NCBI RefSeq assembly: GCF_001887355.1
Contig: NZ_MPIN01000013.1
Coordinates: forward strand, 130,409-194,408
Length of the DNA: 64,000 nucleotides
Source of the DNA: Cystobacter ferrugineus
Lineage (GTDB): Bacteria > Myxococcota > Myxococcia > Myxococcales > Myxococcaceae
Reading direction: 5' to 3'
The notes under the pieces were generated by a model that made no database searches, was not told where the DNA came from, and saw only the letters and a program-made list of their open reading frames with translations. Position numbers and translations under genes: made by a program. Numbering within the stretch: the first letter of the stretch is position 1; every line of letters starts with the position of its first letter. This document shows, piece after piece, positions 1-64,000 of the stretch.

Positions 1-2
1 CG

Positions 3-3000
3 CGCGTGCACCCCATGCAGGTGTGGCAGACGCCCTTCGTCTCCGCCGAGCACGCCGCGAAGATGCCACCCGCGCCCGGCTACCTCGGCAAGGTGGGCAA
101 CGCGGAGCTCGTGCGCGGCATCTCCGACGCGCTGACGCTCGTGCGGCTGGCCCGCTCGGACAAGCCCTCGCGCCGCACCTACGAGGACCTGGCCGCCGCC
201 GCCTCGCGCATGCTCGATGCCTTCTACTGGCTCGGGCACGAGGAGACGCGGCTCAAGGAGGGCATCGAATCCCTGCGCCGTACCTCCGAGCTCATCATCG
301 ACGAGTTCGAGAAGGTGCTCGCCCTGCGCAAGCGCGCCGAGGACGCCATCGCCGAGGCGCTCGCGGCCCAGGAGCAGATGCTCCTGCGCGTGCGCCCCGA
401 GGAGCTCCAGAACGCCGAGGGCTTCATGAGGGCGCTGGGAGATCTGCGCAAGCAGCGCGGCCACCTCATCACCCTCAAGGAGGTGCGCTACATCGACGTG
501 GCCCGGCTGGAGTCCCTGGAACAGCAGGTCATCTCCGAGACGGACCGGGTCAGCGCCGACGCCGTGGGCTTCCTCCAGGGCGACGAGGCGCTGCGGCCCC
601 TCGCCACCCGCCTGGATGATCTGCTGGCCCGACTGGAGCCGGTGCGCACGACGCTGGAGCTGGCCCCGCTCGGCGAGGACATCGAACAGGTGGGCAAGGG
701 GCTGGAGGTGCTCAGCGAGACGGTGGGTGGACTCCAGGTGGGGGATCCGCTCGCGCGCGCGCGCATCCTGGAGGGCATCTCCGAGCTGTTCAGCCGCCTC
801 AACCGCGTGCGCGCGGGGCTCGGCGCCCGGCGCAAGGAGCTGGTGGGCCGCGAGAAGCGGGCCGAGTTCGGTGCCCAGTTCAAGCTGCTCGGCCAGGCGG
901 TGGAGAGCGCGCTGAGCGTGGCGGACTCGCCGGAGAAGTGCGACGAGGGCCTGTCGCGCCTCACCGTGCAGCTCGAGGAGATGGAGGGGCGCTTCGGCGA
1001 GTTCGACGAGTTCCTCGGCCAGCTCACCCAGAAGCGCGAGGAGCTGCTGGAGGCCTTCGGGCAGAAGAAGCAGGCCCTGGTGGACGAGCGCCAGCGCCGC
1101 GCGCAGAACCTCTTCGGCGCCGCCGAGCGCATCCTCACCGGCGTCAACCGCCGGGCGAAGTCCTTCAAGGCCGAGGACGAGCTCAACGCCTACTTCGCCT
1201 CCGACTCCATGGTGCTCAAGCTGCGGCAGCTCGCCGAGCAGCTCCTGGAGTTGCAGGACAGCGTGCGCGCGGACGAGGTGCTCAGCCGCGTGAAGACGGC
1301 GCGCCAGGACGCCCTGCGCGCGCTGCGCGATCGCAATGACTTGTACGAGGAGGGCTCGGGCGCTCCCGTCATCAAGTTCGGCAAGCACCGCTTCAACGTC
1401 AATACCCAGACGTTGGACCTGACACTGGTGCCGCGCGACGGCGCGCTCTACCTGCAACTGACGGGCACGGACTACGCCCAGAAGCTGGAGGACCCCGAGC
1501 TGGCGAAGTACCGCGAGCTGTGGGAGCAGCACCTCGTGTCCGAGACGCCCGAGGTGTACCGCGCCGAGTACCTCGCCGCGCAGGTGCTGCTGGACGCGGA
1601 GGAGGGCAGGGGAGGGGTGAATCTCGTGGCGCTGCGGCAGGCGGCGCTGGAGCCGGGTGGGCTCCTGGAGAAGGTGCGCGCGTACTCGGCGGACAAGTAC
1701 GACGAGGGTTACGAGCGGGGCATCCACGACGCGGACGCGGTGGCCATCCTCGAGAAGCTGCTGCCCATGTACACGGGCGCGGGGCTCTTGCGCTTCGCCC
1801 CCACGCCGCGCGCCTGGGCCGCCCTGTACTGGGCCCTGGGGGGGGAGAACGAGGAGAAGGCGCTCCTGCATCGCCGGGCGCGCAGCCTGCACCGCCTGCG
1901 CGCGGCCTTCGGCGAGGGCGCGGAGCTGCTGGTGCTCGGCGACGAGGCCGGTGAGCGTATCGGCGCCTTCCTCACGGCGGTGGGCGTGACACCCGGTCCC
2001 TCGGAGGCGCGGCTCGCCGGGCGCTACCTCGTGGAGGAGCTGGGCGGGGAGCGGCCCCGCTTCACCACCAGTGGCGAGGCGGTGGCCGTCAAGGACGCGT
2101 TGCTCTCGCACCTGGATCGCTCGGGCACGCGCTCGGCGTTCGAGGATGATCTGCGCGGGTTGGAGAAGAGCCTCCCCGAGCGGCTGCGCGTGGTGCGCGC
2201 CTGGGTGGATGCGTACCTCGCGCGGCGCGAGGGTGGACCGGGCGCGGCGGCCCACGTGGCGGTGGAGGCCGCGGTGCTGCTGCTCACCGAGCGCAAGCTG
2301 GACCGGGAGGTGGCCGGAGCCCTCACGTCCGCCGAGGTGCCGGAACTGCTCGGGCAGCATCCGCGCGTGCACGAGCGCAAGCTGGCGCTGCGGCTGGATG
2401 AGTTCCTCGCCCGCCTGAGCGCCTTCCGCCAGGTGCGTGTGCCGGCGTACCACGCCTACCGTGGCCTGTTGCGCGATCTGCTGGAGCGCGAGCGCCGCCG
2501 TCTGCGTCTGGATGAGTTCACCCCCAAGGTGCTCAGCTCCTTCGTGCGCAACCGGCTCATCGACGAGGTGTACCTGCCACTCATTGGCGCCAACCTCGCC
2601 AAGCAGCTCGGCGCGGCGGGGGAGAACAAGCGCACGGATCGCATGGGCATGCTGCTGCTCATGTCGCCTCCGGGCTACGGCAAGACGACGCTGATGGAGT
2701 ACGTGGCCAGCCGCCTCGGGCTCACCTTCGTGAAGGTGAATGGCCCGGCGCTCGGGCACTCGGTGAAGTCCCTGGACCCGGCCGAGGCCCCCAACGCCAC
2801 GGCCCGCCAGGAGGTGGAGCGCATCAACCTGTCCTTCGAGATGGGCAACAACGTGATGCTCTACCTCGACGACATCCAGCACACGGATCCCGAGTTCCTG
2901 CAGAAGTTCATCTCCCTGTGCGACGGCCAGCGCCGCGTGGAGGGCGTCTGGAATGGCCAGACGCGCACCTATGACTTGCGAGGCAAGAAGTTCTGCGTGG

Positions 3001-4244
3001 TGATGGCGGGCAATCCCTACACGGAAACGGGCGAGCGCTTCCGTATTCCAGACATGCTCGCCAACCGCGCGGACACCTACAACCTGGGTGACATCCTCGA
3101 TGGCAAGCAGGAGCTGTTCGCGCTGAGCTACATCGAGAACGCGCTCACCTCCAACGCGGCCCTGGCGCCGCTCGCCACGCGGGATCCGGCGGACATCCAC
3201 AAGCTCATCCGCATGGCCCGGGGCGAGGACGTTCCCACGGGCGAGCTGTCCTATGGCTACGCCGCCGCGGAATTGCAGGAGATCGTCGCCATCTTCCAGC
3301 GGCTCTTCCGCGTCCAGGAGGTGATGCTCAAGGTGAACCTGCAGTACATCGCCTCGGCGGCGCAGGACGAGCGCTTCCGCACCGAGCCTCCCTTCAAGTT
3401 GCAGGGCTCCTACCGCAACATGGGCAAGGTCACCGAGAAGGTGGTGGCCGCCATGACGGACGAGGAGCTGGAGCGGCTCCTCGACGACCACTACCAGGGC
3501 GAGTCGCAGACGCTCACCACCGCGGCGGAGCAGAACCTGCTCAAGCTGCGCGAGCTGCGCGGGCGGCTGTCGCCGGAGCAGGCGGCGCGCTGGGAGGAGA
3601 TCAAACAGGGCTTCGCGCGCGTCAAGCGCATGGGCGGCAAGGAGGATGATCCGGTGGCGCGCGTGACGGGTCAGCTCGGCGCCATCGAGGAGCAGCTCGG
3701 CTCGGTGCGCGACGCGGTGGTGCGCGCGGCCGAGAGTGCACGGGGGTCCGCGGGCGCCCACCCCGTGGAGCAGATGGCGCCACGGCTGGAAGCCCTGCGC
3801 GAGGCGATGCTGGAGCTGGCGCGCAAGGAGTCTCCCGCGCCGGTGGTGCAGGTGCCCCCGGGGCCGGATCTCTCGCCCTATCTGCAGCACCTGGCCAAGG
3901 TCCTCCGCGCGCTCGCCGAGCGCTCGGTGGCGCCCGCGCCCGCGGCGGACCTGGGCCCGGTCATGGAACAGCTCACACTGGCGGTGAAAACCATGGCGGA
4001 GCGTCCGGTCCCCGCGGTGGTCTCTCCACCGGCGGCACAGGCCCTGCAACGCGCGACGGTGACATCTCTGTCACCAGACTTGGGGCGGCAGCTTTCCCTG
4101 GTGGAGAATGCCCTGGCGCCCCTGGAACGCGTTGCCAAGCGGACATTGCAAAGCGGAGAGGACAACCTCAAGGCGATGCAAGTCTGGCAAGCCGTCACCG
4201 AGGCACTGGAATTGCTTCAGTCCCTCCAGCGCCCCGTTAGCTGA
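3..4244 (+). CDS. AAA+ ATPase of the DUF3686 'DNA repair ATPase' type, 5' end probably cut by the window
   Basis: Large cytoplasmic P-loop ATPase. The reading frame is open to the window edge; a GTG at 6 could start it but homologous myxobacterial proteins are longer, so the N-terminus is probably missing. Counting from that GTG, residues 60-400 are rich in heptad-like Leu/Glu/Arg and look coiled coil. The AAA module follows: Walker A GYGKTT at about 890-895 and Walker B YLDD at about 953-956. A second helical, Ala/Pro-rich tail follows to 1412. The layout (long helical N-part, then AAA) matches proteins annotated as DNA repair ATPase with DUF3686. The link to repair is annotation tradition, not something seen here. 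A hairpin follows the stop codon. Confidence 0.75.
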   Translation, partial: RVHPMQVWQTPFVSAEHAAKMPPAPGYLGKVGNAELVRGISDALTLVRLARSDKPSRRTYEDLAAAASRMLDAFYWLGHEETRLKEGIESLRRTSELIIDEFEKVLALRKRAEDAIAEALAAQEQMLLRVRPEELQNAEGFMRALGDLRKQRGHLITLKEVRYIDVARLESLEQQVISETDRVSADAVGFLQGDEALRPLATRLDDLLARLEPVRTTLELAPLGEDIEQVGKGLEVLSETVGGLQVGDPLARARILEGISELFSRLNRVRAGLGARRKELVGREKRAEFGAQFKLLGQAVESALSVADSPEKCDEGLSRLTVQLEEMEGRFGEFDEFLGQLTQKREELLEAFGQKKQALVDERQRRAQNLFGAAERILTGVNRRAKSFKAEDELNAYFASDSMVLKLRQLAEQLLELQDSVRADEVLSRVKTARQDALRALRDRNDLYEEGSGAPVIKFGKHRFNVNTQTLDLTLVPRDGALYLQLTGTDYAQKLEDPELAKYRELWEQHLVSETPEVYRAEYLAAQVLLDAEEGRGGVNLVALRQAALEPGGLLEKVRAYSADKYDEGYERGIHDADAVAILEKLLPMYTGAGLLRFAPTPRAWAALYWALGGENEEKALLHRRARSLHRLRAAFGEGAELLVLGDEAGERIGAFLTAVGVTPGPSEARLAGRYLVEELGGERPRFTTSGEAVAVKDALLSHLDRSGTRSAFEDDLRGLEKSLPERLRVVRAWVDAYLARREGGPGAAAHVAVEAAVLLLTERKLDREVAGALTSAEVPELLGQHPRVHERKLALRLDEFLARLSAFRQVRVPAYHAYRGLLRDLLERERRRLRLDEFTPKVLSSFVRNRLIDEVYLPLIGANLAKQLGAAGENKRTDRMGMLLLMSPPGYGKTTLMEYVASRLGLTFVKVNGPALGHSVKSLDPAEAPNATARQEVERINLSFEMGNNVMLYLDDIQHTDPEFLQKFISLCDGQRRVEGVWNGQTRTYDLRGKKFCVVMAGNPYTETGERFRIPDMLANRADTYNLGDILDGKQELFALSYIENALTSNAALAPLATRDPADIHKLIRMARGEDVPTGELSYGYAAAELQEIVAIFQRLFRVQEVMLKVNLQYIASAAQDERFRTEPPFKLQGSYRNMGKVTEKVVAAMTDEELERLLDDHYQGESQTLTTAAEQNLLKLRELRGRLSPEQAARWEEIKQGFARVKRMGGKEDDPVARVTGQLGAIEEQLGSVRDAVVRAAESARGSAGAHPVEQMAPRLEALREAMLELARKESPAPVVQVPPGPDLSPYLQHLAKVLRALAERSVAPAPAADLGPVMEQLTLAVKTMAERPVPAVVSPPAAQALQRATVTSLSPDLGRQLSLVENALAPLERVAKRTLQSGEDNLKAMQVWQAVTEALELLQSLQRPVS

Positions 4245-4253
4245 CGCGCCCCC

Positions 4254-4291
4254 GTGAGCAAACACTCCCGTGGAACCGGGAGGTGGCTCAC
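4254..4291 (+). terminator. Nested hairpin after the AAA ATPase gene
   Basis: Ten bases after the stop there is an outer GTGAGC/GCTCAC stem enclosing an inner CTCCCG/CGGGAG stem with a 6-base loop. No T-run follows, so it may be a Rho-assisted end or only an RNA 3' stabiliser. Confidence 0.4.
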
Positions 4292-4307
4292 ACACTCACG
4301 AAGAGTG

Positions 4308-4363
4308 AGTATTCATAGAATACTTCGGAAACCTTGAAAATTAGTTGAAGTTTTGGGAATATT
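4308..4363 (+). promoter_or_regulatory. Palindrome and candidate promoter of the DUF1275 gene
   Basis: The stretch 4293-4365 is clearly AT-rich against its surroundings. It holds a perfect 7-base inverted repeat AGTATTC-ATA-GAATACT (4308-4324), then TTGAAA at 4334-4339 and AATATT at 4358-4363 with an 18-base spacer. A GCCCGGCC/GGCCGGGC hairpin (4369-4391) lies in the predicted leader. The palindrome just upstream of the -35 could bind a regulator; which one is unknown. Confidence 0.4.
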
Positions 4364-4429
4364 AACGCGCCCGGCCATTGTTGGGCCGGGCCGCCCACTG
4401 TTTCCATCCCTTAGGTTACCGCACGTTCT

Positions 4430-5191
4430 ATGCCTTTCAGTGGAATCAAGTCCCGTGGTCGTTTCGGTTATTTCACGCTGGCCCTGCTGCTGGCGGGAGT
4501 CGCTGGTGGCGTCAACGCCATCGGTTTCTTCGCCTTCGGGGTCCGCATCAGCCACATGACGGGTAACGTGTCCTGGTTCGGTGAGTCGTTCGCCGCCGGA
4601 CGGTTGGACAACGCGCTCGGCGCGGGTCAGCTCGTCATCGCCTTCATCCTGGGAGCCATCACCTCGGAGGCGCTGCTGGAGACGTCGCGCCATCGCGCCC
4701 GGGGGCAGTACATCCCCGCGCTCGCCGTGGAAATCTTCATGCTCGGCTTCGTGGCCTTCTGGGGCCATCATCGCCCGGAAACCCATGAGGAGCTGCTCAC
4801 GCACGGCCTGGCCTTCAGCATGGGCCTGCAGAACGCGCTCACCACGCGCGTGTCCGGCGCGGTGGTGCGCCCCACGCACCTGACTGGCGTGCTCACGGAT
4901 CTGGGCATCCAGATCGTGCGCATGGCGGTGTGGGTGTTGGACGGAGGCCGGAAGGAGGGGGTGCGCGGTTTCCTGCGGCGCCTGTTCGAGCTGCCCGTCG
5001 CCCCTCAGTTCGAGCGGGCCCGGCTCCAGCTCGGCCTCGCGCTGGCCTTCATCCTGGGAAGCTTCATCGGCTCGTTCCTGTTCCTCACCTTCGGCACCAT
5101 CGTCCTGCTGCTGCCGTGTGTGGGATTGTTGGCGGTGATCGCCATTGATCTCAGTATCATGACGACCCACTCGCCCGTGGCGAGTACCTGA
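4430..5191 (+). CDS. YoaK/DUF1275 family integral membrane protein
   Basis: A 253-residue inner membrane protein with about six hydrophobic segments. The start of the first one and the following motif (GGVNAIGFFAFG, then SHMTGNV) are the hallmark of the DUF1275/YoaK family: a conserved G-x-x-N/D-A in helix 1 and a T-G-N turn. A second family motif, MGLQNA, is at about 137-142, with the THLTGVLTDLG segment after it. Substrate and role are not established for the family. It stands alone, between the AAA ATPase and a desaturase, with its own AT-rich upstream region. The ATG at 4430 has no strong Shine-Dalgarno sequence but is the only start that keeps helix 1 intact. Confidence 0.8.
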   Translation: MPFSGIKSRGRFGYFTLALLLAGVAGGVNAIGFFAFGVRISHMTGNVSWFGESFAAGRLDNALGAGQLVIAFILGAITSEALLETSRHRARGQYIPALAVEIFMLGFVAFWGHHRPETHEELLTHGLAFSMGLQNALTTRVSGAVVRPTHLTGVLTDLGIQIVRMAVWVLDGGRKEGVRGFLRRLFELPVAPQFERARLQLGLALAFILGSFIGSFLFLTFGTIVLLLPCVGLLAVIAIDLSIMTTHSPVAST

Positions 5192-5263
5192 GTCTCGCGC
5201 GGCCCGTTGCACTCGGACAGGGGCCGGCAGTCCACGCCCCCGTCCGAGTCACGAGGTTCCCGC

Positions 5264-6409
5264 ATGTCGTCCCCCGCCGCTTCCGGCTTCGAGCCCTCGT
5301 CCGTGGACGTCGAGGCCTTCCTGCGCGACGTGCGCGCGCTGCGCGCCGAGATCGACGCCACCGTGGGCGAGGAGGATCTCTCCCACCTGCGGCGCATCGA
5401 GCGCTGGGGCCGGACGGCCACGGCGGTGGGTCTGGCCACGTGCTGGCTCGCGCCCAATCCCCTGAGCGCGGTGGCGCTGAGCCTCGGCCGCTCCACGCGC
5501 TGGCTGCTCATGCACCACGTGGGTCACCGCGGCTATGACCGCGTGCCGGGCGCCCCCGTGGAGCGCACCAGCAAGGGCTTCGCCAAGGGCGCGCGCCGCT
5601 TCGTCGACTGGTTCGACTGGATGCTGCCCGAGGCCTGGGTCTTCGAGCACAACGTGCTCCACCACTCGCACACCGGCGAGGATGCGGATCCGGATCTGCT
5701 CGAGCGCAACGCCGAGGGCTCGCTGCGCCGGGGGGATATTCCACTCGCGCTGCGCTACACGCAGCTCGCGCTGCTCGCCATCACCTGGCGCGCGAGCTAC
5801 TACGCTCCGGAGACGCTCGCGTCGCTGCGGCGCAAGCGCCGGCCGGACGGTCCGCTCACGCGCGAGGAGTGGCTGGAGGTGCTGCGCTCGGGCTACCTGC
5901 CCTATGCCGCGTGGCACTTCGCCGTGCTGCCCGCGCTCTTCCTGCCCCTGGGCGCCTGGGCGGGCCTGAGTGCCCTGGGCAACTCGCTCATGGCCGAGGT
6001 GCTCACCAACCTGCACACCTTCCTCGTCGTGGGGCCCAACCACACCGGCGAGGATCTCTACCGCTTCGACTCGGCGCCGGAGGGGCGCGGGGAGCGCTAC
6101 CTGCAGCAGGTGCTGGGCAGCGCCAACTACCGCACGGGGGGTGACCTCAACGACTACCTCCACCTGTGGCTCAATTACCAGATCGAGCACCACATCTTCC
6201 CGGATCTGTCGATGCTCCAGTACCAGCGGGTGCAGCCCAAGGTGCGCGAGCTGTGCGAGCGCCACGGCATCCCCTACGTGCAGGAGAGCGTCTGGACGCG
6301 GGCGCGCAAGATGGTGGACGTGGTGGTGGGCAAGAGCTCCATGCGGCGGCTGGCGAGCCTGGGCCGCGGGAAGGGTGGGGCGGAGGAACCGCTTCCCGAC
6401 GTGGCGTGA
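5264..6409 (+). CDS. Membrane fatty acid desaturase
   Basis: A 381-residue di-iron desaturase that would introduce a double bond into an acyl chain at the inner membrane. The three histidine clusters are visible: HHVGH at about 84-88, HNVLHHSH at about 129-136, and QIEHHIFP at about 306-313. Such QIEHH boxes are typical of acyl-lipid desaturases. Short hydrophobic stretches lie between the boxes. The ATG at 5264 follows CACGAGG and removes an Arg/Ser-rich upstream extension that looks non-coding. Regiospecificity cannot be read from sequence. The small Lrp-type protein starts 15 bases after the stop, so the two may be cotranscribed. Confidence 0.87.
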   Translation: MSSPAASGFEPSSVDVEAFLRDVRALRAEIDATVGEEDLSHLRRIERWGRTATAVGLATCWLAPNPLSAVALSLGRSTRWLLMHHVGHRGYDRVPGAPVERTSKGFAKGARRFVDWFDWMLPEAWVFEHNVLHHSHTGEDADPDLLERNAEGSLRRGDIPLALRYTQLALLAITWRASYYAPETLASLRRKRRPDGPLTREEWLEVLRSGYLPYAAWHFAVLPALFLPLGAWAGLSALGNSLMAEVLTNLHTFLVVGPNHTGEDLYRFDSAPEGRGERYLQQVLGSANYRTGGDLNDYLHLWLNYQIEHHIFPDLSMLQYQRVQPKVRELCERHGIPYVQESVWTRARKMVDVVVGKSSMRRLASLGRGKGGAEEPLPDVA

Positions 6410-6423
6410 TAGGGTGCACGCCC

Positions 6424-6663
6424 GTGCACACCATCTTCGTCATGATCAAGTGTGAGCTGGGGCAGACGTACAAGACCGCGGCGATGATCGCCGACCAGGT
6501 CGACGAGGCCGCGGAGGTCTACTCCACCTCGGGCGGGTACGATCTCCTGGCCAAGTTCCACCTCGACAAGGCCCAGGACATCGGCCGCTTCGTCACCGAG
6601 CGCATCCAGACGATGCCCGGCATCAAGGACACCTACACCATCACCACCTTCAGCGCCTTCTAG
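6424..6663 (+). CDS. Stand-alone Lrp/AsnC ligand-binding (RAM) domain protein
   Basis: A 79-residue protein consisting only of the alpha/beta effector domain that Lrp/AsnC regulators carry after their DNA-binding domain; no helix-turn-helix is present. Recognisable features are the first strand (HTIFVMIKCELG), the helix TAAMIADQ, the strand VYSTSGGYDLLAKF and the final strand TYTITTFSAF. Such single-domain proteins form oligomers that bind amino acids and may act on full Lrp proteins. I chose the GTG at 6424 because it gives the complete first strand; an ATG at 6442 would cut it. Confidence 0.75.
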   Translation: MHTIFVMIKCELGQTYKTAAMIADQVDEAAEVYSTSGGYDLLAKFHLDKAQDIGRFVTERIQTMPGIKDTYTITTFSAF

Positions 6664-6676
6664 CCAGGCAAGGGCG

Positions 6677-6703
6677 GGGGCCCGGTTCGGATGACCGGGC
6701 CCC
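6677..6703. terminator. Hairpin between convergent genes
   Basis: A perfect 10-bp stem GGGGCCCGGT/ACCGGGCCCC with loop TCGGATG sits between the end of the Lrp-domain gene and the end of the convergent SulP gene. There is no T-run on either strand, but the position suits a shared bidirectional end. Confidence 0.45.
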
Positions 6704-6717
6704 GCTCCCACCGGGGG

Positions 6718-9078
6718 CTAGATGCCCGGCGCCGCGTCTTCCTGGGCGGCGAGACCGTCACCACCCCGCGAGGGCTGGCTCCCGTCGCCATGGGCGTGGG
6801 CCGCGTGGCCGTGCAGCGGGAGGCCGAGGGGCGCCCACACGCCCGTCTTCGGCTCGAACTCCAGCACCTCCGAGTGGCCCACGTCGTAGAACCAGGCGTG
6901 CAGCCGCACCTCGCCGGCGTCGTACTTGCGGCGCAGCACGGGGTTGGTGAGCGCGTTGTCCAACTGCACCAGGGCGTTGGCCTTGGCCGCGTCCTCGGGG
7001 GTGGCGTTGGGGGGCAGCTTGCCGAGCACGGGCGTGGCCTCGGCCAGCCAGTTGACCACCCCGGGCAGCCCCTCGGGCTTGTCCTTGCTCAAGAGCGCCT
7101 TCATGGCGCCGCAGGCCGAGTGGCCGCAGACGATGACGTCCGACACGCCCAGCACCTCCAGCGCGTACTCGATGGCGCTGCTCACCGCGGGGGACAGGGG
7201 AGAATTGTCCAGGGGCACGAGGTTGCCCACGTTGCGCACGATGAACAGCTCACCGGGATCCGTGGAGGTGATGAGGCTCGGGCTGATGCGGCTGTCGGCG
7301 CAGGTGATGAGCAGCGTGTGTGGCGTCTGGCCCTTGGCGAGCCGGCCGAACAGCTCCCCGTAACGAGGGCGGCGTGCGCGGCGGAAGCGCTCCACGCCGT
7401 GCACCAGACGATCCCTCGGTGAGGGCTGCGTCGCGATCTGGAGGCCCTGGAGGCGGGCCACCACGTCGGACTCGGTGAGGGCGAAGAGCGCCTCGAAGCG
7501 CGAGTCGTCGCCGGCCTGGCGCAACAGCAGGCGCTGCACCTCGGGCAGCGCGCCCTGGATGACGAGCGGGTGCTGGGCATCCAGCATCTCGCGCACGAGC
7601 TGCGTCATCAGCTCCGCGCCCGACACGTCCATGGCCGTCACGTCCGAGAAGTCGAACACCATGCCGCGCCCGGGCTCCAGCGCGTGGGCCTCGTTGCGCA
7701 GGGTCTCGAGCTTCGCGGTGCTCAGGAAGGTGATGGGGCCGGTGAGCAGGAAGCGGTAGGGCCCGGCCGAGTCCGTGTGGACGATTCCCGCCTGACCCCG
7801 GCCCAGACGCACGACGGCGATGGCCAGCGCCACGATGATGCCCGCCTGCACGCCGACGATGAAGTCCAGCAGCACGACGGACGCGAAGGTGACGACGAAC
7901 ACCGTCCCTTCCACGCGCGACACCTTCCAGAGCCCCATCAGATCCCGCGGGCGCAGCATGCGCACCGCCAGGGCCATCAGCACGCCCACCAGGGCCACGA
8001 TGGGGATGTGGGCGAGCACGGGCACCAGCAGCAGCACCGCGCCCAGGACGAGGAGCGCGTGGATCAAGGTGGCGCGCCGGGTGCGGCCCCCGGCCTTCGC
8101 GTTGAGCGCGGCGCGCGCGTAGGCACCCGCCGCCGGGATGCCACCGAGCAGGGACACGGCCATGTTGCTCAGTCCCAGGCCCACGAGGTCCTGATCCGGA
8201 TCATGCGTGGGACGCGGGGACAGCTTGGCCACCACGCCGCCAGCCGTCACCGCCGTCAGGGACGACAGGGCGTAGACGATGACCGCGGTGCTCATGAGCT
8301 GACCCCAGCTCGCCGTGGACAGGCTCGGCATGGCGGGCAGGGGCAGCGCGTGGGGCAGCGCGCCGAGCGTCGGCACGTCCAGGCCCAGGCCCAGGACGAT
8401 GGCGCTGGTGACGGTGACGGCGATGAGGGGCGAGGGCAGCTTGGGCGCCACCCGGGGCAACACCAGGGTGATGGCCAGCGTGAGCGCGGTGAGGGCGAGC
8501 GCGACGGGCTGGGTCTGGTGCATCAACTGGCCCAGGTGCGACAGGACGTCGAACACGTGGTTCTGATCCGGGGGCGGCAGGCCCAGGGCGCGCGGGAGCT
8601 GCCAGACGAGGAGGATGGCGCCGATGCCGGCGGTGAAGCCCGACACCACCGGCATGGGCACCAGGCGGATGGCGCGGCCGAGCCCGAGCAGACCCGTGAG
8701 CACCTGCAGCACGCCCACCACCAGGCCAATGGTGAGCAGGCCTCGCAGGCCGTACTGCTGCACGGCCGAGGCGATGAGCACCGCCATGGCGGCGGTCGGG
8801 CCCGTCACCAGCAGGGGCGTTCCGCCAAACAGGGAACCGACGACGCCCGCGACGATGGCCGTCACCAGGGCGATTTCCGGGGACACGCCCGAGGCCAGAC
8901 CGATGGCCAGGGACAGGGGGACGGCCACGCTGGCCACCTGCAAGGCGGCCAGGACATCTTCCTTGAGGTCGCGGGAGGAGAAGAGGGCCTTCCATTCTGG
9001 AAGGAGCTGGCGCAGGCCGAGGCCCGTGCGCACGGAGGGCAGGTGAGGACGGAGCCGGGAAAGGAAATTTGCACTCAT
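6718..9078 (-). CDS. SulP anion transporter fused to a STAS domain and a beta carbonic anhydrase
   Basis: A 786-residue membrane protein in three parts. Residues about 1-420 form the SulP transporter core with many transmembrane helices. A STAS domain follows (about 435-545). The C-terminal part, about 570-770, is a beta-class carbonic anhydrase whose zinc site is intact: Cys593 and Asp595-Arg597 in CADSR, then His653 and Cys656 in CGHSACG. The enzyme would interconvert CO2 and bicarbonate on the cytoplasmic face of a transporter that may carry bicarbonate or sulfate. SulP-carbonic anhydrase fusions are known in bacteria and suggest bicarbonate handling. The ATG at 9078 starts directly before the cytosolic N-terminus; longer starts only add a low-complexity stretch. 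Confidence 0.88.
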   Translation of the reverse strand: MSANFLSRLRPHLPSVRTGLGLRQLLPEWKALFSSRDLKEDVLAALQVASVAVPLSLAIGLASGVSPEIALVTAIVAGVVGSLFGGTPLLVTGPTAAMAVLIASAVQQYGLRGLLTIGLVVGVLQVLTGLLGLGRAIRLVPMPVVSGFTAGIGAILLVWQLPRALGLPPPDQNHVFDVLSHLGQLMHQTQPVALALTALTLAITLVLPRVAPKLPSPLIAVTVTSAIVLGLGLDVPTLGALPHALPLPAMPSLSTASWGQLMSTAVIVYALSSLTAVTAGGVVAKLSPRPTHDPDQDLVGLGLSNMAVSLLGGIPAAGAYARAALNAKAGGRTRRATLIHALLVLGAVLLLVPVLAHIPIVALVGVLMALAVRMLRPRDLMGLWKVSRVEGTVFVVTFASVVLLDFIVGVQAGIIVALAIAVVRLGRGQAGIVHTDSAGPYRFLLTGPITFLSTAKLETLRNEAHALEPGRGMVFDFSDVTAMDVSGAELMTQLVREMLDAQHPLVIQGALPEVQRLLLRQAGDDSRFEALFALTESDVVARLQGLQIATQPSPRDRLVHGVERFRRARRPRYGELFGRLAKGQTPHTLLITCADSRISPSLITSTDPGELFIVRNVGNLVPLDNSPLSPAVSSAIEYALEVLGVSDVIVCGHSACGAMKALLSKDKPEGLPGVVNWLAEATPVLGKLPPNATPEDAAKANALVQLDNALTNPVLRRKYDAGEVRLHAWFYDVGHSEVLEFEPKTGVWAPLGLPLHGHAAHAHGDGSQPSRGGDGLAAQEDAAPGI

Positions 9079-9214
9079 AGCGGAAAAAGTGAATTCGATG
9101 GCACGGCGACGCCATGGCACCCGGGCAACGGCATGCCCGGGGACCACGAAGTCCCATGGAGTTGAAGAGAGGGAGACGCTTCTGTCGCACCGAGGGGATG
9201 GGCGCCCGAGGCAC

Positions 9215-9574
9215 CTACCCCATGCGTTGCTCATCGTCCGGTGGCACGCGGGGCGGCATCAGCGCCGCACGCCAACGTGCCAGGGCGGTATGCGTCTCGT
9301 GGGACGGGAGAACCGCGGCGACCCGGCGCGCGGGCCGGGGCTCGTGCCGTGGCTGCATCCTCCACCGTCTCGCCGCCGCGGCCGTCCAGCGCTCCAGGCT
9401 ACCCGAACGCAGTCCGGGCAGCTCCGCCTTCTCGACCAGTGTCGGGCGAGGTGGGTCCTCGACCTCCAGGGCCTGGGTGCACCGCTGCCAGAGCCCCGCC
9501 TGGACGAGCACGGAGGGCTGCTGGAGCGACAGCAGGGCGCAGAGCCAAAGCTGGAGGAACGGAATCCGACGCAA
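9215..9574 (-). CDS. Small secreted protein of unknown function
   Basis: A 119-residue protein that I do not recognise. The N-terminus MRRIPFLQLWLCALLSLQQ is a typical signal peptide: two Arg, then a Leu-rich core. The third codon position is nearly always G or C across the whole frame on this strand, as in neighbouring genes, which supports real coding. The start is a TTG at 9574 with a weak ribosome site, so the exact start is uncertain. The mature part is Arg-, Ala- and Pro-rich. It lies 136 bases upstream of the SulP gene and is divergent from the kinase gene. Confidence 0.5.
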   Translation of the reverse strand: MRRIPFLQLWLCALLSLQQPSVLVQAGLWQRCTQALEVEDPPRPTLVEKAELPGLRSGSLERWTAAAARRWRMQPRHEPRPARRVAAVLPSHETHTALARWRAALMPPRVPPDDEQRMG

Positions 9575-9735
9575 GGTGCCTAATCTAACCTGTTTGGGTG
9601 ACGCGGTGCATCCCTAATTCAAATTCATTTGAGCCCATGCAACTTCGGCGTGAAGTGCTGGATTCCAGGTTCATACTGACAAATTTACCAGTCAAGTGAA
9701 ACGAGACAGATGTGTAAAAACGGACGCTCCCTCGT

Positions 9736-9741
9736 TATAGT
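9736..9741 (+). promoter_or_regulatory. Candidate -10 box for the PhnD-domain kinase gene
   Basis: The gap 9575-9828 is AT-rich in its middle (9600-9745). TATAGT at 9736-9741 matches the -10 consensus at five of six bases; the best -35 at 17 bases, TGTAAA (9713-9718), is poor, so activation may be needed. A strong AGGAGG (9813-9818) precedes the start codon. Confidence 0.35.
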
Positions 9742-9828
9742 AGGATGCGACGTGGAAGGTCACCCCGGAGGGCCGCGAAGGGTGTATCCGTGGACTCCAC
9801 CGGCGATCCTTCAGGAGGACCGAACAAC

Positions 9829-12048
9829 GTGATGCCGTCGCCCAGGCCCATTCGCTTCCTGCTCTACCCGGCGCTCGGGGAGGTGCGGGAGCACGTTCGC
9901 GTCGAGCTGTTCGGCCGGACCTTGTCCGAGCAATTGGGACGTCCCGTGGTGATGGAGCTGTCGTCCTCCTATGAGTTGCTGGAGGCCGAGCTGCAACGGG
10001 GACAGGTGGACATGGTGTGGGCCACGGCCGAGCAATGTGACGCCTACGAGCCGCGGGCTCGGGCGGTGCTGCGGGCGGTGCGCTCGGGGAGCTGGCACTA
10101 CCATGCGGCCCTGGTGTGCCGCGCGGATGCGCCGCTCACGCTCGAGACGCTGCGGGGCCAGCGCGCCGCGTGGGTGGCTCCTCACTCCACGGGGGGACAC
10201 CTGCTGCCCGTGCGCTTCCTGGCCCAGCGGGGCCTGTCCCCGGACTCGCTCTTCCGCGAGCAGTGCTTCGTGGGCACCTACCGCCGGGCGCTCCAGGCGG
10301 TGCTCGCGGGCGAGGCGGACGTGGCGTCCGTGTTCGCCAGCCACTCCAACGAGCACGCCATCCGCGCCACCCTGGGGGCCTTCCTCGGCCCCGAGCATGC
10401 GCGGCTCGTTCCGTTCCTCTACACCGAGCCCGTCCTGGCCGATGGCATCATCCTCACCCCGCGGCTGTCCGAGGCGGAGGCCCAGGCGATCGTCGCCGTG
10501 CTCACGCGGATGAACGTCGATGGCTCGGGCCTGGAGATGTTGATGGGGCCCTTCCGGGTGGAGGGCTTCGTCCTTCCGTCCGAGGCGGAGCGCTCGCCCA
10601 CCGCGAGCCGGCCGATGCTCGGCGCCGAGTACCTCGTGGCGGAGCTGGACGCGCGGGAGCGCTGCCACCGGGTGTGGGCGCCCGCGGGCCGGGCCTTCGG
10701 CCGGGACATCACCGGCGCCGACGGGCGCACGCTGCCGGAGCTGCTGGGTCAGGAGGCGAGCGATCCCCTGCTGTCCCTGGCCCGCACGGTGCGCCAGCGC
10801 GGCCTGGGCGGACGGTTGGACTACCGGCTGGACGTGGGTGGGGAGCAGCGCTGGTACGTGGCGGAAATCACCCCCTGCGTTTCCCAGGAAGGCGCGGCCG
10901 GGGCCCACCTCGGGCTGCTGGTGCGCGACGTCTCGGGAATGCGCGCCCTGGAAGAGCCCATCTACCGCCTGGCCTCCTTTCCTCTGCTGCATCCCGAGCC
11001 TCTGCTGGAACTGAGCCAGCAAGGCGAGCTGCGCTACGCCAACGCGGCCACGTACTCGGCCTTCCCGGAGCTGCTGGAGCAGCAGGCGCAGCACCCGATC
11101 ATCCAGGCCGCGCTGCAGTGGGCCTGGCGTGACGCGTCCGCGGGCGAGCCCATGCCCACGGTGCAGCTTCGCGGCCGCGACTGGGAGCTCACGGTGTTGC
11201 GGATGAGCGATCCCCCCGGCCTGCGGATGTTCGCGCGCGACGTGACGCTGCGCAAGCAGATGGAGGCGCGGCTGCTCCAGGCGGATCGGCTCTCGGCGCT
11301 GGGCTCGCTGGCGGCGGCGGTGGGGCACGAGATGAACAACCCGCTGGCCTTCATGCTGGCCAACCTCTCCTTCGCGCGCGAGGAGCTGGAGCGGCTCGGC
11401 CAGTTGCCCCGCCTGCGCGGCGAGGCGGGGCAGGCGTTGGACGACGTGCTGGAGGCCCTGTCCGAGACGGTGCAGGGCGCGCTGCGCCTCAAGCACATCG
11501 TGCAGGACCTGCGCACGCTCTCACGCAAGCCGCCGGAGCACCGGGCGCGCGTGGACGTGCGGCCGGTGCTGGACAACGCGCTGAAGCTGGTGCGCGGCGA
11601 GCTGGTGGCCCGGGCGCGGCTGGAGCGCGACTTCCACGAGGTGCCGCCCGTGGACGCGGACGAGGCCCGGCTCAGCCAGCTCTTCCTCAACCTGCTGCTC
11701 AACGCGGTGCAGGCCATGGACGTGGAGAACTGCGCGCGCAACGTGCTGCGCGTGGCCGTCTACACGGGTGAGGAAGGCGAGGTGGTGGTGGAGGTCCAGG
11801 ACTCGGGCCGGGGCCTGCCCCCCGAGGCGCTCTCGCGCATCTTCGAGCCCGTCGTCACCGCGCGCGCCCCGCACACCGGGCTGGGCCTGTCGGTGAGTCA
11901 CGCCATCGTCACCAGCCTGGGCGGCACGCTGCGCGCCGAGAGCCACGAGGGCCGCGGCACGCTGCTCACCCTCACGCTGCCCGAGGCCGGAGAACAGCCC
12001 TGGCCCCGCTCGGAACCAGACGCCTCCCTGGCGCTGCTCGCCGGGTAG
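9829..12048 (+). CDS. Soluble histidine kinase with a PhnD-like substrate-binding domain as sensor
   Basis: A 739-residue orphan kinase. Residues about 5-260 resemble a periplasmic phosphonate/phosphate-binding protein (PhnD fold): strand IRFLLYP, ELEAELQRGQVDMVWAT, and a second lobe VGTYRRALQAVLAGEADVAS. A PAS-like middle region follows (about 290-490), then HisKA with GHEMNNP (phosphoacceptor His500), N-box near 621 and the DSGRGLP and GLGLS ATP-lid motifs. No signal peptide or transmembrane helix is visible, so the binding-protein domain should sit in the cytoplasm. The GTG at 9829 is 10 bases after AGGAGG; the ATG at 9832 is equally possible. No response regulator gene adjoins it. Confidence 0.82.
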   Translation: MMPSPRPIRFLLYPALGEVREHVRVELFGRTLSEQLGRPVVMELSSSYELLEAELQRGQVDMVWATAEQCDAYEPRARAVLRAVRSGSWHYHAALVCRADAPLTLETLRGQRAAWVAPHSTGGHLLPVRFLAQRGLSPDSLFREQCFVGTYRRALQAVLAGEADVASVFASHSNEHAIRATLGAFLGPEHARLVPFLYTEPVLADGIILTPRLSEAEAQAIVAVLTRMNVDGSGLEMLMGPFRVEGFVLPSEAERSPTASRPMLGAEYLVAELDARERCHRVWAPAGRAFGRDITGADGRTLPELLGQEASDPLLSLARTVRQRGLGGRLDYRLDVGGEQRWYVAEITPCVSQEGAAGAHLGLLVRDVSGMRALEEPIYRLASFPLLHPEPLLELSQQGELRYANAATYSAFPELLEQQAQHPIIQAALQWAWRDASAGEPMPTVQLRGRDWELTVLRMSDPPGLRMFARDVTLRKQMEARLLQADRLSALGSLAAAVGHEMNNPLAFMLANLSFAREELERLGQLPRLRGEAGQALDDVLEALSETVQGALRLKHIVQDLRTLSRKPPEHRARVDVRPVLDNALKLVRGELVARARLERDFHEVPPVDADEARLSQLFLNLLLNAVQAMDVENCARNVLRVAVYTGEEGEVVVEVQDSGRGLPPEALSRIFEPVVTARAPHTGLGLSVSHAIVTSLGGTLRAESHEGRGTLLTLTLPEAGEQPWPRSEPDASLALLAG

Positions 12049-12066
12049 GGCGGCGAGCCCGGGGGC

Positions 12067-12687
12067 TCACTCCCAGGAGAACTCCACCTCGTTGTCCAGC
12101 GGCCCCACCTGCCGGCCCCTGACCGCTGCGGTGGAGATGCCCAGCGTGCGGAACAGCCCCATCAACCCGCCCTCGTGGCTGAGGTAGAGCAGGAAGTCGC
12201 GCCGGGTGACGAGCACCCCCCGCCGGCTTCCCGTCCAGTGCACGGACAGCTCCCCGAAGCTCGCCGCCGCCCGGAAGGCCACCGGCATGTTGTTGATGAG
12301 CTGCCGGGGCCCCTCCTTCGTCAGCAGCATGAACGCCTTGCCCACCACCGAGCTGAGGAAGCCGGGCGCGAGCCCCGAGGACATGCGCCGGATGGCGTTG
12401 TCGAACGAGCCGTACTTCTCCTGGAGCATCCACGCCGCCGTGTACTGCAGCCGGAGGTAGTCGCTGACGGGATAGGTGAAGAAGCTCTTGAAGCTCTTCT
12501 CCACGCACTGCGCCTGGCAGCGCGCCATCGCCTCGTCGCCCATCTCCTGGCGCACCGCGTCGAGCAGGTTGTGGAAGGACAATCCCCGCACGGTGTCGGT
12601 GGCCGTCGCCAGTGAGAGCCGCCGTTGCAGCTCCATCTCCGTCCCCAACCCGGACTCACCCTCCGTGGAGATTTGACTCGCCGTCAT
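12067..12687 (-). CDS. DUF2378 (TIGR02265) family protein
   Basis: A 206-residue soluble protein of a paralogous family that is abundant in Myxococcus and relatives and has no known function. Family features seen are the opening RGLSFHNLLDAVRQ, the central WMLQEKYGSFDNAIRRM and the GELSVHWTGSRRG block. The ATG at 12687 follows GGGAGGATCCAGAGG. It converges on the kinase gene, with only 18 bases between the stops, and lies 120 bases after the 376-residue gene on the same strand, so joint transcription with that gene is possible. Useful mainly as a taxonomic marker. Confidence 0.8.
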   Translation of the reverse strand: MTASQISTEGESGLGTEMELQRRLSLATATDTVRGLSFHNLLDAVRQEMGDEAMARCQAQCVEKSFKSFFTYPVSDYLRLQYTAAWMLQEKYGSFDNAIRRMSSGLAPGFLSSVVGKAFMLLTKEGPRQLINNMPVAFRAAASFGELSVHWTGSRRGVLVTRRDFLLYLSHEGGLMGLFRTLGISTAAVRGRQVGPLDNEVEFSWE

Positions 12688-12807
12688 CCTCTGGATCCTC
12701 CCATCGCGCCCAGAGCGGAAGACTCTAGCCGTCATGCACTCCAGAGGACCATACCTTGGAGGAGGATGTGGGTGTCTGACGGGAGGGGGAGGCAGGAGGC
12801 GAGGGCT

Positions 12808-13938
12808 TCACGGGACGAGTGAGGCACGGACTTCGTCGAGGTCTCCGAAGACATAGCGGCCCCGCCGCCGATCCTGGCCCAGCCAGCGTTGGATGAGCGC
12901 GAGGTAGGCCTTGGCCTCGGGCGGGCGGCCGGGTTGGAAGACGAGCTTCACGTGGTTGATCCGCCGCAGGAAGACGGGGAGGGCGTGGGGGCCCAGTGCC
13001 GCGGACAAGCTCCGCAGGTGAGCGGGAAGGGCCTCGGGGCGCGAGCGCAGGTGGAGATGACCCACCCAGTCCAGGAGCGCCCGCCGCTTGGTGGGCAGGC
13101 ACAGGCCCCGCTGCTCGAGCACCTCGAGCAGCGCCGACCAGCGCGCGGTGTCCGCCTCGTGCAGGCTCTCCGCCAGATGGCACTCCACGCCCAGGCGGGG
13201 CTGGACGGTGCCGCCCACATCCAGGCTCAGTGCCAACCGCTCCGCGCGAGGCGCCACCGCTGACAGCAGCGGCTCCCACTCGGCGGGCGTTCCCGGCCAG
13301 CCGGCGCGCTCGAGGTAGCCGGGCAGGGTGTCCAGCGTCAGGCCGTGCAGGCACAGCCGCACCCCCTCGAAGCGGCGCGAGAACATGGCTCCCACGGCCG
13401 ACACCTGGCCTCCGGACGGCAGCGCCTCCAGGCTGGCGACCACCCGCTCCCGGATGGCGGGAGCCAGGGGCTCTCCCCAGAGCAGGGCGAGTGCTTCCTC
13501 CATGACCTCCAGGTCGCGCGTCGCTCCCCGCTCGTACTCAATGAAGAAGGAAGGGATGGGCACCTGCTCGGGCGTCCCCTCGACGTCGAACTCCAGGAAG
13601 ATGTCACCAATCTCCCGTGCGAGCCGAGAGCCCGGCTCGTCCCAGCGCGCGCCGAAGCGCCGCAGGCGCTCCCAGACGGGGTGGGTGAAGCGCGACAGCT
13701 CGAATCCGGGGTCTCCCCGTCCAGCGAGCACCGCGCGGCTGCCATCCGCGGCGAGGAGCCGCACGCCCAGATCCGCCAGTGCCTGGGGCTGACCCAGCCG
13801 GCACTCGAAGCCGGAGGCCGACGCGGGCGGGAGCTGCCGGGCGATCCGCTGGAGATTCCCGAACGCCTCGGGCGAGATGAGCTCGGGTGACAGGTGCGGC
13901 GCGGCGAGTCTCAGGTACGTATCCAATGCATCGATCAT
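12808..13938 (-). CDS. Unknown 376-residue protein of the leader-peptide/toroid locus
   Basis: I do not recognise this family with certainty. The protein is soluble, without signal peptide, and shows alternating helices and paired strands: VRLCLHGLTLDTLPGYL, LALSLDVGGTVQPRLGVECHL, and near the C-terminus INHVKLVFQPGRPPEAKAYL. The spaced strand pairs, the K-L-V-F and E-A-K-A-Y blocks and the size (about 370) recall ABBA-type aromatic prenyltransferases, but this is only a structural impression. The ATG at 13938 follows GAGGGAGGGGGCCC. It lies downstream of the small peptide gene, beyond a strong terminator, so it would be expressed by read-through or from its own weak promoter. Confidence 0.55.
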   Translation of the reverse strand: MIDALDTYLRLAAPHLSPELISPEAFGNLQRIARQLPPASASGFECRLGQPQALADLGVRLLAADGSRAVLAGRGDPGFELSRFTHPVWERLRRFGARWDEPGSRLAREIGDIFLEFDVEGTPEQVPIPSFFIEYERGATRDLEVMEEALALLWGEPLAPAIRERVVASLEALPSGGQVSAVGAMFSRRFEGVRLCLHGLTLDTLPGYLERAGWPGTPAEWEPLLSAVAPRAERLALSLDVGGTVQPRLGVECHLAESLHEADTARWSALLEVLEQRGLCLPTKRRALLDWVGHLHLRSRPEALPAHLRSLSAALGPHALPVFLRRINHVKLVFQPGRPPEAKAYLALIQRWLGQDRRRGRYVFGDLDEVRASLVP

Positions 13939-13980
13939 GGGCCCCCTCCCTCAATGCCTGACAATCCTGGTCGCTTGACG

Positions 13981-14016
13981 AAAAAACGGACGGGCGCGTT
14001 CAGGGCGCCCGTCCGT
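13981..14016 (-). terminator. Strong intrinsic terminator after the small peptide gene
   Basis: Read on the minus strand, a perfect 12-bp stem ACGGACGGGCGC/GCGCCCGTCCGT (13986-13997 with 14005-14016) with a 7-base loop is followed by six T. It lies 27 bases after the peptide stop codon and before the 376-residue gene, so it would keep most transcripts to the peptide alone. Confidence 0.85.
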
Positions 14017-14042
14017 GGGAACGACGAGGTGGCGGGTATGGC

Positions 14043-14165
14043 TTACTGCCAGGCCTGCGTGTTGCTCAATTCCTGTGCCTCGCCGGAGATGAGATCATCC
14101 AGCGCTTCGTCGCTCAGCTCGGTGAGATTGGCAGGCTGCTGCTCGGAGAGGGTCTCGTTGCTCAT
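14043..14165 (-). CDS. Candidate RiPP precursor: 40-residue acidic leader-like peptide
   Basis: A very short gene with a full set of signals: promoter, GAGG seven bases before the ATG at 14165, and an intrinsic terminator. The 40-residue product has nine acidic and no basic residues and no cysteine. Residues 14-28, LTELSDEALDDLISG, look like the helical leader end of ribosomal peptide precursors (compare the common L-S-D-E-x-L-D-x-V-x-G-G pattern). This would leave an 12-residue tail rich in Gln, Ser, Thr with one Trp (ends TQAWQ). It lies between a cyclase-like gene and an unknown enzyme-sized gene on the same strand. A longer GTG start at 14225 is possible but less likely. It could instead be a small regulatory protein. 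Confidence 0.6.
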   Translation of the reverse strand: MSNETLSEQQPANLTELSDEALDDLISGEAQELSNTQAWQ

Positions 14166-14267
14166 GGCATTGCCTCGCTGGGGGGGTAGTTGTCCTGGAT
14201 TGGGGATGAATGTCTGTCCAGGCACGCTCCCGGCGGTCAGTCATTCCTTCCGTCGAAAGCGATTGGA

Positions 14268-14296
14268 AGAATAAAGAGCGGCCAATGAGAAGTCAA
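14268..14296 (-). promoter_or_regulatory. Sigma-70-like promoter of the small peptide gene
   Basis: On the minus strand TTGACT (14291-14296) is followed by a 17-base spacer and TATTCT (14268-14273). Transcription would start near 14261 and leave a leader of about 95 bases before the peptide ATG. The 250-base gap after the cyclase gene is AT-rich here, unlike the rest of the locus. Confidence 0.6.
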
Positions 14297-14414
14297 AGAG
14301 CTCGTCCCTCTTTTTTTGTAAGTCATTGATGACCTCCCCTGGGTCAGAAATCAACCCATCTGGTGCACAGGAAAGACGGGACAGGCGCGCTGTATTGGAT
14401 TGCCATGAGAGCCC

Positions 14415-15488
14415 TCATCCGGGGCGTGGCCCCTCGAGGCAATCCGCCAGGAGCGCCACCACGGTGGCGGTGGTGAAGAGCCGGTTGCGATCCGTGAGCA
14501 CGGGCAACAGGAGGCAGCCCTGGGGATCCTCCCAGGGCGCGTGTTCCTGGGGGCGAGGCATCCGCATGAGGGGGGCGCTGTCCCAGTCCCCCTCGGGCCG
14601 CTGGGTGCGCACCAACCATTGGAGGCCAGAGCGCAGCGCGGCGCCGGAGGGCCCGGGCTCGAGCCGCAGCGTGGCGAGGGCGAGCGCGGTGTCGAACGCC
14701 GTGGACGCGCCCCCGATGCCGTTGCCCCAGCCTCCATCCTCCCGCTGGGTGCCCAACGTCCAGCGCACCGCGCGGGCCACCGCCCCGGACGTGTCCCCCT
14801 CGAGCTGGAGCAGCTCCGCCGCGTGGCGGGTGGTGTACGTCCGGCCATGCCACCAATACGCCTCCCAGAAGCCCTCGGGTGACTGCTGTTGGCGCACCCG
14901 GCGGGCACAGGCCTCGAGCAGGGGCCGGTGGCGCGGCTCTCCCACGGCGTGCAGCACCCGTCCGGCCAGGGCGCTGACGCACAGGTGCACGTCACACCAG
15001 CTACTGCCCGGATAGCTGGCCCAACCGTCCAGGGAGGGCCGCTCGGCGGGGCGGTACGTGCGGAAGCCCTCCTCGGCTTCGTCCCAGTAGCGCAACAACT
15101 GCACGCAGGCCTCGGCGAGCGCCGCCTCGTCGGAGGGCTCGCCGCGGGTGTGCGAGAGGAAGTGCACCACGTTGGCGGTGGAGTCGGCGTCGGCGGGGGT
15201 GGCCAGGCTGAAGCCCCAGCCCCCCTCCTGATGTGCATGTGCCTTCAGCCAGTCACGCGCCCGCCGCAACACGGCTGGGTCCGCGCCTACCCGGGCCAAT
15301 GCCTGTCCGACGTAGGCGGTGACCCACTGTGAGCTGATGACGTCCCGGTCTCCCACCACGAACCGGAAGCGGAAATCCAACCAGCGCCCATCCGCCTTCT
15401 GGGTCTGTTCCAGGGCGCGCCGGGCGCGCGCGAGCGACTCGATGACCGTGGCTTCCAGTTCTGGCTGGTACTGCGGAATGGCTTCCAT
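14415..15488 (-). CDS. Squalene-cyclase/prenyltransferase-repeat toroid protein with a DADS motif
   Basis: A 357-residue soluble alpha/alpha-toroid protein. Repeats with Gly-Trp-Gly are clear: QEGGWGF (87-93), SPEGFWEAYWW, EDGGWGNGIGG and EGDWDSA. The segment 100-106 reads DADSTAN, which lines up with the DxDDTA acid motif of class II terpene cyclases except that the last Asp is Ser. The protein is about half the length of squalene-hopene cyclase, so only one toroid is present. The ATG at 15488 has GGGGGAGG six bases upstream. Its role is unknown. Being next to a leader-like peptide suggests peptide or terpenoid tailoring, and LanC cyclases share the toroid fold. Confidence 0.72.
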   Translation of the reverse strand: MEAIPQYQPELEATVIESLARARRALEQTQKADGRWLDFRFRFVVGDRDVISSQWVTAYVGQALARVGADPAVLRRARDWLKAHAHQEGGWGFSLATPADADSTANVVHFLSHTRGEPSDEAALAEACVQLLRYWDEAEEGFRTYRPAERPSLDGWASYPGSSWCDVHLCVSALAGRVLHAVGEPRHRPLLEACARRVRQQQSPEGFWEAYWWHGRTYTTRHAAELLQLEGDTSGAVARAVRWTLGTQREDGGWGNGIGGASTAFDTALALATLRLEPGPSGAALRSGLQWLVRTQRPEGDWDSAPLMRMPRPQEHAPWEDPQGCLLLPVLTDRNRLFTTATVVALLADCLEGPRPG

Positions 15489-15564
15489 CCGCGTCCTCCC
15501 CCCAGGGTGGCTTCCTCCCTCCAGTATGACTGGCTTCACGTGGCGCCGCGATCTTTTCGATCGG

Positions 15565-16014
15565 TCAGACGCGCTTGACCGCTCCAGCCGTCTGTAGCGG
15601 CACCCCCATGGCCTCCGCGATGAGTCGCAGGTCATGCGCACTGATGGAGAACAGCCCGAAGCGAAGCCGGTAGCCCCAGTTGCGCGCCCCCGCCGAGAAG
15701 TCGAGGGACTCGAGCAGGGGCTGGATCGGCGCGACGCGTGCCGGAAGCCAGGTCACCTCCCGGCGGAATGGATGGAATCCCCCGCCCATGTCGAAGACAT
15801 AGGGCTCTCCGGGCTTCACGATGCCCAGGGCCGTGAAGGCCTGGAGCCTGTCCTTGCCCTGGAACGAGACGGTTGGTGAGTAGTAGATGACCCGGTCCCC
15901 CGGCTGGAGGCGGCGCAGCGGCGCGGCCTTGCCGTGGCAGATCTGCATGAAGCCCGCCTCGCGACCGCGCAGGACGTGCTCGGCCGAGGCCACCGCGATC
16001 CAATTCCGGCTCAT
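15565..16014 (-). CDS. EVE domain protein
   Basis: A 149-residue EVE (YTH/PUA-like) domain protein of the UPF0310 type, a fold that binds modified nucleic-acid bases. Seen are the opening [11 protein letters not shown], the [25 protein letters not shown] block with the conserved G-D-x-x-x-Y-Y-S/T turn, and the closing [18 protein letters not shown]. The ATG at 16014 overlaps the stop of the VOC gene (ATGA), so the two are translationally coupled. The biological substrate is not known. Confidence 0.83.
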
Positions 16015-16382
16015 GACACGCTCCGGGCGTAGACCCGGAGGCGGTGGCCGTCGGGATCGATTGCGACGAACGTGTAGCCGAAGTCCATGTCGGTCGGCGC
16101 CTGGAGGATGGTCAGCCCACGCCCACGCCAATCCGTGTGCATTGCACGGACGGTATCGGCATCGGCGACCGCGAAGGCGAGTTCACCGCCGCCGCCCGTC
16201 ACCGTGGCGGCGGGCTCCACCGTGTGTTTCGACCAGAGCCCCAGCTTGCCTCCCGACGACAGGATGAACAAGGCGAAGGTCGGCGAGGACTCGACGGGCG
16301 GCCGTCCCAGCAGACCGGAGTAGAAGGCGGCACTGACGGGCGCGCTGTCGACATAGAGAAGGACGAAATGGGGCTCGGCCAT
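16011..16382 (-). CDS. VOC (glyoxalase/bleomycin-resistance fold) protein
   Basis: A 123-residue single-copy vicinal-oxygen-chelate protein. Two beta-alpha-beta-beta-beta repeats are visible, the first from [11 protein letters not shown] and the second from [12 protein letters not shown] to [15 protein letters not shown], with the characteristic D-P-D-G-H-R-L turn. Substrate unknown; related small VOC proteins act as antibiotic-binding or metabolic dioxygen/isomerase enzymes. The ATG at 16382 follows CGGAGAG. It lies 116 bases downstream of a WYL regulator on the same strand, a frequent arrangement in which the regulator controls the VOC gene. Confidence 0.82.
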
Positions 16383-16498
16383 GGTGACTCTCCGGGGTGA
16401 CGAAAGGGGAAACGTCTTCGCCGCAACGGGAAGAACCCGTCCGGCGAGAACCGTCATAGGAGAGGCCCCTGTCAGATTCTGTCAGCGGCGAGCGGGCG

Positions 16499-17188
16499 CT
16501 ACTGGGGAGGGACGCGCGCGAGCTCCCGCCACTCGCGCAGCAGGGTCTGGCGCCGGCGCGGATAGCGCGTTGGCGAAGGCGTCAGCACGGAGATCCGATC
16601 CGCGCGGAAGTGCCGGAAGCCCTGGCGCAGCTCGCACCAGGCGATGATGACGCGCACGCGGTCGAAGAAGCCGAGCGCGAAGGGCCAGATCGTCCGCGTG
16701 CTCTCGGCCTCCTTGAGATCGCGGTACGTGATGACGAGCTTGCGCTCCGCCCGGATGGCCTGCCGGACAGCTCCCAGGTCCAGCTCTCCGGTCACGAGGG
16801 GCTCACCCGGGCCCACGAGCAGCGTCGAGGACTCGAGGTCATCGCGCAGGTCCGCTGGAAGCACGGCGGCGATCTTGGCCAGCGCGTCTCGCGCGGCGAG
16901 CCCGAGCCGGTCGTCCGCCCGGCGCGTCACCCACCGCGAGCCGAGCACGAGGGCCTCGAGCTCCTCCTCCGAGAACATCAAAGGGGGGAGCATGAAGCCC
17001 GGGCGAAGGATGTACCCGAACCCGGGCTCCCCCTCGATCCCGGCCCCTTGGGCCTGGAGGCTCGCGATGTCGCGGTAGAGCGTGCGCAGGCTGATGCCGA
17101 GCTCGTCGGCGAGCGTCGCGCCGCTCACCGGCCCTCTCTGCCGGCGGAGGAGCTGGAGCAGCTCGAGGAGTCGTTCAGCGCGGGACAC
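16499..17188 (-). CDS. YafY-type transcriptional regulator with WYL domain
   Basis: A 229-residue DNA-binding regulator. Residues 1-55 form a DeoR/HTH_11 winged helix (SGATLADELGISLRTLYRDIASLQ). Residues about 120-229 form the WYL ligand-binding domain, with TYRDLKEAESTRTIWPFALGFF and the helix AWCELRQGFRHFRADRI. I chose the GTG at 17188, nine bases after GGAAGG, because it gives the usual family length; an upstream start adds a Pro-rich tail. It precedes and probably controls the VOC-EVE pair. Confidence 0.83.
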   Translation of the reverse strand: MSRAERLLELLQLLRRQRGPVSGATLADELGISLRTLYRDIASLQAQGAGIEGEPGFGYILRPGFMLPPLMFSEEELEALVLGSRWVTRRADDRLGLAARDALAKIAAVLPADLRDDLESSTLLVGPGEPLVTGELDLGAVRQAIRAERKLVITYRDLKEAESTRTIWPFALGFFDRVRVIIAWCELRQGFRHFRADRISVLTPSPTRYPRRRQTLLREWRELARVPPQ

Positions 17189-17274
17189 GGGGGAACCTTC
17201 CACCAGGGAGAGCCTCGTGGGGACAGGCGGGGGCGCCGGACCGCGCGCCTCCGCCCCCCAGGGCTCCAACCGCT

Positions 17275-18693
<1,419 letters not shown>

Positions 18694-18769
18694 GCGGTTG
18701 CTCCTGCGTGGCGGCAGGGGCCGGATGGGGCGGGGTTGCTCGCCACACCCGGGCCGCGGAAGCCACGAG

Positions 18770-18840
18770 TCAGCGAGCGCCGTTACGGGAACCTGAGCCT
18801 GGCGGGGAGTCCTCCCCGTTGCAGCGCTCCTCAGGGTGCG
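18770..18840 (-). promoter_or_regulatory. SAH riboswitch in the ahcY leader
   Basis: Read on the minus strand, P1 pairs CCTGAG (ending at 18830) with CTCAGG (18790s), enclosing GAGCGCTGCAACGGGG, a small GGGGAG/CTCCCC hairpin and the conserved CCAGGCTC. After P1 comes AACGGCGCTC, whose GCGCTC (18775-18780) pairs with GAGCGC of the loop to form the pseudoknot. This is the conserved SAH aptamer. It ends about 80 bases before the ahcY start. Known SAH riboswitches are genetic ON switches. Confidence 0.9.
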
Positions 18841-18992
18841 CGCACCCTACCTTAAGGACACCGTCCGTCACCAGGGGACAAAATAAAGGCGGGGAGGGAA
18901 GGGGGGCCGACCCGCCCGGCTCCTTCCCACCCCGCCCTGCGCGACGAACGAGGACCGCGGCTACTTCTTGACGGCGCGGTCGCCGATGAGGG

Positions 18993-21722
18993 TCATTCCG
19001 CTCGGGCGGCAGCGCACGTGACCGTGCCCGGCTTGTTCGGCACCCAGCGGATGTTGGCGATCGTCAGCTTCATCGTGCCGGAGGTGGTGAGGAGCAGGGG
19101 CGTGTCGATCCGGGTGTAGTCCAGGTTCATGTCCGTGAAGCACGCGAGCGGGAGGGCGACCTCCGTCCACTCCTCGTCGGGCAGCGCCTTGAAGGCCTCG
19201 GTGATGTCGAGCTCGGCCCGAGACGGATATCCGCTGTCCACCCGGGCGATCACCGTCTGGGTCGGGTGGTCGCTCATCTTGATGTCGAACACCACCGAGC
19301 TGTTCGAGTTGCTGTACGCCAGCAGGTCGTGCCGATCCCCGGGCGCCTGCATGAGGATCTGCCCCGCCTTCGTCCAGGTGGCCTCGATGCCCGCCCACTG
19401 GCTGCCCACGCGGTCACCCACCGGGGTGGCGACCACTTCGCCCTGGAGCGTCTGGGTGGGATCGGGCGTGCCCTGGCGCACGTCGATGTCCCACTTGGGA
19501 TCCGCGCCAATGCGCATGACGAAGCCGTTCTGGTTGCCCCGCTCGAAGATGACCAGCGGCTGGTCCGTGGTGTCGTTCGGGAGGTCGGCCGCGCCGCAGC
19601 CCTTCGCCGGGGTGGCCTCTTCGTACGCGCCCTGCTCCTGGCCCTGGGCGTAGGTCAGACCGTAGCCGTAGGGGTAGAGCGGCTCGTAGCTCGCATCCAG
19701 CCGGTTGACCGCCGTCTGGCAGGCGCTCTTGGGCCAGGAGTAGGAGAGCTTGCCGGTGAAGTCGAAGTTGACCGAGCCGTCCTCCTTCTTGAACAGCACG
19801 TCCGCCATGCCGTCACCCTCGGTGCCGGGCAGGAAGGCCGCGACGAAGGCATCCGAGCGGTTGAGCTCCCTGTTGGTGTAGAGCGGACGGCCCGAGTACA
19901 GCACGGTGACGATCTTCTTCACGCCCTTGGCCTTCAGGCTGTCGATGAGCTCCAGATCCTTCTTGCCCTTGGGGGTGCTCCCGGTGCTGTTGTTGGGCAG
20001 CCGGAGGGTGGAGTACTCCAGGGTGTAGTTGTCCCCGATGTCGCCGGAGCCCTCGGCGTAGGGGTTCTCGCCGATCACCACCACGGCCACGTCGTAGCTC
20101 GCGTCCGCGAGCGCTCCGTCGGCGCTGTGCACGGCGTTGGGGGCGATCTTCTGGATGGCGCCCCACAACGAGGTGCCACCGCCGAAGTCCTCGTTCTTGT
20201 TGTCATTGCCCTGCCAGCTCAGGGACCAGCCACCGGACTGATCCCGCAGGCTGTCGGCGCTCTCACCCGCCACGAGGATCTTCGCCGAGCGCGAGAGCGG
20301 CAGCGTGTTGCCATTGTTCTTGAGCAGCACGAGCGACTTGCGCACCGCCTCGCGCGCCACGGCGCGGTGCTCGGGCGTGCCGACCTGGGTGGTGGCCATG
20401 CGCTCGGAGGGCTTGGGCTTGGTGAACAGGCCCGCGCGGAACTTCACGCGCAGGATGCGGCGCACCGCGTCGTCGATGCGCTCCTGCTTGATCTCCCCCT
20501 TCTTCACCGCGTCGAGGGTGTTCGCGATGAAGGCCTTCCAGTCCGAGGGCACCATGATCATGTCCACGCCGGCGTTGATCGCCTCCGGGCAGTTCGCGGC
20601 GCTGCAGGTGATGGGCGAGTCGCTGTTGTCCGGCTTGATCTGCCCCAGGCCGTTCCAGTCGGAGACGACGTAGCCGTCGAAGCCCATCTTGTTCTTCAGC
20701 ACGTCCGTCAGCAGGTACTTGCTGGCGTGCATCTTGTAGGGCTTGGCGCTCTCGCCCTTGGAGAGGTCCTTCCAGCTACTGAAGGACGCCATGATCGTCT
20801 GGGCGCCCGCCTCGAGCGCGGGGATGTAGCCGCGGCCGTGGATGTTGAGCAGATCCTGCTCGGTGACGAAGGTGATGCCCTCGTTCTTGCCCTTGACGGT
20901 GCCGCCATCCCCCAGGAAGTGCTTGGGCGTGGCGACGACCTTCTCGTTGGCCTTGGCGTCCTTGCCGAGCTGGCCCTGGAGCCCCTCGACGATCTTCCCC
21001 GCGTACGCCGCCACGAGGGCGGGATCCTCGGAGTAGCCCTCATAGGTGCGGCCCCAGCGGTCGTCGCGCACCACGGCGACCGTCGGACCGAAGACCCAGT
21101 CGATGCCGGTGCTGACCACCTCGCGCGCCGTCACCTCGCCAATGCGCTTGATCAACTCCGGATCCCGCGCGGCCCCCAGGCCGATGTTGTGCGGGAAGAA
21201 CGTGGCGCCCTTCACGTTGTTGTGGCCGTGCACCGCGTCCGTTCCCCAGGTGATGGGGATCTGCTGGGGGTTGGCCGTCTTGTCCATCGAGGCCTCCCAG
21301 TACTTGTCGGCCAGCGACGTCCAGTCCTGGATGGCCGCGGCCTTGTTGCCATTGGGCCAGGCGCCGCCTCCATTGAGCACCGAGCCGATGTGGAAGTCGC
21401 GCACCTCCTCGGGCGTGATGCTCTTGATCTCCGGCTGGGTCATCTGCCCGATCTTCTCCTCGAGCGTCATCGCACTCACGATGGCGTCGATGCGCTTCTC
21501 CTGCTCCTCGTCGCGAGGGAAGGTGCTCTGCACCCGGGGCCAGTCGGGCAGCGGCGCCAGGGGCTTGTCGATGGCCTGATCGGGCGGAGGAGGAGGGGGA
21601 TCCGTGGGGCCAGGGTTGGTGGGACCGGGCGTCGGATCCGGATTCGAGGGGCACGCCGTCAGGGCCAGCAGCGCCACGAGCGCGCAGGCGGGAGTCTTGC
21701 GCCTTGCGAACAGCCGTTCCAT
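18993..21722 (-). CDS. Secreted GH3 beta-glucosidase/exo-glucanase lipoprotein (ExoP-like)
   Basis: A 909-residue glycoside hydrolase. The signal peptide ends in the lipobox LTAC, followed by a Pro/Gly linker, so it is an exported lipoprotein. The GH3 barrel (about 75-420) has the nucleophile Asp355 in VVSDWNG and the KHFLGDGGT substrate motif. The GH3 C-terminal domain spans about 470-680. The last 200 residues resemble the galactose-binding-like domain of marine ExoP exo-1,4-beta-glucanases. Likely reaction: release of glucose from the non-reducing ends of beta-glucans. The ATG at 21722 follows TTGGAGATGAC. It stands alone with a 213-base upstream gap. Confidence 0.9.
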   Translation of the reverse strand: MERLFARRKTPACALVALLALTACPSNPDPTPGPTNPGPTDPPPPPPDQAIDKPLAPLPDWPRVQSTFPRDEEQEKRIDAIVSAMTLEEKIGQMTQPEIKSITPEEVRDFHIGSVLNGGGAWPNGNKAAAIQDWTSLADKYWEASMDKTANPQQIPITWGTDAVHGHNNVKGATFFPHNIGLGAARDPELIKRIGEVTAREVVSTGIDWVFGPTVAVVRDDRWGRTYEGYSEDPALVAAYAGKIVEGLQGQLGKDAKANEKVVATPKHFLGDGGTVKGKNEGITFVTEQDLLNIHGRGYIPALEAGAQTIMASFSSWKDLSKGESAKPYKMHASKYLLTDVLKNKMGFDGYVVSDWNGLGQIKPDNSDSPITCSAANCPEAINAGVDMIMVPSDWKAFIANTLDAVKKGEIKQERIDDAVRRILRVKFRAGLFTKPKPSERMATTQVGTPEHRAVAREAVRKSLVLLKNNGNTLPLSRSAKILVAGESADSLRDQSGGWSLSWQGNDNKNEDFGGGTSLWGAIQKIAPNAVHSADGALADASYDVAVVVIGENPYAEGSGDIGDNYTLEYSTLRLPNNSTGSTPKGKKDLELIDSLKAKGVKKIVTVLYSGRPLYTNRELNRSDAFVAAFLPGTEGDGMADVLFKKEDGSVNFDFTGKLSYSWPKSACQTAVNRLDASYEPLYPYGYGLTYAQGQEQGAYEEATPAKGCGAADLPNDTTDQPLVIFERGNQNGFVMRIGADPKWDIDVRQGTPDPTQTLQGEVVATPVGDRVGSQWAGIEATWTKAGQILMQAPGDRHDLLAYSNSNSSVVFDIKMSDHPTQTVIARVDSGYPSRAELDITEAFKALPDEEWTEVALPLACFTDMNLDYTRIDTPLLLTTSGTMKLTIANIRWVPNKPGTVTCAAARAE

Positions 21723-21935
21723 GTCATCTCCAACTTGTCGGGTAGGGTGCGCTGACTCGCGTGTGCTGCTCAGGTGGAGTGCAAGTCCATGGAGCCGCAA
21801 TCACGTGTCAAAGCGGCGGCGACCCTAGAGGCAAAGCACAGGTCGTGCAACGGCCAAGTGCAAATGTCAGCCTTTGAGCAAAACATGAACAGTCACGGAT
21901 GACGGCGTCATGTCTTGCCGCGTCAATCATGGCTG

Positions 21936-24518
21936 TCACGTGCCAGCAACCCGATCCGTCACGTCCTGGCTGGGGAGGAACACCGAGAAGCGCGTGCCGT
22001 GGCCGGGGCCCTGGCTCTCCGCGTGGATGCGGCCCCCATGGCGCTCGACGATTTCCCGGCAGATGGCCAGCCCCAGTCCCAGTCCTCCGGCGTGGTGCGA
22101 GGAGGCGTTCTGGGCCCGGTAGAAGGGCTCGAAGAGGTGGGGCAGGTTCTCGGTGGGAACGCCAATGCCTTGATCCTCCACCTCCATGAGCACCCCATCG
22201 TCTCGAGGGCGCACGCGCACGTGGATGGGCTTGTCGGGCCGCGAGTAGCGCACCGCGTTCTCCACCAGGTTGGTGAGGAGTTGATCCAGGCGCTGCTCGT
22301 CCCAGACGCCCACCAGGGGTTCTTCTGGCAGCTCGAGGGAGATGGGCGCGGTGAGTTCGCCGCGCGCGTGCGCGATACGGTCGACGACCTCGCGCGACAG
22401 GGCGCTCAGGTCCATGGGAGTCCGGCGCAACGAGAAGCGCCCGGCCTGGAGCCGCGACACGTCCAGCATGTCCCCGATGAGCCGGGTGAGCCGGTCCACC
22501 TGGCGCCGCAGCCGCTCGAGCGTGCCGCGCAGCCGCTCGGGGGACAGCTCCTGGCCCGTGCGGCACTGGCGCAAGAGCAGCTCGATGGTGGCCTTGAGCG
22601 GGGTCAGGGGCGTGCGCAGCTCGTGGCTGGCGATGGACATGAACTGATCGCGGCTGGCGATGGCCTCGCGCAGCTCCTTCTGGGTGCGTTCGATCCGGGC
22701 CGCCATCTCGTTGAAGCCCTCGGTGAGCTGTGCCAGCTCGTCGTTTCCCCGGGTGGGAACGGGCTGGTCGAGCCCCGGCGTGCCGAGCACCGCGAAGCCG
22801 TCCCGGAGCGCCGTGAGGCGTTGCGCCACGTCCCGCCCCACCCAGCGCGACAGCAGGAGCGCCACCGCGCCGGCGGCCAGCGCGAGCAGCACCACGATGG
22901 CGCTCAGCCGCGTCACGGCCGCGAAGGCCTGGCGCAGGGGCGCGGTCACCGACACGGTCCACGGCGTGCCCGGCACCTGGGCATGGGCGACGAGCAGCCT
23001 GCGGCCCGAGGCATCCACCGCCTCGGTGATGCCCTCGGTGGTGGCGAGCGTGGCGCCATCGAGGATGGACATCACGGGCGCGCGGGTGAGGACGCCGCCC
23101 AGGTTCGTGGCGCGCAGCAGCTCGCCCCCGCGGCGGTCGAAGATCTCCACGAGGTAGTCGCGCGTGGCGGGAGTGTGATCCCGTCCCATGCGTGGCAGGG
23201 CCATGCCCCCCACCAGGATGTCCCGCCGGCCCTCGGCGAGCACCGCGGGCGTGGAGAAGGCCACCATGGGCATCTGGTTCACACCGAGGAACGGGCGGGA
23301 CAGGTAGACCTCGCCCGGGGTCCGTGCCCCCTGGAAGTAGTCGCGGAAGGCGAAGTCGCGCCCCGCGTCGGTCGGCAGTGAGGGAGAGCTCAGGGCTCGA
23401 CCCGCGCCATCGAGCACCCAGGCCGCATCGAAGGGACCGGGCTGGAACTCCAGCAGCCGCAGCCGCGACCGCAGCGCTTCTTCATTCCGCTCGCGCAGCA
23501 TGGCCAGCAGGACGGGATCCCCCGCCTGGCCGAGCAACAGGAAGCGCGCCATGGTCATGGTCTGCTCCAGCCGGGCGACCTCGGTCGCCACGGTCTGCCG
23601 CGCCTTGTCCCGCAGCTCGCGCTCGATGGCCTTTTGCGCGAAGACCGAGGCCAGGGCGCCCACGGCGAGGATGGGCAACACCGACACGAGCGCCACCCCG
23701 CGGAACAGCCGCCAGCCCACGCTGGACATCTCGGGCCGCCGGCGCAGGAAGAGCATCAGCCCGCCGCCCAGGGTCATGACGAAGTAGAGCTGCATCCCCG
23801 TCCAGGTGCCGCGGTAGCCCGCGACGAGCGCTAGCTGGCCGAAGAGGACGGTCAACATCCCCACGGCGCCGCGCTCGAGCCTCGTGTTCGAGCGCCACCA
23901 CCCCACGCCCAGCAGGGCGCCTCCCACGAGGAAGAGCGCGCCCAGGGGCCGGGCCACCGGGCGGTAGACGGGATAGAAGCCCGGTCCGAGCCAGGAGGGA
24001 TCCACGAGGATGAACGCCCCGAAGGCCAGCGAGGTCGTCAGGAGGAACCCGGTGAACAGTCCTTGAGAGCGCCAACGGGGCAGGCTCTCGACGAGGAGGA
24101 ACACCCCCATCGCGGGGTAGACGATCACGCCCGTCACGACTCCCCCCAGCACCGTGGCCTTCCACCAGTACAGGGTGAGCGTCCCCATGAACAGCGCGCG
24201 TCCGACGCCGCCGATCCACGCGGGCCAGGAGGGATAGAGCAGGGCGACGAGCATCGTCGCCGAGCCCACCATGAAGGAGGCCCCCATCAGCCGGATATAC
24301 GGATAGATGAGACGGAAGATGCTCGTGCCGAACTCGTAGGGCACGTAGACCATCGTGACGCCGGTCAGCAGCCCGAAGGCGGCGGCGACCCACTCGACTC
24401 GAACCCGGTTCAAGCCTGCTCGAGACACCGCTTCGCCCACGCTCGTCTTCTCCCGGAGAGGGGCGCCATGACGACTCCATCCACTCCATCGCGAGCGCCC
24501 TGAATGGACATCCGACAT
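21936..24518 (-). CDS. Membrane histidine kinase with multi-helix N-terminus, Cache and HAMP domains
   Basis: An 860-residue orphan sensor kinase. About seven hydrophobic helices occupy residues 40-270, an uncommon MASE-like input module. A further helix (about 283-302) leads to an extracytoplasmic double Cache-like domain (about 305-540: FAFRDYFQGARTPGEVYLS, YLVEIFDRRGGELLRA). Next are a transmembrane helix (about 545-565), HAMP, HisKA with ASHELRTP (phosphoacceptor His632), and the HATPase domain with DQGIGVP and GLGLGLAI. No response regulator is adjacent. The start at 24518 has only a weak ribosome site, and an internal GTG is possible. Confidence 0.83.
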   Translation of the reverse strand: MSDVHSGRSRWSGWSRHGAPLREKTSVGEAVSRAGLNRVRVEWVAAAFGLLTGVTMVYVPYEFGTSIFRLIYPYIRLMGASFMVGSATMLVALLYPSWPAWIGGVGRALFMGTLTLYWWKATVLGGVVTGVIVYPAMGVFLLVESLPRWRSQGLFTGFLLTTSLAFGAFILVDPSWLGPGFYPVYRPVARPLGALFLVGGALLGVGWWRSNTRLERGAVGMLTVLFGQLALVAGYRGTWTGMQLYFVMTLGGGLMLFLRRRPEMSSVGWRLFRGVALVSVLPILAVGALASVFAQKAIERELRDKARQTVATEVARLEQTMTMARFLLLGQAGDPVLLAMLRERNEEALRSRLRLLEFQPGPFDAAWVLDGAGRALSSPSLPTDAGRDFAFRDYFQGARTPGEVYLSRPFLGVNQMPMVAFSTPAVLAEGRRDILVGGMALPRMGRDHTPATRDYLVEIFDRRGGELLRATNLGGVLTRAPVMSILDGATLATTEGITEAVDASGRRLLVAHAQVPGTPWTVSVTAPLRQAFAAVTRLSAIVVLLALAAGAVALLLSRWVGRDVAQRLTALRDGFAVLGTPGLDQPVPTRGNDELAQLTEGFNEMAARIERTQKELREAIASRDQFMSIASHELRTPLTPLKATIELLLRQCRTGQELSPERLRGTLERLRRQVDRLTRLIGDMLDVSRLQAGRFSLRRTPMDLSALSREVVDRIAHARGELTAPISLELPEEPLVGVWDEQRLDQLLTNLVENAVRYSRPDKPIHVRVRPRDDGVLMEVEDQGIGVPTENLPHLFEPFYRAQNASSHHAGGLGLGLAICREIVERHGGRIHAESQGPGHGTRFSVFLPSQDVTDRVAGT

Positions 24519-24572
24519 ACCAGTGTCGTGGGAGTGGCACTCGCGGAAAACGGGTGGGGTTCGCTTCGGGTG

Positions 24573-25175
24573 TCAGTGGAGCGGGCCGCGTTGATAGGTG
24601 CCCACCAGTTCACCAAAGCCCAGCACGTGGCCCTTCATCTCGCGCAGGAGCGCGGAGCGTCCCGGGCGCGAGCCGAGGTGATGGAGCTCACGGTCCATGG
24701 CGAAGAGCTGGAAGTGGTAGTGGTGCGGAGTGTCGCCCCGGGGCGGCGCGCAGCCCACCCAGCCAGTGCGCAGCAGCGTCGTGCGACCCGTCTCGACCAC
24801 CGACGCCTGCTCCTTGCTCAGCAGGATGCCCAGGCTGCGGGCCTCCGGGGGCATCAGGGCGATCCAATGCACGAAGGGCTGGGGCGTGGGTGCGTCGGGA
24901 TCCTCGGCGATGAGGACGAGCGAGCGCGTCCCCTCGGGCACGTCCCGCCACACCAGGGGCGGGGTGAGGCTGTCTCCCTCCGCGGTGTACCGGCTGGGAA
25001 TGGGTCCGCCATGGTTGAAGGCCACGGAATCCATGGGGATGATCACCGGCAGCCCTCGCACACCGAGCCGGGAGGACGCGAGCCGCTCGGCTCCCGCCCT
25101 GACCGACGAGCGGCCTCCGAGGAGGAGATGGGGAACTCCCGTCAGCAAAGCCCGAAGCGTATGACCGATTTCCAT
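24573..25175 (-). CDS. YbhB/YbcL family (PEBP) protein
   Basis: A 200-residue phosphatidylethanolamine-binding-protein-like protein. The anion-pocket motifs are intact: SLVLIAEDPDAP and PFVHWIALMPP, then the GWVGCAPPRGDTPHHYHFQLFA block in which bacterial members have G-Y-x-G-P-x-P-P. No signal peptide is evident, so it is probably cytosolic. The cellular role of this family in bacteria is unclear. The ATG at 25175 follows GCGGGAGGC. It is 54 bases upstream of the kinase gene on the same strand, so the two may share a transcript. Confidence 0.87.
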   Translation of the reverse strand: MEIGHTLRALLTGVPHLLLGGRSSVRAGAERLASSRLGVRGLPVIIPMDSVAFNHGGPIPSRYTAEGDSLTPPLVWRDVPEGTRSLVLIAEDPDAPTPQPFVHWIALMPPEARSLGILLSKEQASVVETGRTTLLRTGWVGCAPPRGDTPHHYHFQLFAMDRELHHLGSRPGRSALLREMKGHVLGFGELVGTYQRGPLH

Positions 25176-25292
25176 GGATGAAGCCTCCCGCGACAACCTT
25201 GGATTCACCCCCGCCGTGAAGCAGCGGCATGGGCGGCGTGCGAGAGGCTTCCTGGCCGGTCTTCCGGGGAGCACCCCGGGCACAGGAGGCCG

Positions 25293-27146
25293 TTAGCGGG
25301 CGTCGCGGGCCGTGGCGCCGAGCAGTCCACGCGCCTGGGTGACGAGCCGGGTGAATTCCACCCGGTCCGACTGTCCCTCGGTGGAGCCCTCGGCGAGCTT
25401 CTGTACCGCGGCGAGGCTCCACTCCTTGGCGCTCGGACTGCCCCGGAGCACGTCCGCGGTGGCCGCCACCGCCAGGGCGAAGCGGAAGTCGGCGGAGGCC
25501 GCGTCGAGCGAGGGGCGCATCATCTTCGGCTCGAAGGGGAAGGCCTGTTCGGCGGCCTCGGTGCCGGAGGGCGTCTTCGCGCGGATGCGCACCGTGCCGA
25601 GGGACGCCTGGGGCTGGGTGAGCTCCACCTCGTAGATCGCGGTGACGCTGTGGCCGGCGCCAATCTCGCCCGCGTCCACCTTGTCCTCGCGGAAGTCCTG
25701 GTCGGCGATGTTCCGGTTCTCGTAGCCCACCAACCGGTAGCGGCGCACCACCTTCGGATCGAACTCCACCTGCACCTTCACGTCCTTGGCGATGACCTCC
25801 AGGGTGCCGGTGAGCTGCTGCTCGAAGACCTTGCGCGCTTCCTTGTGGCTGTCGATGTAGAAGCAGTTGCCGTTGCCCTTGTCGGCCAGCTTCTCCATGA
25901 GGTCATCCCGGTAGTTGCCCATGCCGAAGCCGATGGCGGACAGGGTGACGCCTTCCTTCACGTAGCCCTCGATGCCGCGCAGCATGGTGTCCGCGGAGAG
26001 GTTGGGGCCGATGTTGGCGTCGCCATCCGTGAGCACCACCACGCGCGACACCACGCGCGCCGAGGCCTTCTTCACCGCGTGCTTGTAGGCCATCTCCATG
26101 CCCGAGCCCATGGCGGTGCCGCCTCCGGACTCCAGCGAGTCGATGGCCTTGTAGATGCGCTCCAGGTCCGTCGCCGGGGTGGGCGGCAGCACGTCCCGGG
26201 TGCTGCCCGCGTAGGTGACGAGCGCCACGGTGTCGTTCTCGTTGAGGTTCTTCACCGCGATCTTCATCGCCTCCTTGGCCAGCGGCAGCTTGTCCGGCTG
26301 GCTCATGGAGCCACTGGTGTCCACGAGGAAGACGAGGTGCGCGGGCTTGCGCTGCGAGCGCGAGACGACCTTGCCCTGGATGCCCACGCGCACGAAGTGC
26401 CGGCCCGGGGAGAAGGGGGAGGGCGCGCCCTCCAGGTGCACGCGGAAGGCGCCCTCCTCGGGAGGGGCGTAGCGGTACTTGAAGTAGTTGACGAACTCCT
26501 CCACCCGCACCGCCGCGCCCGGGGGGAGCGAGCCCTGGGTGAGATAGCGGCGGGCCACCGTGTACGAGGCCGTGTCCACGTCCACCGAGAAGGTGGAGAG
26601 CCTGTCCGCGGCGGTCTCGGTGAAGGCGTTGGGCGTTTGCTCGGCGAAGGTGTTGCCTGGCGACACGGGCTCGGGTGCGCGGTCGTACCATTGAGTGGTC
26701 AGCTTCCGGGGAGCCGGTTTCGCCTCGCGCTTCATCTCCATCCTGGCGGCGGCGGGGGGCGCCTGGTAGGCGATGGGCGCCCCGGCGGACGCGCTGACTC
26801 CCGCGGTCGCCGGAGCGGCGGCGTCGTCGGCCTCGCCTTCCGCCATCTCGGCGGGCGCCGCCTCGACGTCCTTCTGGGGCCTGGGCGCACGGGGCTCGAG
26901 GCGCATGGGGAGGACCTCGTGCGGCTCGACCTTCTTGCTGGCGGGTGCCACCGCGACCTCCTGCCGGGACTCGAGCGAGGAGGGGGGAGGGGGGCTTGGG
27001 GCGAGGGCTTCTTCCTGCTGCACGGCCTCCTTGCCCCGGATGGCCGGGGGGGCGGAGCTGGAGGACGTGCTGCATCCGGAAACGAGGCTCAGGGCAAGGG
27101 CGGCGCCTCCCCAACGGCTCAAGGGGTTGGGCTTGGACGAGGGCAT
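25293..27146 (-). CDS. VWA-domain lipoprotein (YfbK-like)
   Basis: A 617-residue exported lipoprotein: signal peptide with lipobox LVSGC near residue 24. A long low-complexity linker (Pro/Ala/Glu, about 30-160) follows, then an N-terminal von Willebrand adaptor region (PNAFTETAADRLSTFSVDVDTASYT) and the VWA domain with an intact metal site DTSGS (in FLVDTSGSM). The C-terminal domain matches the DUF3520 region seen in YfbK proteins. Molecular role unknown; VWA domains mediate metal-dependent protein binding. The ATG at 27146 gives a normal 24-residue signal peptide after TGGAG. An ATG at 27173 is an alternative. Confidence 0.86.
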   Translation of the reverse strand: MPSSKPNPLSRWGGAALALSLVSGCSTSSSSAPPAIRGKEAVQQEEALAPSPPPPSSLESRQEVAVAPASKKVEPHEVLPMRLEPRAPRPQKDVEAAPAEMAEGEADDAAAPATAGVSASAGAPIAYQAPPAAARMEMKREAKPAPRKLTTQWYDRAPEPVSPGNTFAEQTPNAFTETAADRLSTFSVDVDTASYTVARRYLTQGSLPPGAAVRVEEFVNYFKYRYAPPEEGAFRVHLEGAPSPFSPGRHFVRVGIQGKVVSRSQRKPAHLVFLVDTSGSMSQPDKLPLAKEAMKIAVKNLNENDTVALVTYAGSTRDVLPPTPATDLERIYKAIDSLESGGGTAMGSGMEMAYKHAVKKASARVVSRVVVLTDGDANIGPNLSADTMLRGIEGYVKEGVTLSAIGFGMGNYRDDLMEKLADKGNGNCFYIDSHKEARKVFEQQLTGTLEVIAKDVKVQVEFDPKVVRRYRLVGYENRNIADQDFREDKVDAGEIGAGHSVTAIYEVELTQPQASLGTVRIRAKTPSGTEAAEQAFPFEPKMMRPSLDAASADFRFALAVAATADVLRGSPSAKEWSLAAVQKLAEGSTEGQSDRVEFTRLVTQARGLLGATARDAR

Positions 27147-27206
27147 GGGCGCTCCAGGGTGGTCCGTGGACATGGGCCCAGGAAACGCACCAGCCTCGCG
27201 TTCGGT

Positions 27207-28304
27207 CTAACGGGGTCGTGCGAATTCTTGCTCGCGACCTTCCCGGGTGGCTCGGGAGAGGAGCCGCCGCGGCGGGAGGTCTCGCACGAGGTCCAGGCCC
27301 TGGCACAGCGCGTACGTCAGCAGGATGAGCAGCCCCGTCAGCAGGGCATACAGTCCCCACCCGCAGCGGTTGCCCCACACCACCTCGAAGCTGAAGCCGA
27401 AGACGTGGAAGTAGAGCAGCCCCAGGTGGATGACGTACGCGGACAGGGAGGAGGAGCCGAACGACTCCACGAAGCGGCGGACCCGCGAGGGGGCGCTCTC
27501 CGAGCCCAGGCGTGACTCCAGCGCCACCAGCACGAGCAGCGCGATGCACACCCACAGCCAGCGCTCGGCCGCGTTGGAGGGGTTGGTGACGTAGAAGTGG
27601 TGGTCCGGGTAGAGGGCCTTGAGGGGCTCCGCGGCGTACGAGCCGGCGAGCCCGAGCCCGATGAGCAACAGCAGGGCCCTCACGAGTCCCGAGCGGCCCT
27701 GCTCTCCGGTGACGGCCCCCGCGTACGCGCCGAGCCAGGCGAAGCCGAGCCAGGGCAACAAGGGGAACACCGCCCCGGTGGACTTGTTGAGCAGGAAGGC
27801 CCAGGGCCCGCTCACGGCCTCACCCAGGGGCGAGAGGAAGAAGGTGATGAACGCCAGGGCCAGGGTTACCCCGCGCAGCACCCGGGGCCGCGAGGCCAGG
27901 CCCGCGCCGACGCCCAGCAGGAGCAACAGCGACAATCCCACGCAGTGCAGGATGTCCAGGCGCACGAGCCACCGGGGTTCACGGAACAGGGGAAACCACA
28001 TCCAGTTGACGAGCGTGGCCGCGCCGAGCACCTGGAGGATCCGCCGCAGGTTGCGCCCGAGCCGCTCGCCGCGCTTGCCACTCGCGGTGCTGCGCACCAG
28101 CAGCAGCGCGAGCGCGAAGCCCGCGGAGAAGAGGAAGGCCGGGGCCACCACGCCGTCCACCCGGAGCAGCTCCCTCGCCGCCGGGCTCGTGCGCAGCTCC
28201 GGCCGCAGCAGCACGAACGCATGGCATTGGATCATCAACAGCACGGCGAGTCCGCGCAGCCAGTCGATGGCGCGCACCCGCTCCAGGGCATGCGGAGGGC
28301 TCAT
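27207..28304 (-). CDS. Multi-pass membrane acetyltransferase-like protein (DUF1624/HGSNAT type)
   Basis: A 365-residue membrane protein with about ten helices. The N-terminus RVRAIDWLRGLAVLLMIQCHAF is the signature of the heparan-alpha-glucosaminide acetyltransferase catalytic region (DUF1624): R-x-x-x-x-D-x-x-R-G, with the conserved His in the first helix. The C-terminal part (SLSAYVIHLGLLYFHVF) resembles other membrane acyltransferases. It may move acetyl groups to an extracytoplasmic sugar; the acceptor is unknown. The ATG at 28304 overlaps the stop of the DUF3105 gene (ATGA), which indicates coupling. Confidence 0.75.
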   Translation of the reverse strand: MSPPHALERVRAIDWLRGLAVLLMIQCHAFVLLRPELRTSPAARELLRVDGVVAPAFLFSAGFALALLLVRSTASGKRGERLGRNLRRILQVLGAATLVNWMWFPLFREPRWLVRLDILHCVGLSLLLLLGVGAGLASRPRVLRGVTLALAFITFFLSPLGEAVSGPWAFLLNKSTGAVFPLLPWLGFAWLGAYAGAVTGEQGRSGLVRALLLLIGLGLAGSYAAEPLKALYPDHHFYVTNPSNAAERWLWVCIALLVLVALESRLGSESAPSRVRRFVESFGSSSLSAYVIHLGLLYFHVFGFSFEVVWGNRCGWGLYALLTGLLILLTYALCQGLDLVRDLPPRRLLSRATREGREQEFARPR

Positions 28305-28837
28305 GGAAGGCAGGGCAGCTCGGGTTCGGGGGCGCCCTGATCCTGCAGGCGCAGCAGGCAGCGCAGGGCCGCGGGGTCGGGCGCGTCCGCGCTCCAGGAG
28401 CGCCGCCACAGCAGGGCGGCCACGCGCGTGGGGATGCGCGAGTCCGGCGCGACGAGGGCACGCACCACGCCGTTGCTTCCCACGCGCGCCTCCTTCTGGA
28501 GCTCCGTCAGCGTGGCGACGATCTCGGGGCAGCCCTCGGGGCAGTTGTAGAGGAAGACGGCGTGCCCGTGCTCCAGGTTGTGCACCCACATGCACCGGTT
28601 GGGCTCGGTGTCGTACGCCCGGCAGCTCAGGGTGTTCGCGCAATGCGGCCCGCTGGTGGGCGGGTTCAGCCCGTCCCCGCACTGGGTGCTCGAGCAGGAC
28701 ACGTGCTGGGTGCTCGCGGGGGCGGGGGCGAGCGGAAAGTCATGAGGTGCACACTCCGCGTCGTCGGGAAGACTCGGGCCGCACGCGAAGAGGGGAATCC
28801 ACAACAGGAGGTGTACGAGGCGAAGGGGCGGCGACAT
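28301..28837 (-). CDS. DUF3105 lipoprotein
   Basis: A 178-residue exported lipoprotein (MSPPLRLVHLLLWIPLFAC lipobox). The DUF3105 core is clear: NPPTSGPHC and the central WVHNLEHGHAVFLYNCPEGC, with the family's N-L-E-H-G motif. Six or more cysteines in the mature part suggest disulfides. Function is unknown for the family. It is translationally coupled to the downstream membrane acetyltransferase-like gene and divergent from the M2 peptidase gene. The start at 28837 lacks a clear ribosome site but is set by the signal peptide. Confidence 0.78.
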   Translation of the reverse strand: MSPPLRLVHLLLWIPLFACGPSLPDDAECAPHDFPLAPAPASTQHVSCSSTQCGDGLNPPTSGPHCANTLSCRAYDTEPNRCMWVHNLEHGHAVFLYNCPEGCPEIVATLTELQKEARVGSNGVVRALVAPDSRIPTRVAALLWRRSWSADAPDPAALRCLLRLQDQGAPEPELPCLP

Positions 28838-28954
28838 CCAGGCTGTCTTACCGCATCCCGCGTGGGATGGGGGCGTCACCTGGAGGAGAGCCGGGCAGCT
28901 CGGACGCCGAGAAGGGTTGCATCCGGGACCCGTTCCTCTAGCGTTCGCCCCCCC

Positions 28955-30877
28955 ATGAATCACACCCCGTTCCGTTCCTTCTTCCTGCGCGCGGCCCTCA
29001 TGGCCGTGCCGCTCGCCGCCTCCGCTGGCTGCACGTCCTCGGCGCATGGCCTCACGGCCGCGGCCTCCGAGCCCGCTCCCGGCGCGACCCCCGCGACGGT
29101 TCCCCCCCAGTCCGCCACGACGCAGGCCGACGAGGCGCCCCTCACCGCGGAGGACGCGCGCCAGTTCGCCACCCGCGTGAATGACGAGCTCAAGCGCTTG
29201 TGGGTGAAGCAGGCCACGGCCGAGTGGATCAAGGCCACCTACATCACCGACGACACGGAGCGCAACGCGGCCAGCGTCAACGAGGAGGTGATGGCCTACC
29301 TCAGCCAGGCCATCCAGCAGGCCGCGCGCTTCAAGGACGTGAAGGGGCTGGATGCCGAGTCCGCGCGCGTGCTGCGGCTGCTGCGGCTGTCCTCCACGCT
29401 GCCCGCGCCGAACGAGCCGGCGCAGCGCGCGGAGCTGGCGTCGATCGCCGCGAAGCTCGAGGGCCTCTATGGCAAGGGCAAGTATTGCGGCAAGGATGGC
29501 AAGGGGGCTTGCAAGGACCTGGGCGAGCTGTCCGATGTCATGGCCGACAGCCGCGACTACAACACGCTGCTGGAGGCGTGGGTGGGCTGGCACGCCATCT
29601 CCCAGCCCATGCGTCCGCTCTATGAGCGCCTGGTGACGCTGTCCAACGCGGGGGCCCGGGAGATTGGCTTCCAGGACCTGGGAGCGCTCTGGCGCTCGAA
29701 CTACGACATGCCGCCCGAGGCTTTCGAGCAGGAGGCCCAGCGGCTGTGGGGGCAGGTCAAGCCGCTCTATGACGATCTGCACTGCTACGTACGCGCCCGC
29801 CTGGCCAAGCAGTACGGCGAGGACAAGGTGCCCGCGGGCAAGGCCATTCCCGCGCACCTGTTGGGCAACATGTGGGCGCAGGAGTGGAACAACATCTACG
29901 GCCTCGTGGAGCCCTACAAGGGCCAGCCCAGCCTGGACGTGGACGCCGAGCTGAAGAAGCAGAAGTACGACGCCATCCGCATGGTGAAGCTGGGCGAGGG
30001 GTTCTTCACCTCGCTGGGCCTCAAGCCCCTGCCGGAGACGTTCTGGCAGAACTCGCAGTTCACCAAGCCCCGGGATCGCGAGGTGGTGTGCCATGCCAGC
30101 GCGTGGGACGTCACCTACAACAACGACTTGCGCATCAAGATGTGCATCAAGCCCACCGAGGAGGACCTGGTCACCATCCACCACGAGCTGGGGCACGACT
30201 ACTACTACACGTATTACTACAAGCTGCCGGTGCTCTTTCAGCAGGGCGCCAATGATGGCTTTCACGAGGCCATTGGCGATGCCATCACCCTGTCCATCAC
30301 CCCGGGCTATCTCAAACAGGTGGGCCTGTTGAAGGACGTGCCCCAGGGGGACAAGGGCCTCATCAACCTGCAGATGAAGGACGCGATGGAGAAGGTGGCC
30401 TTCCTGCCCTTCGGCCTGCTGGTGGACCAGTGGCGCTGGGAGGTGTTCTCCGGGCGGGTGAAGCCGACGGACTACAACGCCTCCTGGTGGGCGCTGCGCG
30501 AGAAGTATCAGGGCGTGCGCGCGCCGGTGGAGCGCTCGGAGAAGGACTTCGACGCGGGCGCCAAGTACCACGTCCCCGCCAACGTGCCCTACACGCGCTA
30601 CTTCCTGGCGCGCATCCTCCAATTCCAGTTCCACCGCGCGCTCTGCCAGGCCGCCGGCCACCAGGGCCCGCTGCACGAGTGCTCCATCTACGGCAACAAG
30701 GAGGCTGGCAAACGGCTCCAGGCCATGCTGGAGCTGGGCGCGAGCAAGCCCTGGCCCGAGGCGCTCGCGGCGCTCACCGGTCAGCAGGAGATGGATGCTT
30801 CGGCCATGCTGGAATACTTCACTCCGCTGCGTCGCTGGCTGCAGGAACAGAACAAGGGACAACAGTGCGGTTGGTAA
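28955..30877 (+). CDS. M2 family (angiotensin-converting-enzyme-like) peptidyl-dipeptidase lipoprotein
   Basis: A 640-residue zinc peptidase of the ACE family. The signal peptide ends in a lipobox (ASAGC), so it is exported and membrane-anchored. The zinc site is complete: HHELGH gives His410, Glu411 and His414, and Glu438 lies in GFHEAIGD, 24 residues on as in ACE. The block YTRYFLARILQFQFHRALC and the chloride/substrate-site region near the C-terminus are also conserved. It should release C-terminal dipeptides from peptides outside the cytoplasm. Such enzymes occur scattered in bacteria. The start at 28955 sets the signal peptide. Confidence 0.93.
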   Translation: MNHTPFRSFFLRAALMAVPLAASAGCTSSAHGLTAAASEPAPGATPATVPPQSATTQADEAPLTAEDARQFATRVNDELKRLWVKQATAEWIKATYITDDTERNAASVNEEVMAYLSQAIQQAARFKDVKGLDAESARVLRLLRLSSTLPAPNEPAQRAELASIAAKLEGLYGKGKYCGKDGKGACKDLGELSDVMADSRDYNTLLEAWVGWHAISQPMRPLYERLVTLSNAGAREIGFQDLGALWRSNYDMPPEAFEQEAQRLWGQVKPLYDDLHCYVRARLAKQYGEDKVPAGKAIPAHLLGNMWAQEWNNIYGLVEPYKGQPSLDVDAELKKQKYDAIRMVKLGEGFFTSLGLKPLPETFWQNSQFTKPRDREVVCHASAWDVTYNNDLRIKMCIKPTEEDLVTIHHELGHDYYYTYYYKLPVLFQQGANDGFHEAIGDAITLSITPGYLKQVGLLKDVPQGDKGLINLQMKDAMEKVAFLPFGLLVDQWRWEVFSGRVKPTDYNASWWALREKYQGVRAPVERSEKDFDAGAKYHVPANVPYTRYFLARILQFQFHRALCQAAGHQGPLHECSIYGNKEAGKRLQAMLELGASKPWPEALAALTGQQEMDASAMLEYFTPLRRWLQEQNKGQQCGW

Positions 30878-31005
30878 GGATAGGGTGACCACCCGGTAGA
30901 CAGGCCTGAAGCACTGGCTTACATTGGTTCCCGCTTGGCTGGGCTTTCTCCAGCCGGGACCTGGCGGCGAAGGTCCGCGCGGGTGTCGACGGAAGAAGAG
31001 TGCAA

Positions 31006-31209
31006 ATGGCGACTGGTACCGTGAAGTGGTTCAACGATGCGAAGGGCTTTGGATTCATCACGCAGGACGGCGGTGGCGAGGACGTGTTCTGCCACCACAC
31101 CGCCATCCAGGTGGATGGGTTCCGCACCCTGGCCGAGGGCCAGCAGGTGGAGTTCGAGGTGACCCGCGGCCCCAAGGGCTTGCAGGCGCAGAACGTTCGC
31201 CCGCTGTGA
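31006..31209 (+). CDS. Cold-shock (CspA family) protein
   Basis: A 67-residue single-domain RNA chaperone. Both nucleic-acid motifs are present: KGFGFI (RNP1) and DVFCHHT, a variant of RNP2 (usually DVFVHF/Y). The ATG at 31006 follows GGAAGAAGAG. A leader of up to 128 bases and a strong terminator frame it as a single-gene transcript, as is usual for csp genes. Confidence 0.93.
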
Positions 31210-31242
31210 CGCTGAGTCACTTCCTGAGTTGTTCCCCATGAG

Positions 31243-31282
31243 AAAGGGTCCGGTCCGATGGGATCGGGCCCTTTTCTTCTTT
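31243..31282 (+). terminator. Intrinsic terminator after the cold-shock gene
   Basis: A 14-bp stem AAAGGGTCCGGTCC / GGATCGGGCCCTTT (two G-U pairs) with tetraloop GATG is followed by TTCTTCTTT. It ends 15 bases before the next gene's GTG start. Confidence 0.85.
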
Positions 31283-31296
31283 CCGGAGTCCCCCGC

Positions 31297-33405
31297 GTGT
31301 CCTTGCGCTCGAAGTCCTGGTTCCGCGCCCCTCGCGCTTCCGTCGCCGCTCTGCTCACCTGTCTGGGTTGTGCCTCGGGTTCATCCGCCGTTTCCTCCCG
31401 TCCGTCTTCCCCGGAGGCCCCGTCCATGAAGTCCTCCCCCTCGCGTCCGGAGCTGGTGGCCCGGCTCGTCGCTCGCCATGGCGAGGCGCACCGGGCTCGC
31501 ATCGAGCGCGGCGTGGCGCAGGTGGCCGAGCTGTGGCGCGAGGAGGATGGTGACCTGGAGGCCTTCGTCACCGAGTACTTCATTCCCGAAGAGGCGGGGC
31601 TCGACTCCACCCTGGCCCGGCTGGAGCAGGCGTTCGAGCAGCTCGATGGGCACCTGAACGAGGTGGGCCGGGAGCTGCGGCGTCCCACGGATCTGGACCT
31701 GGGGCCGTTGCTTCCCGTGGATGCGCTGCTCGCCGCCTATGATCCGGGCGCGCACGTCACCGAGGACTTGTTCCGCGCGAAGGTGGGCTTCGTGGCGCTG
31801 CTCAACTTCCCGCTCACCACGCTCGCCGAGCGGATGGAGCAGGGCCCGGGCTACACGCGCCGCCAGTGGGCGGAAGCGCGGCTCACGGGTCGCTTCAACA
31901 GCCGCGTGCCCGCCGAGGTGCGGCAGGAGGCGGTGCGCGCGAGCGCGGCCGCGGATCTCTACATCGCCGAGTACAACCTCTGGATGCACCACCTGGTGGA
32001 CGCCCAGGGCCGCCGGCTCTTTCCCAAGGGCATGCGGCTCATCAGCCACTGGAACCTGCGCGACGAGCTGAAGTCGCGCTACGCGGACCCGGACGGCGTG
32101 GCCAGGCAGCGGATGATCATCCAGGTGATGAGCCGCATCGTCACGCAGACCATTCCCGCGGCGGTCATCGACAATCCGCGCGTGGATTGGGATCCCTTCA
32201 CCAACACGGTGAAGGCGGCGCCCGCGGAGGAGGTGGAGGCGGACGCGCCCCAGCGCCCGGTGGGGGTGGATGGAGCGCGCGAGGAAGACGTGCGCTACGC
32301 GAAGCTGCTGGCGCACTTCCATGCGGCGCGCAAGGTGGACCCCTACGTGCCGGTGGCGCCCACGGCGATTGCCCGGAGCTTCGAGCTGGGACGCGAGCTG
32401 CCCGAGGCCCGGGTGAAGGCGCTGTTGGAGCAGGTGCTCACCTCGCCCCTGGTGCCCCGGGTGGCGAAGGTCATCGAGCAGCGCCTGGGCCGTAAGCTCG
32501 AGCCGCAGGAGCTGTGGTACGCCGGGTTCAAGGCGAACGCGACGCGCCCCGAGGCGGAGCTGGACGCGCTCACGCGCCAGCGCTACCCGACCGCGGACGC
32601 CTACGCCCGCGACATGCCCCGCCTGCTCCAGGGGCTGGGGTTCTCCAAGGAGAAGGCGGCCTTCCTCGCCGAGCACATCCGGGTGGACCCGTCGCGCGGT
32701 GCCGGCCACGCGATGCAGGCCTCGCGGCGCGGCGATTTCCCCCGGCTGCGCACGCGCGTGGGCCCGGGTGGCATGGACTACAAGGGCTACAACATCGCGG
32801 TGCACGAGATGGGGCACAACGTGGAGCAGGTGTTCTCGCTCTACAACGTGGACCACACGCTGCTCGCGGGCGTGCCCAACAACGCCTTCACCGAGGCACT
32901 CGCCTTCGTCTTCCAGGCACGAGACATGGAGCTGCTCGGCCTGGCGAAGCCCGACGCGGCGAGCGAGCGCGAGCGGGTGCTCAACGACTTCTGGCAGACG
33001 TGGGAGATCGCCGGCGTGGCGCTGGTGGACATCGCGGTCTGGCATTGGATGTACGAGCACCCGGACGCCACGCCCGCGAGCCTGCGCGAGGCGGTGGTGC
33101 GCATCTCCCAGGAGACGTGGGACCGCTACTACGCACCCGTGCTGGGCGGGCAGGGCACGCCGCTCCTGGGCATCTACAGCCACATGATCTCCTACCCGCT
33201 CTACCTGGCCGACTACCCGCTGGGACACCTCATCGCCTTCCAGATCGAGGAGCACCTGCGCAAGTCCGGCAAGCTGGGCGCGGAGTTCGAGCGGATGGCG
33301 AGTCAGGGTGCCCTGACTCCCGATGTGTGGATGACGAAGGCCACGGGCGCGCCGGTGAGCGCCGAGCCGCTGCTGCGCGCCACGGAGAAGGCGCTCGGGC
33401 AGTGA
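31297..33405 (+). CDS. Exported gluzincin metallopeptidase, M3-like
   Basis: A 702-residue putative zinc peptidase. From the GTG at 31297 the N-terminus has a basic stretch, a hydrophobic core and the lipobox LGC, so it is a lipoprotein. The zinc site is HEMGH (His503, Glu504, His507), and Glu533 in AFTEALAF lies 26 residues after the second His, which is the gluzincin spacing seen in oligopeptidases such as M3. The rest is mostly helical without other recognisable domains, and the exact family is uncertain. GGAG lies nine bases before the GTG. A shorter ATG start at 31426 would lose the signal peptide. Confidence 0.72.
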   Translation: MSLRSKSWFRAPRASVAALLTCLGCASGSSAVSSRPSSPEAPSMKSSPSRPELVARLVARHGEAHRARIERGVAQVAELWREEDGDLEAFVTEYFIPEEAGLDSTLARLEQAFEQLDGHLNEVGRELRRPTDLDLGPLLPVDALLAAYDPGAHVTEDLFRAKVGFVALLNFPLTTLAERMEQGPGYTRRQWAEARLTGRFNSRVPAEVRQEAVRASAAADLYIAEYNLWMHHLVDAQGRRLFPKGMRLISHWNLRDELKSRYADPDGVARQRMIIQVMSRIVTQTIPAAVIDNPRVDWDPFTNTVKAAPAEEVEADAPQRPVGVDGAREEDVRYAKLLAHFHAARKVDPYVPVAPTAIARSFELGRELPEARVKALLEQVLTSPLVPRVAKVIEQRLGRKLEPQELWYAGFKANATRPEAELDALTRQRYPTADAYARDMPRLLQGLGFSKEKAAFLAEHIRVDPSRGAGHAMQASRRGDFPRLRTRVGPGGMDYKGYNIAVHEMGHNVEQVFSLYNVDHTLLAGVPNNAFTEALAFVFQARDMELLGLAKPDAASERERVLNDFWQTWEIAGVALVDIAVWHWMYEHPDATPASLREAVVRISQETWDRYYAPVLGGQGTPLLGIYSHMISYPLYLADYPLGHLIAFQIEEHLRKSGKLGAEFERMASQGALTPDVWMTKATGAPVSAEPLLRATEKALGQ

Positions 33406-33409
33406 GCCA

Positions 33410-34033
33410 CTAGCGCTTCCTGGCGGCGGCCTGCTCGGAGAGCGCGCGCAGGCCGCCGAGGGTCATGGCGGTGAGCCGCTCGAGGTAGTCCGGCGGCGTG
33501 GCTTGCCCCGTCACGATCACCCGCCAATAGAGCGGGGCGCCGAGCAGATCCAGGGCGAGCTCGACATCGAGGTCGGGTGACAGCTCGCCCCGGTCCATGG
33601 CCCGGCGCAACAGCTCCTGGGCCCGGGCGCGCCGTCCCTGTTGGATTCCCGTGCGCACCGCCGAGGAGAGCGCCGGTGTGCGTCTCATCTCCGCGTGCAT
33701 GTCCGGCAGGATGCGCGTGATCAAGGGCCGGCGCAGCAGGGCCCGGGTCTGCTCGAGGAGGGCCGCGACGTCGCCGCGCAGCGACCCCGTGTCCGGTATG
33801 TCGATCAGATCGATGCCTACCTCGGCGAGCAGCTCCGACACCATCTCCAGCTTCGAGGGCCAGCGCCGGTAGATGGCCGCCTTGCCCACCCCGGCGCGCT
33901 TGGCCACCGCCTCGATGCTCAGCGCGGCATACCCCGTCTTCGCCAGCTCGCGGAACAGCGCGCGGGTGATGGCGGCGGTGACGTCGGCCTGGAGCACCGC
34001 CGCTCCGGCCACCTTCCTCTCCGTTCTTCTCAT
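33410..34033 (-). CDS. TetR/AcrR family repressor
   Basis: A 207-residue regulator. The HTH is ALSIEAVAKRAGVGKAAIYRRWPSK (about 38-62); the C-terminal domain is helical and ends LTAMTLGGLRAL, as in TetR_C_11/16 types. The ATG at 34033 follows AAGGGGAAGCCC; further upstream starts are less well placed. It is divergent from the SnoaL and NmrA genes with a 119-base intergenic region holding an inverted repeat, so it probably represses them and itself. Its stop is 4 bases from the convergent peptidase stop. Confidence 0.87.
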   Translation of the reverse strand: MRRTERKVAGAAVLQADVTAAITRALFRELAKTGYAALSIEAVAKRAGVGKAAIYRRWPSKLEMVSELLAEVGIDLIDIPDTGSLRGDVAALLEQTRALLRRPLITRILPDMHAEMRRTPALSSAVRTGIQQGRRARAQELLRRAMDRGELSPDLDVELALDLLGAPLYWRVIVTGQATPPDYLERLTAMTLGGLRALSEQAAARKR

Positions 34034-34107
34034 GGGCTTCCCCTTCATGGTCTTCACGTTACGACGATACGCTTGCGTTCCATCGTTCATTGTCCTATTT
34101 GTACGTC

Positions 34108-34123
34108 GGAACGAAGCCGTTCC
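34108..34123. promoter_or_regulatory. Candidate TetR operator
   Basis: GGAACG-AAGC-CGTTCC, a perfect 6-base inverted repeat, lies in the divergent control region between the TetR and SnoaL genes, 30 bases before the SnoaL start. The region is the most AT-rich part of the neighbourhood. Confidence 0.4.
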
Positions 34124-34152
34124 AACGTGAAGTCGCGAAGGGGAGAAATGCC

Positions 34153-34602
34153 ATGTTGATGAGTCACCAGGAAGACACGCTCCAGAACCCCAACATCCGG
34201 CTGTTCGTGTCGGGATACCGGGCCCTGCTCAGCGGGAATGCCGAGGGCTTCGTGGACATGTGGGCCGAGGACGGCTCGATCGAGTTCCCCTATGCCCCCC
34301 CGGGGTTCCCCCAGCGGCTCGACGGCAAGGAGGCCATCCGCGGGCACCTGCGGAAGTTCCCCGAGATGCTGCACTTCGACCGCTTCAGCGATCCGGTCTT
34401 CCATCAGTCCCAGGATCCGCGGGTGCTCGTCGCGGAGTTCTCCTGCGAGGGGCGCGCCGTGGCCACCGGCAGGCCGTACAACCAGCAGTACATCTCGGTG
34501 GTCGAGTTCCGGGATGGGCGGATCGTGAAGTACCGGGACTACTGGAACCCGGTGATCGCGCTGCGGGCCATGGCCATCCCCCTGGATACCCAGGAGGGCT
34601 GA
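34153..34602 (+). CDS. SnoaL-like (NTF2 fold) protein
   Basis: A 149-residue NTF2-fold protein. Features are the first helix NIRLFVSGYRALLSGNAEGFVDMW, the AEDGSIEFPYAPPG turn, and the closing strands QQYISVVEFRDGRIVKYRDYWNP, which is the typical SnoaL_2 ending (F-R-D-G-R-I). Such proteins are small isomerases or hydrolases, or ligand-binding proteins. The ATG at 34153 follows GAAGGGGAG. It precedes the NmrA-like gene by two bases, so the two form an operon under the TetR regulator. Confidence 0.83.
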   Translation: MLMSHQEDTLQNPNIRLFVSGYRALLSGNAEGFVDMWAEDGSIEFPYAPPGFPQRLDGKEAIRGHLRKFPEMLHFDRFSDPVFHQSQDPRVLVAEFSCEGRAVATGRPYNQQYISVVEFRDGRIVKYRDYWNPVIALRAMAIPLDTQEG

Positions 34603-34604
34603 GC

Positions 34605-35459
34605 ATGAGCAAGCCTGGGATTCTCGTGACGGGTGGTACGGGCAAGACGGGTGGCCGCGTGGTGAGGCGGCTGAAGGAGCTGGGTTGGCCGGTGCGTCTG
34701 GCCAGCCGCTCGGGGAGCGCGCCCGAGGGAGTGGAAGCCGTGCGCTTCGACTGGAACCAACCGGAGGGCCACGCCCGCGCGCTGGAGGGCGTGGAGCGCG
34801 TCTATCTGGTCGCGCCGGTGGGAGACACGGATCCGCTGCCGATCATGTCCGCGTTCGTCGAGCGGGCGCGCGCGGCGGGGGTGCGCCGGTTCGTGCTGCT
34901 CAGCGCCTCGTCGTTGCCGGAGGGCGGACCGGCCATGGGGGGCGTGCACCGGTTGCTGCGCGAGACCGCGCCGGAGTGGACCGTGCTGCGCCCCTCGTGG
35001 TTCATGCAGAACTTCTCCGAGGGACAGCACCAGGCCACCCTGCGGGATGAAGGGGCGCTGTACTCGGCGACGGGCGAGGGGCGCGTGCCCTTCATCGACG
35101 CCGACGACATCGCGGAGGTGGGGGTCCGGGCGCTCATCGACGAGAAGGCGCACAACACGGCGCACCTGATCACGGGGCCTCGCGCGCTGACGTACGGGGA
35201 AGCGGCGGACATCATCGGTGCCGCGCTGGGCCGGCCCATGCGCCACGTCAACCTGTCGGAAGCGGAGCTCGCCGAGCGCTGGAGCCGCCTGGGACTGACG
35301 CGGGACTACGCCGCGCTGCTGGCGTCCATGGATGGAGCCATCGCCCGCGGGGCGGAGGATCGGACGACCGCCACCGTCGAGCAGGTGACGGGGCGGCCTC
35401 CGAGGGATCTGGTGGACTTCGCCCGGGCCTCGGTGTCGGCCTGGCGCAAGCGGGGATGA
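34605..35459 (+). CDS. NmrA-like NAD(P)-binding oxidoreductase
   Basis: A 284-residue Rossmann protein of the atypical short-chain dehydrogenase class. The cofactor loop is GILVTGGTGKTGGRVV (residues 5-20), with the NADP-type Arg after strand 2 (LASRSG). The blocks VERVYLVAP, RRFVLLSASS and LRPSWFMQNF are typical of the NmrA/AgnL4-like family (fungal ergot-alkaloid type proteins in annotation). Substrate unknown. It is directly coupled to the SnoaL gene (2-base gap), and together with TetR makes a three-gene cassette that probably senses and reduces a small electrophilic or aromatic compound. Confidence 0.85.
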   Translation: MSKPGILVTGGTGKTGGRVVRRLKELGWPVRLASRSGSAPEGVEAVRFDWNQPEGHARALEGVERVYLVAPVGDTDPLPIMSAFVERARAAGVRRFVLLSASSLPEGGPAMGGVHRLLRETAPEWTVLRPSWFMQNFSEGQHQATLRDEGALYSATGEGRVPFIDADDIAEVGVRALIDEKAHNTAHLITGPRALTYGEAADIIGAALGRPMRHVNLSEAELAERWSRLGLTRDYAALLASMDGAIARGAEDRTTATVEQVTGRPPRDLVDFARASVSAWRKRG

Positions 35460-35466
35460 GCCGTGG

Positions 35467-36177
35467 CTACTTCTTGGGCTCGGGCGTGGCGCGCGGCACG
35501 TCCGCGCCCTGACCGCCGATGCCCAGCAGCTCCACCTCGAACACCAGGGTGGCATTGGGCGGGATGGTGGGAGGCGAGCCCTGCTCCCCGTAGGCCTGCT
35601 TGGCGGGGCACACGAGCTGCGCCTTGCCGCCCACCTTCAGCTTCTGCACGCCCTCGGTCCAGCAGGGGATGACGCCGTTGAGGGGGAACTCGGCCGGCTC
35701 GCCGCGCTTGTAGGAGCTGTCGAACTCCGTGCCGTTGGTGAGCGTGCCGCGGTAGTTGACCTTCACGGTGTCGGTCGCCTTGGGGCTCGCGCCGGTGCCG
35801 GCCTTGAGCTCCTTGAAGATGATGCCGGAGGGCAGCTTGACGGCGCCCTTCTCCTTGGCGGCGTCCTCCAGGAACTTCTGGCCGACCTTCTCCTGCCGGC
35901 CCTTGGCGAGCGCCTGCAGCTTGGGCCCGTACGTGTCCAATTCCACCGCGGGCTTGGCGTTGGTGAGCGAGTCCGTCAGGCCCTTCTTGACGATCTCGAT
36001 CTCGGCCGGGCTCAGGTCGAAGATCTTGATGCTCCGGCCGATCGACAGCCCGAGCGCGTAGATCGCCTTGTCATCCTCCGTCTTGAGTGAAGCCGAGGAC
36101 GACGAGGCCGGGGCCTGCGCCAGTGCCTGCATTCCAGTGAAGCCGATGACTGCCGCTGCCAGTACACCCAATCGCAT
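35467..36177 (-). CDS. Periplasmic FKBP-type peptidyl-prolyl isomerase (FkpA/Mip type)
   Basis: A 236-residue exported isomerase. A short signal peptide (MRLGVLAAAVIGFTGMQALAQA) is followed by a helical dimerisation domain (about 33-110, YALGLSIGRSIK) and the FKBP catalytic domain (about 118-220) with VKVNYRGTLTNGTEFDSSYKRGEPAEF and the WTEGVQKLKVGGKAQL helix. It assists folding of secreted proteins. The catalytic block has Cys (IPCWTEG) where many have Gly. The ATG at 36177 follows AAGGCGGA. It faces the NmrA gene end-to-end and diverges from the PilZ gene. Confidence 0.92.
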   Translation of the reverse strand: MRLGVLAAAVIGFTGMQALAQAPASSSSASLKTEDDKAIYALGLSIGRSIKIFDLSPAEIEIVKKGLTDSLTNAKPAVELDTYGPKLQALAKGRQEKVGQKFLEDAAKEKGAVKLPSGIIFKELKAGTGASPKATDTVKVNYRGTLTNGTEFDSSYKRGEPAEFPLNGVIPCWTEGVQKLKVGGKAQLVCPAKQAYGEQGSPPTIPPNATLVFEVELLGIGGQGADVPRATPEPKK

Positions 36178-36354
36178 GTGGGAATCCGCCTTTCGATGAG
36201 CGGCGTGAAACATAGGCGCGTCCGCGTATTCCCGCTGACCGTTTTCTTGCGGCTTGTCCGGATGCTCCTACCCTCGCGGGCAGAGCGCTGCAGGCAGGAA
36301 GCAGCCTGTAGCGGTGTTGTCACCGGCGTGGTGCCCCACTGGAAAGGTGTGACG

Positions 36355-36693
36355 ATGAGCGACAAGCGGAAGAACGCGCGGGTTCCCCTCGACATCTACC
36401 TGAACAAGTACATGTCGGGTGTGCCGTACATGGTGCACGCCAGCGACATCAGTCAGGAGGGCGTGAGTCTGGGACGCCTCATCGAGCCCGAGCATTCCGC
36501 CAGGAAGGTGGGGTTGCAGTTCCAACTCCCCGGCTCCGAGGAGGTCATCTACGCCGAGGGCGAGGTGGTGCGCGAGTGGGTGGAGGCCAGCCCGAGTCCG
36601 CGGGAGCGTTCGGGCGTGCGCTTCACGCTGCTCACCTCGCGGCACCGGAAGATGATCGACGAGTACGTGTCGCGCGGCACGCGGGGCCACTGA
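36355..36693 (+). CDS. PilZ domain c-di-GMP-binding protein
   Basis: A 112-residue single-domain PilZ protein. The ligand motifs are both complete: RxxxR (Arg5, Arg9) and DxSxxG (Asp31, Ser33, Gly36). It should act as a cyclic-di-GMP receptor; myxobacteria carry many such proteins, often linked to motility and polysaccharide. The ATG at 36355 follows GGAAAGGTG. Partner unknown; the two genes that follow encode envelope proteins. Confidence 0.88.
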   Translation: MSDKRKNARVPLDIYLNKYMSGVPYMVHASDISQEGVSLGRLIEPEHSARKVGLQFQLPGSEEVIYAEGEVVREWVEASPSPRERSGVRFTLLTSRHRKMIDEYVSRGTRGH

Positions 36694-36791
36694 GCCACGC
36701 GCTCCCCGAGTGCTCCTTCGATTGCTCCTTCGAGGAGCGGCCGGGTGAGCCGCCTTGACCGGGTGGGAAGCACACCGTTGAATCCCGGGCC

Positions 36792-37589
36792 ATGCGAAGC
36801 GCAGCGTGGTGGAGTCGCGGGTGGAGGGCCCTGGGGGTGCTCGTGGTGTGGGCGCCGCTGTCGGTGCTGGCCGCGGGTGGGAGCGTGGACTGGCAGCGGC
36901 AGGTGCTCCGGGTGACGGGCAATGGCCCCCCGGACGTGAAGGCCAGCAACCCGGCGCAGGCGAGGTTGGGAGCGGAGCGCTCGGCGAAGGAGCACGCCCT
37001 GGCGGAGCTGCTGGAGCTGACGAAGGGTCTGCCGCTGCGCTCGGACCGGACCGTGGGTGGGGAGCTGGCCCGGGAGGAGACGCGCCGTCGGGTCGAGGAG
37101 GTGCTGCGCGGCCAGCAGGTCGTCCGCAAGCGCTACTACTCCGACGGGGGCGTGCAGTGGGACGTGGAGGTGCCGCTGGGCGCGCTCACCCAGGTGCTCG
37201 TCGCGCCGGAGCCGGAGACGAAACCCTCCGGGCGGGACGAGGGGTCCTCGGCCAAGGCCAGCAAGGCCACCGGGCTGGTGGTGGATGCGCGCAAGCTGGG
37301 GATGACCCCGGTGCTGGCGCCCCGGCTGATCGACGCGGCCTCGGGCGAGCGGCTCTATGGTCTGGCGTCACTGGATGCGGAGGCGCGCAAGAGCGCGGGC
37401 GTGGCGGGGTTCTTCCAGCGCCTGGAGGACGCACGCAAGGCGGGGAGGGTGGGCGCCAGGCCGCTCGTCATCGAGGCGGCGCGGCTCGAGGGCTCGGATC
37501 TCCAGCTCGGGCCGGACGAGGTGAAGAAGCTGGGGGAGCTCGAGCCGCGGCTGCTGGCCGAGGGCCGGGTGGCGATCCTCATTCAATAG
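36792..37589 (+). CDS. Secreted protein of unknown function (LPP20/FlgT-N-like)
   Basis: A 265-residue exported protein. After a signal peptide (RALGVLVVWAPLSVLAAG) comes a region (about 30-135: DWQRQVLRVTGNGPPD, then ARLGAERSAKEHALAELLEL) that resembles the LPP20/FlgT-N type domain, in which a variable strand is followed by a long helix. The C-terminal half (GLVVDARKLGMTPVLAPRLID) looks like a domain common in flagellar-type secreted proteins. The role is not known. The lipoprotein gene follows 12 bases later. Confidence 0.65.
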   Translation: MRSAAWWSRGWRALGVLVVWAPLSVLAAGGSVDWQRQVLRVTGNGPPDVKASNPAQARLGAERSAKEHALAELLELTKGLPLRSDRTVGGELAREETRRRVEEVLRGQQVVRKRYYSDGGVQWDVEVPLGALTQVLVAPEPETKPSGRDEGSSAKASKATGLVVDARKLGMTPVLAPRLIDAASGERLYGLASLDAEARKSAGVAGFFQRLEDARKAGRVGARPLVIEAARLEGSDLQLGPDEVKKLGELEPRLLAEGRVAILIQ

Positions 37590-37601
37590 AAGGGAGCGCG
37601 G

Positions 37602-38000
37602 ATGCGGGCAGTGGGCGGGTGGTGGAGGCGCCGGTGGAGAGGGGCCGTGTGTCTGTGCGGGCTGGGACTTGGGTGTGCATCGGGTCCCGGAGGGGTGGAG
37701 TCCCCGACGGTGGATCGGGCCCGGGAGATGCTGCGGACCGGACGGGCGCGTGAAGGCAACCTGGTGTTGCGGTGCGAGCCCGGGGACGCGGACGTGTACC
37801 TGGATGGAGTCGCCCAGGGGTTCTGCTCCGACTTCGGGGATGCCCAGGGAGGGCTGCGCGTGGGCGAGGGCATGCACCGCGTCGACGTGAAGAAGGAAGG
37901 CCACTGGCCCTACACCACGTATTACGAGCCCGGCCGGGCCCGGGCGGTGCTGACCATCCGGCTGCGGGAGAAGACGCCGGCGGGTGGGCAGTCCCCGTGA
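37602..38000 (+). CDS. PEGA domain lipoprotein
   Basis: A 132-residue lipoprotein (lipobox LGLGC). The mature part includes a PEGA-like repeat (VLRCEPGDADVYLDGVAQGF ... HRVDVKKEGHWPY), the small beta-domain found in surface-layer and envelope proteins. It follows the previous secreted protein by 12 bases, so the two are probably one operon. Function unknown. Confidence 0.75.
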   Translation: MRAVGGWWRRRWRGAVCLCGLGLGCASGPGGVESPTVDRAREMLRTGRAREGNLVLRCEPGDADVYLDGVAQGFCSDFGDAQGGLRVGEGMHRVDVKKEGHWPYTTYYEPGRARAVLTIRLREKTPAGGQSP

Positions 38001-38063
38001 GTCGCCCGGACGCGCTTCCGGTGTAGCCTCGCGGTTCACGGCTCGCCTGGAAGGGCGGGGGCA

Positions 38064-39290
38064 ATGAAGAGAAGGGGTGCGGTCATCGGACGCAACAAGA
38101 GAGGCAAGGCGCAGGCGGTGAAGGCGCCCGTGCTCCCCAGGGTGGTAGAGGCTCCGGCGGAACCGGCGCTGCAGGTGGTCCGCGGCGAGCCCGAGGCCCT
38201 GCTGTCGGAAGCCGAGGCCCGGCGGGTGGACTTCGTCTGGTCGGCGGTGATGGTGGGCGTGTTGGGGCTGGTGTTCGCGCTGCTGTCGGTCTTCGGCGGA
38301 GTGGCGATCCCGGTGCTGCTGGCGCTGGCCACGGCCTACGTGCTCAACCCCGTCGTCACGGGCCTGGAGCGCCGGGGGGTTGATCGGACCTGGGGGACGA
38401 GCGCGGTGTTCGTCGCGTGCACGCTGGTGACGGCCGGAGGCGTGCTCTATCTGGTACCCGTCTTCCGGGACGAGGCCACGAAGCTGCCGGAATTCTTCGT
38501 GCGGGCGAGCTCTCAGGTGGTGCCCCAGGTGGAGTCCTTGTTGGGCCGTCCCCTGCCGGACCTGCTCCGGCAGCGCATGACGGAGCTGGGCGGACGGGCC
38601 TCGGAGCTGTTGCAGAGCGCGGGGCCCACCGCGGCGCGGCTGGTGGCGAGCTTCGCGGGCAACACGGCGCGTTTCGTGGCCACGCTGCTGGGGCTGCTGG
38701 TGGTGCCGGTGTTGGCCTTCTTCTTCCTGCAGGACTACCCCCGCCTGGTGGAGCTGGTGCGGGGGCTGGTGCCCCGCCGGGCGGAGCGGCTGGTGAGCCA
38801 GCGCTTCGCCGAGGTGGATGACGTGCTGTCGGCGTTCGTGCGCGGGCAGGTGACGGTGGGGGCCATCCTGTCGGTGCTCTACAGCACGGGGCTGGGGTTC
38901 GCGCGCATCGACATGGCCATCGTCATCGGGTTCATCGCGGGCTTTGGCAACATGGTGCCGTACCTGGGCACGGGCGTGGGCGTGGTGTTGGCGCTGCTGG
39001 GGGTGATGCTGTCGTGGCAGGGTGCGTGGCAGCTCGCCGTCGTGGTGGGCACGTTCGTGGTGGGGCAGATGGCCGAGGGCTTCATCATCACGCCGCGCGT
39101 CGTGGGCGATAAGGTGGGCCTGTCCTCGATGGCCGTCATCATCGCCATCCTGGCGTTTGGCGAGCTGTTCGGCTTCACCGGCATCCTGCTCGCGGTGCCC
39201 ACGACGGCCATCCTCAAGGTGGTGCTGCGCGTGGTGGTGGAGCGCTACCAGAAGACGTCCGTCTATACGGGCGAGAAGCCCACCCCTTGA
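38064..39290 (+). CDS. AI-2E family (PerM-like) transporter
   Basis: A 408-residue inner membrane protein with about eight hydrophobic segments. Family signatures are the paired N-terminal helices with LLALATAYVLNPVV, the extracytoplasmic stretch ATKLPEFFVRASSQVV, and the C-terminal helix block GFIAGFGNMVPYLGTGVGVVLALL. The first 55 residues are a basic, Ala/Pro-rich cytosolic extension. Members export or take up small molecules, including autoinducer-2 in some cases. The substrate here is unknown. Confidence 0.87.
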   Translation: MKRRGAVIGRNKRGKAQAVKAPVLPRVVEAPAEPALQVVRGEPEALLSEAEARRVDFVWSAVMVGVLGLVFALLSVFGGVAIPVLLALATAYVLNPVVTGLERRGVDRTWGTSAVFVACTLVTAGGVLYLVPVFRDEATKLPEFFVRASSQVVPQVESLLGRPLPDLLRQRMTELGGRASELLQSAGPTAARLVASFAGNTARFVATLLGLLVVPVLAFFFLQDYPRLVELVRGLVPRRAERLVSQRFAEVDDVLSAFVRGQVTVGAILSVLYSTGLGFARIDMAIVIGFIAGFGNMVPYLGTGVGVVLALLGVMLSWQGAWQLAVVVGTFVVGQMAEGFIITPRVVGDKVGLSSMAVIIAILAFGELFGFTGILLAVPTTAILKVVLRVVVERYQKTSVYTGEKPTP

Positions 39291-39364
39291 GTTCCGGGCC
39301 CGGTAGCGGGCAGTGGAGCCGGGGGTAGTGGCGCCCGTGGGGGGAGGGGAGCTAGGCAAGGACC

Positions 39365-40111
39365 GTGGCGAAGCGCGAAGCGGTGGAGCGGGACCTGGCG
39401 GGCCTGGTGTCCCTTCATGAGGAAATCGTCGCCTGCCGGGCCTGTCCCCGGCTGGTGGAGTGGCGGGAGAAGATCGCCCGGGAGAAGCGCCGGGCCTACC
39501 GGGACTGGACGTACTGGGGCCGGGCGGTGCCGGGGTTCGGAGACCCCCGGGCGGGCATGGTCATCGTGGGACTGGCGCCCGCGGCGCATGGCGCCAACCG
39601 GACGGGCCGGTACTTCACGGGGGACCGCTCGGGGGAGTTCCTCCTGGCCGGGCTGCACCGCGCGGGGTTCGCCAATCAGCCCCGGAGCGACCACCGCGAC
39701 GACGGACTGGTGCTGACCGGGGCCTTCATCTCCGCGCCCTGCCGGTGCGCGCCTCCCGACAACAAGCCCCTGCCGGAGGAACTGGCGCGCTGCATGCCCT
39801 TCTTCGACCGGGAGCTGGCCCTGCTGCCCGTCCGGGTGGTGCTGGCGCTGGGGAGCATCGCCTGGAACGCGACGCTCGCCTGGATGCAGCGCACGGGGGT
39901 GGAGCTGCCCTCGCCCCGGCCCGCCTTCGGCCACGGCGCCGAGCTGGCCCTGCCCGGGGCTCCGGTGCTGCTGGGCAGCTACCACGTCAGCCAGCAGAAC
40001 ACCCAGACGGGGCGGCTCACCCCGGCCATGTTCGACGCGGTGACGGCCCGGGCCCGGGTGTTGTTGGAGTCTCCGCGGGAAGAGCGCGCACGCGTGTCGC
40101 TGTTTCCTTGA
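39365..40111 (+). CDS. Type 5 (UDGb) uracil-DNA glycosylase
   Basis: A 248-residue iron-sulfur DNA repair enzyme that removes uracil and other deaminated bases. Motif A GLAPAAHGANRTGR is the family-5 signature (Ala in place of the usual catalytic Asp/Asn), and GSYHVSQQN is motif B. Cysteines for the 4Fe-4S cluster are CRACP near residue 24 and 27, then APCRCAPP and ELARC. The start is GTG at 39365. It stands upstream of tRNA-Val with its own promoter region. Confidence 0.9.
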   Translation: MAKREAVERDLAGLVSLHEEIVACRACPRLVEWREKIAREKRRAYRDWTYWGRAVPGFGDPRAGMVIVGLAPAAHGANRTGRYFTGDRSGEFLLAGLHRAGFANQPRSDHRDDGLVLTGAFISAPCRCAPPDNKPLPEELARCMPFFDRELALLPVRVVLALGSIAWNATLAWMQRTGVELPSPRPAFGHGAELALPGAPVLLGSYHVSQQNTQTGRLTPAMFDAVTARARVLLESPREERARVSLFP

Positions 40112-40172
40112 CAGCCGAGGGCGCCCCCTGTAATTCCCCGCCCGCCTCGTGACGACGAGTCCCGCGGCGAAC

Positions 40173-40244
<72 letters not shown>

Positions 40245-40267
40245 CAAGCATCACGGGTTTCAACGCG

Positions 40268-40308
40268 CGGGCGGCAGGCTGATCAGCCTTGCCGCCCGTG
40301 TTCTTTTC
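40268..40308 (+). terminator. Terminator between tRNA-Val and thrS
   Basis: CGGGCGGCA pairs with TGCCGCCCG around an inner GGCT/AGCC stem (GATC loop), followed by TGTTCTTTT. It starts 23 bases after the tRNA and ends 12 bases before the thrS ATG. It may also act as an attenuator in the thrS leader. Confidence 0.7.
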
Positions 40309-40319
40309 CGAGGTCTCGC

Positions 40320-42248
40320 ATGGCGGATCAAATCACGGTGACTCTCCCCGACGGCAGCCAGAAGCAGGCGGCGCGGGGCACGACCATCGCTGACTTCGTG
40401 CGTGAGGGCATTGGGGCGGGCCTGGCCAAGGCCGCGCTCTTCGCGCGGGTGAACGGCGAGGACATGGACCTGTCGCGCCGGCTCGAGTCGGACGCGAAGC
40501 TGCAGATCTTCACCTCCAAGAGTCCCGAGGGGTTGGATCTCATCCGGCACGACGCCGCGCACGTGGTGGCGGCGGTGGTGCAGCGGCTCTATCCCGGCAC
40601 CCAGGTGACGATCGGCCCGTCCACCGAGGACGGCTTCTACTACGACTTCTTCCGGGAGCGGCCCTTCACGCCCGAGGATCTGGAGAAGATCGAGGCGGAG
40701 GCCAACAAGGAGATCGCCCAGAACCAGCCCTTCGTGCGCAGCGAGGTCTCCATGGAGGAGGCCATCCAGCTCTTCGAGGGCAAGGGCGAGAAGTTCAAGG
40801 TCGAGATCGTCAAGGACATCGCGGCCAAGGGCGCCAAGACGCTCACGCTCTACACCCACGGCGACTGGGTGGACTTCTGCCTCGGGCCCCATGCGCCGAG
40901 CACCGGGAAGATCGGCGTCATCAAGCTCATGTCCACCAGCGGTGCCTACTGGCGTGGAGATCATCGCAACCCGATGCTCCAGCGCATCTACGGCACGGCC
41001 TTCTTCGACAAGAAGGCGCTCCAGGAGTACCTCAACCGGCTGGAGGAGGCGCGCAAGCGCGACCACCGCAAGCTGGGCAAGGAGCTGGATCTCTTCCACT
41101 TCCACCAGTTCTCGCCCGGCGGCGCCTTCTGGACCCCCAAGGGCACCACCCTCTACAACACCCTGTCGGCCTTCATGCGCCGGCTGACGACCGACAACGG
41201 CTACGTGGAGATCAAGACCCCCCTGCTCTACAACAAGGGCCTGTGGGAGACGAGCGGACACTGGGGCAAGTACAAGGAGAACATGTTCCTCGTGCTGGAC
41301 AGTGAGAGCGGCGAGCACGACTTCTCGCTCAAGCCGATGAACTGCCCCAGCCACCACCTGTACTACGGCTTCAAGAAGCACAGCTACCGCGACCTGCCCC
41401 TGCGCCTGCACACCCAGGACGTGCTCCACCGCAACGAGGCGGCCGGCTCTCTGGGCGGTCTCACGCGCGTGCGTCAGTTCGCCCAGGACGACGCCCACAT
41501 CTACTGCCGCGAGGATCAGATCCCCGACGAGGTGAAGCGCTTCGTCCACATCCTGGATCGCGTCTACAAGGCGGTGGGGCTGAGCTACACGGTGAAGCTG
41601 TCCACGCGGCCGGAGAAGCGGCTCGGGGATGACGCGCTGTGGGATCGGGCCGAGGGCGGCCTGAAGAGCGCGCTGGAGAGCCTGGGCCTGCAGTACGAGC
41701 TCAAGCCGGGCGATGGCGCCTTCTACGGCCCGAAGATCGACTTCGACGTGTCCGACAGCATCGGCCGCAAGTGGCAGCTGGGCACCATCCAGCTCGACTA
41801 CCTGGCGCCCGAGCGCTTCGACCTCACCTACGTGGGCGAGGACAACGCCGAGCACCGTCCGGTCGTGCTGCACCGCGCCATCTACGGCTCCTTCGAGCGC
41901 TTCATCGCCATCCTCATCGAGCACTTCGCGGGAGCCTTCCCGGCGTGGCTGGCGCCCGTGCAGGTCACGCTCGTCACCGTGGCGGACCGGCAGCTCGACT
42001 ACGCCCGCCAGGTGCGCGACCGTTTGCGCTCCAAGGGCTACCGGGTCGAGCTGGACGAGCGGGGACTCACCCTCAACGCCAAGATCCGCGAGGCCCAGGT
42101 GCACAAAATCCCCTTCACCCTGGTGATCGGCGACAACGAGGTGGAGGCGGGCGCGGTCTCCCCCCGCCGCTACGGCGGGGAGGATCTCAAGAGCATGAAG
42201 CTGGAGCTCTTCGAGGCCCTGCTGGAGAAGGAAGCGGCCTGGCCCTGA
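40320..42248 (+). CDS. thrS: Threonyl-tRNA synthetase
   Basis: A 642-residue class II synthetase, of normal full-length size. Domain order: TGS (about 1-63), the N-terminal editing domain with [14 protein letters not shown] (H-x3-H zinc-like site), class II core with [24 protein letters not shown] and [13 protein letters not shown] motif 2, [12 protein letters not shown] and the motif 3 [13 protein letters not shown], then the anticodon-binding domain (about 545-640). ATG 40320 gives [12 protein letters not shown], the family start. It leads the conserved thrS-infC-rpmI-rplT-pheST block. A separate promoter precedes infC. Confidence 0.97.
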
Positions 42249-42282
42249 TGTCGTACCCGGGGCCGGGGCCTTCTGAGGGCCC

Positions 42283-42310
42283 TTGACTCCCGGAGGCTGG
42301 CAAGTATCTT
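42283..42310 (+). promoter_or_regulatory. Promoter of the infC-rpmI-rplT operon
   Basis: TTGACT (42283-42288), a 16-base spacer and TATCTT (42305-42310) lie in the gap after thrS. A CCCCCC-TTCCGA-GGGGGG hairpin (42312-42329) follows at or near the transcription start. The ribosome site GGAGG is at 42348-42352. Confidence 0.6.
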
Positions 42311-42360
42311 GCCCCCCTTCCGAGGGGGGTACCTACTTCCCCTAGCTGGAGGACGTTCAC

Positions 42361-43074
<714 letters not shown>

Positions 43075-43149
43075 ATGAACCCGGTGGCGGGTCTCTCGAG
43101 GCCCACCACCCCCAGACGGACGTCGAGCGAGAAGGAAGGAAACGGCATC

Positions 43150-43359
43150 ATGCCCAAGTTGAAGACCCGGAGCGGCGCGAAGAAGCGCTTCCACGTGAAG
43201 AAGTCCGGCCAGGTGAAGTTCGCCAAGGCCTACGGCAAGCACCTGTTCACCCACGCCAAGAGCCAGAAGCTCAAGCGCGAGCACCGCGGCACGGGTCACC
43301 TCCGGGACATGGACGCCAAGAAGGTGCGTCTGGAGCTGTTCCCGTACGGAGCCAACTAG
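43150..43359 (+). CDS. rpmI: Ribosomal protein bL35
   Basis: A 69-residue basic protein starting MPKLKTRSGAKKRF, the family signature, and containing HLFTHAKSQKLKREHRG. It belongs to the large ribosomal subunit. The ATG at 43150 follows GAAGGAAACGG, 75 bases after infC. Confidence 0.95.
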   Translation: MPKLKTRSGAKKRFHVKKSGQVKFAKAYGKHLFTHAKSQKLKREHRGTGHLRDMDAKKVRLELFPYGAN

Positions 43360-43454
43360 TCGCGAGTGCAGTGGCAGTCGAAGTCGCAGCAAGAGGGCCC
43401 TGGCGGTGTGGAGAGCACCGGGGGTTTTCAAACACCTCGAGGTAGGAGTCAGTC

Positions 43455-43802
43455 ATGCGCGTCAAAAAAGGATTCAAGGCCCGTCGTCGTCGTAATCGCA
43501 TTCTGAAGCTGGCCAAGGGCTACCGGGGCCGCCGCAAGAATTGCTACAAGCGGGCCAACCAGGCCGTGGAGCGTGCGCTGGATTACGCCAGCCGTGATCG
43601 CGCGCAGCGCAAGCGCAACTTCCGCTCGCTGTGGATCGTCCGCATCAACGCGGCCGCCCGCACCGTGGGCCTGTCGTACTCGCGGCTGATCGCCGGTCTG
43701 GCCAAGAACAAGATCGCCCTGGATCGCAAGGTCCTCGCCGACCTGGCCGTGGCGGATCCCGCCGGTTTTGCCGCCGTCGCCAACATCGCGAAGGCGGCCT
43801 GA
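43455..43802 (+). CDS. rplT: Ribosomal protein bL20
   Basis: A 115-residue basic protein, the 50S assembly factor. The core is [32 protein letters not shown] followed by [23 protein letters not shown]. It begins MRVKKGF rather than the common MPRVKRG. It lies 95 bases after rpmI; this gap can form a CGGTG/CACCG hairpin followed by GGGGGTTTT, a possible autoregulatory or attenuating structure. Confidence 0.95.
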
Positions 43803-43821
43803 GAAGAAGAGGCAGTGGCGG

Positions 43822-43842
43822 CGGCCCGGGTTTCCCGGGCCG
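43822..43842 (+). promoter_or_regulatory. Perfect hairpin after rplT
   Basis: CGGCCCGGG-TTT-CCCGGGCCG, a 9-bp perfect stem with a 3-base loop, lies 20 bases after the rplT stop and 24 bases before the terminator. It may protect the 3' end of the operon transcript. Confidence 0.5.
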
Positions 43843-43866
43843 TCCTCCGCTCCTGGAAGTGAACCG

Positions 43867-43895
43867 GGCTGCCCCTGTGGGCGGCCTTTTTTTTT
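43867..43895 (+). terminator. Intrinsic terminator of the infC operon
   Basis: GGCTGCCC / GGGCGGCC stem (one G-U pair) with loop CTGT, followed by nine T. It separates the ribosomal-protein operon from pheS, though read-through is possible. Confidence 0.88.
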
Positions 43896-43931
43896 GCCCC
43901 GGCATGAGCCCGGGGAGGAAGGCGAAGTCCG

Positions 43932-44980
<1,049 letters not shown>

Positions 44981-44981
<1 letters not shown>

Positions 44982-47392
44982 TGAAGATCTCGGTCAAGTG
45001 GCTCAAGGACTATGTGGCGCTGCCCGCGGCCGTGGAGGAACTGGCGCGCAAGCTGACGGCGGTGGGCCTGGAAATCGAGGGCCTGGATCGCCCCGGCGAG
45101 GCCCTGCGTGGTGTCGTGGTGGCGCAGATCCAGGAGTCCGTCCAACACCCCAACGCGGACAAGCTGTCCGTCACGAAGGTGGACCTGGGCGGCCCGGAGA
45201 AGCTCCAGGTGGTGTGCGGCGCCAAGAACTTCAAGGTCGGGGACAAGGTGCCCCTGGCCACCATCGGCACGAAGCTGCCCAATGGCGTGGAGATCAAGCA
45301 GGCCCCGCTGCGCGGCGTGGACAGCTTCGGCATGCTCTGCTCGGCCAAGGAGCTGGGCCTGTCCGAGGAGTCCTCCGGCCTGCTCATCCTCCCGCCGGAG
45401 CTCGCTCCCGGCACCCCCATCGCCGAGGCGCTCGGGGTGGATGACGTGGTGCTGGAGGTGAACGTCACCCCCAACCGGCCCGATGCCCTGTCCCACCTGG
45501 GCGTGGCGCGCGAGGTGGCCGTGGCCACGGGCGCGCCCCTGCGGCTGCCCGAGCCCCGGCTCGCGGAGTCCGGCGAGCCCGCCTCCAGCAAGGTCAAGGT
45601 GCGCGTGGAGGATCCGGCGCGCTGCCCGCGCTACACGGCCCGCGTCATCGAGAACGTGAAGATCGGCCCCTCGCCCCAGTGGCTGCAGGACCGGCTCAAG
45701 GCGTGCGGCGTGCGCCCCATCAGCAACGTGGTGGACGTGACGAACTTCGTCCTCCTGGAGTACGGCCAGCCCCTGCATGCCTTCGACCTGGACAAGGTGG
45801 CGGGCCAGGAGATCATCGTCCGCACCGCCCGGTCCGGCGAGAAGATGACCACGCTGGATGGCAAGCAGCGTGCGTTGGACGCCGAGGATCTGCTCATCTG
45901 TGACCGCGACCGGGCCCAGGCCCTCGCCGGGGTGATGGGCGGCGCGGACAGCGAGGTGAGCGCGAGCACCACCCGCGTGGTGCTGGAGTCCGCCCACTTC
46001 CAGCCCTCGAGCATCCGCCGCTCCTCCAAGCGCCACGGCCTGCACACCGAGGCCTCGCACCGCTTCGAGCGCGGGGCGGACCTGGACGCCGTCCTGCCCG
46101 CGGTGGACCGGGCCGCGGCGCTCATCGCCGAGCTGGCCGGCGGCACGGTGGCGCCGGGGCGCGTGGACGTGTACCCCCAGCCCCAGCCGCTGCGCCGGGT
46201 GTCCCTGCGCTATGGCCGGGTGGAGAAGGTGCTCGGCGTGGCCATCGCCGAGGCGGACTGCCGGCGCATCCTCGGCACCCTGGGCTTCCGGGCGGTGGAG
46301 GAGGGGAGCGGGCAGACGACCTTCGAGGTGCCCCGCGCCCGCGTGGACGTGGAGCGGGAGGAGGACCTCTTCGAGGAACTCGCCCGCGTCCACGGCTACG
46401 ACAACATCCCCGCGAAGCTGCCGCGCGGCCTCGCCGAGCTGGCCCCCGAGCCGCCCTCCGCCGAGGCCGAGCGCCGTGCCCGTCAGGCGCTCGCAGGGGC
46501 GGGGTTGAGCGAGGTGGTGAACTACTCCTTCGTGATGCCGCGTGTGCTGGAGGTCCTCGGCGGCAAGGAGCAGCCGGTGGCGCTGCTCAATCCGCTGAGC
46601 GTCGAGCAGTCGGTGATGCGCACGAGCCTGTTGCCCGGCCTGCTGGAGAACCTCTCACGCAGCGTGCGGCACCAGGTGGACTCCGTGTTCGTGTACGAGG
46701 TGGGCCGGGCCTACCTGCGTGACCCCGCGGGCGGCCAGGGCCAGCAGCCGGCCGCGCGAGAGGTGCCTCGGCTCGCGGGCCTGTGCTGGGGCCTGCGCGG
46801 TGGCCGCTCCTGGACCCAGAAGGATGCGAAGGCGGACTTCTACGATGCCAAGGGCGCCGTGGAGGGCGTGCTGCACGCGCTCCATGTGGACGGCGTCCGC
46901 TTCGTCCCCGCGGAGGCCCCGGCCTACCACCCGCGCGCCTGCGCCCGGGTGGAGCTGGCCGACGGCACGGTGCTCGGCTACGTGGGCGAGCTGCATCCGC
47001 GCGTGACCAAGGCCCTGGAGCTGCCCCGGGACGTCTTCGCCTTCGAGCTGGACACGGCGCCGCTCTACGCCGCCGCCCGGCTCGTGCCCGCCTGGGGAGG
47101 CCTGCCTCGCTTCCCGGCCGTGCTCCGGGACCTGGCCGTGGTGGTGCCCCTGGAGCTGCCCAACGACGAGGTCCGCCGGGTCATCCTCGAGGTGGGCGGG
47201 CCGCTGGTGGAGGACGCGCTCGTCTTCGACGTCTACACGGGCAAGCCCATCCCCGAGGGCCGCAAGAACCTGGCGTACGCCATCCGCTACCGCTCGCCCG
47301 AGCGCACCCTCACCGACGCGGAGGTGGGCACCGCCCACCAGCGCATCATCGCCGAGGTCAACCAGCGCCTGGGCGGAGCCCTGCGCGCCTGA
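44981..47392 (+). CDS. pheT: Phenylalanyl-tRNA synthetase beta subunit
   Basis: An 803-residue subunit with the full family layout: an N-terminal tRNA-binding EMAP-like domain (about 40-150, VVVAQIQESVQHPNADKL), B3/4 editing domain (about 200-400), B5 (about 405-480) and the C-terminal FDX-ACB anticodon-recognition domain (about 710-803, WGGLPRFPAVLRDLAVVV). It overlaps pheS by one base and lies 102 bases upstream of ihfA, the conserved pheST-ihfA arrangement. Confidence 0.97.
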
Positions 47393-47424
47393 GAACGCGA
47401 AAAACCTGAGTGAAACCGGTGGGT

Positions 47425-47449
47425 TGACAGTCGTTGGGGAAGACTGTCA
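47425..47449. promoter_or_regulatory. Inverted repeat upstream of ihfA
   Basis: TGACAGTC-N9-GACTGTCA, an 8-base perfect inverted repeat, lies 45 bases before the ihfA start and includes TTGACA (47424-47429), which could be a -35 box. A convincing -10 is lacking, so either a regulator site or a weak promoter is possible. Confidence 0.35.
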
Positions 47450-47494
47450 CAGTCCGCCGGGTTCACTCCGGAAGAGGGACGCGAAGGCACGCGC

Positions 47495-47911
47495 ATGACC
47501 AAGGCGGACATCATCGAGGGCGTCTACGAGAAGGTCGGCTTCTCCAAGAAGGAGTCGGCGGAGATCGTGGAACTCGTCTTCGACACCTTCAAGGAAACGC
47601 TCGAGCGGGGGGACAAGATCAAGATCTCGGGCTTCGGCAACTTCCAGGTGCGCCAGAAGAAGGCGCGCGTGGGCCGCAACCCGCAGACGGGCAAGGAGAT
47701 CGAGATCTCGGCGCGCCGGGTGCTGACCTTCCGGCCGAGCGCGGTGCTCAAGGCGGCACTCAACGGCGAGCAGATTCCGGAGAACCACTCCGAGCTGGAC
47801 GCCGCCGAGGAGGCCGCCGCCGACGCCGCCGAGGCCGCCGGGTTGGATCCCGAGGACATGGACGAGGAGTTCGAGGGGTTGGAGCCCGTGAAGGTGTCGC
47901 GGGCGGAATGA
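47495..47911 (+). CDS. ihfA: Integration host factor alpha subunit with acidic C-terminal tail
   Basis: A 138-residue HU/IHF-family DNA-bending protein. Residues 1-93 form the usual fold, [20 protein letters not shown], with [21 protein letters not shown] containing the beta-arm (R-N-P-x-T-G intercalation motif). The remaining about 45 residues are a strongly acidic tail ([18 protein letters not shown], then [11 protein letters not shown]), which normal IHF-alpha (about 100 residues) lacks. The tail may loosen DNA binding or recruit a partner. It follows pheT in the conserved order. Confidence 0.92.
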
Positions 47912-47956
47912 AGGCGAAAGCCGGGTGATTTTTTCGAGGGCTGCCCGATCTCTTTC

Positions 47957-47985
47957 TTGACCTGAAGATGGGGTAGGGGCATAAG
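47957..47985 (+). promoter_or_regulatory. Candidate promoter of the tRNA-Pro/tRNA-Asp region
   Basis: TTGACC (47957-47962), a 17-base spacer and CATAAG (47980-47985) lie 50 bases before the tRNA-Pro gene and after a T-rich run that may end the ihfA transcript. Confidence 0.5.
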
Positions 47986-48034
47986 GCAGCCCATCTCGCC
48001 GACGCCGAAAGGCACCGCGCGGGAGACAACACAA

Positions 48035-48111
<77 letters not shown>

Positions 48112-48113
48112 TC

Positions 48114-48160
48114 GAAGACCCTGGAGTCTGGCTTCACCGTGGACTCCAGGGTCTTCATCT
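48114..48160 (+). terminator. 15-bp perfect hairpin after tRNA-Pro
   Basis: GAAGACCCTGGAGTC pairs perfectly with GACTCCAGGGTCTTC around a 13-base loop, then ATCTTCCCC. It starts two bases after the tRNA CCA. The weak T-run suggests a terminator or a processing signal. Confidence 0.65.
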
Positions 48161-48184
48161 TCCCCTCGGGAAGGCAGTCGTTGT

Positions 48185-48261
<77 letters not shown>

Positions 48262-48264
48262 AGG

Positions 48265-48304
48265 AAAGCCCAGCAATCCGAAAGGGTTGCTGGGCTTTTT
48301 CTTT
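48265..48304 (+). terminator. Intrinsic terminator after tRNA-Asp
   Basis: AAAGCCCAGCAA / TTGCTGGGCTTT, a 12-bp perfect stem with a 10-base loop, is followed by TTCTTTG. It ends the tRNA transcript. Confidence 0.9.
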
Positions 48305-48392
48305 GCCCGCGTTCCCTCATCTCCTGACGGAAGACGGCTGGCTGGGGAGTGGGAGGCGGGGCCTCCGGCGTGTCCCTGGCGGCCACATACGT

Positions 48393-49040
48393 CTACGTGG
48401 GCATCCTCGAGTCGCTCTCATGGAGGCGAGCCCCTGTTGGTTCTCTCCACATGCCAGGGTAGGGGGGCGCACCGCGGCCCAGTTGCAGGTGAGAGACGAC
48501 CTTGAAGCCGAAGTGCTGGTAGCGGGCCGTGTTCTCTGGAGTGGTGCTCTCCAGGTAGGCCCCCACGCCTTCCCGGTCACAGCGCTCGAGCACGGGCCGC
48601 AACAGCGCGGAGGCATATCCTCGCCCCTGGTGCTCGGGATCCACGCCGAGCAACGCCAGGTAGTAGTGGGGCCGGGGTGGATGGTGCTTCTCCATCTGCC
48701 TCAACCCGTGCAGGGTGCGCACCACCTTGCCCAGGCCGACGCAGCGGACAATGGTCGATGACGCCGAGAGCTGCTCGCTCAGCCCCAGTTTCCACCGGTC
48801 CGGGGGAACCCAGAGCGCGGTCCCCGCACGGTCCTCGGTGGTCAATACCTCTCCATGAGGCAGGGTGAACTCGCGCAGGGTGATCTCGAAGTACATCTCC
48901 AGTGCCCGCACACGCCGCTCGTCCTCGCGCAGGAACCAGCGGAGGATCGGGTCCCGATCGAACGATCGCACCAGCGTCCGGACGAGGTGGGGTATGTCTT
49001 CATGGGTCGCGCGGCGGACAGGGGGCGTGGGGCTGAGCAT
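48393..49040 (-). CDS. GNAT family N-acetyltransferase
   Basis: A 215-residue acetyl-CoA-dependent acyltransferase. The N-terminal strand-helix is VRRATHEDIPHLVRTLVRSF; the cofactor loop is LLGVDPEHQGRGYASALLRPVL (Q-x-x-G-x-A), followed by LESTTPENTARYQHFGFKVV. Substrate unknown; family members include those annotated as toxin-resistance enzymes. ATG 49040 is the natural start. A GTG at 49061 has a slightly better ribosome site. About 230 bases with no gene follow upstream. Confidence 0.85.
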   Translation of the reverse strand: MLSPTPPVRRATHEDIPHLVRTLVRSFDRDPILRWFLREDERRVRALEMYFEITLREFTLPHGEVLTTEDRAGTALWVPPDRWKLGLSEQLSASSTIVRCVGLGKVVRTLHGLRQMEKHHPPRPHYYLALLGVDPEHQGRGYASALLRPVLERCDREGVGAYLESTTPENTARYQHFGFKVVSHLQLGRGAPPYPGMWREPTGARLHESDSRMPT

Positions 49041-49272
49041 GGCCCGTAGACTAATTCCCACGTGCGCCAGCGCTCCAAGGCCGACTGGAAGCCCATCCCC
49101 CCGGGCATGAGAGGCCGCGTGCCGCGCGTCTGCCCCCGGGGGCTGCCCCTGTCGCCTCGAGCCCGAGCCTCAAGGGGTGGAGCGCCCGCCATCTTCGGGT
49201 CTCGGGCCGCTGGCTCTCTTGGGCTCGGCGCTGACGTAGCGCGGGCTGAGACGTGGAGCAGAGAGGTTGCTT

Positions 49273-50169
49273 TCAGGACCGCGGCAACCAGCCGTCCACG
49301 AGCGCCGCGTGGCGCGTCATCCACTCGCGCACGGCCTGGGACGGATCGCCCTTGGCCTCGGCCACGACGCCCATGAGCTCGCCGAGCTGCTGGTCATCCA
49401 GCTTGAAGGCTCTCAGGAACCGGGCCACCTCCGGCTTGTCCTTCTCCAGGCCTGGCCGGGTCAGGGTGTGGATGCTCTCCGCGCTGCCGTAGATGCCCTG
49501 GGGGTCCTCGAGGAACTTGAGATCCCACCGGGCGAACTTCCAGTGCGGCTTCCAGCCCGTCACCACCACGGGGCGCTCGCGCTTGATGGCGTCCTGGAGG
49601 CTGGCCGCCATCGCGGGGCCACTGGACGTCATCAGCCGGAAGTCCAGCTTGTAGGCCGCCAGGGCTTTCTCGGTGGTGCTCATGATGCCCGCGCCCGAGT
49701 CGATGCCGACGATCTGCCCGTCGAGCTCCTTCTTCATGGCCGCGAGGTCCTGGATGCTGGAGGCCTTCACGTACGCGGGCACCACCAGACCGATGCGCGC
49801 CCCCTCGTAGTTCGTCCCCAGGTCCTCCACCTTGCCCTGGAAGCGCTCCATGTATTCCTTGTGGGTGAGCGGCAGCCAGGCATCGAGGAAGGCATCACTG
49901 TCCCCCTCGGCCAGCGAGGTGAAGACCGGGGCCACGTCGGCCATGGTGAGCTCCACCTGGTAGCCCATGCGGTCCTCGAGGATGGCCTTCGCCAGGTGCG
50001 TCATCGCCACGCCCTCGGCCCAGTTCACGTAGACGAGCTTGAGCGTCTTGGCCGGGGCCTGGGCCTGCTGGGCCTCGGGGGCCGGATCCTTCTTGCAGCC
50101 GGTGCCCAGCAGCATGCTGGCGGCGAGCGCCAGCCACAGGGCGGGCGTGTGTCGGTTCATCGCGTTCAC
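49273..50169 (-). CDS. proX: Glycine-betaine-type ABC transporter binding lipoprotein
   Basis: A 298-residue OpuAC-type substrate-binding protein. A lipoprotein signal (LLGTGC) precedes the domain. Ligand-box aromatic residues of the quaternary-amine cage are visible: Trp in YVNWAEG, DAWLP and GWKPHW. It should bind glycine betaine, carnitine or choline with its aromatic cage. The GTG at 50169 is nine bases after AGGAG; an ATG at 50160 is the alternative. It ends the operon, 18 bases downstream of the permease gene. Confidence 0.88.
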   Translation of the reverse strand: MNAMNRHTPALWLALAASMLLGTGCKKDPAPEAQQAQAPAKTLKLVYVNWAEGVAMTHLAKAILEDRMGYQVELTMADVAPVFTSLAEGDSDAFLDAWLPLTHKEYMERFQGKVEDLGTNYEGARIGLVVPAYVKASSIQDLAAMKKELDGQIVGIDSGAGIMSTTEKALAAYKLDFRLMTSSGPAMAASLQDAIKRERPVVVTGWKPHWKFARWDLKFLEDPQGIYGSAESIHTLTRPGLEKDKPEVARFLRAFKLDDQQLGELMGVVAEAKGDPSQAVREWMTRHAALVDGWLPRS

Positions 50170-50187
50170 GGGTGGGACTCCTGGGGT

Positions 50188-51018
50188 TCACGTGGGACGC
50201 GACCGGGGCTGGCCCAGCGCGTGTGTCAGGCGGTCGAGCACGATGGCCAGGATGACCACCGCGATGCCGCTCTCGAAGCCCAGCCCGATCCGCAGCTGGG
50301 TGATGCCCTTCAACACCTGCTCGCCCAGTCCGCCGGCGCCGATCATCGCGGAGATGACCACCATGGAGAGCGACAGCATGAGGGTCTGGTTCACTCCGGC
50401 CAACAGCGTGGGCAGGGCGATGGGAAGCTGCACGTGCCAGAGGAGCTGGCGCGGTGTGGAGCCGAAGGCGATGGCCGCCTCCACCACGTCGCGCGGCACC
50501 TGCTGAATGCCCAGCTGGGTGAGCCGCACGGCGGGCGGCATGGCGAAGATGACGGTGGCCACCACGCCCGGCACCTTGCCCAGGCGGAAGAAGAGCACCG
50601 CGGGGATGAGGTAGACGAAGGCGGGCATCGTCTGCATGGAGTCCAGCAGGGGGCGCAAGCCCCGCGCCAGCCAGCGGTTGTACGAGGCCAGGATACCCAG
50701 CGGAATGCCCAGGAGCAGCGACACGCACGCCGAGCTGAGCACCAGCGCGAGCGTCTCCATCGTCGCCCGCCACAGGCCCATGGCGTCGATGAGCTCCAGG
50801 CCCAACGCGCACAGCACCGCGGAGCCCACGCCACTCAGCCGCCACGAGGCCAGCGCGATCAGGGCGATGAGCACATGGCTCGGCGCGAGCAACAGCAGTC
50901 CCTCCAGGCCCCGGATGGCGGCGGTGAGGCCGTCCGCCACCGCGTGGAAGAGGGGATCGAAGCGCTCCTTGAGCCCGTCGATCAGCCGCTCGAAACCCTC
51001 TCCGATGCGCACGTCCAT
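50188..51018 (-). CDS. proW: Glycine-betaine-type ABC transporter permease
   Basis: A 276-residue inner membrane permease with six to seven helices. The EAA-loop AFGSTPRQLLWHVQLPIALPTLLAGVNQ couples it to the ATPase, and the C-terminal GGLGEQVLKG helix is family-typical. The first 45 residues are a hydrophilic extension, as in ProW. The ATG overlaps the ATPase stop (ATGA). Confidence 0.93.
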   Translation of the reverse strand: MDVRIGEGFERLIDGLKERFDPLFHAVADGLTAAIRGLEGLLLLAPSHVLIALIALASWRLSGVGSAVLCALGLELIDAMGLWRATMETLALVLSSACVSLLLGIPLGILASYNRWLARGLRPLLDSMQTMPAFVYLIPAVLFFRLGKVPGVVATVIFAMPPAVRLTQLGIQQVPRDVVEAAIAFGSTPRQLLWHVQLPIALPTLLAGVNQTLMLSLSMVVISAMIGAGGLGEQVLKGITQLRIGLGFESGIAVVILAIVLDRLTHALGQPRSRPT

Positions 51019-52260
51019 CAGTCCACCTCCCCGGCGATGCAGGCCAGCAGCGAGGCCCGGTCCACGATGCCTTGAAAGGACCCATCCTCCGCGACCACGG
51101 AGATGGGGATGCGCGTGCTGGCCGCCACCGACACCAGCTTCGCCAGGGGCGTGTCCGGCGTGGTGGTGGGCACGTCCGTGCGGAGGATGCGCCCCAGGTC
51201 ATGGACGTTCTCGCCCATCAACCGCAGCGCGTCCTCGATGTGCACCAGCCCCAGGAACCGGCGCTGGAGGTCCGTCACGAAGAGCGTGGAGGAGCCCAGC
51301 TCCCGCATGCGCTTGACCGCCAGGGCGGGGCCGTCCTTGGGATGGGTGACGACCTCGGGCCGCTTCATGATGGTCCCCGCGGTGATGATGCGCGTGCGGT
51401 CCACGTCCTGGATGAAGGCGCGCACGTAGTCGTTGGCCGGCTGGGTGAGGATCTCCTCCGGCGTGCCCACCTGGACGATGGCGCCATCGCGCATGATGGC
51501 GATGCGGCCGCCGAGCTTGAGGGCCTCGTCCAGGTCGTGCGTGATGAAGACGATCGTCTTGTTCATCCGCGCCTGGAGGTCGAGCAGCTCGTCCTGCATC
51601 TGCTTGCGGATGAGCGGATCGAGCGCGCTGAAGGCCTCGTCCATGAGGAGGATGTCCGGCTCGGTGGCCAGCGCGCGCGCGAGCCCCACGCGCTGCTGCA
51701 TGCCACCGCTCAGCTCGCGCGGCAGCTTGTCCGCGTAGCCCTGGAGTCCCACCAGCCCGAGCGCGTGCAGGGCCTTGGCGCGCCGCGTGGCCTTGTCCAC
51801 GCCCTTCATCTCCAGCCCGTACTCCACGTTGTGCACGAGGGTGCGGTGCGGCAGCAGGCCGAAGTTCTGGAAGACCATGGCGATCTTCCCACGCCGCACC
51901 TCGAGCAGCCGTCGCGTGTCCGCCCGCGTGACGTCGATGCCGTCCACCACCACGCTGCCCGCGCTCGGCTCGATGAGGCGGTTGAGGCAGCGCAGCACCG
52001 TGGACTTGCCGCTGCCCGACAGGCCCATGATGACGAAGATCTCCCCGCGACGCACTTCGAAGCTCACGTCCTGGATGGCCACCGTGCAGCCCGTGCGCGC
52101 GAGGATCTCCTCCTTGGAGACCCCCTGGGCGAGCAGGGCCTGGGCCTCGTGGGCGTCACCGCCGTAGAGCTTGCGCAGTCCCCGGACGGCGATGGCCGTG
52201 TCCGGGGGAACCGCCCGGGTGGCGGTCTCCACACGAGCGGGAGAAACCGGTGCGAGCGCG

Positions 52261-52280
<20 letters not shown>
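51018..52280 (-). CDS. proV: Glycine-betaine-type ABC transporter ATPase with CBS domains
   Basis: A 420-residue ProV/OpuA-type ATPase. Walker A is GLSGSGKST, the signature is LSGGMQQR and Walker B is ILLMDEAFSALD, followed by the switch His in FITHDLDE. Two C-terminal CBS domains (about 285-415) are the ionic-strength or c-di-AMP sensors of osmolyte transporters. An insertion (ALLAQGVSKEEILARTGCTVAI) of the OpuA type precedes Walker A. The ATG at 52280 lies inside the end of the porin gene (20-base overlap), so translation is coupled. Confidence 0.93.
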
Positions 52281-53487
<1,207 letters not shown>

Positions 53488-53835
53488 GACGCGGCGTGCC
53501 CCCCACGGAAGTGACAGGTGCGGCGCACCTGGATGGTGAGGTCGCGAGACGCCCTGGATGGCGGCCGCTCCCTCAACACGTTCCCGCGGGGATCATGAAG
53601 GTGCGGCGAATCCGTCCGGCGCCCTCCGGACCCTTTCTACCTAGCACTCCGTCCACCCCCCCGTCCACGAAAATCGTTTGGCTTCAAACAGATCCGGTTT
53701 CGCTCTTCGAGGACGAGCCAGGCAAGGCGCGGCAGGGCAGGGCACCTGAAGCTCCACCCGCCAGCGACCGACCGTCGGGTTGGTCGCCGTAACTGAGGCA
53801 GGGTGAACACCAGCGCCCGGACGAGGTGGGACACG
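53488..53835. other. Gap at the left edge of the foreign segment
   Basis: This 348-base gap has no convincing gene. It carries AT-rich promoter-like sequence around 53670-53710 (AAAATCGTTTGGCTTCAAAC). At 53803-53835 the minus strand reads DVSHLVRALV, which resembles the N-terminal helix of the GNAT gene at 48.4 kb but is followed by unrelated sequence. Confidence 0.4.
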
Positions 53836-54510
53836 TCACGCCGCGTTCGGAGCCAGGAGAGACCGCGTGCCACGCCGGAGGGCCTGGGCGCGCCCGGCGA
53901 TCAGCCGCACCACCACCGCGGTGAACAGCAGCGCCGAAGGCACGGCGTACCAGTAGTTCATCGGCACGCGCTTGAAATACGAAGAGGTGAACACCGCCGC
54001 GATCACCCACATGCCGGTGACGTGCAGCCGCCGCCAGGCGGTCGGGCCCATGCGCCGGGCAAGGCCGCGATGCGAGGTCACCGCCAGCAGCAGGATGAAC
54101 ACGTAGCCGAGCGTGCCGGGCAGGTTGGTCAGGGTGGAGCGGCCGGGCCAGAACTCGGGATTGAGCTGGCCGAAGGCGTGGATCGCGATCGCGTGCAGCA
54201 GGTGCGAGAACGCGAACGACAGGCCGACGATGCGACGCTCGCGCAGCAACGCCTGGGTGAACGGGCCGGGCAGTAGCGAGGCGAACGAGGACGCGGTGAA
54301 CGCGGCCAGGAACAGCACGAAGGAGGTACGGGCGGTGACGCGGATGGCGCGGCGGCTGCCTTCCACGGCGTCGGGGCCGATCAGGTAGGCGGCGCCCGCG
54401 GCGCCCATCAGCAGCGCGGCCAGCACCAGGAACAATTTCCAGCCGCCGAAGCGGTGGGGCGAGGGGATCGGGTTCGCGCGGATGGGGGATGCGGGATGCT
54501 GCGTTGACAT
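53836..54510 (-). CDS. Ferric-reductase-like transmembrane (b-type haem) protein
   Basis: A 224-residue membrane protein with six hydrophobic segments. It resembles the YedZ/ferric reductase-like transmembrane domain family: a His-containing helix SHLLHAIAIHAF, a helix around VTSHRGLARRM with His, and WRRLHVTGMWVIAA. These spaced His residues would bind haem. Redox partner unknown; such proteins supply electrons for methionine sulfoxide reductases or metal reduction. The ATG at 54510 follows CCAGGAG. It starts the foreign segment and diverges from the hydrolase operon. Confidence 0.75.
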   Translation of the reverse strand: MSTQHPASPIRANPIPSPHRFGGWKLFLVLAALLMGAAGAAYLIGPDAVEGSRRAIRVTARTSFVLFLAAFTASSFASLLPGPFTQALLRERRIVGLSFAFSHLLHAIAIHAFGQLNPEFWPGRSTLTNLPGTLGYVFILLLAVTSHRGLARRMGPTAWRRLHVTGMWVIAAVFTSSYFKRVPMNYWYAVPSALLFTAVVVRLIAGRAQALRRGTRSLLAPNAA

Positions 54511-54851
54511 GGAAGGCTCCTGGCCATGGCGGCGTTGATTGGATGGTGGCCATTGCAAGGGCGCGAGGTATCCGCACCGTGTCGGGCGGGCCGGCGTTTT
54601 GTCAGCGCGCGCGTCGCGGACGGCGATCGATACATTTCGATACGAAATGACCGGTGGCGGGCGCGGTGGGAAACTGGCACGGAGAGAGGTCACGCGACCG
54701 CGCATCGGCGTGGCCGACGCGGGCGTTGTGTGTCGAAACGTAGCCCCGCGCCGCGCCGATACCTTGTGTGACAAGAAGCCGGCCGCGCGGAAACAGCGGC
54801 GATACAGTCCTGGCCCGTAATGGACGCTCCTCTTTCACAGGAGTGCATTCC
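54511..54851. other. Divergent control region in the foreign segment
   Basis: This 341-base gap has no gene. It holds a clear palindrome (see 54633) and is lower in GC at 54620-54655. It separates the haem-type membrane protein gene from the hydrolase-to-kinase operon, so both promoters should lie here. Confidence 0.5.
54633..54649. promoter_or_regulatory. Palindromic operator candidate CATTTCG-ATA-CGAAATG
   Basis: A perfect 7-base inverted repeat with a 3-base spacer sits in the divergent gap, 123 bases before the haem-protein start and 203 bases before the hydrolase start. It could be a binding site for a dimeric regulator. The OmpR-type regulator of the operon usually uses direct repeats, so a different factor is as likely. 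Confidence 0.45.
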
Positions 54852-55649
54852 ATGATTCGCAAGACGATGCTGGCCGCGCTGGTGGCCACTGCCCTGATTC
54901 CAGCCGCCGCATGCTCGGGTCCGGTGGATACCGATCCGGCCGCGCCCACGGTGATCCTGGTGCATGGCGCCTTCGCCGACGGTTCGAGCTGGAACAAGAT
55001 CATCCCACGCCTGGAGGCCAGGGGGGTGCCCGCCTTGGCGGTGCAGAACCCGCTGACCTCGCTGCAGGACGACGTGGCCGCCACGCGCCGCGCCATCGCC
55101 GCCGCGCCGGGCAAGGTGGTGCTGGTCGGCCATTCCTGGGGCGGCACGGTCATCACCGAGGCCGGTAACGACGACAAGGTGGTCGCGCTGGTGTACGTGT
55201 CCGCGTTCGCGCCCGATGTCGGCGAGAGCTCGGCCCAGCAGGGCGAGCCTTACCCGACGGCGCCGGGGCTGACGCGACTGCAGGATCGCGACGGCTTCCT
55301 GTGGCTGCCGGCCGAGGCGGTGGCCGAGGATTTCGCGCAGGACCTCGATCCAGCCACCGCGCGCCTGCTCTACAGCACCCAGGGGCCGCTGAAGGCCAGC
55401 GCGTTGTCCGAGCCGGTCGCGCGGGCGGCGTGGAAGCACAAGCCCAGCTGGTACGTGCTCAGCCGCGAGGACCGCATGCTCACGCCGCGGTTGCAGTCCG
55501 CCACCGCGGAGCGTATCGGCGCGCGGCTGCATTCGGTCCCGGCCAGCCATGTCTCGATGCTGTCCCATCCGGGCGAGGTCGCCGACGTCATCCTCGAGGC
55601 CGCCAAGGTCAAGTCGGCCGATTCGTCACCGGCCAAGGTGGGTGGCTGA
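54852..55649 (+). CDS. Alpha/beta hydrolase, probable lipoprotein
   Basis: A 265-residue alpha/beta hydrolase. After a signal peptide and Cys21 (AAAC lipobox-like) comes the strand-loop VILVHGAFADGSSW (oxyanion loop), the nucleophile elbow GHSWGG with Ser95, and a C-terminal His in ASHVSML. Substrate unknown; close annotations are generic hydrolases or haloperoxidase-like. The ATG at 54852 follows CAGGAG. The stop is one base before the ccdA-like start, so it begins the operon. Confidence 0.85.
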   Translation: MIRKTMLAALVATALIPAAACSGPVDTDPAAPTVILVHGAFADGSSWNKIIPRLEARGVPALAVQNPLTSLQDDVAATRRAIAAAPGKVVLVGHSWGGTVITEAGNDDKVVALVYVSAFAPDVGESSAQQGEPYPTAPGLTRLQDRDGFLWLPAEAVAEDFAQDLDPATARLLYSTQGPLKASALSEPVARAAWKHKPSWYVLSREDRMLTPRLQSATAERIGARLHSVPASHVSMLSHPGEVADVILEAAKVKSADSSPAKVGG

Positions 55650-55650
55650 C

Positions 55651-56343
55651 ATGTGGGCCTTCGTCCTGGCCGCGCTGGCTGGCGTGGCCACCATCCTCTC
55701 TCCGTGCGTGCTGCCGATGCTGCCCATCGTGCTGGCGCGCGGGGCCGGCGGCGACCGTCGCGAACCGCTGCTGATCATCACCGGCTTCGTCGCCTCCTTC
55801 GCCGCCGGCGGCATCGCCATCGGCGCGCTGGCGGCGTCCTCCGGCCAGTTCGAGGCGGGCGTGCGCGTGGTCGCGCTCGTGGTGCTGCTGCTGGCCGGGC
55901 TGGCCTGCGTGTGGCCGACGCCATTCGAACGGCTGCGGCAGCGCTGGCTGGCTGGCTCGCGTCTGTTCGCCTGGCAACCGCGGGCGGCCGGCGCGGGCGG
56001 CGCGCTGCTGGTCGGAGTCTCGCTTGGCATCGCCTGGACGCCGTGCGCCGGGCCGGTGCTGGCCTCGGTGCTGGCGCTGGCCGCCAGCGCCCAGGCCACC
56101 GCGCGCGCCAGCGCCCTGCTCGGCGTGTACGCGCTCGGCGCGGCCACGCCGCTGCTGGCCCTGGTCTACGGCGGTCGCTGGGCCAGTGCCCGGCTGCGCC
56201 CGCTGCAACGCCACACCGCCTGGGTGCGGCGCGGCTTCGGCGTCTGCGCCGTGGCCATGGCCCTGCTCCAGTTGTGGCAGCTCGATGCCGCGCTCACCGC
56301 GCGACTGCTGCCATGGCTGCCCTCCATCTCCACCGGACTGTGA
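55651..56343 (+). CDS. CcdA-like thiol electron-transfer membrane protein
   Basis: A 230-residue membrane protein with six helices that moves reducing power from cytosolic thioredoxin across the membrane. The redox Cys pair is ILSPCVLP (Cys19) and WTPCAGP (Cys132). It is the CcdA half of DipZ, split from the thioredoxin half that follows two bases later. It would feed the downstream thioredoxin. Confidence 0.88.
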   Translation: MWAFVLAALAGVATILSPCVLPMLPIVLARGAGGDRREPLLIITGFVASFAAGGIAIGALAASSGQFEAGVRVVALVVLLLAGLACVWPTPFERLRQRWLAGSRLFAWQPRAAGAGGALLVGVSLGIAWTPCAGPVLASVLALAASAQATARASALLGVYALGAATPLLALVYGGRWASARLRPLQRHTAWVRRGFGVCAVAMALLQLWQLDAALTARLLPWLPSISTGL

Positions 56344-56345
56344 AC

Positions 56346-56885
56346 ATGCCTACCTTCCTTCGTGTCTTTCTCATCGCCGCCATCGCTGCCGTGACCATCG
56401 TGCTGGCCTGGTCCTCCGCCCGCGCCGACGAGGCGCGGCTGGCCACTCTCACCACCGCGCCGGACTTCAGCGGTGGAGGTGAGTGGATCAACAGCCCGCC
56501 GCTGCGCATGTCGGAGCTGCGCGGCAAGGTCGTACTGGTCGAGTTCTGGACCTACTCGTGCATCAACTGCCTGCGCGTGGCGCCTTATGTCTCGCAATGG
56601 CACGAGCGCTACGCCGACCAGGGGCTGGTCGTGGTCGGCGTGCACACGCCCGAATACGGCTACGAACGCGTGGGCGCCAACGTGCGCGAGGCGGTGCGGC
56701 GCCTGGGCATCCACTATCCGGTGGTGCAGGACAACGGCTATCGGATCTGGAACGCCTACGGCAATCAGTACTGGCCCGCGCTCTACCTGATCGACAGAGA
56801 GGGCCGGGTGGTGTACCGCCATTTCGGCGAGGGCGCCTACGACCGCACCGAGGCGCAGATCCGGGCCCTGCTGGCCGCGCGCTGA
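56346..56885 (+). CDS. Periplasmic thioredoxin of the DipZ/TlpA type
   Basis: A 179-residue exported thiol-disulfide protein. A signal anchor (FLRVFLIAAIAAVTIVLAW) leads to a thioredoxin fold with VVLVEFWTYSCINCLRVAP: the redox site C72-I-N-C75, the DipZ-type variant of CxxC. The cis-Pro loop YWPALYLIDREG is present. It acts as periplasmic reductant for the preceding CcdA-like protein. Confidence 0.9.
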   Translation: MPTFLRVFLIAAIAAVTIVLAWSSARADEARLATLTTAPDFSGGGEWINSPPLRMSELRGKVVLVEFWTYSCINCLRVAPYVSQWHERYADQGLVVVGVHTPEYGYERVGANVREAVRRLGIHYPVVQDNGYRIWNAYGNQYWPALYLIDREGRVVYRHFGEGAYDRTEAQIRALLAAR

Positions 56886-56950
56886 ATCCGGTGCGCTAAC
56901 ATGGCGGCGGCCGCGGCGCGGCCGTCGCCATCCTTCCCCCGGAAGACACC

Positions 56951-57691
56951 ATGGCCCATACAGACCACATCCTCATCGTCGACGACGACCGCGAGATCCG
57001 CCGCATGGTCGGCGAATACCTGCAACGCAACGGCCTGCGCACCACGCTCGCCGCCGACGGCCGCGAGATGCGCGCGGCGCTGGACACCAGCGACGTCGAC
57101 CTGATCGTGCTCGACGTGATGATGCCCGGCGAGGACGGTCTGTCCCTGTGCCGCAACCTGCGCGCCGGCAAGCACCGCAACGTGCCGGTGGTGATGCTCA
57201 CCGCGCGCGACGAGGAGACCGATCGCATCGTCGGTCTGGAGATGGGTGCGGACGACTACGTGGTCAAGCCGTTCTCCGCGCGCGAGCTGCTGGCTCGCAT
57301 CAACGCGGTGATCCGGCGCACGCGCATGTTGCCGCCCAACCTGCAGGTCACCGAGGCCGGCCGGCTGATCGGCTTCGGCCAGTGGCGGCTGGACACCACC
57401 GCGCGCCACCTGCTCGACGAAGACGGCACCGCCTATCCGCTCAGCGGCGCGGAGTTCCGCCTGCTGCGCGTGTTCCTCGACCACCCGCAGCGCGTGCTCA
57501 GCCGCGACCAGCTACTCAACCTCACCCGGGGCCGCGACGCCGAGCTGTTCGACCGCTCCATCGACCTGCTCGTCAGCCGCCTGCGCCAGCGCCTGCGCGA
57601 CGGCGCGCGCGAGCAGACCTACATCAAGACCGTGCGCAGCGAGGGCTACGTGTTCTGCCAGCCCGTGGTCCTGCTCGGCGAGAACGCATGA
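56951..57691 (+). CDS. OmpR family response regulator
   Basis: A 246-residue regulator. The receiver domain (1-120) has the phosphoacceptor Asp55 in LIVLDVMMPG and the acidic pair DDD near residues 11-13. The winged-helix DNA-binding domain (about 135-235) ends SFDR-type SIDLLVSRLRQRLRD and VRSEGYVF. Preceded by a 65-base gap, it is coupled to the kinase by overlap (ATGA). Confidence 0.95.
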   Translation: MAHTDHILIVDDDREIRRMVGEYLQRNGLRTTLAADGREMRAALDTSDVDLIVLDVMMPGEDGLSLCRNLRAGKHRNVPVVMLTARDEETDRIVGLEMGADDYVVKPFSARELLARINAVIRRTRMLPPNLQVTEAGRLIGFGQWRLDTTARHLLDEDGTAYPLSGAEFRLLRVFLDHPQRVLSRDQLLNLTRGRDAELFDRSIDLLVSRLRQRLRDGAREQTYIKTVRSEGYVFCQPVVLLGENA

Positions 57692-59040
57692 ACGCCACCC
57701 CGCGCACCGGCTGGCGACGCCTGCTGCCACGCACCCTCGCCGCGCGCCTGACCCTGATCCTGTTCACCGGCCTGCTGCTCGCGCACGCGCTGTCCTTCGT
57801 GCTGCTGTTCTCCGAGCGCTACATGGCCGCGCGTTCGATGATGCTCACCAACCTGGACCAGGACGTGTCCGTCAGCGTGGCCCTGCTCGAACGCCTGAGC
57901 CCGGCCGAGCGCGCGCGATGGGCACCGCGCTTGGAGCGGCGCACCTACCGCTATCTGCTCGGCCCGGCGCGGCCCGGCGTACCGTTGACCAGCGACCGCG
58001 CGCGCGAGGTCACCGCCCTGATCGACCGCAGCCTGGACCATCGCTACCGCTTGCAGGCGCGCACGGTGTCCACTTCGCCGGAGCGCTTCGAGGTGCAGCT
58101 CACCCTGGCCGACGGCCAGCCGCTGACCATCGAGGTCACGCCCTCGGTGATGCCGATCGCGCGTTGGCTGCCGGTGGTGCTGGCGGCGCAGCTTGTGCTG
58201 CTGCTGCTGTGCGCGTGGCTGGCGGTACGGCTGGCGACCCGGCCGCTGGTGCAGCTCGCCGATGCGGTCGAACGGCTGGACCCGGCGCGCGCGCATCCGC
58301 CACTGCCTCGGGAAGGGCCGGTGGAAGTGGTCAAGGCCGCCACCGCGTTCAATGCGATGCAGGCGCGCATCGGTCACTATCTCGCCGAGCGGTTGCAGAT
58401 CCTCGCCGCGATCTCGCACGACCTGCAGACCCCGATCACGCGCATGAAGCTGCGCCTGGAAGCGATGGAGGAGGGCGCCGACCGCGATCGCCTGATCGGC
58501 GACCTGGAGCAGTTGCTGCAACTGGTGCGCGAGGGCATCGCCTACGCGCGCAGCACCCACGGAGCCACCGGCCCGGCGGTGCGGCTGGACCTGCACGCAT
58601 TGCTCGACAGCGTGGTGTGCGACTACCAGGACGCGGGCAAGCCGGTCACGCTGGGCGAATGCGCGCACGCTTCGTTGAACACGCGGCCGCCGACATTGCG
58701 GCGCATCGTCGAGAACCTGATCGACAACGCGGTGAAGTACGGCGGCGGTGCCGAGGTCGGCGTGCGCCGGCTCGACGACGGGCGCGTGGCCGTGGACGTG
58801 TGCGACCGTGGCCCGGGCATTCCCGAACAGGAGATGCAGGCGGTGCTGCAACCGTTCTACCGGCTGGAAAGCTCGCGCAACCGCGATACCGGCGGCACCG
58901 GGTTGGGGCTGGCCATCGCCCACCAGTTGGCGGCCACGCTGGACGGCGAGCTCGTGCTCGCCAACCGTGACGGTGGTGGCCTGCGCGCGACGCTGCTGCT
59001 GCCGGTGGCACCGGCATCCACGCCCACGCCGGCGCGCTAG
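57688..59040 (+). CDS. Sensor histidine kinase partner of the OmpR-type regulator
   Basis: A 450-residue membrane kinase. Transmembrane helices at about 19-42 and 150-172 flank a periplasmic domain; HAMP follows (about 173-228), then HisKA with ISHDLQTP (phosphoacceptor His244) and HATPase with NLIDNAVKYG, DRGPGIP and GGTGLGLAI. The layout resembles EnvZ/RstB. It overlaps the regulator gene by four bases. The signal is unknown; its operon with CcdA and thioredoxin suggests envelope redox or oxidative stress. Confidence 0.94.
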   Translation: MNATPRTGWRRLLPRTLAARLTLILFTGLLLAHALSFVLLFSERYMAARSMMLTNLDQDVSVSVALLERLSPAERARWAPRLERRTYRYLLGPARPGVPLTSDRAREVTALIDRSLDHRYRLQARTVSTSPERFEVQLTLADGQPLTIEVTPSVMPIARWLPVVLAAQLVLLLLCAWLAVRLATRPLVQLADAVERLDPARAHPPLPREGPVEVVKAATAFNAMQARIGHYLAERLQILAAISHDLQTPITRMKLRLEAMEEGADRDRLIGDLEQLLQLVREGIAYARSTHGATGPAVRLDLHALLDSVVCDYQDAGKPVTLGECAHASLNTRPPTLRRIVENLIDNAVKYGGGAEVGVRRLDDGRVAVDVCDRGPGIPEQEMQAVLQPFYRLESSRNRDTGGTGLGLAIAHQLAATLDGELVLANRDGGGLRATLLLPVAPASTPTPAR

Positions 59041-59056
59041 CCGGCCCGCTGGCGCT

Positions 59057-60025
59057 TCACGGGATGAGCAGGAGCTTGCCGGTCGTGCGGCGGCTTTCCA
59101 TGTCCGCATGGGCCCGCGCGGCCTCGGCCAGCGGATAGACGCCCCCGATCCTGACCTTCAGCGAGCCGGCGGTGATCCAGTCGAACAGGCGCGCGGCGCG
59201 GCTGCGCAGCAGCTCGCTGGTCGCGATATGGTCGGAGAAGACCGCGTAGCCGATCTTGATGCTCCTGGGCAGGCTCATCAAGTCGATGGGCCCGGGCCCG
59301 CCGAGCACCGGCCCGTACCAGCAAAAGGTCCCGCTGCGGCGCAAGGCGGCCAGGGAAGCCTGGAAGGTCTTCGGACCCGAGCCGTCGTAGACCACGTGCA
59401 CGCCGTCGCCGCCGGAGAGGCGGACCGCCTCGTCGGCGAACCGGCCCTCGTCGTCGACGATCACATGGTCGGCGCCCGCCTCGCGCGCGACGGCGACCTT
59501 GTCCTCGTGCGACACGCGGCCGATGACCTTGCCGCCCCTCAGCTTGATGATCTGGGTGAGGAGCAGGCCAAGGCCGCCGGCGGCGGCATGGACGAGCGCG
59601 ACCTCGCCGGGCTGCACGGGGTGGAAGTCGGTGGCGAAGTGGCTCGCGGTCAGACCCTGCATCATCACCGCCGCCGCCGTGCGATCGTCGATGGCGTCGG
59701 GCAGTGGCACGAGCGCGTCGACCGGGATGGCGGCCCGTTCGGCGTAGCTGCCGGGCGCGTAGACCCAGGCGACCCGGCGTCCCACCCACGCCGGATCGAC
59801 GCCGGCGCCGACCGACAGGACCCGCCCGGCGCCTTCGACACCCAGGACCTTCGGGTCCGGCATGTCGCTCCAGGCGAGCCCCCGCCGCACGCCCGTGTCC
59901 ATGAAGTTCACGCCCGCCACGGCGATCTCGACGAGTGCCTCGCCCGGCCCCGCGACCGGCTCGGGACGCTCTACGAACGCCATGACCTCGGGCCCGCCCT
60001 GGCGGGTCATCACGACTGCTTTCAT
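59057..60025 (-). CDS. NADPH:quinone oxidoreductase, zinc-free MDR type
   Basis: A 322-residue reductase of the quinone-oxidoreductase (crystallin) branch of medium-chain dehydrogenases. Seen are the opening GGPEVMAFVE, the GVNFMDTGVRRG loop, the Rossmann stretch VHAAAGGLGLLLTQIIKLRGGKVIG (A-A-x-G-G-x-G) and the closing HADMESRRTTGKLLL. No zinc Cys ligands are present. It would reduce quinones by one electron. The ATG at 60025 follows CTGAGGAG. It lies 55 bases after the TetR gene, which is probably its repressor. Confidence 0.93.
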   Translation of the reverse strand: MKAVVMTRQGGPEVMAFVERPEPVAGPGEALVEIAVAGVNFMDTGVRRGLAWSDMPDPKVLGVEGAGRVLSVGAGVDPAWVGRRVAWVYAPGSYAERAAIPVDALVPLPDAIDDRTAAAVMMQGLTASHFATDFHPVQPGEVALVHAAAGGLGLLLTQIIKLRGGKVIGRVSHEDKVAVAREAGADHVIVDDEGRFADEAVRLSGGDGVHVVYDGSGPKTFQASLAALRRSGTFCWYGPVLGGPGPIDLMSLPRSIKIGYAVFSDHIATSELLRSRAARLFDWITAGSLKVRIGGVYPLAEAARAHADMESRRTTGKLLLIP

Positions 60026-60080
60026 CGTTCTCTCCTCAGGTTGAATGTTCGTTCCAGAATCGTGCAAAAAAAAGAGAAGC

Positions 60081-60647
60081 TCATCGCAAGGCGCGTAGCG
60101 CGAGACGCCCCAGGCCGCGGAGCTGGTCGGCGTCGGCGCCGCCCCGGGCGGCGATACGGATGGCGGCGAAGCTCGAGAGGAGGAAACCCGCCACCTCTTC
60201 GGGGTTCAGATCGACGCCGACGTCGCCGTCGGCCTGGGCCGCGCGCACGCGTTCGACGATCGCGCCGTGCAGCGCCCGCTCGGCGGCGTCGTGAATCTTC
60301 GCCAGATCGGCCCGCGCGCGGCCGAACTCGCAGATGGACCCGATCCCCAGACAGGCCTTCCCGGCGTCCTCGACCAGGCGCTCCACCATGGCCCGAAGGC
60401 CTTCGATGGCCCGCGGCCGACTGCGCAGGGCCGCGACGTGGGCGCCGCCTTCCAGGGCCGAATAGCGCCGTACGGCGGCGCAATAGAGGCCCCATTTGTC
60501 GCCGAAGGTGTCGTAGAGGCTCTGGCGGCCGATCCCCATGGCCTTGACCAGCATGTCGGCCGAGGTCCCCTCGAAGCCATGCTCGCGGAACACGCCGATC
60601 GCGGCGTCCAGCGCCTCATCCGTGTCGAACGCCTTGGGTCTGGCCAT
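60081..60647 (-). CDS. TetR/AcrR family repressor of the quinone oxidoreductase gene
   Basis: A 188-residue regulator. The HTH is TSADMLVKAMGIGRQSLYDTFGDKWGLY (about 26-54), as in quinone-responsive TetR proteins (compare YhdA/NemR-like). The C-terminal domain has ACLGIGSICEFGRA with a Cys that could sense electrophiles. Both its own upstream region (TTTTGGAACAGA) and that of the oxidoreductase gene (TTCTGGAACGAA) share a TTNTGGAAC half-site, a possible operator. Same strand and cotranscribed with the oxidoreductase. Confidence 0.88.
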   Translation of the reverse strand: MARPKAFDTDEALDAAIGVFREHGFEGTSADMLVKAMGIGRQSLYDTFGDKWGLYCAAVRRYSALEGGAHVAALRSRPRAIEGLRAMVERLVEDAGKACLGIGSICEFGRARADLAKIHDAAERALHGAIVERVRAAQADGDVGVDLNPEEVAGFLLSSFAAIRIAARGGADADQLRGLGRLALRALR

Positions 60648-61002
60648 GGTCGTTGGATACAGGGTTTTGGAACAGATAGTCAAGAAAGGACGGCGGGCCG
60701 TCGCCGCCCTCTTTCCGACCTAGGAGCTTGTCGGAGAACCCCACCGCAGAGGGTGGGGAAGAGGGGTGACGCCAGACCCTGGTCAAGGCGGCCGGCCTCG
60801 AGCCGGAAGAATTCGCCAAGGTGCAGCGTGCCGTCGCCAGGATTCGCGACAACCTCATCCGCCACGTTGACGGGCAATAGACGGCCGCCAGCGAGGCGGG
60901 GCCTGGTCTCGCAGTGTCATGATTTGAATGATTTGCTTGTTTTTATTGGAATGTCGTATTTGATGAGATAAGGTCTTCCGAGCTCTTTCAAGGAAGACAT
61001 CA
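60648..61002. other. Right boundary region of the foreign segment
   Basis: This 355-base stretch is mixed. 60648-60720 is the TetR promoter region. 60721-60760 is GC-rich with CCCACC/GGTGGG inverted-repeat sequence (TCGGAGAACCCCACCGCAGAGGGTGGGG) that could be the end of a lost mobile element. 60770-60880 is a gene remnant. 60920-60990 is the AT-rich promoter of the esterase gene (TTGCTTGTTTTTATTGG). Confidence 0.45.
60770..60880 (+). pseudogene. 3' fragment of an unidentified gene
   Basis: An in-frame stretch of 36 codons, closed upstream by TGA (60767-60769) and ended by TAG. It reads like the C-terminus of a helical protein (LVKAAGLEPEEFAKVQRA, then VARIRDNLIRHVDGQ), without any start codon or ribosome site. 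It is probably a gene cut off when the segment was inserted or when an element left. Family unknown. Confidence 0.4.
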
Positions 61003-61920
61003 ATGCTCGTGCGTGGGGCTGCACTGTCGGTTGTGTTGCTGGCCGTGGCTTGCGGTGGCGGACCCGAGGAGTTCGACACCTCGCCGCTGGCCACCCGCTC
61101 GGATGCCTTGTCCATCACGGTCGAGGATCAGGTGGTCGCGAGGCTGCCGAGCAGCACCGGGGCCGTGTATGCCTATGGTGAATACCTGCCGCCGGGGTAT
61201 CTGACGTCGACCACGCACTATCCGGTCATCCTCCATCTCAACGGGGCGGGAGAGTTCGGCACGTCCACCACCGAGGCGGATCTGCTGAACATCGTGACTC
61301 GTCACGGGGCGCTGAAGAAAATCCGTTACACGGCGGAGGGAAAGACCTACTTCGGCGAGCAACAGGTGATGGTCTTCACGCCGCGAGCGGCGACGAGCTG
61401 GCAGCCCGCGGAGGTGAATGCGTTCATCGACTTCATCATCGCCAACTACCGCGTGGACACGACGCGCATCTACCTGACGGGCATCAGCGCGGGGGGCTAC
61501 GGCAGTTGGACGTATGCCTATGCGTATGGAAACAGGCTGGCGGCGCTGGCGCCCATGGCCACCAACATCGGAGCGCCCGGTCCGACGGTGACCAGGCTCC
61601 TGAACGTGCCGGTCTGGGGGGTGCACTCGTTCGCGGATGGCACTTCGCTCTTGGCGGAGCAGGCGTGGCTGCTCGGCGTGACGAAGAACTACGGGCAGTA
61701 CCAGCTGGTGAGTGTGCCGACTCCCTCGGCGTCGGTGACCTATCTGTTCAGCGCCTCCACCCACGCCTGGACGTCACAACCGGGCGTGGTGGCCTCCGGG
61801 GACTCCATCGCACGCCTCACCGTCTACCCGGGCACGGCACATGACTGCTGGACGCGGACGTACGACGACTATGTCTTCTGGGATTGGATGCTCTCCCAGC
61901 AGCGCGGCTCCGTTCCCTAG
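61003..61920 (+). CDS. Secreted esterase of the PHB-depolymerase/feruloyl-esterase type
   Basis: A 305-residue exported lipoprotein (LLAVAC lipobox). The alpha/beta-hydrolase core is present: HLNGAGEFGTS near the oxyanion loop, the nucleophile GISAGG (Gly-x-Ser-x-Gly) at about 165, an acid in SFADGT and the His in GTAHDCW. The family resembles phospholipase/carboxylesterase and depolymerase-like esterases of myxobacteria. Substrate unknown. It has an AT-rich promoter region and a host-like codon mix, so it marks the return to host sequence. Confidence 0.83.
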   Translation: MLVRGAALSVVLLAVACGGGPEEFDTSPLATRSDALSITVEDQVVARLPSSTGAVYAYGEYLPPGYLTSTTHYPVILHLNGAGEFGTSTTEADLLNIVTRHGALKKIRYTAEGKTYFGEQQVMVFTPRAATSWQPAEVNAFIDFIIANYRVDTTRIYLTGISAGGYGSWTYAYAYGNRLAALAPMATNIGAPGPTVTRLLNVPVWGVHSFADGTSLLAEQAWLLGVTKNYGQYQLVSVPTPSASVTYLFSASTHAWTSQPGVVASGDSIARLTVYPGTAHDCWTRTYDDYVFWDWMLSQQRGSVP

Positions 61921-61925
61921 AACTC

Positions 61926-63464
61926 TCACTCGTCGTCGCGGAGCTGGATCCGCCCGTCCGTCAGCTTCTCCAGATACGTGTCGAAGAACGCATCCAGCGA
62001 GGTAGCCCGGGGGCGCAAGGGCCCCCCATGCATCTCCCAGCCAATCACCTGTCCACGCTCCCCCTGGGGGCCGGGCGCGAGGTCCACGCAGTACAGGTTG
62101 CCCCCACCGTCCTGCGCGAAGGGAATCCAGCCGGGATGCCACCAGGTCCAGGCCACCTGCTTCTGATCCTCGGACAGCTCGTGAGGACTGACGTCCGCGA
62201 AGGTGCCTTCCTCCCGGAGCTTTCCGAGTCCCTTCCATCGGCTCAGGATCTGCTCCACGGAGAGCACGTCGTATTCGGCGATGGACAGCCCCCGGTCGGA
62301 TGGCGCGCCCCCTCCGAAGCGCAGCAGGAAGGCGCGGAAGTCCGCCGGCAGTTCCGTCTCGAGCGCCTCCTCCAGGGCGGCCACCTTCGCGGGCGTCGCG
62401 GGGCGGGTCCGCTCGAGGTTCTCGGCGTATGTCGGGTGGTTCTGGGCGTACCACGTCCCGATGCGCTTCCAGATTCCCTCCATGCGCTCGGCCGCCGCCT
62501 GCTCCAGCGTGGGGCTCCCCGCGGCGAGCAGACGCTCCACCACCTTGGCGTGGCCCCGGTGGCTCGCGGTGTCGATGGGGTAGTTGCCGTTCGCATGCGG
62601 GCGCCTCGCGTCCGCTCCGGCCTGGAGGAGCAGCTCGGTCAGCTTCACGTCCTCGAGACAGGCCGCGAAATGGAGGGGCGTCCATCCCCTCGCGTTGGGC
62701 GTGTTCGGATTCGCACCCGCGCGCAGGAGCACGCCCAGCACGTCCGCGGAGGGCTCGCCATGGAGCTCATCCAGGTTGAGAGCCAGCGTCAGCGGGGTGT
62801 TGCCCTCCGTATCCTCGGTGGCCTGGTGGATGTCGGCCCCCTTGGCGATGAGCCGCTCCACCAGGGGTGCGTTGCCGCATTGGATGGCGTGCATCAGCGC
62901 CGTCATTCCCCAGCGGCCCACCGCATTCACCTGGGCGCCATGTTCCAGGAGCAGCTCGGCCAGTTCCGGCTGCTGCTTGTAGCCGGCGGCCAGCATCAGC
63001 GGCGTCTCGTTCTGACCGTTGGGGCGGTTCGGATCCGCGCCCGCGTGCAGCAGGGTCCGCAGGATCTCCGCGGAGGGTTCCTCGTTGTTCTCCTGGTTCA
63101 GGAGATCGGTGAGCACGGTGGAGCGCGCCTCGTCCTCCCACTGGTGGTTGACGTTGGAGCCCCTGGCGATGAGTTGCTTCACCATCGCGACGGCGTTGTC
63201 GCCCGTGTGCGCGGTGGCGAAGCAGAGGGCGATCGCCGAGTCCGAAGCGGGCCCATTCACGTCCGCTCCCGCCTCGAGCAACAGCTCGACGATTTCGGCG
63301 CTCGCATTGGCGGCGGCGCTGTGGAGTGCCGTATGGCCCTCTTGGTTACGGGCGTTGGGATTGGCTCCGGCCTTCAGGTGACTGGCCACTGCCTTGGTGT
63401 CCGAGGCCTCGATGGCGGACAACAACTCGGTGTCCAGCTTCGACAGGTTCTTCTTGGGGGGCAT
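61926..63464 (-). CDS. Ankyrin-repeat protein with SMI1/KNR4 domain
   Basis: A 512-residue cytosolic protein. About eight ankyrin repeats occupy residues 10-335 (for example GHTALHSAAANASAEIVELL and WTPLHFAACLEDVKLTELLL). From about 345 a SMI1/KNR4 domain follows: PADFRAFLLRFGGG, then WIPFAQDGGGNLYCVDLAPGP, with the typical F-A-x-D-x-x-G-N. SMI1/KNR4 proteins are frequent immunity proteins against polymorphic toxins, and ankyrin repeats occur among such immunity proteins. No toxin gene is adjacent in the window. The ATG at 63464 follows CGGAG. Confidence 0.87.
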   Translation of the reverse strand: MPPKKNLSKLDTELLSAIEASDTKAVASHLKAGANPNARNQEGHTALHSAAANASAEIVELLLEAGADVNGPASDSAIALCFATAHTGDNAVAMVKQLIARGSNVNHQWEDEARSTVLTDLLNQENNEEPSAEILRTLLHAGADPNRPNGQNETPLMLAAGYKQQPELAELLLEHGAQVNAVGRWGMTALMHAIQCGNAPLVERLIAKGADIHQATEDTEGNTPLTLALNLDELHGEPSADVLGVLLRAGANPNTPNARGWTPLHFAACLEDVKLTELLLQAGADARRPHANGNYPIDTASHRGHAKVVERLLAAGSPTLEQAAAERMEGIWKRIGTWYAQNHPTYAENLERTRPATPAKVAALEEALETELPADFRAFLLRFGGGAPSDRGLSIAEYDVLSVEQILSRWKGLGKLREEGTFADVSPHELSEDQKQVAWTWWHPGWIPFAQDGGGNLYCVDLAPGPQGERGQVIGWEMHGGPLRPRATSLDAFFDTYLEKLTDGRIQLRDDE

Positions 63465-63619
63465 GGAGACGCTCCGGACATCGGACGTTGGCACCGGGCG
63501 ATGGGCGCGGGGGGCGTTCTACCCAAGTCGGCTACACGAGAGGTAGTGTCCATGGAGCGAAGGAAGAGGCACGGCGAGTCCCTCGGCGGGAAGGACTCGC
63601 CTCGCGGGTGGGCCAGGGT

Positions 63620-64000
63620 TCACGGATCGCTGAAGGTCCCCTCCGGCGCCGTGGCGGACCAGGTGTTGATGCGGACGTTGAGCGCCCGGAACTGCAGCGA
63701 GGTGCTCCAGTCACCCATCAGCACGATGAAGTTCGGCGTGGTCAGGGCCCGGCCGTTCACCGAGCGCTCGATGGCCGTCCCGCCCACCGTGGCCCGGACG
63801 CCGTAGTAGACGTAGGGGCTCCCGGCCGCGGGGGTGATCACCTGGGGCTGGAAGGCAGCCCCCTCGATGGGCCCAGCGGCCGCGCCATAGCCCGCGCCAG
63901 TGATGACGGGCGTGAAGGCTCCCCGGGTGACACCGTCCGCCTCCGCCGCGAAGTGGCCGAAATCGAGCGTCGGCGGCGCGTGGGTCGCTGCCTGGATGAG
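63620..64000 (-). CDS. Partial gene, C-terminal end of an unrecognised, probably secreted protein
   Basis: The frame runs from the stop at 63620 to the window edge with no stop, giving at least 126 C-terminal residues. A GTG at 63841 lies inside and is not needed as a start. The sequence is Gly/Ala/Pro-rich with short beta-like strands (THAPPTLDFGHFAAEADGV, YVYYGVRATVGG), which recalls DUF4397-like secreted beta domains. The identity remains open. Confidence 0.45.
   Translation of the reverse strand, partial: LIQAATHAPPTLDFGHFAAEADGVTRGAFTPVITGAGYGAAAGPIEGAAFQPQVITPAAGSPYVYYGVRATVGGTAIERSVNGRALTTPNFIVLMGDWSTSLQFRALNVRINTWSATAPEGTFSDP

What the first reader, a model, noticed from the sequence alone, without database searches (positions are those of the whole stretch)
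9829..12048. Cytoplasmic histidine kinase with a periplasmic-binding-protein fold as sensor
The PhnD-like domain is normally outside the membrane. Here there is no signal peptide or membrane helix, so the protein appears to sense a cytosolic phosphate, phosphonate or similar ligand. There is no adjacent response regulator.
Basis: inference. Interest (0 to 1): 0.55.

Follow-up and report, generated by a model that had tools for sequence, protein, structure and literature searches.

The report
Cytoplasmic kinase with PhnD-type sensor
A predicted soluble bacterial signalling kinase carries, inside the cell, a ligand-binding domain of a kind that normally works outside the cell membrane, and this domain belongs to a little-described family of such inside-the-cell binding proteins in myxobacteria whose ligand is unknown.

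Summary
Window 9829-12048 (+) encodes a 739-residue protein: PhnD-type binding domain (PF12974, E 1.9e-35), two PAS-like domains, HisKA, HATPase_c. The GTG start has a strong ribosome site. Hydropathy shows no leader or membrane helix in it or in 45 other kinase-clade and stand-alone sequences. The immediate neighbours are not response regulators.

The clade occurs in 38 of 147 class genomes (8 genera), up to three copies each. Its sensor is closest to leaderless stand-alone PhnD-like proteins of Myxococcota, often in a TtcA-TerB-PhnD cluster. They share an altered pocket: oxyanion-binding Tyr, Tyr and Ser mostly remain, the ligand His is usually Tyr, and an Asp aligned with the amine-contacting Asp205 of E. 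coli PhnD is invariant in 79 of 79 rows.

So 'cytosolic sensor kinase' is well supported; 'senses phosphate or phosphonate' only partly, and the ligand is open. PhnD-sensor kinases (TtrS) and cytosolic sensors built from solute-binding domains are known in general. This is a new variant of a known kind, of moderate interest. Localisation, ligand and partner regulator need experiments.

The parts
9813..9818 (+). ribosome-binding site AGGAGG before the GTG start
   Evidence: sequence; SD-like motif in 37 of 42 distinct fused-clade rows, 0.24 of random stretches
9829..12048 (+). gene for the 739-aa cytosolic PhnD-type sensor histidine kinase (stop codon included)
9844..10593 (+). PhnD-type (type II periplasmic-binding-protein) sensor domain, about residues 6-255
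   Evidence: Pfam PF12974; AF2 pLDDT 92.1; ArrX Z 24.3
10441..10443 (+). Asp205, aligned with the 2-AEP cap Asp205 of E. coli PhnD; invariant in 79 of 79 leaderless rows
10630..10977 (+). first PAS-like domain, about residues 268-383
   Evidence: predicted topology; PAS_4 E 0.0023, below cut-off, at the matching place of relative L042
10996..11244 (+). second PAS-like domain, about residues 390-472
   Evidence: PAS_4 E 0.025, below cut-off; topology
11245..11520 (+). coiled coil and HisKA phosphoacceptor helices, about residues 473-564
11326..11328 (+). phosphoacceptor His500 (motif GHEMNNPL)
   Evidence: invariant in the 30-row alignment; motif position
11659..11988 (+). HATPase_c ATP-binding domain, about residues 611-720
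   Evidence: Pfam; DSGRG and TGLGLS boxes

Best explanation
A soluble, cytosolic sensor histidine kinase. SHOWN (sequence, prediction): the N-terminal 255 residues form a complete two-lobed PhnD-type binding domain with no leader or membrane anchor, followed by two PAS-like domains, a coiled coil with phosphoacceptor His500, and an intact ATPase domain. SHOWN: the sensor is most similar to leaderless stand-alone PhnD-like proteins of Myxococcota and shares most of their altered pocket. INFERRED: a small cytosolic ligand, probably an anion or zwitterion contacted by Tyr48, Tyr91, Ser120, Tyr151 and Asp205, closes the flytrap; the closure is passed through the PAS domains and coiled coil of a homodimer and changes autophosphorylation of His500. 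INFERRED: the phosphoryl group goes to a response regulator encoded elsewhere, as is common for orphan myxobacterial kinases (recalled).
For: Domains above cut-off and kinase boxes. No leader or membrane helix by hydropathy in 46 distinct sequences, controls 2.29-2.42. Conserved start and SD. Sensor model pLDDT 92.1, closest to signalling PBPs: ArrX Z 24.3, XAC2383 22.2, AioX 21.9; transport PBPs PtxB 21.3, PhnD 21.1 (rows within 1 are tied). Pocket columns more conserved than the rest: ten contact columns, 28 kinase rows 0.45 against 0.95 bits, 122 of 10,000 random draws as low; 51 stand-alone rows 3 of 10,000. 38 of 147 class genomes carry the clade; the 28 kinase sensors form one clade (SH-aLRT 100). 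H, G1 and G2 boxes in 38 of 40 distinct rows of 400 aa or more.
Against: No localisation or binding data. Hydropathy is not SignalP/TMHMM, and it separates less cleanly at the edge: the highest leaderless value is 1.62, the exported homologue L158 has 1.82 and L153, called exported by eye, only 1.20 in the part tested. In the kinase rows two of ten contact columns (169, 171) vary strongly. L045 is a clade member whose gene ends before any kinase domain, so the sensor may also work without it. Partner regulator unknown. The full-length model has pTM 0.50, so the domain arrangement is not established. PAS domains fall below Pfam cut-offs.
Confidence: 0.7

Rival explanations
1. The sensor reports intracellular phosphate, phosphite or a phosphonate: a cytosolic counterpart of PhnD/PtxB.
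For: PhnD family; Tyr48, Tyr91, Ser120, Thr121 and Asp205 align with E. coli PhnD Y47, Y93, S127, T128, D205.
Against: The ligand His (H157 PhnD, H192 AioX) is Tyr in 28 of 28 kinase rows and 47 of 51 stand-alone rows; the third Ser is Gly/Ala in 28 of 28 and 47 of 51; no kinase row has Glu at the Glu177 column. In HtxB an aromatic residue (Phe158) at the His place blocks the third oxygen site (PMC5700983, section 7), so a Tyr there may favour a two-oxygen group such as a carboxylate or phosphinate over phosphate. No phosphorus gene among the immediate neighbours.
Confidence: 0.25
2. The PBP domain has lost small-ligand binding and is a protein-protein module, for instance bound by the stand-alone leaderless PhnD-like protein or by another regulator.
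For: Two of ten contact columns vary strongly in the kinase rows; the stand-alone homologue is present in the same genome.
Against: Pocket columns as a set are more conserved than the domain; Tyr91, Tyr151 and Asp205 are invariant in the 28 kinase rows.
Confidence: 0.2
3. The kinase is part of metal or siderophore homeostasis; the transferrin-like fold would bind a metal-anion complex.
For: Paralogues L038, L055, L044 are followed by a PKHD-type hydroxylase (Pfam in all three) and TonB, PepSY and TonB-receptor genes (Pfam in L038; receptor also in L044; the rest by likeness); transferrins match the fold at Z about 16-17.
Against: Linkage seen in three genomes of the window's own genus (the fourth was not read), for one paralogue; other members have other neighbours. 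Shared fold shows no function; no transferrin iron ligands were checked.
Confidence: 0.12
4. The protein is exported or membrane-bound through an unrecognised route, so the sensor faces the periplasm as in TtrS.
For: The characterised PhnD-type sensors in the papers read are part of a membrane-bound kinase (TtrS, PMC5408782) or are periplasmic PBPs (AioX, PMC5908839).
Against: No hydrophobic segment by hydropathy in 46 distinct sequences; only 10 codons between stop and first strand in L030; the kinase domain must be cytosolic to reach ATP (established knowledge).
Confidence: 0.04

Closest known systems
TtrS / ThsS (tetrathionate and thiosulfate sensor kinases)
   Same: PF12974 sensor N-terminal to HisKA and HATPase_c in one chain; PMC5408782 (section 5, passages read) found 838 such UniProt kinases, 154 after clustering
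   Different: TtrS is described there as membrane-bound with a periplasmic sensing domain and pairs with TtrR; ours has no leader or membrane helix, has PAS-like domains and no adjacent regulator. NCBIfam tetrathio_HK 81.8 bits against cut-off 750, best stretch in the kinase part
AioX / ArrX (arsenic-oxyanion signalling PBPs)
   Same: closest solved sequences and folds of the sensor domain; Tyr and Ser oxyanion contacts shared
   Different: separate periplasmic proteins; Cys106 (AioX) is Thr66, His192 is Tyr151, Asp210 is Phe169 here (PMC5908839 abstract, passages and section 10)
E. coli PhnD / PtxB / HtxB transport PBPs
   Same: same Pfam family and fold; Y47, Y93, S127, T128, D205 matched; HtxB too has an aromatic residue in place of the ligand His (PMC5700983, section 7)
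   Different: exported, work with ABC transporters; His157, Ser129 and Glu177 not kept here (PMC5700983 sections 7 part 1 and 10; PMC5908839 section 10)
XAC2383 of Xanthomonas citri (signalling PBP, solved with ATP)
   Same: fold match Z 22.1-22.2
   Different: a separate protein; its periplasmic signalling role is recalled, not from a call
Stand-alone leaderless PhnD-like proteins of Myxococcota (L036 and relatives); NCBIfam Rv1680-family SBP-like
   Same: no leader by hydropathy in 56 stand-alone rows; shared pocket signature with invariant Asp205 and near-invariant Cys70
   Different: about 270 aa, no kinase; Rv1680 model matched only weakly by L036 (22.5 bits, cut-off 400)
EspA/EspC-type myxobacterial kinases
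   Same: best NCBIfam kinase-core scores (230 and 216 bits)
   Different: far below cut-offs 1200/1400; sensor part not in the matched stretch

Membership tests
Histidine kinase (HisKA/HATPase_c) | phosphoacceptor His box, N/G1/G2 boxes, curated models above cut-off | tested here: met
PF12974 PhnD-type binding domain | Pfam model above gathering score and type II PBP fold | tested here: met
   122.9 bits against 27; Z 24.3, rmsd 2.5, 242 aligned to ArrX
TtrS-type sensor kinase | PF12974-HisKA-HATPase_c order in one chain | tested here: met
TtrS-type sensor kinase | membrane anchor and periplasmic sensor | tested here: not met
   hydropathy only; start
TtrS-type sensor kinase | NCBIfam equivalog NF040750 cut-off | tested here: not met
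   81.8 bits against 750
TtrS-type sensor kinase | adjacent cognate response regulator | tested here: not met
   window neighbours; but a regulator lies two genes downstream in L043, L047, L049
AioX/ArrX arsenic-oxyanion PBPs | Cys106 and His192 in the pocket | tested here: not met
   Thr66 in 28 of 28 and Tyr151 in 28 of 28 kinase rows
Exported solute-binding protein | signal peptide | tested here: not met
   hydropathy and gene start; no SignalP run
Phosphonate/phosphite-binding PhnD | oxyanion contact set Y, Y, S, T, S, H of E. coli PhnD and PtxB (Prochlorococcus PhnD and HtxB each depart at one place, PMC5700983) | tested here: not met
   4 of 6 kept in the window protein
Phosphonate/phosphite-binding PhnD | measured binding of a phosphonate or phosphite | not testable with these tools
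   needs a binding assay
PAS domain | curated PAS model above cut-off | tested here: inconclusive
   PAS_4 E 0.025 and 0.0023 in L042, both below cut-off; topology fits

The most novel reading that the evidence does not exclude
Myxococcota hold an old family of leaderless PhnD-type proteins that are intracellular receptors for a so far unknown cytosolic ligand, with a rebuilt pocket (ligand His to Tyr, invariant Asp205, near-invariant Cys70). One lineage fused this receptor to a kinase, giving soluble flytrap kinases that read an intracellular metabolite; the same sensor also sits on a second, different kinase core (L041, L042).
Probability: 0.4. Interest if true: 0.6.

Novelty: new variant of a known kind. 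Interest (0 to 1): 0.4.

Why it matters
PhnD-type domains are generally treated as extracytoplasmic and are named as phosphonate transporter parts by family models. A conserved clade that keeps the pocket but not the export signal suggests an unrecognised intracellular metabolite sensor in social bacteria. A soluble protein with a well-predicted 255-residue sensor should be easy to express, so the ligand question is directly testable, and soluble flytrap kinases would be convenient for building intracellular biosensors.

Tried and rejected
Longer start with a signal peptide: rejected. Chance or wrong-frame ORF: rejected, the 29 relatives aligned are 41-93% identical to the window protein. Arsenite sensor like AioX: rejected, the Cys106 position is Thr in 28 of 28 kinase rows and Pro in 51 of 51 stand-alone rows. 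Neighbour-based ligand guess: the window-type locus shares desaturase (named by eye) and AsnC-domain neighbours with L051/L061 (in the window a SulP gene lies between), the other loci read differ, so no ligand follows. One search read all loci on one strand only and is not used; replace it. Literature searches for a cytosolic PhnD-sensor kinase (for pocket papers) gave none on this clade; the library holds open-licence PMC papers only, and the supplementary list of PMC5408782, which may contain such proteins, could not be read. A first pocket-conservation test used eight columns and left out the two variable contacts; it was repeated with all ten, and those numbers are the ones given. Rows dropped before the tree and the pocket counts: of 38 distinct kinase sensors of 700 aa or more, those 93% or more identical to a kept one (28 left); clade members under 700 aa (L014, L017, L034, L045; also the cut loci L056, L068); of 56 stand-alone rows, those over 0.85 alike to a kept one (51 left). 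The tree's split between leaderless and exported rows has SH-aLRT 77 only, and long branches were flagged.

Full report
Observation. The ORF at window 9829-12048 (+) is real. Pfam finds PF12974 (E 1.9e-35), HisKA (6.2e-8) and HATPase_c (1.1e-22) above their cut-offs, and a sub-threshold PAS_4 (0.025). The AlphaFold model of the whole protein (30 rows, pLDDT 76.8, pTM 0.50) shows a PBP domain, two PAS-like folds, a long coiled coil with the HisKA helices, and an ATPase domain. The kinase boxes are complete: GHEMNNPL with His500, DSGRG, TGLGLS.

Start and localisation. The GTG at 9829 is preceded by AGGAGG. In 42 distinct rows of the same clade I took the start codon nearest the aligned start: 33 GTG, 6 TTG, 3 ATG; 37 of 42 have a four-base SD-like motif upstream, against 0.24 of random stretches of the same loci. 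The alternative ATG at 9745 adds no hydrophobic stretch. In L030 the in-frame stop lies three codons upstream of the start, which leaves no room for a leader. Over 46 distinct sequences (42 of the kinase clade, window included, and 4 stand-alone proteins) the highest 19-residue hydropathy is 0.79-1.62; the 1.62 is L039, inside the PBP domain. Three control proteins with a leader or membrane helix score 2.29-2.42. All 56 stand-alone rows, with up to 40 codons upstream, stay at or below 1.51 in the N-terminal part, while exported homologues give 1.82 (L158), 2.16 (L159) and 2.37 (L037); L153, which I class as exported by eye, gives only 1.20 in the part tested. A cytosolic protein is therefore the straightforward prediction; SignalP/TMHMM and experiments were not available.

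Distribution. In 147 genomes of the class, 38 have a match of this clade (best E at or below 4e-63; the other genomes 8e-39 or weaker). They are all the genomes examined of 8 genera of one family: g1 4, g3 6, g5 2, g6 16, g7 7, g8 1, g10 1, g20 1. Of the 27 genomes of g19, 26 show matches in open frames of 207-324 aa only, and G102 a 167-aa frame. Several genomes hold two copies, and G044 three. Named records of the clade are Corallococcus, Archangium, Citreicoccus and Hyalangium, besides Myxococcaceae MAGs. Among 40 distinct rows of 400 aa or more, 38 have the H, G1 and G2 boxes; L014 runs off its contig and L045 ends before the kinase. L041 and L042 carry the same PBP-PAS sensor on a visibly different kinase core.

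A leaderless family. The same genome has a stand-alone 273-aa PhnD-like protein without a leader (L036:8042-8863), after a TerB-type gene and a PP-loop ATPase gene, TtcA-like by recall of its motif. Stand-alone proteins of this kind were read in seven numbered families (f1, f2, f7, f10, f13, f24, f25) and in Paraliomyxa. Of 56 distinct stand-alone loci, 36 have both TtcA-like and TerB-like genes (found by motif) within three genes; of the 20 others, 4 have one of the two, 3 lie at contig edges, 4 are further copies in family f1 and 9 come from other families. A phylum search with the family profile matched 150 of 195 genomes at E 1e-8 or better, but these matches include exported homologues such as L158 and L159, so 150 is not a count of leaderless proteins. 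In a tree of 85 sensor sequences the 28 kinase sensors form one clade (SH-aLRT 100) next to stand-alone rows L111 and L160 (98); the branch between all leaderless rows and six exported ones has only 77, and long branches were flagged. So a single fusion is well supported; that it arose from an already leaderless protein is likely, not proven. The window genome also has an exported PhnD-type protein (L037:8749-9729, with a leader) beside a HATPase_c protein and a receiver-STAS protein, an arrangement reminiscent of AioX.

Pocket. Against the PDB the sensor profile is closest to AioX (1.4e-21) and ArrX (1.2e-17), ahead of PtxB, HtxB and PhnD. The sensor model made with 46 leaderless rows has pLDDT 92.1 and pTM 0.87; VIA-align gives ArrX Z 24.3 (rmsd 2.5, 242 aligned), XAC2383 22.2, AioX 21.9, PtxB 21.3, E. 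coli PhnD 21.1. Contact residues were taken from PMC5908839 (abstract, passages, section 10) and PMC5700983 (abstract, section 7 part 1, section 10); numbering was checked by matching all ten named AioX residues and ten E. coli ones. PhnD Y47, G65, Y93, S127, T128, S129, N175, E177, D205 align with Y48, T66, Y91, S120, T121, G122, F169, S171, D205; AioX H192 aligns with Y151, and by the paper's AioX-PhnD correspondence H157 does too. Asp205 is invariant in 28 of 28 kinase and 51 of 51 stand-alone rows; Tyr91 in 28 and 49; Tyr151 in 28 and 47; Cys70 in 28 and 49; Thr121 in 25 and only 6. Ten contact columns are more conserved than the domain (kinase rows 0.45 against 0.95 bits, 122 of 10,000 draws as low; stand-alone 0.62 against 1.49, 3 of 10,000), although columns 169 and 171 vary. 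The pocket is therefore kept, but rebuilt: four of the six oxyanion contacts remain in the window protein, the ligand His is gone, and an acidic residue is fixed where E. coli PhnD holds the amine of 2-AEP. In HtxB a Phe at the His place blocks a third ligand oxygen (PMC5700983, section 7), so the Tyr here may point to a two-oxygen group (inference).

Context. In the window the gene stands between oppositely oriented genes. In L043, L047 and L049 it is followed after 7 bases by a second kinase (membrane helix shown for L049) and an OmpR-type regulator; in L054 and L042, of the same two genera, it is not. The pair's orthologues in the window's genome (58% and 77% identical) lie elsewhere with no PhnD-type kinase beside them. 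That regulator is a candidate partner, no more. Paralogues in three of the four genomes of the window's genus (the fourth was not read) precede a PKHD hydroxylase and TonB-type uptake genes.

Known or new. Kinases with PF12974 sensors are known: PMC5408782 (section 5 and passages read) filtered 838 of them by domain order and describes TtrS as membrane-bound with a periplasmic sensor; the passages read do not mention a soluble subgroup. PMC11293645 (passages) repeats the PhnD-like sensor of TtrS; PMC4618731 (one passage) reports a PF12974 sensing domain in two Azospirillum brasilense strains. PMC9602780 (passages) states in general that solute-binding Pfam domains also occur as sensors in cytosolic signalling proteins and in cytosolic single-domain proteins. 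So the principle is known; this clade, its leaderless relatives and their common pocket were not found in the searches made. Verdict: new variant of a known kind, interest 0.4.

Noticed in passing
window 14046-14225 (-), with 12811-13938 (-) and 14418-15641 (-); L051:11702-11896: A 60-aa peptide with a conserved LTELSDEALDDLISG stretch, also in L051, beside a squalene-cyclase-like protein and a 376-aa protein with no Pfam or NCBIfam match; looks like a peptide-natural-product precursor.
   Followed up: partly
window 6721-9234 (-): SulP anion transporter with STAS domain fused to a carbonic anhydrase domain (Pro_CA).
   Followed up: no
window 6424-6663 (+): 79-aa stand-alone Lrp/AsnC ligand-binding domain, next to the kinase also in L051 and L061.
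   Followed up: no
L036:6356-8863 and many relatives: Conserved TtcA-like, TerB-like, leaderless PhnD cluster; both neighbours within three genes in 36 of 56 stand-alone loci; function unknown.
   Followed up: partly
L041:7762-9993 and L042:7060-9399: Same PBP-PAS sensor joined to a visibly different kinase core.
   Followed up: no
L165:4025-4801 and 9609-10103: A second, partial copy of the stand-alone PhnD-like gene about 4.8 kb downstream of the first.
   Followed up: no
L045:5890-7350: Clade member with the sensor and PAS-like part whose reading frame ends before any kinase domain.
   Followed up: no
L038:1255-8873; L055; L044: Paralogous kinase gene upstream of a PKHD-type hydroxylase and TonB, PepSY and TonB-receptor genes.
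   Followed up: partly
L111:2973-4783: In Paraliomyxa the leaderless PhnD-like gene directly follows an FHA-PilZ protein gene.
   Followed up: no
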